From Candidatus Kaiserbacteria bacterium RIFCSPHIGHO2_01_FULL_53_31 (GTDB lineage: Bacteria; Patescibacteriota; Minisyncoccia; Phycocordibacterales; Phycocordibacteraceae), in the NCBI GenBank assembly GCA_001781095.1, contig MFKU01000014.1:1-59528 (forward strand): a stretch of DNA of 59,528 nt, given 5' to 3'. Position 1 is the stretch's first letter. Each line of letters opens with the position of its first letter. Below are positions 1-59,528 of the stretch, one piece after another. A program made the translations under genes and the position numbers. The notes beneath the pieces were generated by a model that was given only the letters and a program-made list of their open reading frames with translations, was not told the DNA's origin and did not search any database.

Positions 1-123
1 AAACCTTCTAATCTGAGCTTCAGAGGGTATTTGTTTGAGTGTGTACATAGCTTCCATGATACGGGAGCTGTACCAACTGGGTCTGGATACCCATTTAGGA
101 GCACTAGAAGTAAAATAAAGAAC

Positions 124-258
124 CTAATTCTCTATAGAATATTCCACTGCGTTCCGTCCCTTATCTGATTTTGGCTTCGGTACATCAAACCATTGAGGGT
201 GTTGCTTGAACATGGCTCGTAATTCACGTATGCTTTTATCAAGATCCTTGAATTTGAG
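124..258 (-). pseudogene. Possible degraded CDS fragment
   Basis: Minus strand reads LKFKDLDKSIRELRAMFKQHPQWFDVPKPKSDKGRNAVEYSIEN*, with an in-frame TAG (complement 259-261) just upstream, preceded by SGDDVRKFEPKT. Confidence 0.25.
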
Positions 259-356
259 CTACGTTTTCGGTTCAAACTTCCGGACATCGTCACCGCTTGT
301 GCACAAAACTGCAGATACGAGCGAAGTCGCTCTCTAGGTTCTGCTATTATTTACTC

Positions 357-830
357 ATGTCTCGCGCCGCTATTTTTGAATGGGAGGGTCGAGAATATAC
401 TCACGGTCCGAAAAGCGCTGATTGGTACTGGGCGCTTGGCATCATCGCGGTGGCCAGCACGACAGCGTCGATTCTCTTCGGGAATTATCTGCTGACCGTT
501 CTTATTGTTGTGGCTGCCATAACTCTCGCGCTGCACGGAGCGAAGCACCCGCCGTTGCATCGTTTCCGCATCGTCGAGCAGGGACTCGCTATCGGCGACG
601 AGTTATATCCATTTGATAACATGATCTCTTTCGCCATCTTAGAGGATGTGGAAGACGAATTTCCTCCTCTCCTTTCTGTAAAGAACGAAAGTTGGTTGTC
701 GCCGCACTTGATGATCCCGCTTGAGGGCGTTAACGCGGATATGATTTATGAATATTTCCTCCATCACGTCGATGAGGGTAAACACGAACACTCCTTCAGC
801 GATCTCGTCGCCGCGTGGCTTGGGTTTTGA
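357..830 (+). CDS. Hypothetical membrane protein with two hydrophobic segments
   Basis: ORF with start refined to MSRAAIFEWEGREYTHGPKSADWYW; TM-like segments. Confidence 0.7.
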   Translation: MSRAAIFEWEGREYTHGPKSADWYWALGIIAVASTTASILFGNYLLTVLIVVAAITLALHGAKHPPLHRFRIVEQGLAIGDELYPFDNMISFAILEDVEDEFPPLLSVKNESWLSPHLMIPLEGVNADMIYEYFLHHVDEGKHEHSFSDLVAAWLGF

Positions 831-864
831 AAAAAGGGCAATACTAAGGTACAGTCTCCGTACT

Positions 865-936
865 GCTCCCGTCGTTCAATGGATAGGACATCAGCTTGCG
901 GAGCTGACGATGTCAGTTCGATTCTGGCCGGGAGCA
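865..936 (+). tRNA. tRNA-Arg, anticodon GCG
   Basis: Acceptor GCTCCCG/CGGGAGC, anticodon arm tcagc-ttGCGga-gctga, T arm gtcag-ttcgatt-ctggc. Confidence 0.93.
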
Positions 937-984
937 CATGTGAATGCTGGTGCAAAGCTTTTTAATCTGCGAGAATGGCCAAAC

Positions 985-1197
985 ATGAATCACCATCGGA
1001 TCAATCGGTATACAAAAGATTTCTCCATCGCGGTGGGTATCATTATCATTTGGCGAGGAGTGTGGGTGTTGCTTGATTTATTCGATAAGTGGATGTTCGG
1101 CAATAACCATGTTGTGACGGCCGTGTTGGGAATAATTGTTGGTATCATCATCCTCTATCTTCCCGACCACAATCTCAAAACACTCGAACGGCTATAA
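985..1197 (+). CDS. Small two-TM membrane protein (70 aa)
   Basis: MNHHRINRYTKDFSIAVGIIIIWRGVWVLLDLF...; lies between two tRNA genes. Confidence 0.6.
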   Translation: MNHHRINRYTKDFSIAVGIIIIWRGVWVLLDLFDKWMFGNNHVVTAVLGIIVGIIILYLPDHNLKTLERL

Positions 1198-1233
1198 ACA
1201 CGACTAAATACAGCGTGGTATCGTAATTTTGCA

Positions 1234-1305
1234 GCTCTCGTCGTTCAACGGATAGGATGCGGCCCTCCGAAGGCTGTGATGCCAGTTCGATTCTGGCCGA
1301 GAGCA
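1234..1305 (+). tRNA. tRNA-Arg, anticodon CCG
   Basis: Acceptor GCTCTCG/CGAGAGC, anticodon loop ctCCGaa, T loop ttcgatt. Confidence 0.93.
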
Positions 1306-1347
1306 CTACTTCGCTCAGTTAGGAAACAGAGCTTCGAAGTGCACGCA

Positions 1348-1614
1348 CTAAACTTTCGAACGTTTGATGAGCCCGGTGAGGCGGGACTTCTTGCGAGACG
1401 CGGTATTGGCTTTGATGACGCCCGTCTTACGTGCCTTATCGATTGCGGCATAGGCCGCTGGGAGCAGTTTCTCAGCTTTGACAACCTCTTTGGCAGTGAC
1501 CGCCTGAATCACGGCCTTGGTCGCATCATAGAGCGCGTTCTTGCGGCGCACGTTGAAAACATGCTTCTTAGCCGCCGTGCGGATTGCCTTCTTCGCGGAA
1601 CTGGTTATTGCCAT
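1348..1614 (-). CDS. rpsT: 30S ribosomal protein S20
   Basis: MAITSSAKKAIRTAAKKHVFNVRRKNAL...ANTASRKKSRLTGLIKR, classic S20 pattern. Confidence 0.92.
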   Translation of the reverse strand: MAITSSAKKAIRTAAKKHVFNVRRKNALYDATKAVIQAVTAKEVVKAEKLLPAAYAAIDKARKTGVIKANTASRKKSRLTGLIKRSKV

Positions 1615-1669
1615 GTGCGCTTACCATAATGTATACGCAGTATAAGTGCAAGAGTGATAGGATATACGC

Positions 1670-2215
1670 ATGATTCGACAAGTACGCGGGAAAGTGGTTT
1701 CAATTGGCCCGACGAGTGCCATCGTCGAGGTCGCCGGCCTCGGCATTAAGGTCCATATGAGTTCTCCCCAATCACTTTCAGAAGGCCGCGAAGCTTGCCT
1801 GGCCACCCACCTAGCCGTGAAGCAGGATGGCATGGATCTCTACGGATTCCCCGATGCTCTTGACCGCGACTTTTTTGAGCTCATTCTATCGGTTTCGGGT
1901 GTAGGCCCTAAGACAGCGCAGAGCGTTCTGCGTCGTGCGCCTCGCGAGGCACTCGAGGGAGCCATTAGCGCACGCGATCTCACGTATCTCACCAAAGTCG
2001 TCGGCATCGGGAAGAAAATCGCGGAGAAAATGCTCGTTGAGCTCGCAGACAAAGTAGGCCCGCGTGCCCACGAGAGCCAAGACGGCGAAGTATTTGATAC
2101 ACTCGTCGCCCTTGGCTACACAGAACGCGAAGCGCGCAAGGCGCTGCAAAATATCCCCGACAGCGCGGTCGGCAAAGACGTGCGCCTGAAGGCCGCTTTG
2201 TCGTCCGGCCAATAA
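1670..2215 (+). CDS. ruvA: Holliday junction branch migration protein RuvA
   Basis: MIRQVRGKVVSIGPTSAIVEVAGLGIKVHMS; HhH region SGVGPKTAQSVL and VGIGKKIAEKM. Confidence 0.95.
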   Translation: MIRQVRGKVVSIGPTSAIVEVAGLGIKVHMSSPQSLSEGREACLATHLAVKQDGMDLYGFPDALDRDFFELILSVSGVGPKTAQSVLRRAPREALEGAISARDLTYLTKVVGIGKKIAEKMLVELADKVGPRAHESQDGEVFDTLVALGYTEREARKALQNIPDSAVGKDVRLKAALSSGQ

Positions 2216-2221
2216 GTTCAT

Positions 2222-3502
2222 ATGTACGAACTCGTTAATCGCATCGTTCGCCTCTTGCAGACGGTCACGCCACAACCGGTGGTGCGACTGCTGCGGTCGC
2301 CGTATCATGCGTCCCTCGCTTCGCTTGCAACCGTTTCGTACCGATTCCCTGCAAAAAAACTAACGGTCATCGGTATCACCGGTACCAAAGGTAAATCCAC
2401 AACGGCTGAAATGCTTTTTTCAATATTCCGCGCTGCTGGCTATAAAACCGCCCTTATTTCAACGATACGATTCGCGATCGAAGACGACTCTGAACCTAAT
2501 CGATACAAAATGACATTGCAAGGGCGCGGCTTCGCACAGGCCTTTATGCGCAAAGCGCTCACGGCCGGATGTTCGCACCTCATTATTGAAATAACGTCAG
2601 AAAGCACGCTTCAATATCGGCACTGGTTCCTCAACCTCGACGCGCTCGTTGTGACGAATATTCAGCGCGAACACATAGAAAGCCACGGGTCGTTCGAGAA
2701 ATATGTAGCGGCCAAGCGCGCGATCGTCACTACGCTCGCACGCTCACCTAAGAGCGCGCGAATTCTCGTGACAAACGCGGATATTCCAGAAACGAAAAAT
2801 TTTCTTTCCATTCCGGTCACTAAAGCAATCGGCTTCACCGCGGAGGATCTGCATATGCTAGTGAGCGATGACCGCGAAGTGCGTTTTACCTATGCAGGAG
2901 AGGAGTTTTCGCTTCCTTTGCCGGGCACGTTTAATGCAATGAACGCACTGGCCGCCATAAAGCTATGCGAAGCATTCGGCATACCTCTCACCACCATGGC
3001 GACGGCTCTTGCGACGCTTCCTACTGTGCGAGGCCGCGTCGAGCATATCGACGCGGGACAGGATTTTCTCGCAATTGTCGATTACGCCCACACGCCGGAT
3101 TCGCTCCGCGCTCTGTATGGTGCGTTTAAAAACCGTAGGAAAATCTGTGTGCTCGGTAACACGGGTGGCGGCCGAGACACGTGGAAGCGTCTGGATATGG
3201 GAAAAATCGCCGATGAAGAATGCGCAGAAGTTGTTCTCACCAACGAAGACCCCTATGACGAAGACCCACGCACGATCGTCGACGCGATGGCGGCTGGTAT
3301 GCGCCGCGCGCCGACTATCATCATGGACCGTCGCGAAGCGATTCGACATGCACTGTCGCTTGCCAGGAAAGGCGACGCCGTGCTTATTTCTGGGAAAGGC
3401 ACTGATCCCTACATCATGGGACCAAAAGGGTCGAAGCTCCCGTGGAGCGACGCGGCTATTGTCCGAGATGAGTTGGGTACGTTGCTAGCAAATAAGCTAT
3501 AG
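2222..3502 (+). CDS. murE: Mur ligase (UDP-N-acetylmuramoyl-tripeptide synthetase-like)
   Basis: ATP-binding GITGTKGKSTTAEM; VVDYAHTPDSL; VLISGKGTDPY. Confidence 0.85.
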   Translation: MYELVNRIVRLLQTVTPQPVVRLLRSPYHASLASLATVSYRFPAKKLTVIGITGTKGKSTTAEMLFSIFRAAGYKTALISTIRFAIEDDSEPNRYKMTLQGRGFAQAFMRKALTAGCSHLIIEITSESTLQYRHWFLNLDALVVTNIQREHIESHGSFEKYVAAKRAIVTTLARSPKSARILVTNADIPETKNFLSIPVTKAIGFTAEDLHMLVSDDREVRFTYAGEEFSLPLPGTFNAMNALAAIKLCEAFGIPLTTMATALATLPTVRGRVEHIDAGQDFLAIVDYAHTPDSLRALYGAFKNRRKICVLGNTGGGRDTWKRLDMGKIADEECAEVVLTNEDPYDEDPRTIVDAMAAGMRRAPTIIMDRREAIRHALSLARKGDAVLISGKGTDPYIMGPKGSKLPWSDAAIVRDELGTLLANKL

Positions 3503-3511
3503 TAGTCTCGT

Positions 3512-4456
3512 ATGGAACGAGACGCATGGTTCTTCGTCGGAATCCTGGTTTTTATATTCCTCATTTGGATTGCTACCGGAGGACCTACGCATCCGATCTC
3601 CTTCACCGGCCCGACACTTGCGCAGCCAGAAGAGCTCGGCGGCGGCACCTATCTGCAATTCCCGCGTGCTCCGTTCACCATCGGCAGTCCCGAAACACGT
3701 TTGCTCGGCTCCTCAAATGGTGCGGAACGGCCGGCGGCGGCACCTCGATACGACTCATCTTTCGGCCCGACTTCAGCATACCGAAACATCGTCTCGTTGA
3801 ATGACTACATCTCGAACGCAGACACCGTGAAGGAATATGTCGAGATCAATGTGTCACAGAACGCGGGCGGGCCTGTGAACATTACCGGATGGACGCTGGC
3901 GAGCGAAACGACCGGTAACACCGAAGTGATACCGCGCGGGACCGCGGTTCCCATCCTCGGCGTCGTCAATCAGACTCAGAATATTCTTCTGAATCCCGGC
4001 GATCGTGCGATTGTGAGCTCCGGGCAGTCACCTATGGGGGTATCCTTCCGCGAGAATAAATGCACGGGATACTTAAACACGTTTCAGAATTTCTATCCAG
4101 CCCTGCCCCAGAATTGCCCTACGGCGGCAAAGGAGCTCGAAACCTTTTACGGCTCGCGAGGAAGTCACGATCTCGCCTGTGTCGATTACATGGAAACCGT
4201 CCCGCGCTGTCGCTTCCCGCTCGGAGGGAAAAATGATTTGAGTGTTACCTGCAAGGCGTTCCTCACCGATTATTTGAACTATAACGGCTGCGTGAATGTA
4301 CACCAGGGCGACGCCGATTTCGCAGGCAACACCTGGCGCATCTACTTGGGCCGCAAAACGACATCGGGCAAGACGAAGCCGATGTGGCGCACGAGCCGCG
4401 AAGTCGTTCAGCTTTTCGATGAGAGGTATAAGACCGTCGATGAGTTCAGTGACTAG
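3512..4456 (+). CDS. Membrane-anchored protein with lamin-tail-like domain
   Basis: N-terminal TM; VEINVSQNAGGPVNITGWTLASETTG...LNPGDRAIVSSG fits lamin-tail-domain style. Confidence 0.55.
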   Translation: MERDAWFFVGILVFIFLIWIATGGPTHPISFTGPTLAQPEELGGGTYLQFPRAPFTIGSPETRLLGSSNGAERPAAAPRYDSSFGPTSAYRNIVSLNDYISNADTVKEYVEINVSQNAGGPVNITGWTLASETTGNTEVIPRGTAVPILGVVNQTQNILLNPGDRAIVSSGQSPMGVSFRENKCTGYLNTFQNFYPALPQNCPTAAKELETFYGSRGSHDLACVDYMETVPRCRFPLGGKNDLSVTCKAFLTDYLNYNGCVNVHQGDADFAGNTWRIYLGRKTTSGKTKPMWRTSREVVQLFDERYKTVDEFSD

Positions 4457-4491
4457 AAAAAATTACCTAAAAGGGGTACGGTATACACAAC

Positions 4492-4564
4492 GCGCCCATA
4501 GCTCAGTTGGTAGAGCAGCTCCCTTTTAAGGAGAAGGTCGCAGGATCGTAACCTGCTGGGCGCA
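4492..4564 (+). tRNA. tRNA-Lys, anticodon TTT
   Basis: Acceptor GCGCCCA/TGGGCGC, anticodon loop ctTTTaa, T stem GCAGG/CCTGC with unusual loop ATCGTAA. Confidence 0.92.
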
Positions 4565-4625
4565 CAGTGTGGTTCTTTTTACTGGAAGAGGAATTTGCTT
4601 CTTAAGAGCGGAAAAGGAGGAAATC

Positions 4626-4901
4626 ATGGAAGACGTAAATAACGCCTATGTATGTGCGCGTCGAATTATCGTGGAAATTGATCTTCCTGAAAGGTGTGCG
4701 AATGAATTTAAGAGAGAATTCCACGCCAAATTCACTGAGGACGGTGAATATTCAGAAGATATCGAGACACGAATGGTCGGCAGCCACCAAAAAGAGGACC
4801 AGTGCACGGTTATCTTCCGCACTTCAGAAGAGGAGGAGGGACGCATTTACAAGTTCTGCGAGCTCTTTTTCCTCGATAGGAACATTTCATTTCACATCTG
4901 A
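4626..4901 (+). CDS. Hypothetical protein (91 aa)
   Basis: ORF MEDVNNAYVCARRIIVEIDLPERC... with an AG-rich SD-like sequence (aaaggaggaa) just upstream. Confidence 0.65.
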   Translation: MEDVNNAYVCARRIIVEIDLPERCANEFKREFHAKFTEDGEYSEDIETRMVGSHQKEDQCTVIFRTSEEEEGRIYKFCELFFLDRNISFHI

Positions 4902-4912
4902 TACGTGCACAT

Positions 4913-4937
4913 AGGGTTTCGCTTCCAGCGAAACCCT
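4913..4937. terminator. Terminator-like hairpin
   Basis: AGGGTTTCGC ttcca GCGAAACCCT, 10 bp perfect, between convergent genes. Confidence 0.6.
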
Positions 4938-4943
4938 TGAAAT

Positions 4944-5648
4944 TTATACCGATAACGCGAATCGCTCTAAGGATTCTGCCAAGTCGAGTCCACGACGACG
5001 AGACTCTTGTAGGAGAGATACGAGATCGCGAGAAAGTTTCCTGGCTTCATCAAACGGCCACGTTCTGCTTCCCTTTTCCATCAAGTCGCGCGCTTTCCAG
5101 TGCAAGAGGCCATGGAGCATCTCGGGCGCGTCGCCCGCGTAAAGCGCTCGGTTGATCTCCAGCCAGAGTCTTTCGCGACTTCGTGCACCGAGTGCATTAA
5201 CGAGATTTGAATTGAATCCTCGTTCGGTCGAGTGCGCGACAGATTTGTCGTATTTGTATTCAAATTTCGCTTTGGCAATAATCTTTTTCGCTTTTGCCGC
5301 CAGCAGTTTGGGCGCGAGAATCACGATGGCGTTGTCTGAGTCAGCAATCATATCAATATAATCATCGAGCACCGAGCTCTTACTGGATTCTGACACCGTT
5401 AGTGCATCATCAGATGGTGGGCTTACGGTGTCCCTCACAGTCGGGAATGGATCATCGATGAGCGTGAGAGTCCTCTTCGCGAAGAGACTGTTTGATAATG
5501 CCGCATCGAGCAATGTGCTTACGTTCAGTTCTTCGCGCGAAAGTCGCACGTAGACGAGATTTGGCTCTTTTACTCTTGCTTTCTCGATCCATTCAAACGC
5601 TTTGGATCGCGTCTTCGCGACATCACTACCGTGGAAGAGATATATCAT
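4944..5648 (-). CDS. holA: DNA polymerase III delta subunit-like protein
   Basis: MIYLFHGSDVAKTRSKAFEWIEKA... HolA-like N-terminus; 4-nt overlap with polA. Confidence 0.6.
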   Translation of the reverse strand: MIYLFHGSDVAKTRSKAFEWIEKARVKEPNLVYVRLSREELNVSTLLDAALSNSLFAKRTLTLIDDPFPTVRDTVSPPSDDALTVSESSKSSVLDDYIDMIADSDNAIVILAPKLLAAKAKKIIAKAKFEYKYDKSVAHSTERGFNSNLVNALGARSRERLWLEINRALYAGDAPEMLHGLLHWKARDLMEKGSRTWPFDEARKLSRDLVSLLQESRRRGLDLAESLERFALSV

Positions 5649-8050
5649 AGGCTCTGCATCGTGCCCCAGTTGGGCCCGCCCTTCACAGTCACAAGGATCG
5701 GAACGTCACGGACATCTTCTTTGGACAGCACTGACTCCATAATTTCCTTTATTCGCGCAGCGAGCGTTTCAGTGCGTTCCATTCGAACTTCGTAGACGAG
5801 TTCATCATGCACCTGCAGTACGACATGCGCGTCCTCCTGCACGCCATCTCGCACCATCATGTCGTCGACTCGCACCATCGCGAGTTTAATAATGTCCGCT
5901 TCCGTTCCTTGTACCGGCGCATTTATCGCCATGCGCTCTGCCTGCGCCCGCACATACGGGAGCGATGATTTCATTTCTGGGAATTGGCGGCGGCGGCCGA
6001 AGAGCGTCTCGGTGTATCCGTGCTTGCGCGCGAAGCCGCGCGTGCTCTCGAGATATTCCGAAAGCGTCTTGAATGTAGCGAAGTAGTCCTCGAGATATTG
6101 ATGCGCCTCGGCGGTAGTCGACCCGAGTTGCGCGCGGAGTGCATTCACCCCCATGCCGTAGAGAATACCGAAGTTGATAACCTTCGCGCGTCGGCGCATC
6201 TCGGGGTCAACCTTCTCGGGTGCAACATGGAATACTTGCGCTGCGACTTCTTGGTGCACGTCCCGGCCGTTTCTGAATATCGCGCAGAGCTTCTCGTCGC
6301 CCGAGAGGATGGCCGCAAGCCGCAGTTCTATCTGCGAATAATCGAGCGAGACGAGCGTAAACTCTGGAGGTGCGATGAATGCGTGGCGGATGGCTCTCCC
6401 GCGTTCGGAATGGAGCGGAATATTCTGGAGATTCGGATTTTGACTCGCCATGCGGCCGGTCGTCGTACCTGCCTGAAGAAATTCAGCGTGCAGGCGGTTG
6501 CCCGCATCGAGGAGCGGCGGGAGATTCTCAATATAGGTTGAGAGCAGTTTCTTCAGTTCGCGATATTCGAGGATGTCGCTGACGATGGGATGCGCATCGC
6601 GAATCTTCTCGAGCTCGCTCTCGCGCGTCGATCGCTGGCCGCCCGCCGTTTTCCTCTGTTTCTCGGGAATAATCCGGAGCTCATCGAAGAGCACTTCACC
6701 GAGTTGTTTAGGTGAACTCACGTTGAACTCACGTCCCGCCGCACTAAATATTTTTTTTTCAAAATTGAGAAGTTCGGAACGATATTTTTTTGCAAGGATA
6801 TTTAGTGCGCCGGGATCAATGAGAACGCCGCGTTTCTCCATTCGGTCTATGATCGGTATCAGCGGCTTTTCAATTTTTTCATAGACGTCGCGCACTCGCC
6901 CTAGTTCGGCTATTTGTTTCTCGAGGACCGCATACGCTCCGTCAAATGCTCGCTCTTTGGTAAACGCAAGAATATCGTCGAGTGATGGATTGGTGAAGTC
7001 CGACGAAATAAGCCAGAGCATGACTGCCGCTTCAGCGAGGAGCGTTGCCTCAACTTCTTCGACGGGTATGTCTGGCTCAAAGACTATGTCTAATGACCCA
7101 TTTTGGAGCGATGTGAGGCCTGACGACTTCGCGAGAACACTCTTCACCCGTTCGCGTAGTGAGCGGAAGCCGAACTCGTCGCACATACTAAGCACTTTCT
7201 GAATATTCACGCCCTCGTGCCAGAGTCTTTCTGGCAAGGTGAAAGCGATTGGAGCGTCGAGCCGTATCGTCGCAAGAGATTTGGAGAATCGTGCATCCTC
7301 TTCATGTTCTCTAAGCAAGCCAATCATGCGAGCTTTGATGCCTTTTTTTATGAATGCATCATCACCCTTCTTCAGGGCCGCATATATTTTCTCAATCGAG
7401 CCGAAGCCCGTGATGAGTTCTGTCGCTGTCTTCTCGCCGACGCCGGGAATACCCTTAATATTGTCGGAAGGATCTCCGCGAAGCCCTTTCCAATCCGGAA
7501 TGAGTGCAGGAAGAAAGCCGAATCGCGCGAGCACTGCCTTCTCGTCGTAGAGAATGGTGTCATTGATGCCTTTTTTGGGCGTGTAGACACGAACGCGCTC
7601 GTCGTCGACGAGCTGGAGCGTGTCCATGTCGCCCGACGCGATGATAACGTCAACTCCTTTCTCTGTTTTTAATTCGTGCGAGATCGTACCGAGCAAGTCA
7701 TCAGCTTCAAATCCTTCGCGTTCATATGCGGGGATGCCAAACGCGTCAAAAACCTTTCGCGATTCCTGTAGCTGGAGGGCGAGAGCGTCATCCGTCTTCA
7801 CGCGTGTCGCTTTATATCCTTCATATGCCTCGTGACGGATCGTCGGCTTCGGCAAGTCGTAGCAGGCAGCAATGTAGTCGGGCTTCAGATCAGTAATAAT
7901 CTTGAGCAACATCGCGACGAGACCGTAGAGCGCGCCCGTGGGCGCGCCCGTGGGGCCTGTGAACTCAGGGAGTGCGTGGTAGGCGCGATGAATGATCGCG
8001 TGCGTGTCGAGTAGAACGATTCGCTTCTTGTTTGTAAGTTTCTTAGCCAT
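5645..8050 (-). CDS. polA: DNA polymerase I
   Basis: 5' nuclease domain (IVLLDTHAIIHRAYHAL, EADDLLGT); polymerase motifs LVSLDYSQIELR, RRRAKVINFGILYGM, LQVHDELVYEV; start refined to MAKKL. Confidence 0.95.
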   Translation of the reverse strand: MAKKLTNKKRIVLLDTHAIIHRAYHALPEFTGPTGAPTGALYGLVAMLLKIITDLKPDYIAACYDLPKPTIRHEAYEGYKATRVKTDDALALQLQESRKVFDAFGIPAYEREGFEADDLLGTISHELKTEKGVDVIIASGDMDTLQLVDDERVRVYTPKKGINDTILYDEKAVLARFGFLPALIPDWKGLRGDPSDNIKGIPGVGEKTATELITGFGSIEKIYAALKKGDDAFIKKGIKARMIGLLREHEEDARFSKSLATIRLDAPIAFTLPERLWHEGVNIQKVLSMCDEFGFRSLRERVKSVLAKSSGLTSLQNGSLDIVFEPDIPVEEVEATLLAEAAVMLWLISSDFTNPSLDDILAFTKERAFDGAYAVLEKQIAELGRVRDVYEKIEKPLIPIIDRMEKRGVLIDPGALNILAKKYRSELLNFEKKIFSAAGREFNVSSPKQLGEVLFDELRIIPEKQRKTAGGQRSTRESELEKIRDAHPIVSDILEYRELKKLLSTYIENLPPLLDAGNRLHAEFLQAGTTTGRMASQNPNLQNIPLHSERGRAIRHAFIAPPEFTLVSLDYSQIELRLAAILSGDEKLCAIFRNGRDVHQEVAAQVFHVAPEKVDPEMRRRAKVINFGILYGMGVNALRAQLGSTTAEAHQYLEDYFATFKTLSEYLESTRGFARKHGYTETLFGRRRQFPEMKSSLPYVRAQAERMAINAPVQGTEADIIKLAMVRVDDMMVRDGVQEDAHVVLQVHDELVYEVRMERTETLAARIKEIMESVLSKEDVRDVPILVTVKGGPNWGTMQSL

Positions 8051-8486
8051 ACACCAGTTTCCGCGCATTGTCGGGCAGTACCTCTATTGAAATGGTCTTC
8101 GCTGTGAATTTTACGAGGGCATCAGCTACTTTCTCTGGCCATTCGAGCAGAATAAGATTTTCAGGTTCCTGCATAATTTCATCGAAACCGAGCGAAGCGA
8201 GATCGCTCCCCTTTTCGAGCCGGTACGCGTCGATATGAATCAATCTTTCAAACTCGGAATTCGCACTTCCAAATTTATATATTTTCTCGAGGACAAACGT
8301 CGGACTATTCACCGTTTCTGTAACACCGAGCGTTCGCGCGACCGCTTTCGTAAAAGCAGTCTTCCCTGCCCCGAGCTCTCCCGAAAGGGTGATCAATGTC
8401 GCCCACTTCACCGTCGGCGCGAGTGAGTGCGAAAAGCGAGCTGCCTCTTCTTCAAACTCAGTAAGTGTGTGAATGATTCTCTGCAT
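8043..8486 (-). CDS. tsaE: tRNA threonylcarbamoyladenosine biosynthesis ATPase TsaE
   Basis: LSGELGAGKTAFTKAVARTLGV...VNSPTFVLEKIY...LIHIDAYRLE. Confidence 0.9.
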   Translation of the reverse strand: MQRIIHTLTEFEEEAARFSHSLAPTVKWATLITLSGELGAGKTAFTKAVARTLGVTETVNSPTFVLEKIYKFGSANSEFERLIHIDAYRLEKGSDLASLGFDEIMQEPENLILLEWPEKVADALVKFTAKTISIEVLPDNARKLVYG

Positions 8487-8554
8487 GAGAGGCTCATTGT
8501 ACCGCTGAAAATGGAAGTGCGCCCGGGCCAGCGAAGGCTCGAGCGCACATTTTC

Positions 8555-8905
8555 CTACCAAGCCCGCCGATATCCGCGGATGCGGTCACGATGCCCCCAG
8601 CCGAAGCGAAAATCGAAAGCGGCAGGTGGATAGAACGATGGCGCAACATAGGTTATCGGCGGTCCGTCATAGAACGGATACACCGACTGATACGATGGCA
8701 TCGTGCATACCCAGCGTGTACCCGTATATACCCATCTGCCCGGGTGGGTACATTCAGGTAGAGCCGGTTGTGCTTGCTGCGCCATGACTGGCGCGGGCGG
8801 AGCGCTCGGCATCGGAGCCGATTGATAGGGACTCGGCTGGCAGACGGGCATCGCGCACCCAACCAGGACAGTAAAAAGAACCGGTACTAACCATTCTATT
8901 TTCAT
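8555..8905 (-). CDS. Putative Pro-rich lipoprotein
   Basis: MKIEWLVPVLFTVLVGCAMP lipobox-like signal, then a Pro/Gln-rich region. Confidence 0.6.
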   Translation of the reverse strand: MKIEWLVPVLFTVLVGCAMPVCQPSPYQSAPMPSAPPAPVMAQQAQPALPECTHPGRWVYTGTRWVCTMPSYQSVYPFYDGPPITYVAPSFYPPAAFDFRFGWGHRDRIRGYRRAW

Positions 8906-9001
8906 GGTTTCTCCCTCCAAACCTGAATGTATTATATCACCATATATACGTCTTTGTCAAGTATCCCATTTGAGCCAGTATTCTGGTGTTATTATTCCGT
9001 C

Positions 9002-10672
9002 ATGGATTCACCCTTTGATACTCAAAGTGAGGACGCGAAACTCTCCGAAATGCATGCGCGCGAGGAGGAGGATGTCGTGCAGATCCTCTCCGAGAAATAT
9101 GGTATTCCTTACGTCGATCTTTCACTGAAAGAAGTAGACAACGACGCGCTCCGCACTATTCAAGAGGCGCAGGCGCGCGAGGCCGAGGCAGCAGCATTCG
9201 CTCGCGTTGCGCATGAACTCTCGCTCGCCATTCATAATCCGAACAACCCGGCGCTTACCAAACTTATCAGCGACCTCACGGGACGCGGGTTCAAGCTTAA
9301 AGAATTCCTCGTCTCGAAGCGGAGTTTGGAAAAAGCGTTTGCACGGTATAGCGACTTGTCGCTCGCGACCGAATCAAAGGCAGGGATATTCACGGTCGCG
9401 CCTGCAACGCTCGCGAAGTTAACTCGGCAAAACGGAACGCATGCCGCATTCGGCGCGGAGCTCGATACGGCGGCGGCGGCGAAATCACTCGATCACGTGT
9501 CGTATGTTTTCGAAGTCATTCTCGCCGGAGCATTTGCGCTCCGCGCCTCTGATATTCACTTCGAGCCCGAAACCGAGAAAACGCGTTTGCGTCTGCGTGT
9601 GGACGGCCTCCTTACTGATATTCATTTCTTCGATCCAAAAACGTATCACCAGCTCAATTCGCGCATCAAACTTCTCTCGGGAGTGAAGCTGAATGTGGCT
9701 AATCGTGCGCAAGATGGACGCTTCAGTGTCGCGCGGGAGGACGGTCAGGTAGAAATGCGCGTCTCGTTCATCCCGGGCAATTACGGTGAATCAATTGTTC
9801 TGCGCATCCTCGACCCAAAAGCGACAAAAGTTTCTTATAAAGAACTCGGTATTCATCCGAAGTTGCTCGCACGACTGGAGACAGAAATCCGTCGATCAAA
9901 CGGCATGCTCCTCACGACGGGACCTACGGGGAGCGGCAAAACAACGACGCTGTATTCATTCTTGCGCGAGATACATTCTCCCGAAATAAAGATCATTACT
10001 ATTGAAGACCCGATCGAGTACCACCTCGACGGTATCGTGCAAACGCAGGTTGCGGGAACGAAGTACACCTTTGCCGAAGGTCTTAAATCTATCGTGCGCC
10101 AAGATCCGGACATCATCATGGTTGGTGAAATTCGCGATGGCGAGACTGCCGATATTGCTATTCAGGCGGCGCTCACCGGCCACTTTGTCTTCTCGACCTT
10201 ACACACCAACGATGCCGCTGGCACCTTCCCGCGCCTCTGCGACCTTGGAGCAGACCCGAAGTCCTTCGGGTCTGCTGTCACCGTCTCGATGGCCCAACGC
10301 CTCGTACGCACGCTTGATCCGGACAAAAAGAAAGAACGTCCACTCACCGATGCTGAGAAAAAAATGATCGCAAACGTATTTGAGCCGCTAGCCGATAAAA
10401 CTTTAATTCCTGAAAAAATAGAAACGGTCTGGGAACCATCTCCTGCGAATGAAGAGGAGACGGGTTACAAAGGCCGCATCGGCCTCTACGAAGCAATCTT
10501 TATGAACGACGAGCTCGCCACTCTCTTGCGCGATAACCCGCCCGCAAACGAAATCGCGAAGTTGGCAGCCAAGCAGGGCTATCTCATGATGGCGCAAGAC
10601 GGCATATTGAAGGCACTCGCGGGTGTGACTTCCCTCTCCGAAGTCGCCGCCACCATCGACCTGCCACAATAA
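9002..10672 (+). CDS. GspE/PilB-type secretion ATPase
   Basis: Walker A TTGPTGSGKTTTLY, Walker B RQDPDIIMVGEIRD, FSTLHTNDAAGTFPRL. Confidence 0.92.
   Translation: MDSPFDTQSEDAKLSEMHAREEEDVVQILSEKYGIPYVDLSLKEVDNDALRTIQEAQAREAEAAAFARVAHELSLAIHNPNNPALTKLISDLTGRGFKLKEFLVSKRSLEKAFARYSDLSLATESKAGIFTVAPATLAKLTRQNGTHAAFGAELDTAAAAKSLDHVSYVFEVILAGAFALRASDIHFEPETEKTRLRLRVDGLLTDIHFFDPKTYHQLNSRIKLLSGVKLNVANRAQDGRFSVAREDGQVEMRVSFIPGNYGESIVLRILDPKATKVSYKELGIHPKLLARLETEIRRSNGMLLTTGPTGSGKTTTLYSFLREIHSPEIKIITIEDPIEYHLDGIVQTQVAGTKYTFAEGLKSIVRQDPDIIMVGEIRDGETADIAIQAALTGHFVFSTLHTNDAAGTFPRLCDLGADPKSFGSAVTVSMAQRLVRTLDPDKKKERPLTDAEKKMIANVFEPLADKTLIPEKIETVWEPSPANEEETGYKGRIGLYEAIFMNDELATLLRDNPPANEIAKLAAKQGYLMMAQDGILKALAGVTSLSEVAATIDLPQ
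10249..10276. repeat. Perfect palindrome inside the pilB-like CDS
   Basis: AGCAGACCCGAAG tc CTTCGGGTCTGCT, 13-bp arms. Confidence 0.85.
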
Positions 10673-10718
10673 AACCAAGCCAGCAGACGATTTCTCGCCT
10701 ACTGGCCTCGCTCCTGAA

Positions 10719-10859
10719 CATATTCCTCCAGGCAAAACCCGCATAAATGCGGGGGGAGCGTAGCACCTGAGGATATTCGCAGCATTAATACCGAGGTACT
10801 AGACCATGAAGTCCTTGGGGAAACGCTCGAAGCCGTCAAGCCTTGCCTAGAGGAATATG
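10719..10859. repeat. 17-nt inverted repeat pair in an intergenic region
   Basis: catattcctccaggcaa (10719-10735) and ttgcctagaggaatatg (10843-10859), 16/17 complementary. Confidence 0.7.
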
Positions 10860-10908
10860 CACAAGATCAAAAAACGTGTGGTAGAATGCTAGCACATACC
10901 TTGTTTCT

Positions 10909-11904
10909 ATGTCAACCCCCTCCTTAAAATCGATCGTCGTACCTCAAGTTCTTGATGCGGCACTGCGCCCGGTACATTGGGACGATTATGTGGGGCAGAA
11001 ACAGGTTAAAGCGAACGTCCGCATCGCGATCGATGCTGCAAAGAAGCGAGGCGGGATGCCCGAGCACTTCCTTTTCTACGGGCCGCCGGGAGTTGGTAAG
11101 ACAACGCTCGCCCATTTAGTCGCGACAACGCTTGATGCTCCACTCAAAAGCACGTCCGGTGTGGCAATCGAACGTGCAGCGGATCTCGCCGCTATTCTTA
11201 CGAATCTCGATCCGGGTACTGTGCTTTTCATCGATGAGATCCACCGCCTCTCGCACAAAATCGAGGAGTTGCTGTATCCGGCGCTTGAAGGTTCGCATCT
11301 CGATATCGTCCTCGGGAAGGGTCCTTCGGCGCGGACGGTTGAGCTCGCGCTCCCCTCCTTCACTCTTGTCGGTGCGACCACCCGCGTTGCAGAACTCTCG
11401 GGTCCACTCCGTTCGCGCTTCGGTGGCGGCATCTACCAACTCGATTTCTATACCGACGACGACCTGCGAGATATCATTCGCCGTTCCGCACAGGTGCTTG
11501 GGCTTACTGCTCCGGAGGAAGTGATTGAACGCATCGCGGCACGAAGCCGCGCGACGCCGCGTGTCGCAAACGCGCTTCTGAAACGCGTTCGCGACTTCTC
11601 TGAAGTCCGAGAACGTGCTCTCACCGCCGCACTCTGCGATGAGGCATGCAAACTCTTCGGTATAGATTCTCTCGGCCTCACGAAAGATGATCGGCGTTAT
11701 CTTGAAACGCTTATGAATGGTTTCCACGGCGGTCCAGCCGGCGTGCGTGCGCTCGTCGCCGCTCTGCACGAGGATGTAGACACCGTCGAGCACGTGTATG
11801 AACCGTATCTCCTGCGGCTCGGTTTTATCGAGCGTTCTCCGCGCGGTCGCATCTTGACCCCCGCAGGCCGCGAGTATTTGAATGGCGACACTCTGCCAAT
11901 TTGA
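10909..11904 (+). CDS. ruvB: Holliday junction helicase RuvB
   Basis: LRPVHWDDYVGQKQVKANVRIAIDAA; FYGPPGVGKTTLAHLVA; LFIDEIHRL. Confidence 0.96.
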   Translation: MSTPSLKSIVVPQVLDAALRPVHWDDYVGQKQVKANVRIAIDAAKKRGGMPEHFLFYGPPGVGKTTLAHLVATTLDAPLKSTSGVAIERAADLAAILTNLDPGTVLFIDEIHRLSHKIEELLYPALEGSHLDIVLGKGPSARTVELALPSFTLVGATTRVAELSGPLRSRFGGGIYQLDFYTDDDLRDIIRRSAQVLGLTAPEEVIERIAARSRATPRVANALLKRVRDFSEVRERALTAALCDEACKLFGIDSLGLTKDDRRYLETLMNGFHGGPAGVRALVAALHEDVDTVEHVYEPYLLRLGFIERSPRGRILTPAGREYLNGDTLPI

Positions 11905-11960
11905 ATTTCCTATCTGCTGATTTACTATTCCCTGCAACCTATTCACTAACAAACTAGTTC

Positions 11961-12518
11961 ATGTCCGGACACAGCAAATGGTCACAGATAAAGAGACAGA
12001 AAGGCGTGACCGATATCGCGAAGTCGCGCGTCTTTGCGAAATACGCGCGTATGATCACGCTTGAAGCGAAGAAGGCGGGCGGGCAAATTAATTCCCCAGC
12101 ACTTATCGCTGCCATCGCGCGCGCGAAGGCGGCTAATATGCCGAAGGACAACATCGACCGAGCGATGGCGAAGGGCACATCAAAGGACGCGGGTTCGATG
12201 GAACAGCTCCAGTGCGAGGCGTATGGGCCCGGCGGTACAGCTATTTTGATCGAAGCACTTACCGATAATAAAAATCGCACCGTACAAGAACTGAAACATT
12301 TGCTCTCACGAAATGGTGTCGAGCTTGCGGCACCCGGCTCCGCGAGTTGGGCGTTTTCTAAATTTCCGGAAGGCTGCTTGGTACCAAATGAGCCACTGAT
12401 GGAGCTCGGCGAAGCAGACGAGGAGAAGTTGGGCGTTATTCTCACCGCTCTCGACGAGCATGATGACGTCCAGGAGGTGTATACCAATGCGCTCGGCTAT
12501 GAGAAAGTATCCGATTAA
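11961..12518 (+). CDS. yebC: YebC/PmpR family protein
   Basis: MSGHSKWSQIKRQKGVTDIAKSRVFAKYARMI; no full-length TACO1/YebC (about 240 aa), 185 aa here. Confidence 0.9.
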   Translation: MSGHSKWSQIKRQKGVTDIAKSRVFAKYARMITLEAKKAGGQINSPALIAAIARAKAANMPKDNIDRAMAKGTSKDAGSMEQLQCEAYGPGGTAILIEALTDNKNRTVQELKHLLSRNGVELAAPGSASWAFSKFPEGCLVPNEPLMELGEADEEKLGVILTALDEHDDVQEVYTNALGYEKVSD

Positions 12519-12520
12519 CC

Positions 12521-12991
12521 ATGAGGATACTTGCGATTGACCCCGGCTATGACCGGCTCGGCGTCGCGGTTGTCGAAGGTGATTCATCGCGGCCGACGCT
12601 CATCATGAGCGATTGTGTGATACCCAGAAAAGGCGAACGCAAGGATCGTCTCGCCACAGTATCGTGCACGATTTCTGCCGCAATTGAGAAGTACACACCT
12701 GATGCACTCGCTCTCGAGACGCTTTTTTTCAATGCAAATGTAAAGACGGCCCTCGGCGTCGCTGAAGCGCGCGGCGCCATCTTGGCGGCTGCTGGCATCG
12801 CTTCACTCACTGTTATTGAGTGCTCGCCACAACAGGTGAAAGTTGCGATTACCGGCCACGGTGGCGCCGATAAAACTGCCGTCGCGCAGATGATCCCGCG
12901 ACTTCTCACCCTCCCGACTAAAAAACGGCTCGATGATGAACTTGACGCCATAGCTATCGGCATCACCGCGCTTGCGACAAATCGTTTTTAG
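12521..12991 (+). CDS. ruvC: Crossover junction endonuclease RuvC
   Basis: MRILAIDPGYDRLGVAVVEG; ALETLFFNANVKTALGVAEARG; DDELDAIAIGI. Confidence 0.93.
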   Translation: MRILAIDPGYDRLGVAVVEGDSSRPTLIMSDCVIPRKGERKDRLATVSCTISAAIEKYTPDALALETLFFNANVKTALGVAEARGAILAAAGIASLTVIECSPQQVKVAITGHGGADKTAVAQMIPRLLTLPTKKRLDDELDAIAIGITALATNRF

Positions 12992-13094
12992 AACTAATCC
13001 ACACCTAGCGAAAATAGTGCTTGCAAGAAAACTTATTTTCGTTTAAATATAGCGGTCTCGCTTGAGACGCGATTACCTATCTACACTATATAGT

Positions 13095-13202
13095 ATGAAT
13101 GAAGAAATTCGTGATGAGAACATCTTTGGCGATGACGTCGACGGACTCGATAAAGATAAAGAAGGCGAATTTGAGGAGGAGGACGTGGAGGAGGACGTCT
13201 AA
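13095..13202 (+). CDS. Acidic microprotein (35 aa)
   Basis: MNEEIRDENIFGDDVDGLDKDKEGEFEEEDVEEDV*; not in the supplied ORF list. Confidence 0.5.
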   Translation: MNEEIRDENIFGDDVDGLDKDKEGEFEEEDVEEDV

Positions 13203-13241
13203 ACGACGAGTTACGACATAATTCGTGTTAGCATACGAGCC

Positions 13242-15437
13242 ATGATGGCTCGTATGCTAGTTCATACAAAGAAATTGCACGCTTGGTGGCGTACGTCGCG
13301 ACGACACATTCTTATCGTGTCAGCTTTTGTGATTTTCGGCCTCGCGCTGACTCTCGCCGGGGGGACCCTACTGGCCGTCGCCTTCACTCCAACACCGAGC
13401 ATCAGTTCCTTTGCTGATCGCCAGGTCGATCAGTCGACAAAAATCTATGATCGCACCGGCCAGATACTCCTGTACGACTACAACAGAGATGCGAAGCGCA
13501 ACATCGTGCCGCTTGCTGACATATCCCGAAATGCCATCAGTGCAACGTTGGCTATTGAAGATTCCGATTTCTACGCGCATGGTGGTATTCGTCTAACCTC
13601 CATTTTCCGCGCGATTATCTTTGACATCATTGGTGGTTCTCTTTCACAGGGCGGTTCAACGATCACACAACAGGTGGTGAAAAATACGCTGCTCACCAAT
13701 AAAAAGAGCATCACGCGCAAAGTGCACGAATGGGTACTCGCGCTGAAACTCGAGCAGTCCTATTCAAAAGATCAGATTCTCGAGACATATCTGAATAGCA
13801 TTCCGTACGGCGGGACGCTGTATGGAATCGAAGCTGCATCTGAAGCGTATTTCGGCATTCCCGCAAAAGATCTTTCCACCGCGCAGGCGGCCTATCTCGC
13901 AGCGATGATCCAAGCGCCGACGCACTACTCTCCTTATGGACCGAACCGCGCCGAGGTTGATTCGCGTAAAGATCTTGTGCTTGATCGTATGCGCGCACTC
14001 GGATTCATCGATGACGCCACTCATACTGCGGCCAGAGCGGAGCTCGTGTCCTTCTCCCCTTCGGGTCAAAATTCTATCATCGCACCTCATTTCGTTTTCT
14101 ATATTCTCAGCCAACTGGAAGAAATGTACGGGTCAGACGCCCTCATGACGGGGCTTAAGGTCACCACGACGCTTGATGCGGATCTTGAGATAAAGGCTGA
14201 ATCTATCGTAAGCCGCTATGCACTCGAGAACGTTAGTAAATTTAAAGCATCAAATGCGTCGCTCGTTGCAATCGATCCGGCGACCGGGCAGATCCTCGCG
14301 ATGGTCGGCTCGCGCAGCTTCTTCGATACCGGCATCGACGGACAATACAACGCGACGCTCGCCCTCAGACAGCCCGGCTCGACGATGAAGCCATTTATAT
14401 ACTCTCTTGCACTTATGCGCGGATACACACGCGATACGGTTATCTTCGATGTTCCAACACAGTTTTCAACCGCGTGCAGCCCTACAGACGTTATGAATAG
14501 CACACCGCCCTGCTATGCCCCGAAAGATTATGACAATAATTTCCGCGGCCCCATGACGTTTGAGACGGCACTCGCCCAATCGATCAACATCCCTGCTATC
14601 AAAGTGCTCTATCTCGTCGGTATCAAAAATGCAATAAATCTTGCTAAATCATTCGGGCTGAACACGCTTGGCGACGCGAGCCAGTACGGCCTCACGCTCG
14701 TACTCGGCGGTGGTGAAGTCCGTCTTTTGGATCTTGTCGGCGCGTATAGTGTCTTCGCCAATGATGGGGTGAGAAATACTCCCACAGGCATTCTTGAAGT
14801 GAAGGACGGCCAGGGGAACGCACTCGTAAAATTTAAAACGAGTGCATCACAAGTATTGCCTGCTGCGATTGCGCGCGACCTATCCGCGATGCTCTCTGAC
14901 GCACCAGCGCGCTTGCCTGAATATCCACTCAATTCTCCCCTCTCCTTCCCCGGATACGACGTCGCGGCGAAAACGGGTACAACCGACGACACGCGCGATG
15001 CGTGGGTTATCGGCTATACACCCTCGATTGCACTCGGTGTGTGGGCCGGCAACAACGACAATACGCCGATGGTGAAATCTATCGCAGGATACATCGCGGC
15101 GCCGATGTGGCACGAGGCGCTTGCGTACGCACTTACGAAATATCCAAAAACATACTTCGGCGAGCCAAATCCTATTTCAGCTTCCGTGCCACCAATGCTG
15201 CAGGGTAATTGGCAAATACCTGACGGTGCAGGCAACGTTGCTCCGCACAGCCTCCTGTACTGGACTGATAAAAACAACCCGCAAGGTTCTCCGCCTTCCA
15301 ATCCTGCGCAAGACCCTCAGTTTTCGGCGTGGGAATACGGAATACAAGTGTGGTACGCGAGCTACCCGAATCTATTCATCAATCCGCCGATCTTCGTTCC
15401 TCTTTCTTATACAACGCAGACAACTTCACAACAATAG
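13242..15437 (+). CDS. Bifunctional penicillin-binding protein 1A (GT51 plus transpeptidase)
   Basis: AIEDSDFYAHGGI, GGSTITQQVVKNTLL, transpeptidase RQPGSTMKPF and AAKTGTTDDTRDAWVIGYTP. Confidence 0.93.
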   Translation: MMARMLVHTKKLHAWWRTSRRHILIVSAFVIFGLALTLAGGTLLAVAFTPTPSISSFADRQVDQSTKIYDRTGQILLYDYNRDAKRNIVPLADISRNAISATLAIEDSDFYAHGGIRLTSIFRAIIFDIIGGSLSQGGSTITQQVVKNTLLTNKKSITRKVHEWVLALKLEQSYSKDQILETYLNSIPYGGTLYGIEAASEAYFGIPAKDLSTAQAAYLAAMIQAPTHYSPYGPNRAEVDSRKDLVLDRMRALGFIDDATHTAARAELVSFSPSGQNSIIAPHFVFYILSQLEEMYGSDALMTGLKVTTTLDADLEIKAESIVSRYALENVSKFKASNASLVAIDPATGQILAMVGSRSFFDTGIDGQYNATLALRQPGSTMKPFIYSLALMRGYTRDTVIFDVPTQFSTACSPTDVMNSTPPCYAPKDYDNNFRGPMTFETALAQSINIPAIKVLYLVGIKNAINLAKSFGLNTLGDASQYGLTLVLGGGEVRLLDLVGAYSVFANDGVRNTPTGILEVKDGQGNALVKFKTSASQVLPAAIARDLSAMLSDAPARLPEYPLNSPLSFPGYDVAAKTGTTDDTRDAWVIGYTPSIALGVWAGNNDNTPMVKSIAGYIAAPMWHEALAYALTKYPKTYFGEPNPISASVPPMLQGNWQIPDGAGNVAPHSLLYWTDKNNPQGSPPSNPAQDPQFSAWEYGIQVWYASYPNLFINPPIFVPLSYTTQTTSQQ

Positions 15438-15558
15438 GACGTTCATATACGCTCGTGTATCCCAACATACGAAAAACACCTTCTTAAAAGTGTCCTTGAA
15501 ACAAATGCTTCGATACAAAAAAAGAAATTGATGGTGATGACAAAATAGACTGAGCACC

Positions 15559-16659
15559 TTATTGATTCATCGGGGAGATGAGATAGAGAAGTGAGTTATC
15601 GCCAACACCTTTGATAATGATGGGGCGGCCGATGCCGGCTGCGGTGAGAGAAATACTTTCAGAAGTTGTGAGAGAAAATACCGTTGAGAGGAAGCGATGA
15701 TTGAATGAGAGATTCAGGTCGCTGCCTAAGATTTGTGCCGAAAGCGATTCGGAAGATTCACCGATGTCGCTATTTTTTGCAAAGAGTACCAGATGTTTTC
15801 TTTTCGGATCGAAGCTGAGTGAGACTTTCTGGAATGAGTCTGCAAAAATAGTCGTTCGCTTCAGCGCTGTTTCGAAATCCTTTCGTAGTACAACTGCTTC
15901 AACGATGGAGTCTTTTGGTATTATTTGGCGATAATCGGGATACGCCGCACTTGTGAGTCGTGAGACGATCATTCCTTGTGAGCTCACAAATGCACACTGG
16001 TGTTCATCAAATGAAATAGTTACATCGCCGTCCGGGAGCGCCTGCGCTATCTCAAGTGCATTTTTTGCCGGTATGAGGAACGTCCCTTGGATGCCTTTAT
16101 TACTGAGTGGCACTTTTTTCTCTGCGAGCCGAAAGGAATCAGTTGCTACAACCGTTAATAATCCTCCTTCGACCGCGAAGTAGAGACTTGCGAGCTCCGG
16201 CCTGATGGTTGATGGTGACGCACAAGCAGCAATAGAGCTAAAAAGAGTTCGCAGCAGAACCCCAGGAAGAAGTATATTTTTTTTTGGGTTCTCCGGAAAT
16301 GGAATCGAGGGAAAATCGTCGTAGGGAACGGTCTTTATGGCACTTTTACTGGTCCCACTCGTGAGGGAAATGACATCTCCCGAGTGCTCAAGGGTTATTT
16401 TTCCCTCTCCCACGAGCGAACCCGCTATTTGTTGGAGCAGTGTCGCAGGAATAGCAACGACACCCTCACTCATACATATTCCTTCTAGTTTGAGGTCGAT
16501 ACCCGTTTCAAGATTCGTCGCGCGCATTTTTATTCCATCATCTCCTGCCAGTATGAGAATCGAAGAGAGTGCTGGTAGTGTCGAGCTCTTACGCTCAGCA
16601 AATCGTGCGACTTTATACACAGCTTCAGAGAATATCTTTTTTTCAATTGAAATATTCAT
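15559..16659 (-). CDS. dnaN: DNA polymerase III beta sliding clamp
   Basis: MNISIEKKIFSEAVYKVARFAERKSSTLPALSSILI; C-terminal LLYLISPMNQ. Confidence 0.92.
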   Translation of the reverse strand: MNISIEKKIFSEAVYKVARFAERKSSTLPALSSILILAGDDGIKMRATNLETGIDLKLEGICMSEGVVAIPATLLQQIAGSLVGEGKITLEHSGDVISLTSGTSKSAIKTVPYDDFPSIPFPENPKKNILLPGVLLRTLFSSIAACASPSTIRPELASLYFAVEGGLLTVVATDSFRLAEKKVPLSNKGIQGTFLIPAKNALEIAQALPDGDVTISFDEHQCAFVSSQGMIVSRLTSAAYPDYRQIIPKDSIVEAVVLRKDFETALKRTTIFADSFQKVSLSFDPKRKHLVLFAKNSDIGESSESLSAQILGSDLNLSFNHRFLSTVFSLTTSESISLTAAGIGRPIIIKGVGDNSLLYLISPMNQ

Positions 16660-16772
16660 ACATGCCTTATTAGGGTTGTTGATAGCGCGCATCTATGAAA
16701 AGAAGTGAGATGTGGCTTATGTATTTTTGTCAGTACTGATTTGATAAGGTGTGGATACATAGTGTTTTATAT

Positions 16773-18128
16773 CTATACAAGAAGTGAACGAATATTTTGA
16801 ATTTCTTTTGCCAGACTTGTATCCACAACTATTTCACGCTTTATCTTCTCGCAGGAGTGGATAACTGTTGTGTGATCGCGACCACCAAGTTTCGTTCCAA
16901 TCGAGGGATACGAAATGCGAAAATCTTCTCGCAAGAGATACATAATTACTTGACGCGGACGCACCACTTCCCTTCGGCGAGTCTTCTCGTAGATACTTTC
17001 TTCGTTGATGCCGTAGAATTCAGCAACCCTGCCAACAACATTCTTCACCGAGATGCTCTTCTGTGGTCGTGTAAACGATCGCAAGGACTGACGAACTTCA
17101 GCGATGTCCGGCGCAAGTCCTTTTACTTGCGCATGACAGACAATACTGTTCACCATACCCTCTAATTCCCGTATCGATCCAGTCAATGTTGTCGCGACAT
17201 ACTCAACGACGTCGTCTGACAGAATAACCCCATGTAATGCCGCCTTTTTCCGTACTATCACCATACGTGATTCAGGGTCTGGTTCGCTGATATCGACTGC
17301 CATTCCGCTCGAAAAGCGACCTTTCAAGCGCTCGGCAATGTCAGGTATCGCGACAGGCGCACGGTCTGATGAAAAGATAATTTGCTTATTGGTGTCGTGC
17401 AGCGCGTTAAAGAGATGGAAGAGCTCCTCTTGAGTTTTGTCTTTTTTCGACAGAAATTGCACGTCGTCCATGATGAGGAGATCATATTGACGGTATTTAT
17501 CTTTGAAACGATTCGCGGTTCCCGCCTGCACCGCGTCGGTGTAATCAACAACGAATTTTTCAGATGTTAGGTAATATACTTTTCGGCCGGGATACTGCTT
17601 CTTGTATTGATTGCCAATGGCTTGTACGAGATGGGTTTTTCCTCTTCCAGTATCACCGTAAATAAAAAGAGGGTTGTAGGTGATGCCGGGACGCTGAATC
17701 GCAACTTGCGCGGCAGAGTATGCGAGATCGTTGAAGGATCCAACAACAAAGGTATCAAACGTATAGCGCGGATTTAAATTGTCGCTTTTATTGATATAAA
17801 ACTCATGTAACGGTAGTTCTAGAGCACCGCGTCCCGCGCTTACCGTCTCTTTCATGGGTTTCCTGCGTTCATCCTTCACGATCATGTATTCAATATTCCT
17901 GAATTCGTACGATACATCGCGAATAATCTTCAGTAATAACGTGTGGAACTTCTTCAGATACCAATCTTTGAAAAATTGGCTTGGGACGCCAATGTATACA
18001 ACGCCATCCTCACCTATTTTAACGACGAAACTGCTTCGGAACCATGTATTGAAATTTGCCGATGATATTGAAAGTTCAACCTGCGTGAGCATATATTCCC
18101 ATAGTTCACGCGGATTACCCTTGTCCAT
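16773..18128 (-). CDS. dnaA: Chromosomal replication initiator DnaA
   Basis: NPRYTFDTFVVGSFNDLAYSAA; GDTGRGKTHLVQAIG; GGRDHTTVIHSCEKI. Confidence 0.96.
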   Translation of the reverse strand: MDKGNPRELWEYMLTQVELSISSANFNTWFRSSFVVKIGEDGVVYIGVPSQFFKDWYLKKFHTLLLKIIRDVSYEFRNIEYMIVKDERRKPMKETVSAGRGALELPLHEFYINKSDNLNPRYTFDTFVVGSFNDLAYSAAQVAIQRPGITYNPLFIYGDTGRGKTHLVQAIGNQYKKQYPGRKVYYLTSEKFVVDYTDAVQAGTANRFKDKYRQYDLLIMDDVQFLSKKDKTQEELFHLFNALHDTNKQIIFSSDRAPVAIPDIAERLKGRFSSGMAVDISEPDPESRMVIVRKKAALHGVILSDDVVEYVATTLTGSIRELEGMVNSIVCHAQVKGLAPDIAEVRQSLRSFTRPQKSISVKNVVGRVAEFYGINEESIYEKTRRREVVRPRQVIMYLLREDFRISYPSIGTKLGGRDHTTVIHSCEKIKREIVVDTSLAKEIQNIRSLLV

Positions 18129-18224
18129 AGTGCTCTCGATTATACGCTTATTACGGAATATCTGCAGGACTAGCATTTCGGGGAGAACCTGTTAGTATCA
18201 TGTGCATAAGCTAATTTCTTTTTC

Positions 18225-18365
18225 ATGTCGACGAAACGAACCTATCAACCGAAGAAGCGCAAGCGTGCAAAGGCGCATGGCTTCCGTGTGCGTATGAAAA
18301 CGAGCTCAGGACGCAAGATCGTCCGAGGACGTCGTCGCGCCGGTCGTACGCGCCTCTCAGTCTAG
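18225..18365 (+). CDS. rpmH: 50S ribosomal protein L34
   Basis: [46 protein letters not shown]; absent from the supplied ORF list. Confidence 0.95.
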
Positions 18366-18370
18366 ACACT

Positions 18371-18706
18371 GTGTTCCCACACAAAGAGAGAATTTCGCGT
18401 GCGGAGTTCCCTATCCTCAGCAAGACTGGCCGGAGAGTCTGTTCACCGCGTTTTAACATTGTCGTAGAAACAAATAATGGTGTATCTGCTCGGAATCATG
18501 GGTATTCTGTCGTCGTGTCCAAAAAGGTCGCGAGGCTCTCAGTAACCAGGCATCGCTTAAAGCGCCAGGTGGTCGCGGCACTCAAATCACTTTCGAACGG
18601 GCTTCCCGCGGCGCTCATCGTGTTCCCTCGGGTATCGGCGGTCGACATGGATTTCAAAGATATAAAGGCCGAGCTGGTAACACTCCTTTCTAAAATTCGG
18701 AAGTAG
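18371..18706 (+). CDS. rnpA: Ribonuclease P protein component
   Basis: FNIVVETNN...VVVSKKVARLSVTRHRLKRQV; follows rpmH. Confidence 0.88.
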   Translation: MFPHKERISRAEFPILSKTGRRVCSPRFNIVVETNNGVSARNHGYSVVVSKKVARLSVTRHRLKRQVVAALKSLSNGLPAALIVFPRVSAVDMDFKDIKAELVTLLSKIRK

Positions 18707-18720
18707 CGTAGAATTGTCTT

Positions 18721-19473
18721 GTGATAAAGATTTTCTTCTACTCGGTTTTCTATAATCCTATCTACAATGCGCTTGTCGCGCTTGTCGCGCTTGTTCCGGG
18801 TTCGGACACGGGCATCGCCATTATATTGCTCACGATCATCATCCGGCTCATATTACTCCCCTTCTCGCTCTCCGCAGCACGCACCCAACGCGCGATGAAA
18901 TCACTCGAGCCGAAGATTAAAGAGCTGAAGGACAAACACAAAGGCGACAAAGAAAAAGAAGCGGTAGAGACACTCGCGCTCTATCGTGAGGCGCGCGTCA
19001 ATCCATTCGCAAGCATTTTAACCGTTTTTATTCAGCTTCCGGTGCTTCTCGCACTCTATTTCGTCTTTCTCTACGAGCCGTTTTCAACCATAAATACGGC
19101 GCGATTATATGCCTTTACACCTATCCCGGGCGCTATTTCACTCCAATTTCTCGGCCTGATTTCCCTCACTGCTAAGAGTATGATTCTCGCGATATTCGCG
19201 GGGCTCACACAGTTCCTCCAAGCCCACCTCGCTCTCTCAGGCAGCTTGAAGTCCGCGGACGGTACCAGCGTGCAAGGAGACTTCCAGAAAGTAATGAACC
19301 TCCAGCTAAAGTACGTATTCCCCTTCATCATCGCGACCATTTCATACACCACATCTGGCGCGATAGCGCTCTATTTCATCACCACCAATCTCGCAGGATC
19401 GCTCCAGGAATGGTATGTCCGCCGCACGATCGCGACACAGGAAACCGCAGTCGAGGTTCTTATAGAAGGTTAG
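18721..19473 (+). CDS. yidC: Membrane protein insertase YidC
   Basis: GIAIILLTIIIRLILLPFSLSAARTQRAMKSLEPKIKELK; follows rnpA; GTG start. Confidence 0.92.
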   Translation: MIKIFFYSVFYNPIYNALVALVALVPGSDTGIAIILLTIIIRLILLPFSLSAARTQRAMKSLEPKIKELKDKHKGDKEKEAVETLALYREARVNPFASILTVFIQLPVLLALYFVFLYEPFSTINTARLYAFTPIPGAISLQFLGLISLTAKSMILAIFAGLTQFLQAHLALSGSLKSADGTSVQGDFQKVMNLQLKYVFPFIIATISYTTSGAIALYFITTNLAGSLQEWYVRRTIATQETAVEVLIEG

Positions 19474-20663
19474 AGTTGATAGACCCAGAGGGAACCGTCG
19501 GTTTTATTGATAAACGCGAGTGTGGTGTTCGCGGAATCGAGAGCGAGTGCCTGCGCATCGAGCGATACCTTGGCTTCTTTAGAAAAATCGAGTACGAGCT
19601 GCGCGTACCGGCCGGCTACATCTATTTTCCAGATACGATCAGAGAATTGCACGGCACCCTGGTACCAATCGTCCGGGTATACATAGTTGGCTGACGGATT
19701 TGCAGGAACGCCGCAGTACACGCCTGAATCATCAACCGCCCAGACACACTTGTCGGCGATCGTGGCGACCGGGAGAGGGAGCGTTTCGCGCGTTGTCGTA
19801 TTGACTAGCTCCATCTGCATCTCGTTACTGCGCGTATAACTCACGAGCACCCACTTCCCCGAAGGGCTTGCGAGGGCGACAAGGCCGTTATGAGGACCAA
19901 CAATATGGGAGAAGAGTCCCACCGCGTCGACTAGAAATGCATCACCACCGAGCGTCGCCGATGGTCTGGTGAACGCGAGGTAGCGCTCCTTTCCTGCAAA
20001 CGAAGCGCGCAAAGATGAGAGCGGCGTAGTAAATAAAGCTTTTGTATTGGTACCATCGGGGCGCTCGATCGATGCGGCAGAGCCGTTCACGCCCGAGGCG
20101 AGCATGAGGACACTCGTGGAAGCAACAGCGATATCGGAAAGATTTTGCGGCAAGAAAAAGCCGGACGCGCCGTTTGCGGGAAGTGCATAGGTGTTCGCCG
20201 TAGAGAAGTCAGCACCTGAGAGATAGCGGACGAACGCTATACTTGCGTCGGGCAGCCATGATGCGGTCTCGATACCCGGGACCGTACGATTACTCGTACG
20301 AGTGATCGTTCGAGCGTGCGTGAGATAGCGGAAGATGTTACCACTCTGACGCTCGATGTAGTTGACCGCAACGTCCGAGGAAGAACTCGCGTTTGTTGCA
20401 GGTACGTCCACAACGACCAGCCCCCGCGCGACGGGGCCGGTGCTTATTCTCACCAGGCGCTGAGTTACAAGCGAGGCCGTTATGATGGGAGTCGTAGTCG
20501 CGTCGTCACCAACCCGTGCAGTCTGTCCGGCCGCGGGCAATGAAGACCCGTTCTTGGGCGCGACAATGATACTAGCGGTGTTGGCGAAGAAATAGAAATA
20601 GACCGCCACGCCGATCCCGAGGATGACAACCAGACTCGCGAGAATAATAAGTGCGCGTCGCAT
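19470..20663 (-). CDS. Hypothetical membrane-anchored (propeller-like) protein
   Basis: N-terminal TM MRRALIILASLVVILGIGVAVYFYFF; repetitive beta-rich body. Confidence 0.55.
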   Translation of the reverse strand: MRRALIILASLVVILGIGVAVYFYFFANTASIIVAPKNGSSLPAAGQTARVGDDATTTPIITASLVTQRLVRISTGPVARGLVVVDVPATNASSSSDVAVNYIERQSGNIFRYLTHARTITRTSNRTVPGIETASWLPDASIAFVRYLSGADFSTANTYALPANGASGFFLPQNLSDIAVASTSVLMLASGVNGSAASIERPDGTNTKALFTTPLSSLRASFAGKERYLAFTRPSATLGGDAFLVDAVGLFSHIVGPHNGLVALASPSGKWVLVSYTRSNEMQMELVNTTTRETLPLPVATIADKCVWAVDDSGVYCGVPANPSANYVYPDDWYQGAVQFSDRIWKIDVAGRYAQLVLDFSKEAKVSLDAQALALDSANTTLAFINKTDGSLWVYQL

Positions 20664-20668
20664 AATAG

Positions 20669-21751
20669 TTAAGATGAACTCATGCTGCACGTTAACTCCT
20701 CGTTTGCGCATTTAAAACCATATTGGTTATCTGAGTCAACGATTGGAAGATTGGCATCGCCTGGGCAATCATATGCCGATCCAACCATGAACTTAACGAC
20801 CGTTCCGCCACCGACGGCGCAGGCCGCAGTAAACGAACTCTCAACGTTGGTATCGCGCGGTACGATCTTGCTACTCTTCTCATCATAACTAAGGCCGAGG
20901 TAATGAGTCGGGAAATAATATACGACCGTCACAGATTTTCCCTCACACGCAACCGGATATGTATCGAGACACTGTTTCGCATTCGGATCATAATTCCGAC
21001 AACCACTCTTAAACTGCAGTGTCCTCCGGCCCCCATTCTTACATGGGTAAGCCCGAGCTAGCTCTATGGTTGGGCATACAGCAGTTTCTAAATACTGATC
21101 ACTATGAACTGTTACGCAAGAGTTCGCAGGAGGGATGACATCTCTGTATGCATCTGGGTCTGTAGTTGATTGGGAAGTATTACCACCCGAGCTTCTGGAC
21201 GCCGTATCGAGCGGGGGAAGATTTAGAGACAGATTCAGAATACTTGGATTGATGACGGAGAAGACGATGACCGGAGAGAGGACGAGTACGAGGCCGAAGA
21301 TCGCCTGCACGATGTGCCCCTTGCTGTCAGTAATGGTGCTTATGCTGTCTTGATTGAGTGCAATCCGAATACCGGACCAGATAATCTGAATAATGGCGAG
21401 TATTGCGGCGAGTCCGATCAAGTATTTGTAAAGGTTATTGAAAAATATTGCGAGAGATTCCGAGTTCACAACGGCGGTCTGGCTGAAATCGGTGAGACCC
21501 GTGATCGGTGCTAGGGCCACAAAACCGCTCGGCCGTGATTGAATCAAAGAGACCTGCGACGAATCAGGAATACATGATTGGATGGTCGGATCGCATGAAG
21601 GAATGGTAGCTGGGGCTGGAGCTTGGGCGGGAGTTACCGCATCGGGGCACGATGTTCCTGGCTCACACTCGGCTTGCGCAGAGTGTACTCCGGCGAAAGC
21701 GGAAATTATTCCTACAAAAACAAACGTGGTAATGAGAAAGTAGTTGTTCAT
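20669..21751 (-). CDS. Secretion-cluster protein with signal peptide and VirB2/TrbC-like paired TM region
   Basis: FFNNLYKYLIGLAAILAIIQIIWSGIRIALNQDS...HIVQAIFGLVLVLSPVIVFSVINP. Confidence 0.55.
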   Translation of the reverse strand: MNNYFLITTFVFVGIISAFAGVHSAQAECEPGTSCPDAVTPAQAPAPATIPSCDPTIQSCIPDSSQVSLIQSRPSGFVALAPITGLTDFSQTAVVNSESLAIFFNNLYKYLIGLAAILAIIQIIWSGIRIALNQDSISTITDSKGHIVQAIFGLVLVLSPVIVFSVINPSILNLSLNLPPLDTASRSSGGNTSQSTTDPDAYRDVIPPANSCVTVHSDQYLETAVCPTIELARAYPCKNGGRRTLQFKSGCRNYDPNAKQCLDTYPVACEGKSVTVVYYFPTHYLGLSYDEKSSKIVPRDTNVESSFTAACAVGGGTVVKFMVGSAYDCPGDANLPIVDSDNQYGFKCANEELTCSMSSS

Positions 21752-22746
21752 AGGCCAAAGAATCCTTCGCCGGAGACTGCGCCGAAGGAGAGCGAGAGGT
21801 TCACCGTCGCGGTCGTCAGCTCGCCGGCCGAGGCGACGAGGGAGAGCGAGGCATTTCCCTTCCCCGAGCCGGTCGGCCGGAGCGTTATCATGCTTCCCGT
21901 CTGTGCGAGGGCGCCGTTTAGAAACCATTTGATGAGCGGCGCGCCCGCGCTGGCCGGGAAGGAGTATGCCGCACCGTAGAGCGAAGACTCCGCACTCGTA
22001 ATATCGTATGAATTAGAAATAGCGCGATCAAACATGACGCCGAGCAGAGGATCATTCCGGTAGATGCGCACAATGGGTTCCTCGGCGGTGAGCGAGAGCG
22101 ATGCACCGCTCGCAACACTGCCGTCCTGACTCTGCACGCTCACTGACACATCTCGATTGCGGTATTGCAGTGGTGACGCCATGATAATCGCGTCCCTACC
22201 GATACCCGAAGCGTTCGCGATCCTCGTGCCGTCAATGGTCCATTCGTATGACAATGTCGCGGGGTTAATTGCCTTGCCGTTCGCACCTGTCAACTGCGCG
22301 ACCGCGACAACTCGCACAGTCCCCTCGATTGGCACAAGCGGTTTGCCGGGGTAAAGCACCGGAGCCGAAGAGATTGGTTCAGCGATGATTGCGACATCCT
22401 GAGGACGGAGCGAGAGAGTTTTGGTGTAAGGAGTGCCGTCTGAGGTCATCGTAACCTTGACGGAGGTGAGTACACCGGGTGCATCAAGTGTGACCGCTGC
22501 CGGCTGTGCATTGCCTTTGTATATTTCTTTGCCGTCCACTACCACCGTCATGACCGCATTCGCCAAATTGACTGCGTTTGAGGTTGGATTGATTACTATT
22601 GTGCTATAGGGCCGCGGGTACTGTGGGCTAATCGAAAGAGTAAATGGATCGGTGGCATCCATCGATTGTGCAGACACGATAAGCGGCAACACAAACATCA
22701 CACCGGAAAAGAGTTTCAATGATAGTCCTAAAATGCGCGGAACCAT
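21748..22746 (-). CDS. Secreted hypothetical protein of the secretion-like cluster
   Basis: Signal peptide MVPRILGLSLKLFSGVMFVLPLIVSAQS; 4-nt overlap with next gene. Confidence 0.55.
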   Translation of the reverse strand: MVPRILGLSLKLFSGVMFVLPLIVSAQSMDATDPFTLSISPQYPRPYSTIVINPTSNAVNLANAVMTVVVDGKEIYKGNAQPAAVTLDAPGVLTSVKVTMTSDGTPYTKTLSLRPQDVAIIAEPISSAPVLYPGKPLVPIEGTVRVVAVAQLTGANGKAINPATLSYEWTIDGTRIANASGIGRDAIIMASPLQYRNRDVSVSVQSQDGSVASGASLSLTAEEPIVRIYRNDPLLGVMFDRAISNSYDITSAESSLYGAAYSFPASAGAPLIKWFLNGALAQTGSMITLRPTGSGKGNASLSLVASAGELTTATVNLSLSFGAVSGEGFFGL

Positions 22747-22776
22747 ACCGCTATAGTATATCGCTTCTTGCGACGA

Positions 22777-23526
22777 TTATGCCGCCTCGCGCATTCCTTC
22801 TGGGGAATCCTGTATTTCTCGCTCCTGTTCCAACCCCTCTTTTGCGATTTCAACTTCCTGCTCGTCCTCCATTTGGCGTTCAAATTGGGTTTCAGCCGCA
22901 TCGCGTTCTTGGCGCGCCCGCGTGAGATCTACAATTTTTTGATCGCGCTCCTCTCTCGCAATCACTTCCTGTTCTTTTTTCCATTGTTTTAGCTGTTTTT
23001 TCTCCACTGTAATCTGCGTGCGATACAACTTCCCTACCATGAAGGTGAGAGCCGGCAATGCACTCAAGAACGGGAGTTCACTTACGCCAAAACCAAGAAG
23101 AAACCAGAACACAGCACTCTCATTCGCCTTAAAAATGCGCGAGTTTTTCAGAATGAGAATAAGTCCAATCGTGAGCCAGCCGAGAATGCCGAGCGCCATC
23201 GCCATCACGGCTCCGAACATAATCAACGCTGGAGACAATACGGCACCCGCCTTGACGGCGACTGCTGAGCATATCGTGGCCACCGCCTTCGTTCCGAGCG
23301 CTCCCCCCGTGACGGCCGCGACAGTGTCACTCGCGCCATAGGTGCAGTATGCAGCGGCTAACGCCGGTCCGAAGAGCCAAAACATGCTAAAAAAACCACG
23401 GGTAAGATCGAAAATGACGCAGAAAACAAGAACGAACGACGCTTTTAGCCACGTCATCGTCTCTGGCGGCGGGCTTGCCCCTCCGACGCGGCCTCGCGCG
23501 GGGGGACTATTTTTGTTCGGAGACAT
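22777..23526 (-). CDS. Membrane protein with C-terminal coiled coil, secretion-like cluster
   Basis: Several TM segments followed by a charged EE/QE-rich helix. Confidence 0.55.
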   Translation of the reverse strand: MSPNKNSPPARGRVGGASPPPETMTWLKASFVLVFCVIFDLTRGFFSMFWLFGPALAAAYCTYGASDTVAAVTGGALGTKAVATICSAVAVKAGAVLSPALIMFGAVMAMALGILGWLTIGLILILKNSRIFKANESAVFWFLLGFGVSELPFLSALPALTFMVGKLYRTQITVEKKQLKQWKKEQEVIAREERDQKIVDLTRARQERDAAETQFERQMEDEQEVEIAKEGLEQEREIQDSPEGMREAA

Positions 23527-25324
23527 GGCGCTCCTTCTCTTGTTTGATCGCGAGCAGCTGTGAAGGGTCAGACGTGATGATTTGATCCTCGGTGTAGCTC
23601 GCGACGATCTTGATCGCCACATGTTTAAGCCCTGCGAAGAACAACCCCTCGCCTACCCCGGCCTCGAGCAGAAGGTATTTCTCTTCATCGGTGAGGTTGA
23701 ACGTTTGTTGGAGCACATCGATGGTCGTCGGCGACTGCTTGAGGAGTAATTGCATTGAAGAATTGGTGAGTATCGGCCGCCCGTAGGGACTCTTCAAGAA
23801 ATCCTCAACGTCCTGCGTGATGGTACAGACACCGAGGTAATATTTGCGCCCGCGCTTCGCGAGGGAGTAGAGGAATGAGGCGGTGTCCTCACTCTTCATC
23901 ATCCACCACGCCTCGTCGATGATAAGCAGTCGTTTTTTAATCTCATGGCGCACGGCATTCCAGATATAGTGGGTGACAATGTACATCGCAACGGGCTTCA
24001 GCTCATCCTCCATATCGCGCACCGAGAAGACGACAAACTGCTGCTTAATATCGATGTTCGTCGGCTGATTAAGGAATCCTGCCCATGTGCCGCGGGTATA
24101 TTTCGATAAACGCTGGACCAGAGACTCGCTCCCTTCCATGCCGGAGAGCACTTGTTCGAAGTCGGAGAGGAGCGGCGGCTCGGCACCCGTGAAGTCGGCG
24201 TCGCCCGTAATGTCTTTGAGCGCATAGGTCTCACTGATTGCGCGATCGACAATAGCGTCCTCCTCGGGCGAGAGACCGCCGAGCATAATGCGGAAGAGCC
24301 CGACCAGATTGATGATGTTGGAACGCAAAATATCTTTTGGATCCTCGTCTTCTCTAACCGGTGGGAGATCAAATGGATTAATGTGGTGCTCCGACGAGAG
24401 TGAAATGTGGAAAGAACGTCCGCCGGTCGCCTCGGCAAGCTGTTCGTATTCGCGCTCGGGATCGATGACGATAACATCAGTGCCGAACATGAGTGAACGC
24501 AGTATCTCGAGCTTCGTCTCGTAGCTCTTGCCGGAGCCGGATTTCGCGAAGATGACGGAATTGTAGTTCTCGAGCGAGAAGCGGTCGAAGAGAATGAGAG
24601 AGGAATTATGGCGATTGATGCCGTAGAGGATGCCGCGGTCGCTCGTGAGATCGAAGGAGACAAAGGGGAAAATCGAAGAGAGCGGGGCTGAATTCAATTT
24701 CGAATTGACGAGGAGTTCATCGGTGCCGAGCGGCAGGCACGAGCGGAATCCCTGCTCCTGCTGGAAGAGTGCCGGCTTGGTGTAGACCAATTTCGCGTCA
24801 AGAATGCCGCGGATAGCGCCCTCGGTCTTGTCAATCTCTTCTTTGGAATCACCATAGAGTGCGAGATAGAGACCGACATCAAACAGCTTCTCCTGCGCTT
24901 GCTGAAGATTGTCACGCAGACTCTCAAGGTCTTGGTACGCTGTGTCCAAGAGAGGATCGCGCACGAGTCCGCGCGATTCGCGCTCGTTTATCTGGCTCTG
25001 TACCTCGGCAACCTTCTTCTGAAAGCCGCGTAGAGCCTGCTCAGTCTCAATCGGATGGATGAAAAGAGAGACATCGAGCACATGGTCGAGATTAATAACG
25101 GGCGCGAACCAGCTGTCGGAAAGAAAGCGGGGATATGAAATCGTATAAAACGCGCGGACAAACTTCTCGCCGAGTTCGAGCTCGCGCGAGCCGATCTTAA
25201 GCGCGGTCGGCGCGATCGTGTCGACGAGATCGAGCGCTCCCCGCACATAAATATTTTTCGGCAAGACCGGTGTTACCGTGGGTGTCTCTTCTTTCTTGTG
25301 ATTAAGAAAATTGAGCAGGGACAT
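23507..25324 (-). CDS. virB4: VirB4/TraC-family ATPase
   Basis: NYNSVIFAKSGSGKSYETKLEILRS (Walker A), KKRLLIIDEAWWMM (Walker B), TITQDVEDFL. Confidence 0.9.
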   Translation of the reverse strand: MSLLNFLNHKKEETPTVTPVLPKNIYVRGALDLVDTIAPTALKIGSRELELGEKFVRAFYTISYPRFLSDSWFAPVINLDHVLDVSLFIHPIETEQALRGFQKKVAEVQSQINERESRGLVRDPLLDTAYQDLESLRDNLQQAQEKLFDVGLYLALYGDSKEEIDKTEGAIRGILDAKLVYTKPALFQQEQGFRSCLPLGTDELLVNSKLNSAPLSSIFPFVSFDLTSDRGILYGINRHNSSLILFDRFSLENYNSVIFAKSGSGKSYETKLEILRSLMFGTDVIVIDPEREYEQLAEATGGRSFHISLSSEHHINPFDLPPVREDEDPKDILRSNIINLVGLFRIMLGGLSPEEDAIVDRAISETYALKDITGDADFTGAEPPLLSDFEQVLSGMEGSESLVQRLSKYTRGTWAGFLNQPTNIDIKQQFVVFSVRDMEDELKPVAMYIVTHYIWNAVRHEIKKRLLIIDEAWWMMKSEDTASFLYSLAKRGRKYYLGVCTITQDVEDFLKSPYGRPILTNSSMQLLLKQSPTTIDVLQQTFNLTDEEKYLLLEAGVGEGLFFAGLKHVAIKIVASYTEDQIITSDPSQLLAIKQEKERHVSEQK

Positions 25325-25326
25325 AA

Positions 25327-25959
25327 TTAATTATCTAGCCTAATAGGATTCTCAAGTTCGCCCGGGTTGAAGGAGCGGTACAAGAGTTCGATAACTTCTT
25401 CAGTGCCGAGCGGGATCGCACGGACGCCCGTACCCGCGAGTCCCGATGCGACGAGCGTGAGTCGCTGTTCGAGTTGGGCGCGATCCTCCTCGAACGAAAT
25501 GTCAGTGGTGCTCTTCGCTCTCGGCGTCCCTCTCCGTAGGAAACTGACTGCGCTCGCGGCAGTAACGCGTGGTGCATAGGGCACGACGACATAGAATGAT
25601 TTCGTCATGATGTTCGCTTGGTCGGCGAAAGAACGGACGAATTCGACATACTCATGCAGTTGGATCTTCATGAGCTCAGTTTTCTGCACGGACGCCTTTT
25701 CTTCGAGGAGTGCGAGATAGGGACGCAGGTCCATCTTGCGCGAGTTCACAACAATCTGGATGGAAAAGTCGAGCGTGTTCAGAAAATTCTGGAAACCGAG
25801 AGTGATGGCGTGCTGCTCATCTGCTGACTTGAGTCCGAAATTGATAGAGGAACAAATGAGGATACCGCGGTAACTGCCGTCTTTCAAAACGACGATGCCA
25901 TTCCGAATCTCTTTAACCGGAACGAATTGTTGCGTCGCGCCTGCGGGTTTCGTCGCCAT
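25327..25959 (-). CDS. VirB4 N-terminal-domain-like protein, separate ORF
   Basis: FVPVKEIRNGIVVLKDGSYRGILICSSINFGLKSADEQ...FQNFLNTLDFSIQIVV; directly precedes the VirB4 ATPase. Confidence 0.6.
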   Translation of the reverse strand: MATKPAGATQQFVPVKEIRNGIVVLKDGSYRGILICSSINFGLKSADEQHAITLGFQNFLNTLDFSIQIVVNSRKMDLRPYLALLEEKASVQKTELMKIQLHEYVEFVRSFADQANIMTKSFYVVVPYAPRVTAASAVSFLRRGTPRAKSTTDISFEEDRAQLEQRLTLVASGLAGTGVRAIPLGTEEVIELLYRSFNPGELENPIRLDN

Positions 25960-25961
25960 AC

Positions 25962-26408
25962 TTAGGTTGTTTGTTGGTCGTCAACGGGCGGCTGCTGCTG
26001 CACATCGAGCGACCACGCGAGCTCGGAGAGCTTCCCGCGAGTGAGCTTGGGCGTCCCGAGCGGCTGCCGCGCGGCTTCTTCGGCGGCTGCCGCAGCGGCT
26101 GCCGCGGCACTCACCTCCCCCGCCTTCAACTCTTTGTGCTTCCAGAGGAAGAACTTCGCACCGGTGTAGTAGTTGAATCCGGCCTCGAGGAGCTCAATAA
26201 AAGGTTTCCCGTTTATTTTATAAAAAGCGAGTGCACCGCCGAGCGCCACGACCGGTACGGAAAGCACTATAGCGAAAACAAGCGGCAGATAGAACGCGAA
26301 CACGACACAGAGACCGACGGTGCCGGCGATGTAGATAAATTGTTTCAGCGTGAGTGGACCAATGATTTTGTCCTCAACTTCAATAAATTGCGGCACTTGG
26401 TATTCCAT
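25962..26408 (-). CDS. PrgI-family membrane protein
   Basis: MEYQVPQFIEVEDKIIGPLTLKQFIYIAG...VVALGGALAFYKINGKPF. Confidence 0.8.
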   Translation of the reverse strand: MEYQVPQFIEVEDKIIGPLTLKQFIYIAGTVGLCVVFAFYLPLVFAIVLSVPVVALGGALAFYKINGKPFIELLEAGFNYYTGAKFFLWKHKELKAGEVSAAAAAAAAAEEAARQPLGTPKLTRGKLSELAWSLDVQQQPPVDDQQTT

Positions 26409-26463
26409 CGCATACCATTATAGCAGTCGCGCGAAGCGCGAAATGAAGAAATCAAGTGGGATA

Positions 26464-26724
26464 TTACTCCCCGCTCCCCCTTATATCCTTGATTTGGATC
26501 GGGCTCTCGATGCCGGGGGACCACTTCGCGTCGATGGTTCCGAATTTCTTCTCGTATTCGTCGAGTTGGTGCGTGAGGCTCTGCACGACGCGCTTCATGT
26601 GTGGCGGCGTAAGTGCGTAGGCATTCGCCGTCTCTCCCACGTTCATAAGTAGCACAAAATTCTCCTGTGAATGCCCGGCGACAACGTTCTCGCAGAATTG
26701 TTTAGGTATTTTATTGAAGTCCAT
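26464..26724 (-). CDS. DUF3467-like small protein
   Basis: CENVVAGHSQENFVLLMNVGETANAYALTPPHMKRVVQSLTHQLDEYEKKFG. Confidence 0.65.
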   Translation of the reverse strand: MDFNKIPKQFCENVVAGHSQENFVLLMNVGETANAYALTPPHMKRVVQSLTHQLDEYEKKFGTIDAKWSPGIESPIQIKDIRGSGE

Positions 26725-26731
26725 AGCGGCA

Positions 26732-27373
26732 TTATATGCTTCCACCTGCGACGAGTCCAAAGAGCCAGAGAACGAGATTGAAGAAAGGTCCAGCGAGCAC
26801 CGCCGAGAACACAAACAGGAATATAAGCAGCGAGAACACGCCGGCGCCCCGAATCTGGTTCTCAAAGCGGCTTAAACTCGAGGATACATCCCACGGAAGC
26901 GCAGCGCGCAGCGTCGTAAATCCATCAAGTGGAGGAAAAGGGATGAGGTTGAAGAGGCCGAGGAACAGATTAACGAATGAAATTGTTGCAGCGATCGACA
27001 GTGCTGCGACGTTCAGACCGACAATTGACCCGAAGCGCACGACGAGGCCGAACAGAATCGAAAGAAGGATATTAGTTGCGCTTCCAGCGATAGCGACGAG
27101 TGCTTCACCCCATCGCTGATTCTTTAGGTTATATGGATTATACGGAACCGGCTTCGCCCAGCCGAAGAGCATTGGGGAACCGGTGAAGATAAGCAGCGCC
27201 GGAATGACGATCGAGCCCATAAGATCGATGTGTGGAATTGGATTCAGCGTCAATCTCCCTTGGAGGCGGGCGGTCGGATCGCCGAGAGAGTTCGCCGCAT
27301 AACCGTGCGCTACTTCGTGCGCAATAATCGAAAGAATAAGAACGACAAGGGCAAGAATAGCGTCAGTAGTCAT
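26732..27373 (-). CDS. Site-2 protease family (M50) peptidase
   Basis: IIAHEVAHGYAANSLGDPTA (HExxH); LFNLIPFPPLDG. Confidence 0.9.
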   Translation of the reverse strand: MTTDAILALVVLILSIIAHEVAHGYAANSLGDPTARLQGRLTLNPIPHIDLMGSIVIPALLIFTGSPMLFGWAKPVPYNPYNLKNQRWGEALVAIAGSATNILLSILFGLVVRFGSIVGLNVAALSIAATISFVNLFLGLFNLIPFPPLDGFTTLRAALPWDVSSSLSRFENQIRGAGVFSLLIFLFVFSAVLAGPFFNLVLWLFGLVAGGSI

Positions 27374-27414
27374 ATGGTTGCTCGTTTAGCATCTTATGGT
27401 ACCATGCGAGAACT

Positions 27415-27657
27415 ATGGCACGCGTATGCGAAATCACCGGCAAGAGCACGCAGATTGGCGGGCGGTACTCTAACCGCACCCGCGCGACGCAATTCAACCC
27501 GACCGGTAAGGTGCGCCGTAAGGCGAATCTCCAGCGGCGGCGCATCTACGTCGCTGAGCTCGGCAAAACCGTCATCGTGGACGTTTCAGTAAAAGGGCTT
27601 AAAACTATAAAGAAAAATGGCGCCTTCGCAGCGCTCAAGAAGGTTGGGGTGGTTTAA
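27415..27657 (+). CDS. rpmB: 50S ribosomal protein L28
   Basis: MARVCEITGKSTQIGGRYSNRTRATQFNPTGKVRRKANLQRRRIYV. Confidence 0.85.
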   Translation: MARVCEITGKSTQIGGRYSNRTRATQFNPTGKVRRKANLQRRRIYVAELGKTVIVDVSVKGLKTIKKNGAFAALKKVGVV

Positions 27658-28163
27658 TTTTCCTTCGTAATCGTTTTTCCGTCTGAAATATAGACGCCTT
27701 TGGGTGTGGATGTTGAGATCGTGAGTGCGGTCGCGCCGTAGGATAGTCTGACGACGGGCGACTTTGTGGTCGTCAGGACATCAATAGATACGGCACCTAG
27801 CGAGAGGCGTTTGCCGTAGGGAGACTTCTCCATGGCGGAGACATGATATCGGCCCATGACGGCTGGTAACCCGCCCACGAGATTTGCACTTCCACTGGTC
27901 AGTATTATTGCGTCGAGCCTGCGTTGCCACATAGGGAGTGCAGTGCCGAGTGCGCGTAAAATGCTCGCATCCGGCCCGGCATTAATAAGCACTGTTTTAC
28001 CATGTGGGGTGCGCACGAGTAGCGCGCTGCCCTTCCCCACGTCAAGCATGATGATCGAAAGGACTGGAGCGGCGAATATGTCTCGATATATAAAAATGTT
28101 CGCCACGATAATTCCGCACAATATGAAAATGAGATGCGGCGTCTTAGCTCGTGTGCGAATCAT
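27654..28163 (-). CDS. ComEC C-terminal-like metallo-beta-lactamase-fold protein, motif-degenerate
   Basis: LSIIMLDVGKGSALLVRTPHGKTVLINAGP...; HxHxDH region replaced by LTSGSANLVGG. Confidence 0.6.
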   Translation of the reverse strand: MIRTRAKTPHLIFILCGIIVANIFIYRDIFAAPVLSIIMLDVGKGSALLVRTPHGKTVLINAGPDASILRALGTALPMWQRRLDAIILTSGSANLVGGLPAVMGRYHVSAMEKSPYGKRLSLGAVSIDVLTTTKSPVVRLSYGATALTISTSTPKGVYISDGKTITKEN

Positions 28164-28205
28164 GAGTCGAGTATAGCGTCTCGGTTTATGGTATTTTTAT
28201 GCATA

Positions 28206-28796
28206 ATGAACTACACAGCAAAACAATTCAATATCCCGAACTTGGCGGGGATTTCGGAGAAGCAAATTAAAGTGCATTTGGGATTGTATGAGGGGTATGT
28301 GAAGCAGGTGAACTTCATTGGCGAGAAGCTCGCGGCTGCGCGCGCTGGGAAACTCGAGCTCGATCCATACATTGTTTCGGAACTGCGGCGGCGATTTGCA
28401 TTTGAGTTCGATGGCATGCGGATGCACGAGTATTATTTTGAACAGCTGCAGGGTGGAAGTTGTAAGGTGAAAGAAGAAAATGCATTCGCGAATGCAGTAA
28501 AGGAAAAGTACGGTGAGCAGGGACTCGAGGCGCATATTCGTGAAGTCGCAGGGAGTCGCGGGATCGGTTGGGTCGTTGTGTATTACGATCCGTTAAGTCA
28601 GTCGCTTATCACAACTTTCGTCAGTGGTCATGAGGTCGGCCAGCTCGCGGGGCTACCGATAATTCTCGCACTCGATCTCTGGGAGCACGCCTTTATGGTG
28701 GATTATGTCCCTGCAGATAAGAAGAATTATATTGATGCTTTCTTTGCCAACATCAATTGGGGCGTTGTTGAAAAGCGGTTCGACGCTACAAAATAA
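28206..28796 (+). CDS. Fe/Mn superoxide dismutase family protein
   Basis: Metal-ligand positions IKVHLG, MHEYYF, LDLWEHAF retained; NYIDAFFANINWGVVEKRF tail. Confidence 0.8.
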   Translation: MNYTAKQFNIPNLAGISEKQIKVHLGLYEGYVKQVNFIGEKLAAARAGKLELDPYIVSELRRRFAFEFDGMRMHEYYFEQLQGGSCKVKEENAFANAVKEKYGEQGLEAHIREVAGSRGIGWVVVYYDPLSQSLITTFVSGHEVGQLAGLPIILALDLWEHAFMVDYVPADKKNYIDAFFANINWGVVEKRFDATK

Positions 28797-30334
28797 ATTA
28801 GAATCGCATACGCGACGAGGACGAGCCAGAACGGGAATAATGGGAGAGTAAACGCCGCGAACGGTAATGCGGCGCTGCCTCGCGCGATGAAGATTAAATA
28901 CCAGTTGGCGAGATATGCCGGGAACGCGAGCACGATGCCGAGAAGTGGTGCGAGAGAACCGAATAGTATGCCGGCGAAGCCAGCGAGGGCTGAGAGCGCC
29001 ATCGCCACGGGCACTATCGGCATCGTGAGCAGGTTTGCGGGAATTGCGACCAGCGAGAGGTTGCCGGTGTCATAGAGGAGGATCGGAAGGACGGCGATCT
29101 GTGCGGCGAGGGTTGTGGCAATTGCTTGCAGCCAAAATCCGCTTGAGGAAGAAGATTTTTCAGAGCGTTTCGCCTCGCCTGGTGGCGAGGCTGCACTTGG
29201 CATCACTCTGAAAAATCTTCTTCTTCGCGCTCCTTCAGTCAGAATTATTTCAATAACGGGTTCCAACCAAATGAGTCCAGCAGTTGCCGCCACCGAAAGG
29301 CCAAAGCCGGGATCGAAGACGAGGTAGAGAGGGTTCCACACGAGCATGAGAAACACGACAAAGAGAAGCGCGCGGCTGGCGGCGTAGGTGCGGCCGGTCG
29401 CGCGTGCGTAGAGCGCGATGAGTGCCATCAGCGCCGCTCGTATTGCGGTCGCTGATGTGCCGGCGACACCGACGAAGAAGATCAGGGCGAGCGCGCCCGC
29501 AACAGCACTTCGCCTACGCGAGACATTGAAATACGCGAGCGCTGCCATGACCCACTCGGCAACGACCATCACGTTGTAGCCGGAGAGAACGATGATCTGC
29601 ACGAGACCGGAGCGGACGAACGCATCTTTCAGGCCAGTGCCGAGACCGGACTTCCCTCCTATCACGATGCCTCCGGCGAGCGAGGCATAGGGCTCGGGCA
29701 GTGTCGCCGAGAGTCCACCAAGAAATGCATGCTTCACGCGCGCGAGCCCCGTTAAAATTCTGATTTCTAACGAGGCAAGCGCAGCAGGACTTTCTAGGAC
29801 TCGTATTGTTGCGAAGTTGAAGATAAAGCGTACGCCGTCTCGTTGTAGATATTTATCATACTGAAATGTTCTCCCGCCTTCGCTCGCAAATGGTTCGGGC
29901 TTAAACAATGTGCCAGTCACGCTCACACGATCGCCAACGGTGACTATTGGATACAGCTTCGCGACTGCGAGCACGATCGTCGACACGTCTTCGTCAGCTG
30001 GTGAATTCACCCGAATTTGTACTCGCTGCGTGGCATCGCGTACGTCAGGATCTGCGACGACAATTCCCTCGTATGAAACGCGATGCCTCAACTGGCTCGC
30101 AAATGTTTGTGGCAGCGGCGTGTCGGCGAGCACCGCGCGTAGCATGCCGAACGCAAGCAGAAAGCAAAACACCGCGCCGAGCGAGTACACTTGGCGCGGT
30201 TTAAGAAATGCAGCCGCTCCAAACAGCATCGCAAGTAACACTGCAAACACCATCGGTTCCCACTTGAAAATAAAAATTGAGCGGAGAAATACCCCGCTCG
30301 CAAATCCCGAAACGGCAGCAATGAAGGAAATCAT
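28727..30334 (-). CDS. comEC: ComEC/Rec2 competence-type membrane protein
   Basis: VRSGLVQIIVLSGYNVMVVAEW; AVAGALALIFFVGVAGTSATAIRAALMALIALYARATGR. Confidence 0.88.
   Translation of the reverse strand: MISFIAAVSGFASGVFLRSIFIFKWEPMVFAVLLAMLFGAAAFLKPRQVYSLGAVFCFLLAFGMLRAVLADTPLPQTFASQLRHRVSYEGIVVADPDVRDATQRVQIRVNSPADEDVSTIVLAVAKLYPIVTVGDRVSVTGTLFKPEPFASEGGRTFQYDKYLQRDGVRFIFNFATIRVLESPAALASLEIRILTGLARVKHAFLGGLSATLPEPYASLAGGIVIGGKSGLGTGLKDAFVRSGLVQIIVLSGYNVMVVAEWVMAALAYFNVSRRRSAVAGALALIFFVGVAGTSATAIRAALMALIALYARATGRTYAASRALLFVVFLMLVWNPLYLVFDPGFGLSVAATAGLIWLEPVIEIILTEGARRRRFFRVMPSAASPPGEAKRSEKSSSSSGFWLQAIATTLAAQIAVLPILLYDTGNLSLVAIPANLLTMPIVPVAMALSALAGFAGILFGSLAPLLGIVLAFPAYLANWYLIFIARGSAALPFAAFTLPLFPFWLVLVAYAILIYFVASNRFSTTPQLMLAKKASI
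29149..29224. repeat. Palindromic element copy 1, in frame inside comEC
   Basis: 18-bp perfect arms GAAGAAGATTTTTCAGAG/CTCTGAAAAATCTTCTTC around a 40-nt core cgtttcgcctcgcctggtggcgaggctgcacttggcatca. Confidence 0.9.
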
Positions 30335-30355
30335 GCTCTTATTGCAGTGTTGTTA

Positions 30356-30775
30356 TTAAGATCCCCTATCCATCGCTTCGTTGGCGAGGGCGTCGGCGTC
30401 GCTGTTTTCTTCGCGCGGAACGTGCGTGAAGGTCACGGAGCCAAATGCCGACGCCCCCTGCGCGAGGCGCGCGTACTGTTCTTTCAGGACGGGATGCTTC
30501 ACTTTATATTCTTTTTTCATCTGCTTCACGACGAGCTCGCTGTCCATCTTTACCATGACGGGAGTGTCTTTACACTTCCCCGCTCCGACGAGTTTCGCAA
30601 GCGTTTCAAACGCGAGAATCACCGCTTCGTATTCTGCGAAGTTGTTGGTACGCGTGCCGAGGAATTGTGAGACGCTGGCGACTGAGTTACCGCGCTCATC
30701 GCGAATCATCGCTCCCGCGCCCGCTGGCCCGGGATTTCCCCGCGATCCCCCGTCAGCATGAATAGTGAAATGCAT
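30356..30775 (-). CDS. Ribonuclease HI family protein
   Basis: MHFTIHADGGSRGNPGPAGAGAMIRDERG; NFAEYEAVILA; REENSDADALANEAMD. Confidence 0.9.
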   Translation of the reverse strand: MHFTIHADGGSRGNPGPAGAGAMIRDERGNSVASVSQFLGTRTNNFAEYEAVILAFETLAKLVGAGKCKDTPVMVKMDSELVVKQMKKEYKVKHPVLKEQYARLAQGASAFGSVTFTHVPREENSDADALANEAMDRGS

Positions 30776-30807
30776 TCCGCCTACTATACACCTGTGCTTG
30801 CCCGGAC

Positions 30808-30883
30808 AGAAATGTTTTTGAGAGCGTTCCGCTCCGCCTCTTGGCGTAGCTGCACTTGGCAATTAACTCTCAAAAACATTTCT
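30808..30883. repeat. Palindromic element copy 2, between rnhA-like and recJ
   Basis: 17-bp perfect arms AGAAATGTTTTTGAGAG/CTCTCAAAAACATTTCT around a 42-nt core related to copy 1. Confidence 0.9.
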
Positions 30884-30897
30884 ACGCTCGCTCGCGG

Positions 30898-32631
30898 TTA
30901 CACGAGTCGAATGTCCAAGAGGCGCAGGCGGACGGGGGTGCCGCGCGAGAAGGTGTCGCGTTCGAGATGCGCGAGGAGACTCACACGGCTACCGGGCGCG
31001 AGATCGGTCGCCGTGCGTGCGGTCTGACCCTTGGTGAAAAATTGCACGGCGTCGATGGTGCGAGCGCCGTCGTCCGCAGCGATTTTTAATTTCAGGTGTT
31101 CCTGCCCTTTCCCGAAGCGTGAAATCTCTCGCAACGAGACATCACGCAGAAGGAACAGCGGTTTAGGATTCTTCATGCCGAAAGGGGCGAGTCGCTCCAC
31201 CTGCGACAAAAATTTTGCATTCACTTCCTCTGGTGTGATGACAGCATCGGCATGCAACGAGAGATCATTTGACTGCGCCTCCCCTCCTTCGCCAAGGCTA
31301 CGGAGGGCGAGGACGAGTCGATCTTCAAGAAAGAAAACGGCTGATTCTTGGACGGTGAATCCGCCCGCTGCAGCGTGTCCGCCGCACTCAACAAAGGTGT
31401 CTTCTGTCGCCCGCATCAGCTCGAGCGCATGCGTGGCTCCCCCACTCCGTACCGAACCTTTGATGCTGTTGTTGCCCTCGCGACCCCAGAGGAATACCGG
31501 CCGCTCATATTCTTCTGCAATCGTATTCGCAACGAGACCGAGGAGTCCCGGTCGCCACGCTGGGTCGCCAAGAGCGATCACGCTGCGCATCTCGCTACGC
31601 TCTTTGAGGCGCGCATGTACCGCGCGCGTGATAGCACCCGCTTCCGCTTTACGAGTCCGATTGACCGATTCTAATTTCTTCGCGAGGGTGTCGGCTTCGC
31701 TCTCGGAGTCGGTCGTGAAGAGGAGGAAGGCATCGCGTGCATCGTCCATCCGGCTCGCGGCGTTCACGCGTGGTGCAATCATGAAGCCGATATCGTCTTC
31801 GGTGATCGTGCACTGCTCGACGCGGATCACGCGACACAGTTTCTGCACGCCAATGCGCGGCGATTTGCGAAGCACAAGGAGTCCATACGTTGCGAGCACG
31901 CGGTTCTCACCAACAAGTGGCACCATATCTGCAATGGTTGCGATCCCTACCATATCGAGGAGCCACTTCTCCCATCCCTCGGGTACCCTCTCGCGAAATG
32001 AGGGTTCCACTGCGAGCGTGGCACACACAAGCTTCCACGCTACCGCGGCACCACAGAGATCGTGAAAAGGGTACATCTCGTCTACGCGTGCGTTTGGATT
32101 AACAACTGCGTATGCCTCCGGCAATCCCTTTTCTGAAATCAAATGGTGATCTGTCACAATCACTTCAATACTGAGTTCTTTTGCACGGGCGAGTGCTGCA
32201 TGATCAGTTATGCCAGAATCAATGGTGACCACGAGTGATATTCCCCTCTTCGCAAGTTGTTCGATGCCAGCGACGTTTACTCCGTACCCTTCCCTATGCC
32301 GGTGTGGAATGTAATTTTCAAAATTGGCACCACTCTTTTTTAAGAAATCGTGCAGCACGACTGCGCCCGGGATACCGTCGCAATCATAATCGCTCCACAC
32401 AGCAATTTTTTCCTTTGCGAGGATGGCATCTGCGAGGCGACGTGCCGCCTTCGGCATGTCAGTCATCTGGAGAGGGTCGTGCAGGTGCAAATCATAAGAG
32501 GGATTCAAAAATCTATCTGCGTCTTCCCTCGTCACAATGCCTCGGCGGGACAGTAGTGCCGCCGTGAAATCATCATATTGAGAAAATTCCGCACGAAGTG
32601 CGTCATCAATAGTGTCATGGAGTGAGAACAT
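30898..32631 (-). CDS. recJ: Single-stranded-DNA-specific exonuclease RecJ
   Basis: KIAVWSDYDCDGIPGAVVL, VTIDSGITDHAAL, VIVTDHH, VECGGHAAAGGFTV. Confidence 0.92.
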   Translation of the reverse strand: MFSLHDTIDDALRAEFSQYDDFTAALLSRRGIVTREDADRFLNPSYDLHLHDPLQMTDMPKAARRLADAILAKEKIAVWSDYDCDGIPGAVVLHDFLKKSGANFENYIPHRHREGYGVNVAGIEQLAKRGISLVVTIDSGITDHAALARAKELSIEVIVTDHHLISEKGLPEAYAVVNPNARVDEMYPFHDLCGAAVAWKLVCATLAVEPSFRERVPEGWEKWLLDMVGIATIADMVPLVGENRVLATYGLLVLRKSPRIGVQKLCRVIRVEQCTITEDDIGFMIAPRVNAASRMDDARDAFLLFTTDSESEADTLAKKLESVNRTRKAEAGAITRAVHARLKERSEMRSVIALGDPAWRPGLLGLVANTIAEEYERPVFLWGREGNNSIKGSVRSGGATHALELMRATEDTFVECGGHAAAGGFTVQESAVFFLEDRLVLALRSLGEGGEAQSNDLSLHADAVITPEEVNAKFLSQVERLAPFGMKNPKPLFLLRDVSLREISRFGKGQEHLKLKIAADDGARTIDAVQFFTKGQTARTATDLAPGSRVSLLAHLERDTFSRGTPVRLRLLDIRLV

Positions 32632-32676
32632 GTAGGGCGATTGTATCAGGAAGTGAATGGAGTATCCTAACGGCAT

Positions 32677-33063
32677 ATGAACGACTGTATTTTCTGCAAA
32701 ATTGTGGCGGGTGAGATTCCTGCCGACAAGGTATATGAAGATGAGGACTTTCTTGCCTTCTTGGATATCCACCCCGCGTCATGTGGGCACACACTGATTA
32801 TTCCCAAAAAACACTATCGATGGGTATGGGACCTGCCTGCCGACAGGCAGGCGTCCCCGAACATTGGCGCCTACTTTGAAGTGGCTCAGAAGATCGCTCG
32901 CGCTCTGCAAAAAGCATTTGATCAAGAAGCAATTTGGAGCGGCATCAAGGGAGACGAGGTGCCGCACGCACATGTCTCTATCCTTCCTCATTCGAAGACG
33001 AAAGGAAATAAAAAAGATTTTGCCGGTAACGCAGCAAAAATCCGAGCAAATCTGGCTGCTTGA
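32677..33063 (+). CDS. HIT family protein
   Basis: MNDCIFCKIVAGEIPADKVYEDEDFLAFLDIHPASCGHTLIIPKKHY; HIT region VPHAHVSILPHS. Confidence 0.92.
   Translation: MNDCIFCKIVAGEIPADKVYEDEDFLAFLDIHPASCGHTLIIPKKHYRWVWDLPADRQASPNIGAYFEVAQKIARALQKAFDQEAIWSGIKGDEVPHAHVSILPHSKTKGNKKDFAGNAAKIRANLAA
32832..32851. repeat. Short palindrome CCTGCCTGCCGACAGGCAGG, in frame in the HIT gene
   Basis: Near-perfect 20-nt palindrome encoding LPADRQA. Confidence 0.85.
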
Positions 33064-33087
33064 CAATAGACAACATTCGTGTATACT
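33060..33087 (+). promoter_or_regulatory. Consensus-like sigma70 promoter of the DGR target gene
   Basis: TTGACA (33060-33065), 16-nt spacer, TATACT (33082-33087). Confidence 0.7.
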
Positions 33088-33116
33088 ATACAGATAGTTC
33101 TTTGATATCAACTTGC

Positions 33117-33183
33117 GTTCGCCACAGCAGAAAGTGGCTTTCCGTCAGCTGGCGGATCTAGGCCGTTCTCTGCTGTGGCGAAC
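33117..33183. repeat. Leader inverted repeat upstream of the DGR target
   Basis: GTTCGCCACAGCAGA (33117-33131) and TCTGCTGTGGCGAAC (33169-33183), 15-bp perfect; encloses tccgtcagctggcgga. Confidence 0.85.
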
Positions 33184-33250
33184 TCACTAACGAGAAGACC
33201 ACCAATACTGAGGCTACCCGCAAAGGAGTAGCGCTCAATAGGAGGAACCT

Positions 33251-33949
33251 ATGAGCAAAGCAACATTCGGACAGGCGCTTCAGGCGTTGAATCTGATTCA
33301 CGCAAAGGACCCGACTGCAGAACGCCTCACGGCGCTCTACAACTCCGGCATCCTCGCGGATGTGCTCGACGCAGACCTTTCGAAGGTCGAACGCGATGCT
33401 GTCCGTGCTGCGCTCAAGCTCGGAAGCATCTTCACTCGCAACGAGCACGGCCACGTTGTCGTGACCTTCACCGGTCTCGACATTACGGGTGCCGAGGAAA
33501 TCGCTCGGCTCGAAGCAGGCGGGTACCGCGTGGGCAACTACGCGAAGCAGTGCTTCACGAGCACGAACGACGACAGCTACGACAAGTGTCATCGTCTCGT
33601 CGCCGGTCAGCAGTATCGGATCGCCCTCGTCCCCGGAAAGGACATCGAGCGCGATTCCGAGCGGACAACCGCAGCCCTGCAGAAACTCGGCGAGAAGTGC
33701 GGCTATGGCAAGGCGCTCGGCGGACATATCCCGCGAATCCGAGAGATCATCTCGGACAAGCAGATGGAAGAAATGGGGATCTGGTACATCGCAGCCCTCC
33801 ATGACCCCATCAAGAATTCCGGCGGCGACCCGAGTGTGCTCGACGTCTACCGCTACGATGGCGAGCGATGGGTCAGCACCTATTGGGGCTCTCCCGACAG
33901 TCAGTGGGATGGCAGTGGCGCTTTCGCGTTTCCCGTTGCCGCAAGTTAG
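33251..33949 (+). CDS. DGR target protein with C-terminal variable region
   Basis: SD aggaggaacct; C-terminus VLDVYRYDGERWVSTYWGSPDSQWDGSGAFAFPVAAS matches the nearby template repeat with A-only differences. Confidence 0.92.
   Translation: MSKATFGQALQALNLIHAKDPTAERLTALYNSGILADVLDADLSKVERDAVRAALKLGSIFTRNEHGHVVVTFTGLDITGAEEIARLEAGGYRVGNYAKQCFTSTNDDSYDKCHRLVAGQQYRIALVPGKDIERDSERTTAALQKLGEKCGYGKALGGHIPRIREIISDKQMEEMGIWYIAALHDPIKNSGGDPSVLDVYRYDGERWVSTYWGSPDSQWDGSGAFAFPVAAS
33818..33944 (+). repeat. DGR variable repeat (VR), 127 nt
   Basis: 119/127 identical to 34297-34423; all 8 mismatches are A in the other copy. Confidence 0.95.
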
Positions 33950-34003
33950 CACTTAGGACTTGGAACCTTGGTCTTTTGGACTTAGGAACTTTGTTCTTCG
34001 TAT

Positions 34004-34039
34004 TTGGGCTCCGCTCGCTTCACTGCGCGCGGAGCCCAA
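34004..34039. repeat. Hairpin downstream of the VR
   Basis: TTGGGCTCCGC/GCGGAGCCCAA, 11-bp perfect arms, 14-nt loop. Confidence 0.85.
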
Positions 34040-34296
34040 TCTGTTTTGATACACTGCAAGTGGCAGTAGGTGCATACGCGGGAGATTACGGTTTCCCGCT
34101 ACCGAACCCAGTATCCATACATCCAGAATATTCGCGATTACGGTTTCGGGTACCGTGGTGTATGCAGACACTTCAAAAATTGAAGATACTTGGTGTGGAG
34201 TGCTCTGGCATTACAGATGCCGAAGACCGCGGGACCCCCGCAGACAGCCCCGAGAGTATTCAAGGGTGCAGTGATATGGACGGCACTCCACACATC

Positions 34297-34423
34297 TCCG
34301 GCGGCAACCCGAATGTGCTCAACGTCAACCGCTACGATGGCGAGCGATGGGTCAGCACCTATTGGGGCTATCCCGACAGTCAGTGGAATGACAATGGCGC
34401 TTTCGCGTTTCCCGTTGCCGCAA
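34297..34423 (+). repeat. DGR template repeat (TR), 127 nt
   Basis: tccggcggcAacccgaAtgtgctcAacgtcAaccgc...ggctAtccc...tggAatgAcaAtggc...gccgcaa; capital A marks positions substituted in the VR. Confidence 0.95.
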
Positions 34424-34439
34424 CTCCCTTCACTTCTCG

Positions 34440-34456
34440 CCCCGCTATACGCGGGG
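34440..34456. terminator. Hairpin between TR and avd
   Basis: CCCCGC tatac GCGGGG. Confidence 0.5.
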
Positions 34457-34786
34457 TTGAGTTTTGCCTAGCTGCCCGTTCCAACCACCCAGCATTTTAC
34501 CGATTTCTTCAATCGGGACGGAGAGCGCAACGTATTTCTTCGTATCGAGTGATTTTGTCTCCCAGAGCACGAGTAACATCACCTTCAGGGTATCCAGTTT
34601 GCGAATGGCGAGCCGTACCCATGGCTGTTTTTCGGTTTTAGCGAGGAAAGTTGCAGAGGAGATCGCTTCTATCGTTTCTACAAAGAGCTCGTCTATCTTT
34701 CCGCCGAGAGTGTATCGATGTGTCTTGGGAATGGTCTGATAATATCCGTACCAAAGGATATATGCTGTCTTCAAACGCTCAAGCAC
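34445..34786 (-). CDS. avd: Avd-like four-helix-bundle protein (DGR accessory variability determinant)
   Basis: LERLKTAYILWYGYYQTIPKTHRYTLGGKIDELFVETIEAISSATFL...IEEIGKMLGGW; annotated start is GTG, true start may lie across the poly-C/G tract at 34818. Confidence 0.8.
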   Translation of the reverse strand: MLERLKTAYILWYGYYQTIPKTHRYTLGGKIDELFVETIEAISSATFLAKTEKQPWVRLAIRKLDTLKVMLLVLWETKSLDTKKYVALSVPIEEIGKMLGGWNGQLGKTQPRV

Positions 34787-34800
34787 GGGGAGAAGTCGTT

Positions 34801-34810
34801 GGGGGGGGGG
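34801..34810. repeat. Homopolymer tract G10
   Basis: gggggggggg between the 5' ends of avd (-) and the RT (+). Confidence 0.95.
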
Positions 34811-34856
34811 TTACTCATGGACGCTCGTATACGACGATATCATTTCGGTCGAGAAT

Positions 34857-35822
34857 TTGCTTGAAGCTTGGCGCGAGTTCAAACGAGACAAGCGCAAACG
34901 CGCTGATGTGCAGGAGTTTGGGAGAAACCTGATGAGCAATGTTCTCGACCTACATCGAGAACTTGCGACCGGTACGTACCAGCATGGTGGCTATCATCAT
35001 TTCAAGATAAGCGATCCAAAACCGCGTGATATCCACAAGGCGAGTGCGCGCGACCGGCTCGTACATCACTCGCTTCATCGAAAACTATATCCATTCTTCG
35101 ATCGCATCTTTATTGCTGACTCATATTCTTGTCGTATCGAGAAAGGAACGCACAAGGCGATGAATCGCTTTCGCGCATTCGCCTACAAAGTTTCGCAGAA
35201 CAACACACGCACCTGCTGGGTTCTCAAGTGCGACATTCGCAAATTCTTCGCGTCTATCGATCACGAAGCGCTCGTCCGTATCTTGCGTGCACATATTTCT
35301 GATGAGCGTCTGATGTTGCTTCTTGTAAATATTATCGGCAGTTTCAATTCAGACACTGTGGGGAGAGGTCTCCCGCTCGGGAATCTCACATCACAGTTAC
35401 TGGTAAACATTTACATGAACGAGTTTGATCAGTTCGTGAAGCATAAAATCAAAGCGAAGTATTACATCCGCTACGCTGATGATTTTGTGATTTTCTCCCA
35501 TGACCGAACTCATCTGGTAGAAATACTTCCATATATGGACGTATTTCTACGTTACCAGTTGAAACTTAAAATGCATCCGAACAAGGTTTCCATCGCAACC
35601 CTCTCTTCTGGCGTCGACTTTCTGGGCTGGGTCCATTTTCCCGATCGCCGCGTGCTACGTACGAGCACAAAGAAGCGAATGTTTAGAAACATACAAGAGA
35701 AGCAAGGGCACGAGGCAACAGTCCAGTCGTATCTCGGCCTGTTGAGTCATGGGAATGCTTGGAAACTTCAAGAAAGTGTAAAGTCCTTGCACGAGGTAGC
35801 GCTCGCGAAGCATTCGGTTTGA
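34857..35822 (+). CDS. DGR-type reverse transcriptase
   Basis: HHSLHRKLYPFFDRIFIADSYSCRIEKGTHKAMNRF; GLPLGNLTSQLLVNIYMNEFD; YIRYADDFVIFS. Supplied start is TTG; N-terminus may be truncated by the G10 tract. Confidence 0.95.
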   Translation: MLEAWREFKRDKRKRADVQEFGRNLMSNVLDLHRELATGTYQHGGYHHFKISDPKPRDIHKASARDRLVHHSLHRKLYPFFDRIFIADSYSCRIEKGTHKAMNRFRAFAYKVSQNNTRTCWVLKCDIRKFFASIDHEALVRILRAHISDERLMLLLVNIIGSFNSDTVGRGLPLGNLTSQLLVNIYMNEFDQFVKHKIKAKYYIRYADDFVIFSHDRTHLVEILPYMDVFLRYQLKLKMHPNKVSIATLSSGVDFLGWVHFPDRRVLRTSTKKRMFRNIQEKQGHEATVQSYLGLLSHGNAWKLQESVKSLHEVALAKHSV

Positions 35823-35854
35823 CAGGGAAGGCATACCTAAAGTAGTATATTGGT

Positions 35855-36130
35855 ATGAATACGAAGACAACCATCACCATCAAAACCGACAAGAAGTTGC
35901 GTGACGCAGCGAAGCGCACGGCCATGAAATTGGGCATTCCACTCTCAACCGTGATGAATGCCCAACTTGCGCAATTCGTCTCCGAAGGGCGTTTTGAGGT
36001 GTCGCTCACTCCCCGTCCTGAAAGGGTACGAGCATGGGAACGCATAAGTGAAGAAATGGATCAACACCCGGAGCGCTATAAAGTGTTTACGAATGCCGAT
36101 GACTTGCTTGTTGATCTCGGTCTCGCATGA
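35855..36130 (+). CDS. RelB/DinJ-type antitoxin
   Basis: TTITIKTDKKLRDAAKRTAMKLGIPLSTVMNAQLAQFV ribbon-helix-helix style; 4-nt overlap with the next gene. Confidence 0.8.
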   Translation: MNTKTTITIKTDKKLRDAAKRTAMKLGIPLSTVMNAQLAQFVSEGRFEVSLTPRPERVRAWERISEEMDQHPERYKVFTNADDLLVDLGLA

Positions 36131-36390
36131 TCATTGTCTACGCGTCCAGCTTTAAAAAGCAGATTCGCCACTTGCCTCCGGGGATCAAACGGGCACTGTC
36201 TGAACGATTGCGTCTGTTCGTGGACATGCCATACCACCCATTACTCGACAATCACGTATTGAAGGGAGATCGCCGCGGATACCGTAGCATCAATATCACC
36301 GGTGACTGGAGAGTTATCTATGAATATGTTGACGCAACAAACGTACGACTCATCGAAATAGGCACGCACCACGATCTGTACGGTACCTAG
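36127..36390 (+). CDS. RelE/YafQ-type mRNA interferase toxin
   Basis: SSFKKQIRHLPPGIKRALSERLRLF...DWRVIYEYVDATNVRLIEIGTHHDLYG. Confidence 0.82.
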   Translation: MIIVYASSFKKQIRHLPPGIKRALSERLRLFVDMPYHPLLDNHVLKGDRRGYRSINITGDWRVIYEYVDATNVRLIEIGTHHDLYGT

Positions 36391-37538
36391 CCGAGTGCTT
36401 CGATGCCGGGCAGGGTGCCGCCGTGCGCTAGGAATTCGAGCATGGCGCCACCGCCCGTAGACACGAAGGAGAATTGAGACAGGAGCCCGAGTTTCTCGAT
36501 CGAGGCGACCGTGTCGCCACCACCGATGGTGGAATCGGTGCTGGACGAAGCAACGGCGCGCGCGACCATATTCGTAGCATCAGCAAATCCATTTTCGTAA
36601 TTCCCAAGGGGACCGTTCCAGAGAATCGACTTCGCCCTGCGTATAAGCTCGCCGAGAAGGACCGTTGTTGCCGGCCCGACATCAAGAATAATCTCGTCGG
36701 AACGCACTTCCTCCACCAATGCAACACGAGCGTGTGAACGCGCGTCTGCGCTCGCGAGGGCGCTTTCCGGAACCACGAGAATGTCGATCGGCAGAACGAG
36801 TTTCGGGTTCGAGAGGAGTTCTTTAATTTGCGCTGAACCGCCGCTGCCGACGAGGGACTTCCCCACCACGTGTCCCGCCCCTTTGAGGAAATCGCTTGCA
36901 AGCGCGCCACCGACAAATACGCGGTCGTAGGTCGCGATGAGCGCGCGGAGCACTGGTTCCTTGGTAGAGAATTTAGCGCCGCCGATGATCGCAAGCGCGG
37001 GGTGCGTCGGTGTGCGTGCTCTCGTGAGCGCCGCGACTTCTTCTTCGAGGAGGATGCCGGCATACGAGGGAAGAATCTTTGGTAGACGGACGATAGATGC
37101 GTGCGTACGGTGGCAGGTATCGAAGGAATCTTCCACGAATACATCGCCGAGTGCAGCGAGCTCATGCGCAAACGTCACGTCGTTCATTACTTCCCCGCGG
37201 TTACGACGCAAGTTTTCAAGAACGAGCACTTTCCCCGGCATAAGATCGCGAACAGCCGCGCGCGTGGAAGCACCGATCGTTTCTGGAAAGAATGAGACAC
37301 CGGGCAATAATTTTCTAAGTGCATCTGCAACGGGCGCCAGTGTTTCTGTACCCTTCTGACCAAGGTGACTTATGAGTACGACGCGTGCACCGCGCTGAGT
37401 CAAATAGCGGATCGTCGGTATCGTACGACGCAAGCGATACTCGTCGGCGATGACGCAATGTTCCGTCGGCACGTTTAGCGTGGCGCGGACCAGTATGGGG
37501 ATATTCTCGAAGAGTCCGATGTCTCGAACGAAGCGCAT
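36387..37538 (-). CDS. pgk: Phosphoglycerate kinase
   Basis: VLVLENLRRNRGEVMND; GGAKFSTKEPVLRAL; LWNGPLGNYE; TIGGGDTVASIEKLG. Confidence 0.93.
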   Translation of the reverse strand: MRFVRDIGLFENIPILVRATLNVPTEHCVIADEYRLRRTIPTIRYLTQRGARVVLISHLGQKGTETLAPVADALRKLLPGVSFFPETIGASTRAAVRDLMPGKVLVLENLRRNRGEVMNDVTFAHELAALGDVFVEDSFDTCHRTHASIVRLPKILPSYAGILLEEEVAALTRARTPTHPALAIIGGAKFSTKEPVLRALIATYDRVFVGGALASDFLKGAGHVVGKSLVGSGGSAQIKELLSNPKLVLPIDILVVPESALASADARSHARVALVEEVRSDEIILDVGPATTVLLGELIRRAKSILWNGPLGNYENGFADATNMVARAVASSSTDSTIGGGDTVASIEKLGLLSQFSFVSTGGGAMLEFLAHGGTLPGIEALG

Positions 37539-37539
37539 G

Positions 37540-38286
37540 CTAGGAGATCTCCTTGATCAGTTGGCTGAACGTCTTTGGATCGATTGAGGCATGGCCAATG
37601 AGAAATCCGTCGACGCCGGAACTGGCTGCGAGGTCACGAATATTGGCCGGTTCGACCGAGCCGCCGTAGAGCACGAGCGTATGAGCAGAGCTTTTGCCGG
37701 GGAGAAATTCGGCGAGCACTTTGCGTATGTAGAGCACTATTTCGCATAGATCATCCGCGTGAATGGCGAGCGCAGCCGTTTTCTCAATCGCCCATTCTGG
37801 TTCGTAGGCCACAATGACCTTGCGCCGCTCTTTCGGAGAGAGCGATTTTATAGCGAGGGTCAGCTCTTCTCTTAGAAAGGAGAGGTAGCGGCCTTCAGTG
37901 TCACGCTCCTTCTCGCCGATACAGAGAATAGGTACGAGTCCATGGGCGAGCGCGTGCGCCAGCTTCTCGGCGATGACCGCGTTAGAATCGCCGGCGGCGC
38001 GACGTTCCGAGTGCCCGATGATTGCATAAACAGCGCCCGCGGCAGCGTACACCTGCGCAGTCACTTCACCGGTTTGCGCGCCGCCTGTCGTCGCCGAGAT
38101 ATCTTGGGCTGCGAAGAGAATGGGTGAGGAGTTCCCGAGCGCGAGAGCGCCGAGGAGAACAGACGGCGGCGCAAGTACGACGGTTGTCGTTCTCTGTCCT
38201 CGCACGAGTCGTTTGCCAAGCGAGAAGAGCTCCTTCGCTCTCTTAATATCCTCGACGTACGCTTTCCAGTTAGCAACGAGTAACAT
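37540..38286 (-). CDS. tpiA: Triosephosphate isomerase
   Basis: LLVANWKAYVED; YAIIGHSERR; VAYEPEWAI; LYGGSVEPAN. Confidence 0.93.
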   Translation of the reverse strand: MLLVANWKAYVEDIKRAKELFSLGKRLVRGQRTTTVVLAPPSVLLGALALGNSSPILFAAQDISATTGGAQTGEVTAQVYAAAGAVYAIIGHSERRAAGDSNAVIAEKLAHALAHGLVPILCIGEKERDTEGRYLSFLREELTLAIKSLSPKERRKVIVAYEPEWAIEKTAALAIHADDLCEIVLYIRKVLAEFLPGKSSAHTLVLYGGSVEPANIRDLAASSGVDGFLIGHASIDPKTFSQLIKEIS

Positions 38287-38337
38287 ATATGAAGTATACC
38301 AGCCCATTCCGGCCTTCTCGCTTGCTATACTACGCGT

Positions 38338-38724
38338 GTGATTCGTACATTTAAAGAACGCGGATTTACGTTAATCGAGATATTGGTTGCGCTTTTCATT
38401 CTGTCGCTGACCGTTGTCTTCGCGACGCTCATCATCGGATCAATTAAGATAGTTGGGGATGCAAAATATGAAAATGTGGCCTTCCGCATCGCGAACAACA
38501 AGCTTGATGAGCTCCGTGCCGGAGGATACGATGCATTGTCTGCGGGTGGTCCGTTTGTCGACGACGAGCTTGCTAATCTGCCCCAAGGATCGGCGAGTAC
38601 GAGCATCACCATCCTTAACGAACAGACCAAGCAGGTAATGTCGGGCGTTTCGTGGCGCGGCGCAGACGGCATCACACGCGTCGCCTCGCTCACGACCTTG
38701 GTGACCGAATTTGGCGGCCTATAG
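38338..38724 (+). CDS. Type IV prepilin-like protein
   Basis: ERGFTLIEILVALFILSL prepilin signal. Confidence 0.8.
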   Translation: MIRTFKERGFTLIEILVALFILSLTVVFATLIIGSIKIVGDAKYENVAFRIANNKLDELRAGGYDALSAGGPFVDDELANLPQGSASTSITILNEQTKQVMSGVSWRGADGITRVASLTTLVTEFGGL

Positions 38725-38726
38725 AT

Positions 38727-39275
38727 ATGTTGCGAGGCGTAACCTTAATCGAGATAGTGATCACCGTGGCGATTTCCGCTATTCTTATGCTCGCCATAAC
38801 GCAACTCTATGTGATGTATGGGCGCGTTATCGAATCGCAGCAAGCATCGATCGAAATGATGCTCGGCGGGAGCAGTATCATGGACACCGCGCGTGCCGCA
38901 GGCCTCCAAGCTGGACAGGTTGTCGCTTCGCATTCCTTCTCCGGCACAACCTACGCAACGGGCGCTACAACGGTCGTTTTTGAACTTCCTGCCGTCGATA
39001 TCTCGGGAGGTATAGTTCCTGGTGCATACGATTATATTGCGGTTTTTTCTTCCGGTTCCAATGTGTACCGTCTGGTCGATGCAGCCGCCGAAAGCGCGCG
39101 TATTTCAGAACAAACACTTTTGACGGACGTGCTCGGCGCACTCAGTTTTAGCTATGACAACCCTGACTTTCCTTCCGCGACACGGGTGACGGTCGATGCG
39201 ACAACCAGCATACGCGTGCGAGGTGTGGCAGCCGAGGCGCATTTCTATGAACAAATTTATCTTCGAAATATATGA
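38727..39275 (+). CDS. Type IV prepilin-like protein
   Basis: MLRGVTLIEIVITVAISAILMLA prepilin signal. Confidence 0.78.
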   Translation: MLRGVTLIEIVITVAISAILMLAITQLYVMYGRVIESQQASIEMMLGGSSIMDTARAAGLQAGQVVASHSFSGTTYATGATTVVFELPAVDISGGIVPGAYDYIAVFSSGSNVYRLVDAAAESARISEQTLLTDVLGALSFSYDNPDFPSATRVTVDATTSIRVRGVAAEAHFYEQIYLRNI

Positions 39276-41038
39276 TGCGGAACCACGAAGCGTATAAACG
39301 CGGTTATATCCTTCTCGTCGTCCTTGTCGTTAGTGCCGTCGTTATCGCAATTACAAGCGGTTTTTTCAATTATTACGGGAGCGCAGTTTATTCTGAGCGC
39401 CACGCATTCGCTTCAGCGCGAGCACTCGCGCTCGCAGAGGCGGGTATTGATAAGGCCGTGTATGAGCTCAATCAGGATGCGGATTACTCGGGAGAAAGCG
39501 ATACTGTTCTTGGCGCGGGTTCCTTCAGCGTCTCGGTCGCGAGCATCGATGGCAATACAAAACGCTTGACCGTCACCGGTTTCGCCCCGAACAGCGCTAA
39601 CCCAATCGCCACCAAAGTCGTCAAAGCGACCGTCAGCATAAATTCGTCCGTCGTGTCGTTTCGTTACGGGGTCCAGGTCGGGCAAGGAGGAGTTAGTATG
39701 AGCAACGGTTCGCGCATTGAAGGAAATCTATTTTCCAATGGCAGCGTTACCGGCAGCGGCACCATATCGGGCGATGTTACCGTGGCGGTGAGCACAGATC
39801 CTATTGCCAATCAACAGTGGACGGTACAAAACACGGGCTTCAAAATTGGAGACATCGCCGCACACGCCGACGTAGCGCAGTCGTTTAAGCCTTCAGTAAG
39901 CGCGTCGCTCGCGGGAATCAGTCTGCAACTTAAAAAGACGGGGAGCCCAGGCGATATCACGATTAAGATCGTGAACGACATTGGCAGCAAACCAGGATCG
40001 ACCGTACTTGCGAGCGGCGTTATCCCCGCATCACTCATAACTTCTGCATACGGCTTTGCCGACGTTACTCTTGATGCTTCTCCTACAGTCACATCGGGAA
40101 CAACCTATTGGATTATTGCGATCGCAGCCGTGAGTGTGAACGATTATTTCATGTGGGGGCAAGATAGCGGCGGCGGTTACAGCAGAGGTGTTGCGAAATA
40201 CAGCAGCAATTGGAACGCACCGAGTCCGTCATGGAATAATATCACAGGCGATTTAGATTTTAGGATGTTCGTGAACGGAATAGCTACGACATTGAGCGGG
40301 ATAACGGTAGGCGGAGATGCATGGGCGCATACCCTGTCAAGCTGCACCGTCGGTGGCGATGCCTCGTATCAGACCATTTCGAATTGTGATGTAACCGGAA
40401 CGGAAAATCCCGGAACAGATCCGGCGACGCCAGTGCCGCTTCCTATTTCTGAGGCGCAAATTGCAGAGTGGGAGGCCACTGCCGAAGCCGGAGGCACATT
40501 GCCCGGCCCCTATTCATATGAGGGTACTCGGACATTGGGTCCGGTGAAGATAGATGGCGATCTTACCGTGACGAATGGCGCCTCGCTCATTTTGACCGGC
40601 CCGGTGTGGGTACGAGGCAACGTGACGTTCTCTAACAACGCTGTTCTTACCGTTTCGCAAAGTACCGGCAACAGCGGGGCGGTCATCATCGCCGACGCAA
40701 CCGGAAATACGAACGTTAAAGGCATCGTTAATCTTTCTAACAACGTCATTGTCAGCGGCAACGGAGAAGAAAATAGTTTCCCGATGATACTTACCACGAA
40801 TACCGGATCAAACGCGGTTGAACTATCAAACAATGCAGTCGGCGTTATCCTGTACGCGCCCTACGGATCTGCCGAAATCAGCAATGGCACGCACGCGACC
40901 CAAGTGACGGCGAAGAGTCTTGAATTGGAGAACAACGCAGTCGTCAGCTATGACAATGGACTGCAGAACGCAAGCTTCTCTAATGGACCGGGTGCGTCGT
41001 GGGCGGTCGTTTCCGGCACCTACGCAATCACGCAGTGA
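39272..41038 (+). CDS. PilX-like large pilus-associated surface protein
   Basis: KRGYILLVVLVVSAVVIAITSGFFNYYGSAVYSERHAFASARALALAEAGIDKAVYELNQD; choice-of-anchor-like body. Confidence 0.65.
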   Translation: MMRNHEAYKRGYILLVVLVVSAVVIAITSGFFNYYGSAVYSERHAFASARALALAEAGIDKAVYELNQDADYSGESDTVLGAGSFSVSVASIDGNTKRLTVTGFAPNSANPIATKVVKATVSINSSVVSFRYGVQVGQGGVSMSNGSRIEGNLFSNGSVTGSGTISGDVTVAVSTDPIANQQWTVQNTGFKIGDIAAHADVAQSFKPSVSASLAGISLQLKKTGSPGDITIKIVNDIGSKPGSTVLASGVIPASLITSAYGFADVTLDASPTVTSGTTYWIIAIAAVSVNDYFMWGQDSGGGYSRGVAKYSSNWNAPSPSWNNITGDLDFRMFVNGIATTLSGITVGGDAWAHTLSSCTVGGDASYQTISNCDVTGTENPGTDPATPVPLPISEAQIAEWEATAEAGGTLPGPYSYEGTRTLGPVKIDGDLTVTNGASLILTGPVWVRGNVTFSNNAVLTVSQSTGNSGAVIIADATGNTNVKGIVNLSNNVIVSGNGEENSFPMILTTNTGSNAVELSNNAVGVILYAPYGSAEISNGTHATQVTAKSLELENNAVVSYDNGLQNASFSNGPGASWAVVSGTYAITQ

Positions 41039-42256
41039 TCAAATTGCCGAGGAGAGCGAGTAGATAGGCGAGATCATCGAAACGGCGAAGATGCCGACCA
41101 CCCCGCCGATAAGGAGCATCAAGACCGGCTCGATAATAGTCGAGAGATCTTTTGTCTTCTCGGACACATCTTCTTCGTAGAATTCGGCAACCTGTTTCAA
41201 CATCGGTGCGACCTTCCCTGTTTCCTCGCCGACCGAGAGCATCTCGCTCATAAGTATGGGGTAAATCTTTGTATGTTCTGCAAATGCTATCGACAGTGGC
41301 TCTCCTTTTTTGACTCGTTCCTCGGCTTCTTCAATGACGCGAGCGAAGGCATTGTCACGAACCACTTCCTTGGTAATCGAAAGTGCGTTCAGCACCGGAA
41401 CGCCGGCAGAGAGGAGCGAAGAGAGCGTGCGCGCGGTGCGCGCCGCAAATGTCTCGCGAATGAGTTCGCCCACAACCGGCACATAAAGTGCGCCGGCGAG
41501 TACGATCGCACTGCCCCGCCGCGAACGGACGAAGGCGATAGTTCCCACTACAAACGCGATAAGTGCGGCGAAGACAAATGGCGCGTACGCCACCATGAAG
41601 TTTGAAAGCGAAATGAACAGTTTTGTCGCGGTTGGCAAAGGCACCTTAAGTTCGGTGAAGGTCTTGGTCAGCGTTGGCACGACATAGATAAGCATGAGAA
41701 TGCTGACGATCAGAATTGCCGTGATGATGATGAACGGATAGATCATTGCGCCCTTTATTTTCCGCGTTAGCGCTTCGGCGCGTTCCATCTGAAGCCCGAC
41801 GACCGCAAGTGAGTCAGACAGTGATCCTGATTCCTCGCCAGCGCGCACCATCGCGGTCAGTATTCCCGGGAACACCTTGGGATAACTAGTGAGCGCCTCG
41901 TGGAATGAGGACCCTTTTTTAATCGATTCAGAAATATTGGTAACGACCGCTTTCAGATGCTTATTCCCGGTCTGTCGTTCGATAACGGAGAGCGCACGAG
42001 CGAGCGAGAGTCCGGCGGAGAGCATCGTAGCGAGATTTTTCGCCATAAGACTCACATCGGAGCGCTTGATGCCGGTACCGAATATGCTGTAGGACAGCAG
42101 TTTTGAAAGACTTAAGTCCCATTTGTGCTCCGTAAGGTCGACTACGAACCCTCCCTCCTTCTGAACTTGTTCGTATACTTCGAAGCGCGACGCTGCGTCG
42201 ATGACGATCGTGCTGTCAGGCGCGCCCTCTTTGCGTATCGTGGTGCGGAATTTCAT
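41039..42256 (-). CDS. pilC: Type II secretion/type IV pilus inner-membrane protein PilC/GspF
   Basis: LATMLSAGLSLARALSVIERQTGN; MVRAGEESGSL; MLSVGEETGKV. Confidence 0.92.
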   Translation of the reverse strand: MKFRTTIRKEGAPDSTIVIDAASRFEVYEQVQKEGGFVVDLTEHKWDLSLSKLLSYSIFGTGIKRSDVSLMAKNLATMLSAGLSLARALSVIERQTGNKHLKAVVTNISESIKKGSSFHEALTSYPKVFPGILTAMVRAGEESGSLSDSLAVVGLQMERAEALTRKIKGAMIYPFIIITAILIVSILMLIYVVPTLTKTFTELKVPLPTATKLFISLSNFMVAYAPFVFAALIAFVVGTIAFVRSRRGSAIVLAGALYVPVVGELIRETFAARTARTLSSLLSAGVPVLNALSITKEVVRDNAFARVIEEAEERVKKGEPLSIAFAEHTKIYPILMSEMLSVGEETGKVAPMLKQVAEFYEEDVSEKTKDLSTIIEPVLMLLIGGVVGIFAVSMISPIYSLSSAI

Positions 42257-42257
42257 C

Positions 42258-44015
42258 TTATTCGGTTATCGCGCGCAGGACTTCTTCGATGCTTGTGATT
42301 CCGCGGGCAGCTTTATAGAGACCATCTTCGAACATCGTGAGCATGCCTTCCTTCTTGGCTTGCGCCTCAATCGAATCCGTTGTGCTGGTGTGGAGCATAA
42401 TCTCACGTATTGCAGGTGAGACCGCGAGCACCTCGTGAATACCGATGCGACTCTTGTAGCCGTCCTCGCTCTCGGTAGAGGGCGTGGGACGATAGAATCG
42501 CAAATCATTCACGGCCGCGTCCTCCTTCACTAGTTTTTCCGCACGGAGCGAGTTCAAAACAACATCGAACTCGGCGTCGCTCGCAATCTTCGCGCGCGCG
42601 ACCTTATCGAGCTCGTATTCTTTTTTGTTCTCGCAGAGCTTACGTACGAGCCGCTGCCCGACGATAACGCGAATAGTCGAAACGAGCAGAAAGGGCTCCA
42701 CGCCCATGTCGATAAGGCGCGGAATAGCGCCCGCGGCACTGTTGGTGTGGATGGTGGAGAGCACGAGATGGCCGGTGAGTGCGGCGTTTATAGCGAGCGA
42801 TGCCGTCTCGCTGTCGCGAATTTCGCCGACCATGATGATGTCCGGGTCCTGGCGCACGAGCGATCGAAGACCGTTCGCAAAGGTGAATCCGATGTCAGGA
42901 TTCACCTGGGTTTGATTGACGCGCTTCATCTGATATTCGATAGGATCTTCGACTGTGGAGATATTGACGTCCGGCCGATTCAGAATGTCGAGCATCGTGT
43001 AGAGCGTCGTCGTTTTCCCACTGCCCGTCGGTCCGGAGATGAGGATGATACCGGTGGTCTGTTGGAGCGCGTGATGTATGTGCTCCATATTTTCGCCATG
43101 GAGGCCAAGTGCTTCGAGCGTGAAGCCTTCGCCGGTCTCGCGCAGGAGACGCATTACTGTCTTCTCGCCATAGAACGTGGGCAGGATAGAAACGCGGAAT
43201 GAAACGCGGTCTGCCTCCGTTTCCATCTTGAATCGGCCGTCTTGCGGGAGGCGCTTCTCGTCGAGCTTTAAGTTCGCAAGTATCTTGATGCGCGCTACGA
43301 TGCCCGCCGCCGCGTTTTTTGGCAAGGTCATCGCGTCGTGGAGCATACCGTCGATGCGATACCGGACCAGCACCTCGTTTTCCATTGGTTCAATATGAAT
43401 GTCCGACGCACTTTGCGAGATCGCATGTCGTAGTAGTGTGTCGACGATGCGGACGATCGGCAAGTCCTCTGCCATTTTCTTCAGATCGTCGCCGGAGAGA
43501 TCTTTGGTTCCATCGGCGACGAGGCGAATCTTCCCCGCTTCAGTCGAGATGATGTCCCCGAACTCGTCCTTCAGGGATTTCTGATATTGCAGGAGCGAAT
43601 GTTTGATACTTTCGGAATCCGTCAGCCGTGGAAGTATCTTAAGCCCCGTCTTCTTGCGTACCGAATCGACTGAGGCGAGATCCTCGACATCGAGCATCGC
43701 GACTTCAAGCGAGTCGTTCCCCTTCTTGTAGGCGATGATGTTGTGCGTACGGGCGATTGGTTCCGGAATGAGGGCGAGGACTTCAATCGGCACGTGATGC
43801 TCCTTGAGATTAACGAACGGAATGCCGAACACATATGCCTGAATACGTCGTAGAGCATCATCGGTCAGTGATCCGCGCGAGACGAGGATGTCCGCGAGCG
43901 ACTGCCCTTTCTTCGTCGCTTCTTCTGCAGCAGCGTCGATATCTTTCTTTGCGACGAGGCCAGAGTCGATAATGAATTCTTTCAGCTGCCCTTCTGAAAC
44001 GTGCATGGTGCACAT
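42258..44015 (-). CDS. pilB: Type IV pilus assembly ATPase PilB
   Basis: SGPTGSGKTTTLYTML; VRQDPDIIMVGEIRDSETA; LSTIHTNSAAGAIPRL; MshEN-like N-terminus. Confidence 0.93.
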   Translation of the reverse strand: MCTMHVSEGQLKEFIIDSGLVAKKDIDAAAEEATKKGQSLADILVSRGSLTDDALRRIQAYVFGIPFVNLKEHHVPIEVLALIPEPIARTHNIIAYKKGNDSLEVAMLDVEDLASVDSVRKKTGLKILPRLTDSESIKHSLLQYQKSLKDEFGDIISTEAGKIRLVADGTKDLSGDDLKKMAEDLPIVRIVDTLLRHAISQSASDIHIEPMENEVLVRYRIDGMLHDAMTLPKNAAAGIVARIKILANLKLDEKRLPQDGRFKMETEADRVSFRVSILPTFYGEKTVMRLLRETGEGFTLEALGLHGENMEHIHHALQQTTGIILISGPTGSGKTTTLYTMLDILNRPDVNISTVEDPIEYQMKRVNQTQVNPDIGFTFANGLRSLVRQDPDIIMVGEIRDSETASLAINAALTGHLVLSTIHTNSAAGAIPRLIDMGVEPFLLVSTIRVIVGQRLVRKLCENKKEYELDKVARAKIASDAEFDVVLNSLRAEKLVKEDAAVNDLRFYRPTPSTESEDGYKSRIGIHEVLAVSPAIREIMLHTSTTDSIEAQAKKEGMLTMFEDGLYKAARGITSIEEVLRAITE

Positions 44016-44051
44016 AGTATAACGTGCATCGCTTCCTATACGACAATAAAT

Positions 44052-44088
44052 ACACACTGCGGCGCCCCGTAGGGGCGCCGCAGTGTGT
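44052..44088. terminator. Very strong hairpin downstream of the HU gene
   Basis: ACACACTGCGGCGCCCC gta GGGGCGCCGCAGTGTGT, 17-bp perfect stem. Confidence 0.85.
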
Positions 44089-44135
44089 CAACAGATTTAT
44101 TTAACCGCGAATGTGCCGCTCCGCCAGCTGGCGGA

Positions 44136-44408
44136 TTATTTTACGGCATCCTTCAATGCTTTTGCAGGGCGGAACTTTGCCGTGCGAGAAGCCGCGATAC
44201 GGATGGTCTCGCCGGTGCGAGGGTTGCGTCCTTCGCGCGCAGGGCGTGCCTTCGTCGCGAAGATGCCGAGGCCGGCGATCGAGACTTCGTCGCCGGACTT
44301 CAAGCTCGAGACGATTGAATCAATGACGGTTTCGACGGCGCGTTCTGCGTCGGCCTTGGTCGAGCCGAGAACACCATGGACCTTGTCGACAATGTCAGCT
44401 TTGTTCAT
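44136..44408 (-). CDS. HU family DNA-binding protein
   Basis: MNKADIVDKVHGVLGSTKADAERAVETVIDSIVSSLKSGDEVSIAGLGIFATKARPAREGRNPRTGE. Confidence 0.94.
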   Translation of the reverse strand: MNKADIVDKVHGVLGSTKADAERAVETVIDSIVSSLKSGDEVSIAGLGIFATKARPAREGRNPRTGETIRIAASRTAKFRPAKALKDAVK

Positions 44409-44542
44409 GAGTAAATCTTTAGTGATAAGTGCCCACCTCTGTGCTCCACTTAGGCGCTGCGCCCGACGTAGCCGAGCTCCGGCGAGGCGAAGGCGGGGGG
44501 CTGCGAAGAAGTATAGGAAATGAGCCATTTTGTGCAATAGGG

Positions 44543-44571
44543 TTGACAATAACATGTTGATACTGTATACT
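44543..44571 (+). promoter_or_regulatory. Consensus-like sigma70 promoter
   Basis: TTGACA, 17-nt spacer, TATACT. Confidence 0.65.
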
Positions 44572-44668
44572 CCCCCCGAATGGCATCGGTGGACAGCTCG
44601 CACATTACCGTCTGACAGGAGTACACTATCGGTGGAGCGCATGTTTTGTGGATAGGAAGGAGGCGAGA

Positions 44669-44773
44669 ATGTTAACCAGCATGTTGGTGGCCGTACTCGT
44701 CTGGCTTTTCGGGAAAAGGTGCCCAACCCCATCCTGTTCCTGTCCGCTTGGATGTGAACATCGAATCGGATGA
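44669..44773 (+). CDS. Small Cys-rich peptide (34 aa)
   Basis: MLTSMLVAVLVWLFGKRCPTPSCSCPLGCEHRIG*; SD aggaaggagg; promoter upstream, hairpin downstream. Confidence 0.45.
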   Translation: MLTSMLVAVLVWLFGKRCPTPSCSCPLGCEHRIG

Positions 44774-44794
44774 GGGCATATCTCCTAGCGATCT

Positions 44795-44822
44795 AAGCCC
44801 CGACGCGCAAGCGCCGGGGCTT
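44795..44822. terminator. Hairpin between the small ORF and rny
   Basis: AAGCCCCG acgcgcaagcgc CGGGGCTT. Confidence 0.55.
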
Positions 44823-44843
44823 CGAAGTTGTACGGATGAGAAA

Positions 44844-46373
44844 TTATCGGGCGAATTCAACGACGCGGTTCTCGCGAATGATATTCACTTTTATCTCTCC
44901 CGGATATTTAAGTTCTGCCTGGATACGTGTTGCGATAGAGCGCGCCAGCTTATGCATAGCGAGATCAGTAATTTTTCCCGGATTCACGAAGATGCGTATT
45001 TCCCGCCCTGCTGAAATCGCGTAGACTTTCTCAACGCCTTCAAAGGTGCCCGCGAGGCGCTCAAGGTCGCCGAGCCGTTCGAGATATCGCTCGACGGTGT
45101 CACGGCGTGCTCCCGGGCGGCTGCTTGAGATCGCGTCCGCCACCTGCACGATAACCGCCTCGGGCGTCTCGTAAGGGTACTCGTCATGATGCGACTGCAT
45201 CGCGAGGATAATACGCTTGTCGACGCCGAACTTCTCGAGAATTCTTCGGCCAATTTCGACGTGTGTGCCTTGTACTTCGTGATCAACCGCCTTGCCAATG
45301 TCGTGCAAGAGCGCGCCGGTTCGGGCGATTGAGGGATCGGCGCCGAGCTCGGTCGCCAATATGCCGGCGATATGCGCCATTTCGATGGAATGTTGAAGCA
45401 CATTCTGGCCGTAGCTCGTGCGGAAGTAGAGTCGACCGAGAAGCGCCGTCAGTTTCGGATCGAGTCCAATAACGCCTGCGTCGTACGCAGCCGCTTCGCC
45501 CTTCTGCCGCGTCATATCGGCTACTTCAGCGCGTGTCTTCTCCACGGTCTCTTCAATCTTTGCCGGCTGGATGCGGCCATCCGCAATCAGCTTTTCAAGC
45601 GCGATCTTTGCGATATGGCGCCGCAACGGATCGAAAGAAGAGAGCGTAATCCGATCTGGCACATCATCGATAAGCACGTCGACACCCGTCGCGCGCTCAA
45701 ACGCTTTTATGTTGCGCCCTTCCTTCCCGATGATTTTCCCTTTCACCTCGTCAGACGGCAGTGCGACGAAGAGCGACATAACTTCGGCATTCACGGTATT
45801 GCCCAGCCGATGGATAGTGCTTATGAGGATATCGCGCGCCTTATCCTCGAGGCGTTCACGCCCGTGTGCTTCGAGCTTCTGCAATCGCAGAAGAATAGAC
45901 TCTTCATACACATGTTCAATTTCTGAAAAAAGTTCTTCGCGAGCTTTGTCTTCTGAGAGGTTCGCCACTTTCGCCAATTCCTTCGTGCGCTCTGTGGCGA
46001 GGCTCTCCGCGACGGTTCGCAGATGCTTCGTCTCCTGTTCGTATGAGCGCAGCTCGTTCTCCTTATCATCGAGATCGCGCTGGCGCGAATCGAGAAACTC
46101 CTCGCGCGCGCCGAGGCGCTCTTCTCGCACCGCGAGTTTTTCTTCGCGCTCTTCGATTGGAGCAAGACGTTCCGTCTCAGCGACCTCACTACGAAACTCG
46201 GCATCAGCGATAATCTGTGCCGCGGTCTCTTTCGCCTGGAGCATTTTCTGCTTTATTTCGAGTTCGACTGAGCCGCGTTGAGCGAGCCCGATGAGGACTC
46301 GTAGAACGTAGCCAAGCGCAACGCCACCGACGCCCGAGAGCGCAAGCATTATCAATATTATTTTGAGTGACAT
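44844..46373 (-). CDS. rny: Ribonuclease Y
   Basis: KH GKIIGKEGRNIKAFERATGVDVLIDD; HD GALLHDIGKAVDHEVQGTH. Confidence 0.94.
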   Translation of the reverse strand: MSLKIILIMLALSGVGGVALGYVLRVLIGLAQRGSVELEIKQKMLQAKETAAQIIADAEFRSEVAETERLAPIEEREEKLAVREERLGAREEFLDSRQRDLDDKENELRSYEQETKHLRTVAESLATERTKELAKVANLSEDKAREELFSEIEHVYEESILLRLQKLEAHGRERLEDKARDILISTIHRLGNTVNAEVMSLFVALPSDEVKGKIIGKEGRNIKAFERATGVDVLIDDVPDRITLSSFDPLRRHIAKIALEKLIADGRIQPAKIEETVEKTRAEVADMTRQKGEAAAYDAGVIGLDPKLTALLGRLYFRTSYGQNVLQHSIEMAHIAGILATELGADPSIARTGALLHDIGKAVDHEVQGTHVEIGRRILEKFGVDKRIILAMQSHHDEYPYETPEAVIVQVADAISSSRPGARRDTVERYLERLGDLERLAGTFEGVEKVYAISAGREIRIFVNPGKITDLAMHKLARSIATRIQAELKYPGEIKVNIIRENRVVEFAR

Positions 46374-46496
46374 ACCCGCTTTTTATTAGTTCCATCCCCT
46401 CTTTTGCGAGATGGCTTACGTTCTAGAAATGGGACAAATCTGAGTTCAGCCGAAGCGGTCGGACGGTCGTGCGGTGAGGCTTTGACTGTAGCACAA

Positions 46497-46529
46497 AACA
46501 CCGCGCGCCGCGATCCGGCACGCGGTGTT
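46497..46529. terminator. Terminator-like hairpin downstream of clpP
   Basis: AACACCGCG...CGCGGTGTT; minus strand followed by a short T run. Confidence 0.6.
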
Positions 46530-46543
46530 CACTCGAGTGTCGA

Positions 46544-47146
46544 TTATGCGTACACCTTATCGATGAGACCGTACTTCTTGGCTTCGTCTGCCGTCATGAA
46601 GAAGTCACGTTCGACGTCTTTCTCGATTTTCTCGAGCTGTTGGCCGGTATTCTTCGCGAGAATCCGGTTCAATCGCTCTCGCAGTTTCAAAATCTGCTTC
46701 GCCGTGATCTCGATGTCGGTTGCCTGCCCTTCTGCACCGCCGTGCGGCTGATGGATCATCACTTCCGCATTCGGAAGCGCGAAACGCTTCCCTTTCTCTC
46801 CGGCCGACAGGAGGATCGCTGCACCCGACGCCGCCATGCCGACACAGACGGTTGATACCGCCGGCTTCACGTGGTTCATCGTGTCCACCATCGCGAGCGT
46901 TGCCGTCACCGAGCCGCCCGGTGAGTTGATGTAGAGAGAAATATCTTTTTTCGGATCTTCCGCTTCGAGAAAGAGGAACTGTGCGATAACGAGGTTCGCG
47001 GTGTCGTCATCAATGACCCCACCGAGGAAGACGATCCGCTCCTTCAAAAGACGCGAATAAATGTCGTAGGCGCGCTCGCCGAACTGGCTCTTCTCGACGA
47101 CCATCGGCACCAGCATCGAAGCGCGAGGATGGGTGTGTGTATTCAT
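46544..47146 (-). CDS. clpP: ATP-dependent Clp protease proteolytic subunit
   Basis: [53 protein letters not shown]. Confidence 0.95.
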
Positions 47147-47159
47147 AGGAATTAATTAT

Positions 47160-47357
47160 TTATAGTGTCTCCTGCTCAGTCGTTGTTGCCGTGTCTATCG
47201 GCCCTTGTGCGACACGCTTGCCCCACGCATAGAACGCACCGACGATGATCATGAGCACGATGATGACGATAGAGATAACTGCGCCCCAGGATTGCTGCTT
47301 AGGCGTTGGCATCACTGTAGGAATCATTACATCATTCACAGAGGGTTCAGAGGTCAT
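47160..47357 (-). CDS. Small single-TM protein (65 aa)
   Basis: SWGAVISIVIIVLMIIVGAFYAWGKR. Confidence 0.55.
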   Translation of the reverse strand: MTSEPSVNDVMIPTVMPTPKQQSWGAVISIVIIVLMIIVGAFYAWGKRVAQGPIDTATTTEQETL

Positions 47358-47378
47358 AATGGCAGTATACTAATTCGA

Positions 47379-49517
47379 CTAAAAGAAAGCGGCGAGCGTT
47401 GCGAGCAAGAGCAGAGCTACGATGTTCGTGATCTTGATCATCGGATTGATCGCAGGGCCTGCAGTATCTTTGTAAGGATCACCGACGGTGTCCCCCGTGA
47501 CTGCGGCCTTGTGTGCGTCTGATCCCTTACCACCATGATTGCCGTCTTCAATATGTTTTTTTGCATTGTCCCATGCTCCCCCGCCTGAAGTCATCGAGAT
47601 GGCGACGAACAAGCCCGTCACAATGACGCCGAGCAACATAGCGCCGAGCGCATTAAAGGCAGACGATTTCCCGGCTATAAGGTTCACGATTATAAACAGC
47701 GCAACCGGTGATACGATCGGCAGAAGCGAGGGGAGCAACATCTCGTGAATGGCCGCTTTGGTAAGCATATCCACGGCACGACCGTAATCCGGTTTCTGCG
47801 TGCCCTGCATGATGCCGGGCATTTCCCTAAACTGTCGGCGTACTTCTTCTACTACAGCACTGGCTGCGCGACCGACTGCAGTCATCGCCACTCCGCCGAA
47901 CAGATACGGCAAGAGGCCGCCGAGGAAGAGACCGACCACGACCCACGGATCGGTGAGACTAAACGAAGGTACATCAATTCCGGCGAAGAAGGGATACGCC
48001 CCGGAATTGACGAAATATTTCAAGTCCTCTGTGTAGGCGGCGAAGAGGACGAGTGCACCGAGTCCTGCAGAACCAATTGCGTACCCCTTCGTAACCGCTT
48101 TCGTCGTGTTGCCGACTGAGTCGAGGGCATCGGTAACCTTACGGACGTCGCCCTCGAGACCTGCCATTTCGGCAATACCGCCTGCGTTATCAGTCACGGG
48201 ACCAAATGCATCAAGGGCGACAATCATGCCGGCCAATGACAACATCGTTGACACGGCAATAGCGATGCCGAACAGACCGGCGAAAGTGTATGCCGCAATG
48301 ATACCGACACAAATAACGACTGCTGGCATCGCCGTCGCTTCCATAGATACCGCAAGCCCCTGGATGACATTGGTACCGTGACCGGTGACTGACGCCGCGG
48401 CGATTTTCTTGACCGGACGGAAGTTCTTGCTCGTGTAATATTCACTGATCCAGATCAGGGCGCCGGTAACGGCGAGACCGACGACGCCCGCGAAGAACAA
48501 ATCTATGCCGGTAAACGTAAGACCTCCTGTCGTTGTAAGCGGCGCAGTTAATCCGCCTGGAATCAGTTTATTCATGAGCGGCCACAGTCCGATGAGAGAT
48601 AAAACACCGGTTGCTATGACTCCCTTGTAGAGGGCGCCCATGATGCTCTGTTTTGCGCCGAGTCGTACAAAGAACGTGCCGACAATGGAAGTCAGAATGC
48701 ACATGGCGGCGATGGCGAGCGGCAGGAGCATAAGCGCACTCTGTAGGTCGCCCGTGAAATAGATCGAGGCGAGCACCATCGTGGCAACCGTGGTCACCAC
48801 AAAGGTCTCAAAGAGGTCCGCTGCCATGCCGGCGCAATCGCCAACATTGTCGCCAACATTGTCAGCGATGGTTGCAGGATTGCGCGGATCATCCTCAGGT
48901 ATACCCGCTTCTACCTTGCCTACCATGTCGCCACCCACGTCGGCTCCCTTGGTAAAGATGCCGCCACCGAGGCGGGCGAAAATAGAAATGAGCGAAGCGC
49001 CGAAACCGAGCGCGATGAGTGAGTCCTGGATTACGCGGGCTCCTGCTGTCGAAGCGCCATCCAGTCCAAGACCGTACATCATGAAGGCATAGTAGCCGGC
49101 AACACCAATGAGCCCGAGACCAACCACAAGAAGACCGGTCACCGAACCTGCGCGAAATGCCAGCGTGAGTCCTTCAGCGAGGCCTTTGCGCGATGCCTCT
49201 GCAGTACGCACGTTGGCGCGCACGGAAACATTCATGCCGATATAGCCGGCAGCTCCGGAAAGTCCTGCGCCAATCAAGAAGCCCACGCCGACTTGCCACC
49301 CGAGGAAACAGGCAAGCACAAAAATAACTGCACCGACGATTGCAATCGTAGTGTATTGGCGATTCAGGTACGCCTTCGCCCCCTCTTGGATCGCTGCAGC
49401 GATCTCTTGCATGCGCGCATTCCCCGGACTCTTCGACATGACGGACTGTGCTGCCCATCCGCCATAAAGAAGCGCTGCAACTCCGCACGCGAGTATAAGT
49501 CCGAGTACTGTAATCAT
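47379..49517 (-). CDS. hppA: Membrane-bound proton-translocating pyrophosphatase
   Basis: [72 protein letters not shown] suggests the K+-independent class. Confidence 0.95.
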
Positions 49518-49542
49518 AGGTATGATTGATTATGTTTTAGTA

Positions 49543-50928
49543 TTATAGATCTTTTGCCACATCGCGATCTTCTTCTTTATCCGCGACGGTCTCATCGCTG
49601 TTCGGAAGGATTGTCGTCTCTTCTTCCGCGGGGAGTCCGGTCTTTTCTGTAGTTTCTTCAGTGGCGATTTCTGAGCTTTCCGTCGGAGCAACTCCTGCTT
49701 CAATAGCCGGATCCACGGCTCCATTTCCTGTGCCTTGACCCTCCTCGTCAGCCGACATGGCGACGGATTCGCCATCGGATCCTGCTACTTCGCCGCCGCC
49801 AGCAGAGACGATGTCGATGTTCCATCCAGTGAGCTTCGCGGCGAGCCGCACGTTCTGGCCGCCGCGTCCGATCGCTCGTGACTGCTCATCCTCGCTCACG
49901 GTCACCATGGCGCGATGCCCTTCTTCGTCGAGCGTGACATCGAGCGGAATTGCTGGAGAAAGTGATTCCTTCACGAACTCCCTCGCGTCATCGCTCCACT
50001 CGATAATATCGATACGCTCGCCGCCTAGCTCGCTCATGACGGTCGAGACGCGGACGCCGCGCTGACCAACGAGAGAGCCGACGGGATCGACGTGAGGATC
50101 AGTCGAGACGAGCGCTATCTTGGTGCGGCTGCCCGGTTCGCGCGCAAGCGCCTTCACTTCGATGGCGCCGGTTGCGAGCTCGGGTGCCTCGATCTCGAAG
50201 AGCTTCACAACGAACTTCGGATGCGCGCGTGAGAGTCGCAGATACACACCGCGGAATCCTTCGTCCACGGCGTAGAGATACGCGCGAATACGCTCGCCCA
50301 TGCGGTACCGCTCGCCCGGAATCTGCTCCTCGTAGGGAATGATTCCCGTGGTGCGGCCAAGATCGACGAAGATCGCACCGCGCTCCATGCGCTGCACGAT
50401 GCCGCTCACAATCTCGCCTTTCTTCTCGCCGAACTCCTCCATCATCGAGAGCTTTTCTGCCTCGCGCACCTTCTGGATCACGACTTGCTTCGCGGTTTGT
50501 GCGGCAATGCGGCCGAAATCATCCTGCGGCTCGAGCGCGAAAATGATCTCATCACCGAGCGCTGCGCCGCGTTTAATGAGTTTGGCATTGGAAAGAAGAA
50601 TGTGCTTCTCGCTGTCGAAGCGCGGCAACTCTCCTTCCGCAAGCTGCTCTTCTTCTGCGTGGAATGAATGGAGGCGTGTTCCGAGCTCTTCCTCACCTTC
50701 TTTCGGGAATCGCGCCGTTGTTTCATCGACGACGGCCTTCACTTGTTCAAAAGAAACGGTGCCAGTATTCAGGTCGAGCTTCGCACGCACGACTTGGCCG
50801 CGCTTGCCGTATTCCCTCTTATACGCCGTCGCCATCGCACTTTCGATGGCATCGATCATAGTCTCGCGGCTGATTCCGCGAGTTTCGAATTCTCCGAGCA
50901 CCGTGTTGATTGTTTTCAGGTCGATCAT
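49543..50928 (-). CDS. nusA: Transcription termination/antitermination factor NusA
   Basis: FEQVKAVVDE...; GSRTKIALVSTDPHVDPVGSLVGQRGVRVSTVMSELGGERIDIIEWSDD; SRAIGRGGQNVRLAAKLTGWNIDI. Confidence 0.94.
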   Translation of the reverse strand: MIDLKTINTVLGEFETRGISRETMIDAIESAMATAYKREYGKRGQVVRAKLDLNTGTVSFEQVKAVVDETTARFPKEGEEELGTRLHSFHAEEEQLAEGELPRFDSEKHILLSNAKLIKRGAALGDEIIFALEPQDDFGRIAAQTAKQVVIQKVREAEKLSMMEEFGEKKGEIVSGIVQRMERGAIFVDLGRTTGIIPYEEQIPGERYRMGERIRAYLYAVDEGFRGVYLRLSRAHPKFVVKLFEIEAPELATGAIEVKALAREPGSRTKIALVSTDPHVDPVGSLVGQRGVRVSTVMSELGGERIDIIEWSDDAREFVKESLSPAIPLDVTLDEEGHRAMVTVSEDEQSRAIGRGGQNVRLAAKLTGWNIDIVSAGGGEVAGSDGESVAMSADEEGQGTGNGAVDPAIEAGVAPTESSEIATEETTEKTGLPAEEETTILPNSDETVADKEEDRDVAKDL

Positions 50929-51072
50929 ATGGGCTGTGTATGTAGCACGTTTTTATAAAAACTTCTCGCACGCAAATCGAAGTTGTCCACAAGATACCAG
51001 ATGCTCGCACCTATGTCAAATCACCCTATTTTTGTGCTTGCACTTCGAAGCTCCGTCGGCGGAGCGAAGTAG

Positions 51073-51143
51073 TGCGGGATAGGAGAATCGGACTCCTGTT
51101 CTCAGTTTGGAAAACTGATGTTCTACCATTAAACTAATCCCGC
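51073..51143 (-). tRNA. tRNA-Gly, anticodon TCC
   Basis: Minus strand gcgggattagtttaatggtagaacatcagttTCCaaactgagaacaggagtccgattctcctatcccgc. Confidence 0.94.
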
Positions 51144-51296
51144 TTCGCCCTTCGAAGCTCGCCCATGCGAGCGAAGTAGGGCCTTCGCTGAAGCTACGGC
51201 GGGCACGCCCGCTTTCACTCGTGTCCCGCCGAAGCCCGTAATCGGGCGAAGGGGGATGATGCGAGGATACCATTTTTGCGTTACCGTAGAGAAGTC

Positions 51297-52367
51297 ATGG
51301 ATCGTGTAGCGCCATATCTTGGAATCGTTGCCGCGCTTGGCGTATTCTTTTTTGTCATCACGCATGTAGGCGTCGCGATACCGTCGCCCTCGAATATGAC
51401 GGCCATCGTTGGTTCTTCCCAGGCAGAATTGACTTCTCCGACGCAAGAAATATCGTCAGACGTCGCAACCACGTCATCCTCCAGTGAGCAGGCGGTACCC
51501 GTGAAGGCCTCGACAGCTCGAACAGTTGATCCCGCCAAGCTTCATGCCGCAGCATCGAAGTTGAACAGCGCTCTCGTAAACATTATTTGTTTCGCTCCCA
51601 AGAAAAGCGGCGTACATTCTATCTCGGGGAGCGGTGTCATCGTGAGCAAGAACGGGCTCATTCTCACGAACGCCCACGTGGCGCAGTACCTCCTTCTTGT
51701 CGATCGCGGCGTGTCCTGCGATATCCGTACCGGGAGCCCGGCGACGAGCACCTATCGTGCTGCGCTTGCTTATATTCCAACGGCTTGGGTTCAAGAGAAC
51801 AGCGCTGTTCTTACGACGGAACTGCCGAGAGGTACGGGCGAGCGCGATTTCGCCTTTCTCGCTATCACCGAGAGTACACAAGCGTCGAGTACTCTCCCGA
51901 GCGCTTTCCCCTACGTCCCTCTCTCGAGCGCGGCACCAGTCGAAGGAACTCCGGTCGCAATTGCCACGTACGGAGCGCAATTCCTCGAAGCGAGACAGAT
52001 TGCCTCCGCGCTCTTCCCTACCATTGTCCTCAGTACCGTGAAGGGCGTTTTTACGTTCTTAGACAATACGATAGATGTCATCACCCTCGGCGGTTCGGCG
52101 GCGGCGCAGGAAGGATCATCGGGCGGAGGTGTTGTCGATGCGAACGGAAACCTCGTAGGAACGATAACGACGAGTACCGTGAAGGGTTTACTCACCGATC
52201 GCTCGTTGAGCGCGATTACTGCCGCATATATCCGCACCGAATATGCGCGTGAGACGGGGCAGCCACTCGATGTGTTCCTCACTAAACCGACCGTGACTGC
52301 CGTTGCCGACTTCGCTCCTCAAGCGCCCGCACTCGAAGCACTGCTAGTGGGTGCTCTTAGGAGGTGA
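51297..52367 (+). CDS. Trypsin-like/HtrA-like serine protease, membrane anchored
   Basis: GSGVIVSKNGLILTNAHVAQYLL; GSSGGGVVDANGNLVGTI. Confidence 0.85.
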   Translation: MDRVAPYLGIVAALGVFFFVITHVGVAIPSPSNMTAIVGSSQAELTSPTQEISSDVATTSSSSEQAVPVKASTARTVDPAKLHAAASKLNSALVNIICFAPKKSGVHSISGSGVIVSKNGLILTNAHVAQYLLLVDRGVSCDIRTGSPATSTYRAALAYIPTAWVQENSAVLTTELPRGTGERDFAFLAITESTQASSTLPSAFPYVPLSSAAPVEGTPVAIATYGAQFLEARQIASALFPTIVLSTVKGVFTFLDNTIDVITLGGSAAAQEGSSGGGVVDANGNLVGTITTSTVKGLLTDRSLSAITAAYIRTEYARETGQPLDVFLTKPTVTAVADFAPQAPALEALLVGALRR

Positions 52368-52400
52368 TTTAATATAGGAAGTTACTTAAAATACATAATT

Positions 52401-52817
52401 ATGTTTTTCAATAAAGAATCATATTCGAGAGAGGGGTACGAAAAAGCTCAGGAAGAGCAAAGAGAGGTTTCAGGAAATTTGGCAGAAGTCGTAGAAGAAA
52501 CTGGACAGTTTCCTGAAGAGAAAGACAAACAGAAGCGGTTAGACGCTGCACATAATTCATACGAAGCAGCAGGGGCGAAACTCGATCAATTGTTGAAAAG
52601 CGGCGCTAAGGATGCAATCGAAATCGATAAGGAGTACGACTTACTAATGAGTAAGAGAGACGATGCCGAAGATAAATTTGATTCAGCCAAGAAAGCATAT
52701 CTGGCGGCACAACAAGAATACAAAGCAGTTACTGAAGAACTTGAGGATTTCAGACGGGTTAAATTAGGAATTGACGAGCCTATTACTCTGGGAGAAGAAC
52801 GCGAAGTCCTGCAATAG
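52401..52817 (+). CDS. Hypothetical coiled-coil protein
   Basis: 138-aa charged helical ORF. Confidence 0.55.
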   Translation: MFFNKESYSREGYEKAQEEQREVSGNLAEVVEETGQFPEEKDKQKRLDAAHNSYEAAGAKLDQLLKSGAKDAIEIDKEYDLLMSKRDDAEDKFDSAKKAYLAAQQEYKAVTEELEDFRRVKLGIDEPITLGEEREVLQ

Positions 52818-52839
52818 GCATCCTTGTAACGCAATTCTG

Positions 52840-52910
52840 TCGGGGCGCCGAGAATCGGACTCGGTCTACTTGCTCCCAAAGCAAGTGTACTACCGGTATA
52901 CTACGCCCCG
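52840..52910 (-). tRNA. tRNA-Pro, anticodon TGG
   Basis: Minus strand cggggcgtagtataccggtagtacacttgcttTGGgagcaagtagaccgagtccgattctcggcgccccg. Confidence 0.94.
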
Positions 52911-52970
52911 CTGTGCCCTTCGAAGCACGCCAGCTGGCGAGCGTAGTAGGGTTATTGCACTGTAGCAGAT

Positions 52971-53366
52971 TCAAACCAGTTGCGGCAGGTAGCAGACGCG
53001 CGCGATGCCATCGCGGCGCCGTAGCCAGACGAGGCAGCCGTCCACCTGCCACTCCCCTTCCCACTTTTTCTCAAGGACATACCATTCTCCCGTTCGAGAA
53101 ACCTTCCGTAGCTTCGCCGCGTGCAAATTCAGCGACGGATCATAGTTGTCTTGCGTCGATTGCTTAACGGGAAATTCTTCTACGAGAATCGTCTTAACCT
53201 CAACGAAATGCAGTGTCCCCTGCTCCTCTGCGATGATGTCCAGCTCCCCTGTTTTACGTGCAAAGTTAGTGTCGAGAATGCAAAATCCGTGTCTCACAAG
53301 GTATGCCGCAGCGACCTTTTCGCCTAGGGCGCCTACTTCTTTACGGCTTTTATCTGTTAAGTCCAC
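52971..53366 (-). CDS. YraN/UPF0102 family putative endonuclease
   Basis: GALGEKVAAAYLVRHGFCILDTNFARKTGELDIIAEEQGTLHFVEVKT. Confidence 0.9.
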   Translation of the reverse strand: MDLTDKSRKEVGALGEKVAAAYLVRHGFCILDTNFARKTGELDIIAEEQGTLHFVEVKTILVEEFPVKQSTQDNYDPSLNLHAAKLRKVSRTGEWYVLEKKWEGEWQVDGCLVWLRRRDGIARVCYLPQLV

Positions 53367-53518
53367 GACTTTTTTGAAAATGGCTTATTTACTTGATATT
53401 CTTTAAGACCGTATGTGAACAATCATAACAGACTTCTGTCCTTTATCCACTCTGCTAACAGCTTTGTCCACTACTATTGTCTTCCACAAAATGAATTTGT
53501 AGATAATAATATAGGTAC

Positions 53519-53950
53519 ATGACGTGGACGCCTGAACGGAGGAAAGAATATCAAAAAGAATATCTAAAGAAGAGAAAAGCTGCTTGTAAAGCAAGAGGGA
53601 TTTGCCCTAACTGTGAGAAAAATCCAGCTGCCAATGGAAAAACATGCTGCCAAGATTGTCTCAACGACAAAAAATTGACACTGCAATTTGGTACGGCCGG
53701 ACCATATAGACAGCTATATGCTGAACTATTTGAAAGGCAAGGCGGATTATGCGGAATTTGCCGCAATCCAATGCAAAGGCCAGTTCTTGACCATTGCCAT
53801 AAAACATTGGCTGTAAGAGGTTTACTATGCTCGAACTGCAATAATGGATTGGGTCAGTTTAAAGACAGTCTCGAACTTCTCTCGTCAGCGCTCAAATACA
53901 TTGAAAACAACGCAGGAATTGGCATTTTCATGAAAAGAAACAAGGAGTAA
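53519..53950 (+). CDS. Endonuclease VII-like HNH endonuclease
   Basis: GLCGICRNPMQRPVLDHCHKTLAVRGLLCSNCNNGLGQFKDS. Confidence 0.88.
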   Translation: MTWTPERRKEYQKEYLKKRKAACKARGICPNCEKNPAANGKTCCQDCLNDKKLTLQFGTAGPYRQLYAELFERQGGLCGICRNPMQRPVLDHCHKTLAVRGLLCSNCNNGLGQFKDSLELLSSALKYIENNAGIGIFMKRNKE

Positions 53951-53988
53951 CTTTACAGTGCTTGCACTAGGAAGTTTTAACGAAGCAG

Positions 53989-54059
53989 TGCGGGTAGGGA
54001 GAATCGGACTCCCATCCTCTGATTGGCAACCAGATGTTCTACCATTGAACCATACCCGC
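53989..54059 (-). tRNA. tRNA-Gly, anticodon GCC
   Basis: Minus strand gcgggtatggttcaatggtagaacatctggttGCCaatcagaggatgggagtccgattctccctacccgc. Confidence 0.94.
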
Positions 54060-54371
54060 GTGTAGGCGACATCATACCACGCTGTTCACAATTGTTTCTA
54101 GTGTGCGCCGACCCGATAGAAGATCGAACCTATAAGCGAAAATGGCAGTCATTGATACTCAAAATGCTACGTTCCTTCGAATCCGAACGAAGCGATCATT
54201 TTCGCCGGCGGGCCGCTTGATCGACTACCAAGTCCGCATCTGCGTGTACTTTAGCATAGACGAATCGGGCCTCGCTCCAAGACCGGGAACGTTGCCGGAT
54301 GCGTTAGTAACTTCAAGCACACCTAGGCGGCACTGCGAAGACCAACCCGAGTCCAAGCTGGCTGGTCCACT

Positions 54372-54844
54372 TTACACACCCCCTTTCTGGTCCCCCGCTT
54401 GTTCGCCGCCACTCATTCCAAGCCTTTCTTTTTCAAATATGGCGAGAGCGTTCTGGGCATCCGCCACCGCTGTAGCAAGCCGCTCGCGCTCTTCCTCTAG
54501 AGCCAAGGCATCTCCATGTCTCCATGTGCATCTAAGATCGTTCCACTGAGCGAATGGGAAGTTCGGCAAACGGACTCCATCTTCGATTCTTCGCGTCTCG
54601 TCGCCGGTGTAATTATCCCGGTCAGTTCGGAAGTTCGAATAGAACCCCGGCTACCGGCCATGCACGCTTCAGGCAGTTCTTCCCTTCTCCAGGTGGCGGC
54701 GAGTTCGCGATTGCTCCCGCCATCCGCTTTTAGCGCCGATGTCAGTGTCGCGCTGGTTACTCTCCGCTGTTCTCCATCGTGAGCTGACAATTCACATCCT
54801 CCGCTCGCCTCTTCTACACCAGCAACATCCACACCGCAAGCCAC
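54372..54844 (-). pseudogene. Possible frameshifted CDS remnant
   Basis: Two overlapping minus frames; the second ends LALEEERERLATAVADAQNALAIFEKERLGMSGGEQAGDQKGGV, which looks coding. Confidence 0.2.
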
Positions 54845-55015
54845 ATCTTCCGCCTTGACTTATTGCTCGTACCGACGTACGCTGCCGCAGCGGTAAGCAG
54901 ATATCAGCACGCTGCTAGTGCTGCTAGCAAATCTTCGAGCGAACGGTGCGATAGATGGAGATCAAAATGCACGTCATCAAGTCACCGGAAAACCAAGAAT
55001 GGATTCGAGGCCCGT

Positions 55016-55047
55016 AAGAAAAAGGGTGGCTGCGTGACCAGCCACCC
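55016..55047 (-). terminator. Intrinsic terminator, minus strand
   Basis: GGGTGGCTG GTCACG CAGCCACCC TTTTT read on the minus strand. Confidence 0.65.
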
Positions 55048-55452
55048 CGTGACCATAGGTCGACCCCAGCAAAACCGTAGAATGAGGATAACTTATGATC
55101 AAATTAAATCTATCACTCACGCTTAATTATTGCAAGCCGAAGCGTCCGCCGTTTGTCGGGAGACCGCCTTGTCCGGGGCTCGATTCACTTAACTCGATTG
55201 CGCTGGTACGCCGCCTCAACGAACTGCTTCGACAGACACCCCCAGAGAGCCCATGCGGAGAAGGCCGTTGGGCGTTGCCCGGCCACCTGAGCGATAGCCT
55301 GCTTCCGCAGTTCGGCTTCCTCGCCTATGCACCATCGCGACAATTCAATCGGGAGTACTCGACCGGGACTGGTGAACGGTTTTATGGAAGTATTTGAGTA
55401 ATCATATATGGAGTACTTGACGCAGTCGCCATGTATACCTCATACTGACAGT

Positions 55453-55543
55453 ACCGTGCGAAGGTTGCTCACTCCTTCGACCTCGGTAGTGGTAGACGGC
55501 GAACGTCAGCCCAGCCCTCGGATTTCGGTCCGGGGGCTTTTTT
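55453..55543 (+). ncRNA. Candidate small RNA
   Basis: TTGACG-18-CATACT at 55417-55446 and intrinsic terminator AGCCCTCGGA tttcgg TCCGGGGGCT TTTTTT at 55513-55543. Confidence 0.35.
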
Positions 55544-55667
55544 GTCGCTGCCTTTATGAGGAAGGCGTTGAGGTTTCTCTACCTACGCGCCTGGCGCCCA
55601 CTGGCGCTCCTTTCAACCTTGCGTGGATCAAGCAGTGTCGTATGATACGCGGCTCGCGGGAGGGTGA

Positions 55668-55889
55668 TCGTGCCGAGCAATAAATCCGTCGCCGCCAGCG
55701 ATCGAACCTGATAACGGTGGCTCTGCAATAGGATACGCGGGCTCTCGCACAACCGCCATTAATTCTGGGTGCCCAGAGTATGAGGCAATTATAAGTATAT
55801 TTCAAGACCGAAATTACATGGATAAAATGGCTCAGCAGTTGCTGTTTATCAAAATGCTTCAACGGGCGGAGGAATCTCAGAATGTATGA
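55668..55889 (+). pseudogene. Possible truncated CDS remnant without a clear start
   Basis: Open frame ending PEYEAIISIFQDRNYMDKMAQQLLFIKMLQRAEESQNV*. Confidence 0.25.
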
Positions 55890-55954
55890 GGACGGGACGG
55901 AAATGAAGGGTCGAACCCGAGCATGAGGCTAATATAACCGGGGTTTTGAAATGA

Positions 55955-55980
55955 CAAACGCTCCCGAGCTGGAGCGTTTG
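55955..55980. terminator. Terminator-like hairpin
   Basis: CAAACGCTCC cgagct GGAGCGTTTG. Confidence 0.5.
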
Positions 55981-56100
55981 GATGGCATGTCTTTTTGGGC
56001 ACCATCTCAATCAAGCCGTGCTACAGAATAAGTGAGTGGTCATTTCTCAGATTAATTAGGCTCTACCTACTCAGACAACTTTTCCAAGAAGCCAGTCAAC

Positions 56101-56526
56101 TTATTGCGAGTAGATCTCCGAGGAAACAAGTACAATGTTATCCCAATGCTGTCTTGGCACATTATTCGTAATCACATCATTCAGTTCCTGTCTCTTGTTC
56201 CCCGGCACAATAACATAGAGTTTTGAAGGAAGTCCATTCTTGCTACGATTGGAGCACAGGCAATACTGAGTGATGGAGTGTTGTGTGCCGATATCACCTT
56301 CGCCTGTTTTTGCTTCACCTCGGGCGATACGCCCTGATGAAGTGTGCGTGCTGCAGATATCAGGTATTTTGTTCTCCCCATCTCCTATCGTGCCACTGTT
56401 TTCAATCACATCCGGCTTCTTATGACCCTCAATATCAATGGCGGTGATGGTATAACCGTCACGCTTCATGACTTGTGCGAGTTCAGCTATGAGGTCTACG
56501 TGCTTTTTACTTTCGGTCTTTTGCAT
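56101..56526 (-). CDS. Putative PD-(D/E)xK-like nuclease
   Basis: KIPDICSTHTSSGRIARGEAKTGEGDI resembles a D...ExK core. Confidence 0.45.
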   Translation of the reverse strand: MQKTESKKHVDLIAELAQVMKRDGYTITAIDIEGHKKPDVIENSGTIGDGENKIPDICSTHTSSGRIARGEAKTGEGDIGTQHSITQYCLCSNRSKNGLPSKLYVIVPGNKRQELNDVITNNVPRQHWDNIVLVSSEIYSQ

Positions 56527-56727
56527 AAATTGTTTATGCTACTAACTACTGATAGCATCATTAAGCTGGGAAAGGGATCGATCGCACCCTTCCCATTATG
56601 TCTGTAAATCACATTGATTCGCGCAGACAAACCCAGTGTAACTCTCTCGATGAGTCTGTAAAGAGTCTATTTACATTGAGGTGTGCATAACTTTTCTATT
56701 GACGGCAGAGGGCATTATAATGAGCGT

Positions 56728-57339
56728 ATGGAGATGCACGAGACTCAGAAAAAGCTCTTGAAATACCTCAAAAATGTAGAAGACTTGGAAGGGATAAGTC
56801 TCAGGCATATAGCACGGGAGGTGGGTATTAATAACGCCCAAACAGTTTCCCATCATTTGAAGCAGCTTGAAAAGCACGGCTATATTCGAAGGAATTTCAG
56901 TAATCCAGCCCTATTTGAGATTCTCAAAGACCCTGTAGAAGATGTTGTTTACTTAGATCTTCTTGGTTTTGCTCAATGTGGCAATGAAGCGGAATTCTTT
57001 TCTGACGGAAATCTCAAAGAAAAGATTGCCATATCAACTAAATTGTTTGGTATCCGAGATCCACAAGATGCTTTTTTAGTGAGAGCAAAAGGAGATTCGA
57101 TGTTACCAGATATTGTAGAGAGAGACTTGATCCTTTGCGATAAAAGAGACGACGTTGATAGCGGCAGCATTGCTCTTGTGATAGATGGAGATGAACCAAA
57201 ACTAAAGAGAGTTATTAAGAAGAGTAGAAATGAATACATTCTCAATTCTATTAATCGGAAATATGACGATAAGTCTGTGAAAAGAGGTCAGGACTTTAGA
57301 ATTCTTGGTGTCGGAAGAAGTGTAATAAGGGGTTTATAA
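56728..57339 (+). CDS. LexA-like S24 family transcriptional regulator
   Basis: HTH SLRHIAREVGINNAQTVSHHLKQLEKHGYI; VRAKGDSMLPD...PKLKRVIK Ser-Lys dyad arrangement. Confidence 0.88.
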   Translation: MEMHETQKKLLKYLKNVEDLEGISLRHIAREVGINNAQTVSHHLKQLEKHGYIRRNFSNPALFEILKDPVEDVVYLDLLGFAQCGNEAEFFSDGNLKEKIAISTKLFGIRDPQDAFLVRAKGDSMLPDIVERDLILCDKRDDVDSGSIALVIDGDEPKLKRVIKKSRNEYILNSINRKYDDKSVKRGQDFRILGVGRSVIRGL

Positions 57340-57346
57340 TACTCAT

Positions 57347-58216
57347 ATGGAAATAAACTCACCATTTCGATACCCGGGCGGAAAATTCTACGCCAGGAAA
57401 CTCATAATGGAGTTATTACCAATACACGATTTTTATATTGAGCCATTCGCAGGTGGTGGTTCGGTATTTTTTGCTAAAGAAAAGGTAAAGGAGAATTGGC
57501 TGAATGATATGGATACAGAACTAATTAACTGTCTCTCTGTAATTCAGAAAAGGCCGCAGGATCTTATAGCAGCTCTTGAGGGTGAGGCTGCCACAAAGGA
57601 GCGACATAAATACTTCAAAAATGAATACCAACCTCGGAATCAACTTGAAAGAGCAAAACGATGGTTTTATTTGAATCGAACCTCTTACTCGGGAATAATG
57701 ATGATGCAAAATTGTTTTTGGGGCTATGGAGATAAATATAGTATGCGTCCAGAAAACTGGCCCAGAAATATTCTTCGTACCTCAGAAAAATTAAAAGGAG
57801 TTAAATTAACGTCTCTGGATTTTGAAGATGTCATCGATCAGGCACCTGACGGCGCCTTTCTTTTCTTAGACCCACCCTACTTTAACGCAGACCAAGATAA
57901 GTTTTATACACATTCATTTGCAAAGGATGATCATTTCCGTCTCAGTGACGTATTGAGGAGACACGCGGATCGACTCACATACCTAATTACTTACGATAAT
58001 TCTCCAGAGGTCAGAGAAATCTACTCGTGGGCTAATCATATCCTTGAAAAAGAGTGGAACTATACGATCAGTCGAACGGACGACCAGAAAACAAAAATAA
58101 AACGTAAGGGATCGAGGTCTAAAGGAAGAGAGATATTTATTCTTAATTATGGACCCAGCTATCAACAGGCTCCTTTATTCGACGAAGCCATCCAGTACGC
58201 GTACAGCATTGCTTAG
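57347..58216 (+). CDS. DNA adenine methyltransferase (Dam/D12 class)
   Basis: FRYPGGKFYARKLI; YIEPFAGGGSVFF; FLFLDPPYF. Confidence 0.93.
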   Translation: MEINSPFRYPGGKFYARKLIMELLPIHDFYIEPFAGGGSVFFAKEKVKENWLNDMDTELINCLSVIQKRPQDLIAALEGEAATKERHKYFKNEYQPRNQLERAKRWFYLNRTSYSGIMMMQNCFWGYGDKYSMRPENWPRNILRTSEKLKGVKLTSLDFEDVIDQAPDGAFLFLDPPYFNADQDKFYTHSFAKDDHFRLSDVLRRHADRLTYLITYDNSPEVREIYSWANHILEKEWNYTISRTDDQKTKIKRKGSRSKGREIFILNYGPSYQQAPLFDEAIQYAYSIA

Positions 58217-59011
58217 ATAATGCCAGGGGGTTTGAGGTTCTAACGTTTCCGTAGTAAATGTGATAACCGGATAGTTTGGTATAAATCCGCAATTACGTTT
58301 TTTGGTGCATCGTCGACGTGTACATCGCACCCCGTTGTTGGCCACAGCAAGATCAGAGGCTTTGGCAATGTACATTTGACTGAAGGCAAAATCTTTTAAA
58401 GGCATCTCGGGTGAAATACCGTACTTGGCTCGCAGTGCCTCTAAAAACGCAATTCCATCTGAAGTGGGGGTCCAAGTGAAAAAACCAGTATTCGGATCGG
58501 TTTCGTAAAAAGCGTTACCTATGGACGTAATAACTACATCAAAATCTCCAGGTAAATATTGGTCGTTGTGCACTTTTAGTTGGGCCTCGGTCACATGAAA
58601 TCGTGGCGCCAATGCCTTGACCATCGCTTCACCAAGAGTGCGCGATCGCATGCACTTTACAGAAATCTCTGAAGAACCACTGGATTGATGCCGAAATCGA
58701 CCTTTCCCAGCAAGTTTACATTCAACATTTATTGCTCGTCCGGATGAAAGGTGGGTGATATTTACATCGATGTCATGCGCTCCTTGTTGAGCGTTCATCG
58801 GAGTTTTGCTCACTCTCCACGTGTGCTCATCCAGTATGCCTTGTAGAGCAAGCAGGACAGAAAATTCAAAGGCCTTCCCGCGTATCATAGGTACTACTTT
58901 TGGCTCATATAGGGTGTTCGCTAAGTATTCAATCGGAATATCGTATTCCTTGCAATATGCCTCAATCCTTCGTTGCCATTCTTCCATTGTGGCAAGCATC
59001 GCATTTCTCAC
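58175..59011 (-). CDS. Putative type II restriction endonuclease
   Basis: GAHDIDVNITHLSSGRAINVECKLAGKG (D...ExK core); convergent with the methylase. Confidence 0.65.
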   Translation of the reverse strand: MRNAMLATMEEWQRRIEAYCKEYDIPIEYLANTLYEPKVVPMIRGKAFEFSVLLALQGILDEHTWRVSKTPMNAQQGAHDIDVNITHLSSGRAINVECKLAGKGRFRHQSSGSSEISVKCMRSRTLGEAMVKALAPRFHVTEAQLKVHNDQYLPGDFDVVITSIGNAFYETDPNTGFFTWTPTSDGIAFLEALRAKYGISPEMPLKDFAFSQMYIAKASDLAVANNGVRCTRRRCTKKRNCGFIPNYPVITFTTETLEPQTPWHYLSNAVRVLDGFVE

Positions 59012-59194
59012 GATTATTTACAAACTCACAGTTGTGCGAGTAATCGATAGGTAAACCCTCATCAACACCGCTTATTCGCTTCCTGCTAACGAGTTTAAGT
59101 CGAATTGGTACATTTCCTCATTCGTGAGGTTTATTATCGTACGCAAAGGCATTATTATTTTTATGATTTATTGATTTTTATCAATCTTTATTCT

Positions 59195-59521
59195 ATGGCA
59201 AAAGGAGGATACCGTCCGGGAGCAGGGAGAAAGAAAGGATTCAATGCTATCAAAGCTGAACAAGCCAGAGCATATGTTATTGAACGAATAACGAAAGAAC
59301 TTGACTCTATCATCACAGCTCAGATAGAAGCTGCGAAGGGAATATATGTTGAGGAAGTGAACGAAAAAGGAGAACGGATCAGAGTATTCAAGAAAGAGCC
59401 GAATCTAAGAACAGGAGAATTCTTATTGAACCAAAACATAGGAAGATCGAAGGAAACGATAGAAACACACAAAATGCCGACAATAGACTGGGATGCTGTG
59501 AGAGCAGAATTTAGAGCTTGA
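59195..59521 (+). CDS. Phage-type small protein (possibly terminase small subunit-like)
   Basis: MAKGGYRPGAGRKKGFNAIKAEQARAYVIERI N-terminus common in phage genes. Confidence 0.45.
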   Translation: MAKGGYRPGAGRKKGFNAIKAEQARAYVIERITKELDSIITAQIEAAKGIYVEEVNEKGERIRVFKKEPNLRTGEFLLNQNIGRSKETIETHKMPTIDWDAVRAEFRA

Positions 59522-59528
59522 AAGATGT

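Follow-up and report, generated by a model that had tools for sequence, protein, structure and literature searches.

The G/C tract between the divergent 5′ ends of avd and the reverse transcriptase (RT) gene, in a diversity-generating retroelement (DGR) of Candidatus Kaiserbacteria, is probably a simple sequence repeat (SSR) contingency locus, a reading to which we assign a probability of roughly 85%. Slipped-strand changes in its length would switch Avd, and hence mutagenic retrohoming, between ON and OFF states. The proposed mechanism has four steps. Firstly, avd would be transcribed from a promoter within the divergent RT gene, and translated from an ATG upstream of the repeat. Secondly, the gain or loss of repeat units by replication slippage in living populations would move the avd body into or out of frame. 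Thirdly, Avd function would be lost in the OFF frames. Fourthly, each cell lineage would stochastically become either DGR-ON, with a diversifying target protein, or DGR-OFF, with a frozen target. As Avd is needed for retrohoming in the reconstituted BPP-1 DGR, in which its loss drops retrohoming to background (PMC12875486), such a frame switch should arm and disarm hypermutation. The elements that can be read directly from the DNA are the conserved repeat, its position, the constraint on the ATG and promoter region, the mixture of frames, and the past DGR activity of OFF loci.

A diversity-generating retroelement with a homopolymer at the start of avd

The window, meaning the whole 59,528 nt stretch that was analysed, corresponds to contig C14 in a genome of 667 kb, and carries a DGR whose RT has its nearest named relatives in Kaiserbacteria and other Parcubacteria. 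On the forward strand, a 232 aa target protein (33251..33949), for which searches of Pfam and NCBIfam returned no match, ends in a C-terminal variable repeat (VR; 33818..33944). This differs from the 127 bp template repeat (TR; 34297..34423, +) at eight positions, all eight of them TR adenines, as in an adenine-specific TR/VR pair; by this pattern, the VR is a record of past mutagenic retrohoming. On the reverse strand, the conserved avd body (34445..34786) was recognised as the accessory protein through its match to bAvd (PF22296; 44.7 bits, with a cut-off of 40). The NCBIfam DivGenRetAVD match fell below its cut-off, and a sequence search of the PDB with the avd body found no relative. The conserved part of the RT (34857..35822, +) matched RVT_1 (E 2.5e-25), and its homologues, which are at most 73% identical, adjoin avd genes, identifying it as a DGR-type RT. 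Directly 3′ of the RT gene is a toxin-antitoxin-like pair (35855-36390), including a YafQ/ParE-type toxin (36127-36390).

The tract that separates the avd and RT 5′ ends consists, as had been noted from the sequence, of exactly ten G (34801..34810; C10 on the avd strand). Dinucleotide shuffles gave an expectation of 0.03 such runs in the window, and pattern searches identified it as the sole G/C run of at least nine in the 667 kb genome, with three more runs of exactly eight. With ten G, the internal GTG at 34786 is the only in-frame start of avd, and TTG 34857 is the only ATG, GTG or TTG start of the RT, the N-terminal coding stretch YSWTLVYDDIISVEN (34811..34856, +) being open yet containing none of these codons between the tract and the RT motif LLEAW. 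One additional base (modulo three, hence 11 or 8 G) joins the avd body to the ATG upstream of the tract (34816..34818, -), from which it reads MSNPPPQRLLPVLERLK..., and also extends the RT, which then reads MLSSNAQARGEVVGGGGYSWTLVYDDIISVENLLEAW from a candidate start ATG at 34762..34764 (+). The coordinates and frame arithmetic of the original prediction were all reproduced on recomputation. The best reading is that the window was assembled at an OFF length (10 G), and that 11 or 8 G would be ON, with the reservation that homopolymer counts in single assemblies, including the 10 (or 11) of the window, may be off by one.

Frame-changing repeats recur at related avd/RT junctions

The comparison with related genomes, which had been proposed as a check, was made with RT loci gathered at the level of genus, order and phylum, to which those of named GTDB genomes were added; RT and avd were located by profile models built from these same loci. 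A frame-changing SSR was present at the same site, between the RT LLEAW and the avd body, in 201 of 230 distinct divergent junctions from the ultra-small Patescibacteria, a proportion that describes this group of RTs rather than all DGRs, since the loci were picked by similarity to the RT of the window. Control windows of equal size elsewhere in the same loci contained a repeat in 15 of 3318 cases, although the loci are related, such that Fisher p-values overstate the independence of these observations. Similarly, G/C runs of at least seven were found in 156 of 188 junctions, compared with 3/3318 control windows. These homologous junctions strongly support the phase-variable interpretation of the original prediction as far as avd is concerned.

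The repeats were poly-C on the avd strand in 175 of the 201 junctions, dinucleotide in 21, tetranucleotide in four and heptanucleotide in one; none of the strong repeats had a unit of three or six nucleotides. Repeats of different types (C9, (AACC)10.5 and (CAAT)7) replace one another between loci that are approximately 85-90% identical, and AACC, CAAT, GTCA, CT, CA and GA repeats occupy the position of poly-C in other loci. In junction L053, the avd start carries a heptanucleotide, (GCCAGCC)n, instead of poly-C. In intact junctions without a repeat, the avd ATG is in frame. IMG/VR contributed 12 loci, one of them with a C8 tract. Hence the tract shares with known SSR contingency loci its length and perfection, its rarity in the genome, a unit that is not a multiple of three, and its place in the 5′ coding end.

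The same repeats might instead be sites of programmed transcriptional or ribosomal slippage, such that every template yields some in-frame Avd (and RT), with repeat length tuning the dose. This would accommodate both the prevalence of G/C homopolymers, on which slippage is possible, and the maintenance of OFF loci as functional (see below). However, tetranucleotide, CT, CA and heptanucleotide repeats at the same place would not be expected to slip alike, making this explanation unlikely.

The probable start of avd is a constrained ATG upstream of the repeat

An ATG no more than 50 nt upstream of the repeat, with a frame open through the repeat in at least one register, was present in 169 of 171 repeat-bearing loci, whereas 67 were expected from shuffled sequences. 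The repeat is positioned between the avd ATG and the conserved avd body. Upstream of the repeat, and inside the RT gene, this ATG is accompanied by a promoter-like -10 element: in 72 of 199 loci, an extended motif, TGnTATnAT, terminates exactly 7 nt upstream of the avd start codon. This 7 nt spacing suggests that avd messages are leaderless, and initiated inside the RT gene. The RT codons antisense to this region are strongly biased at synonymous sites. The first Ile is encoded by ATC in 150/189 loci, compared with a share of 29% for ATC among RT-body Ile codons; the Asp or Asn codon preceding it ends in T in 127/129 (63% in the comparison); and the His codon antisense to the avd start region is CAT in 173/184 (against 54%). 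Such a bias among synonymous RT codons suggests that the avd promoter and ATG are maintained within the RT gene by selection. The window itself is a poor fit to this family consensus, as its ATG is shifted and its extended -10-like element, TGATATCGT (34834..34842, -, inside the RT coding sequence), is degenerate and matches weakly; a generic promoter scan of the window scored no promoter, this element included.

Alternatively, avd could begin at an internal GTG or TTG after the tract, with the repeat modulating transcription or translation as part of the 5′ UTR or as a promoter spacer. Internal codons are available in most loci (in the interval from the repeat to codon nine of the avd body, 156/199 contain an ATG, GTG or TTG, and 74/199 an ATG or GTG), and promoter spacing is a known type of phase variation, for which hifA/hifB of Haemophilus influenzae are cited in PMC11868660. 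However, 125 of the 199 loci have neither ATG nor GTG in this interval, the -10-like element and the constrained ATG are both upstream of the repeat, and the lack of 3 or 6 nt units points to the reading frame as the property being altered. Hence we regard this alternative as quite unlikely. If the reading frame is instead what switches, internal codons might allow a shortened Avd to be made in the OFF frames, with GTG 34786 being such a site in the window.

Frame state lacks phylogenetic signal among apparently functional loci

The ON state, with the avd body in frame, was seen in 52 loci, and the OFF state, with the body out of frame, in 147. Mapped onto the RT tree, frame state required 76 changes, compared with 73.5 when labels were shuffled, and hence carried no phylogenetic signal, whereas repeat type was clustered, requiring 33 changes compared with 51.2. 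As frame changes are as frequent as those of random labels, while repeat type is inherited in clusters, the state appears to turn over faster than species diverge; a mixture of states among relatives, independent of phylogeny, is likewise a property of SSR contingency loci. The OFF loci do not resemble relics. Their avd genes were full length in 122/127 cases, with substitutions concentrated at third codon positions (91:50:280 by position). With VR/TR pairs counted as adenine-specific when A accounted for 80% or more of no fewer than four mismatches, such pairs were found in 59 of the 67 OFF loci searched, and at a similar rate in ON loci (19 of 21). The combination of intact avd and adenine-specific differences implies that OFF loci were recently active.

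Gaps of N were also in excess at the junctions (four across 18 kb, compared with 11 across 652 kb), as expected if tract lengths are mixed or difficult to assemble. A search for species assembled twice identified a single near-identical pair (L172 and L175, 98%, from two genomes), in which the first has C9, and the second has an assembly gap within the C tract, with C6 on either side.

The alternative offered by the original prediction was a one-base consensus or assembly error at the homopolymer, such that living cells would in fact always carry avd and the RT in frame. It is true that a single base restores both frames, and that homopolymers are error-prone, but an isolated error cannot account for the repeat itself. 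Across many separate assemblies, 201 junctions carry the repeat, and around three quarters of these junctions are out of frame; di-, tetra- and heptanucleotide repeats behave likewise; and homologues without the repeat are in frame. An error of this kind is consequently very unlikely. Scarcely credible is a structural or binding role of the tract in DNA or RNA, for instance as a G-quadruplex or within the cDNA-priming RNA, since although the RT strand is G-rich in most loci, repeats of AACC, CAAT, GTCA, CT, CA and GA substitute for it at the same position.

Possible switching of the RT in a subset of loci

It had also been proposed that one slip would change the starts of both genes. This was strongly supported for avd, but only partly for the RT, which in 124 of 171 repeat-bearing loci possesses an ATG of its own beyond the repeat. 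Phase variation of the RT was therefore rejected as a general rule, as only avd would switch where the RT starts after the tract. The RT of the window belongs to a minority class of 29/171 loci without any ATG, GTG or TTG after the repeat; among mono-G members of this class, an RT ATG is found upstream in 23/25. The RT ATG and avd are in frame at the same tract length in all 14 unambiguous mono-G loci of this class, and in 6/18 of the class with an ATG. As two register types were observed, (0,0) at 19 loci and (1,1) at four, the window among them, inheritance explains part of this agreement. At the junction of the window, and at about 25 others like it, the N-terminal frame of the RT extends through the tract, with its upstream ATG in the register of avd; there is an approximately even chance that both genes switch together in these loci. 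A wider proposal can only be tentative, at slightly below even odds: that a phylum-wide, two-layer evolvability system uses a microsatellite in antisense-overlapping gene starts to toggle a targeted hypermutation retroelement at random, with the subgroup including the window having Avd and RT set in one register, such that one slip would arm or disarm the whole system.

Other tracts in these genomes

Twenty other G-tract stretches, from related genomes and that of the window, contained no avd gene. In one related genome (G013), paralogous secreted-looking proteins (L280-L283) each have a tract of G10-G13 roughly 40-50 nt upstream of the ATG, inside a conserved 5′ region; these tracts may be contingency loci that act on transcription. 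In the genome of the window, a C8 tract (L299, G000:C16:37611-37618) lies beside the 5′ end of an ORF, which by eye we take to resemble phosphonopyruvate decarboxylase, and could be a second contingency locus.

Discussion

SSR contingency loci are typified by the poly-G/C tracts of Campylobacter and Neisseria, and the tetranucleotide repeats of Haemophilus mod genes. The avd junctions are similar in having unstable tracts of 7-14 G/C, or units of two or four nucleotides, within the 5′ end of an ORF, with all three registers occupied. They differ in their occurrence across Patescibacteria, and in that the gene proposed to switch encodes part of a targeted hypermutation machine, and not a methyltransferase or surface antigen. 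The resemblance to hifA/hifB of H. influenzae is that a single repeat between divergent genes can affect both, although there the repeat alters promoter spacing, as cited in PMC11868660, whereas here it is inside the reading frames.

As a DGR, the element in the window resembles those of the Bordetella BPP-1 type and those of DGR clade 2, described as restricted to Patescibacteria (Roux et al. 2021, PMC8144416), in combining RT, Avd, TR and a VR with adenine-specific differences. However, avd, TR and brt of BPP-1 form one operon (PMC12875486), whereas avd here is divergent from the RT gene, overlaps its 5′ end, and contains a frame-changing repeat. Although DGRs and SSR phase variation are both familiar individually, our search of the open-access literature found no report of a phase-variable DGR, nor any account of phase variation in Patescibacteria.

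The proposal bears on how DGRs are regulated, and on how their hosts avoid the constant scrambling of a useful target protein. Under it, avd should be overlooked or truncated by annotation pipelines in the majority of these genomes. If correct, it would place a heritable, reversible ON/OFF switch on a mutator, such that one form of localised hypermutation controls another, and could thereby explain how target alleles alternate between diversification and fixation.
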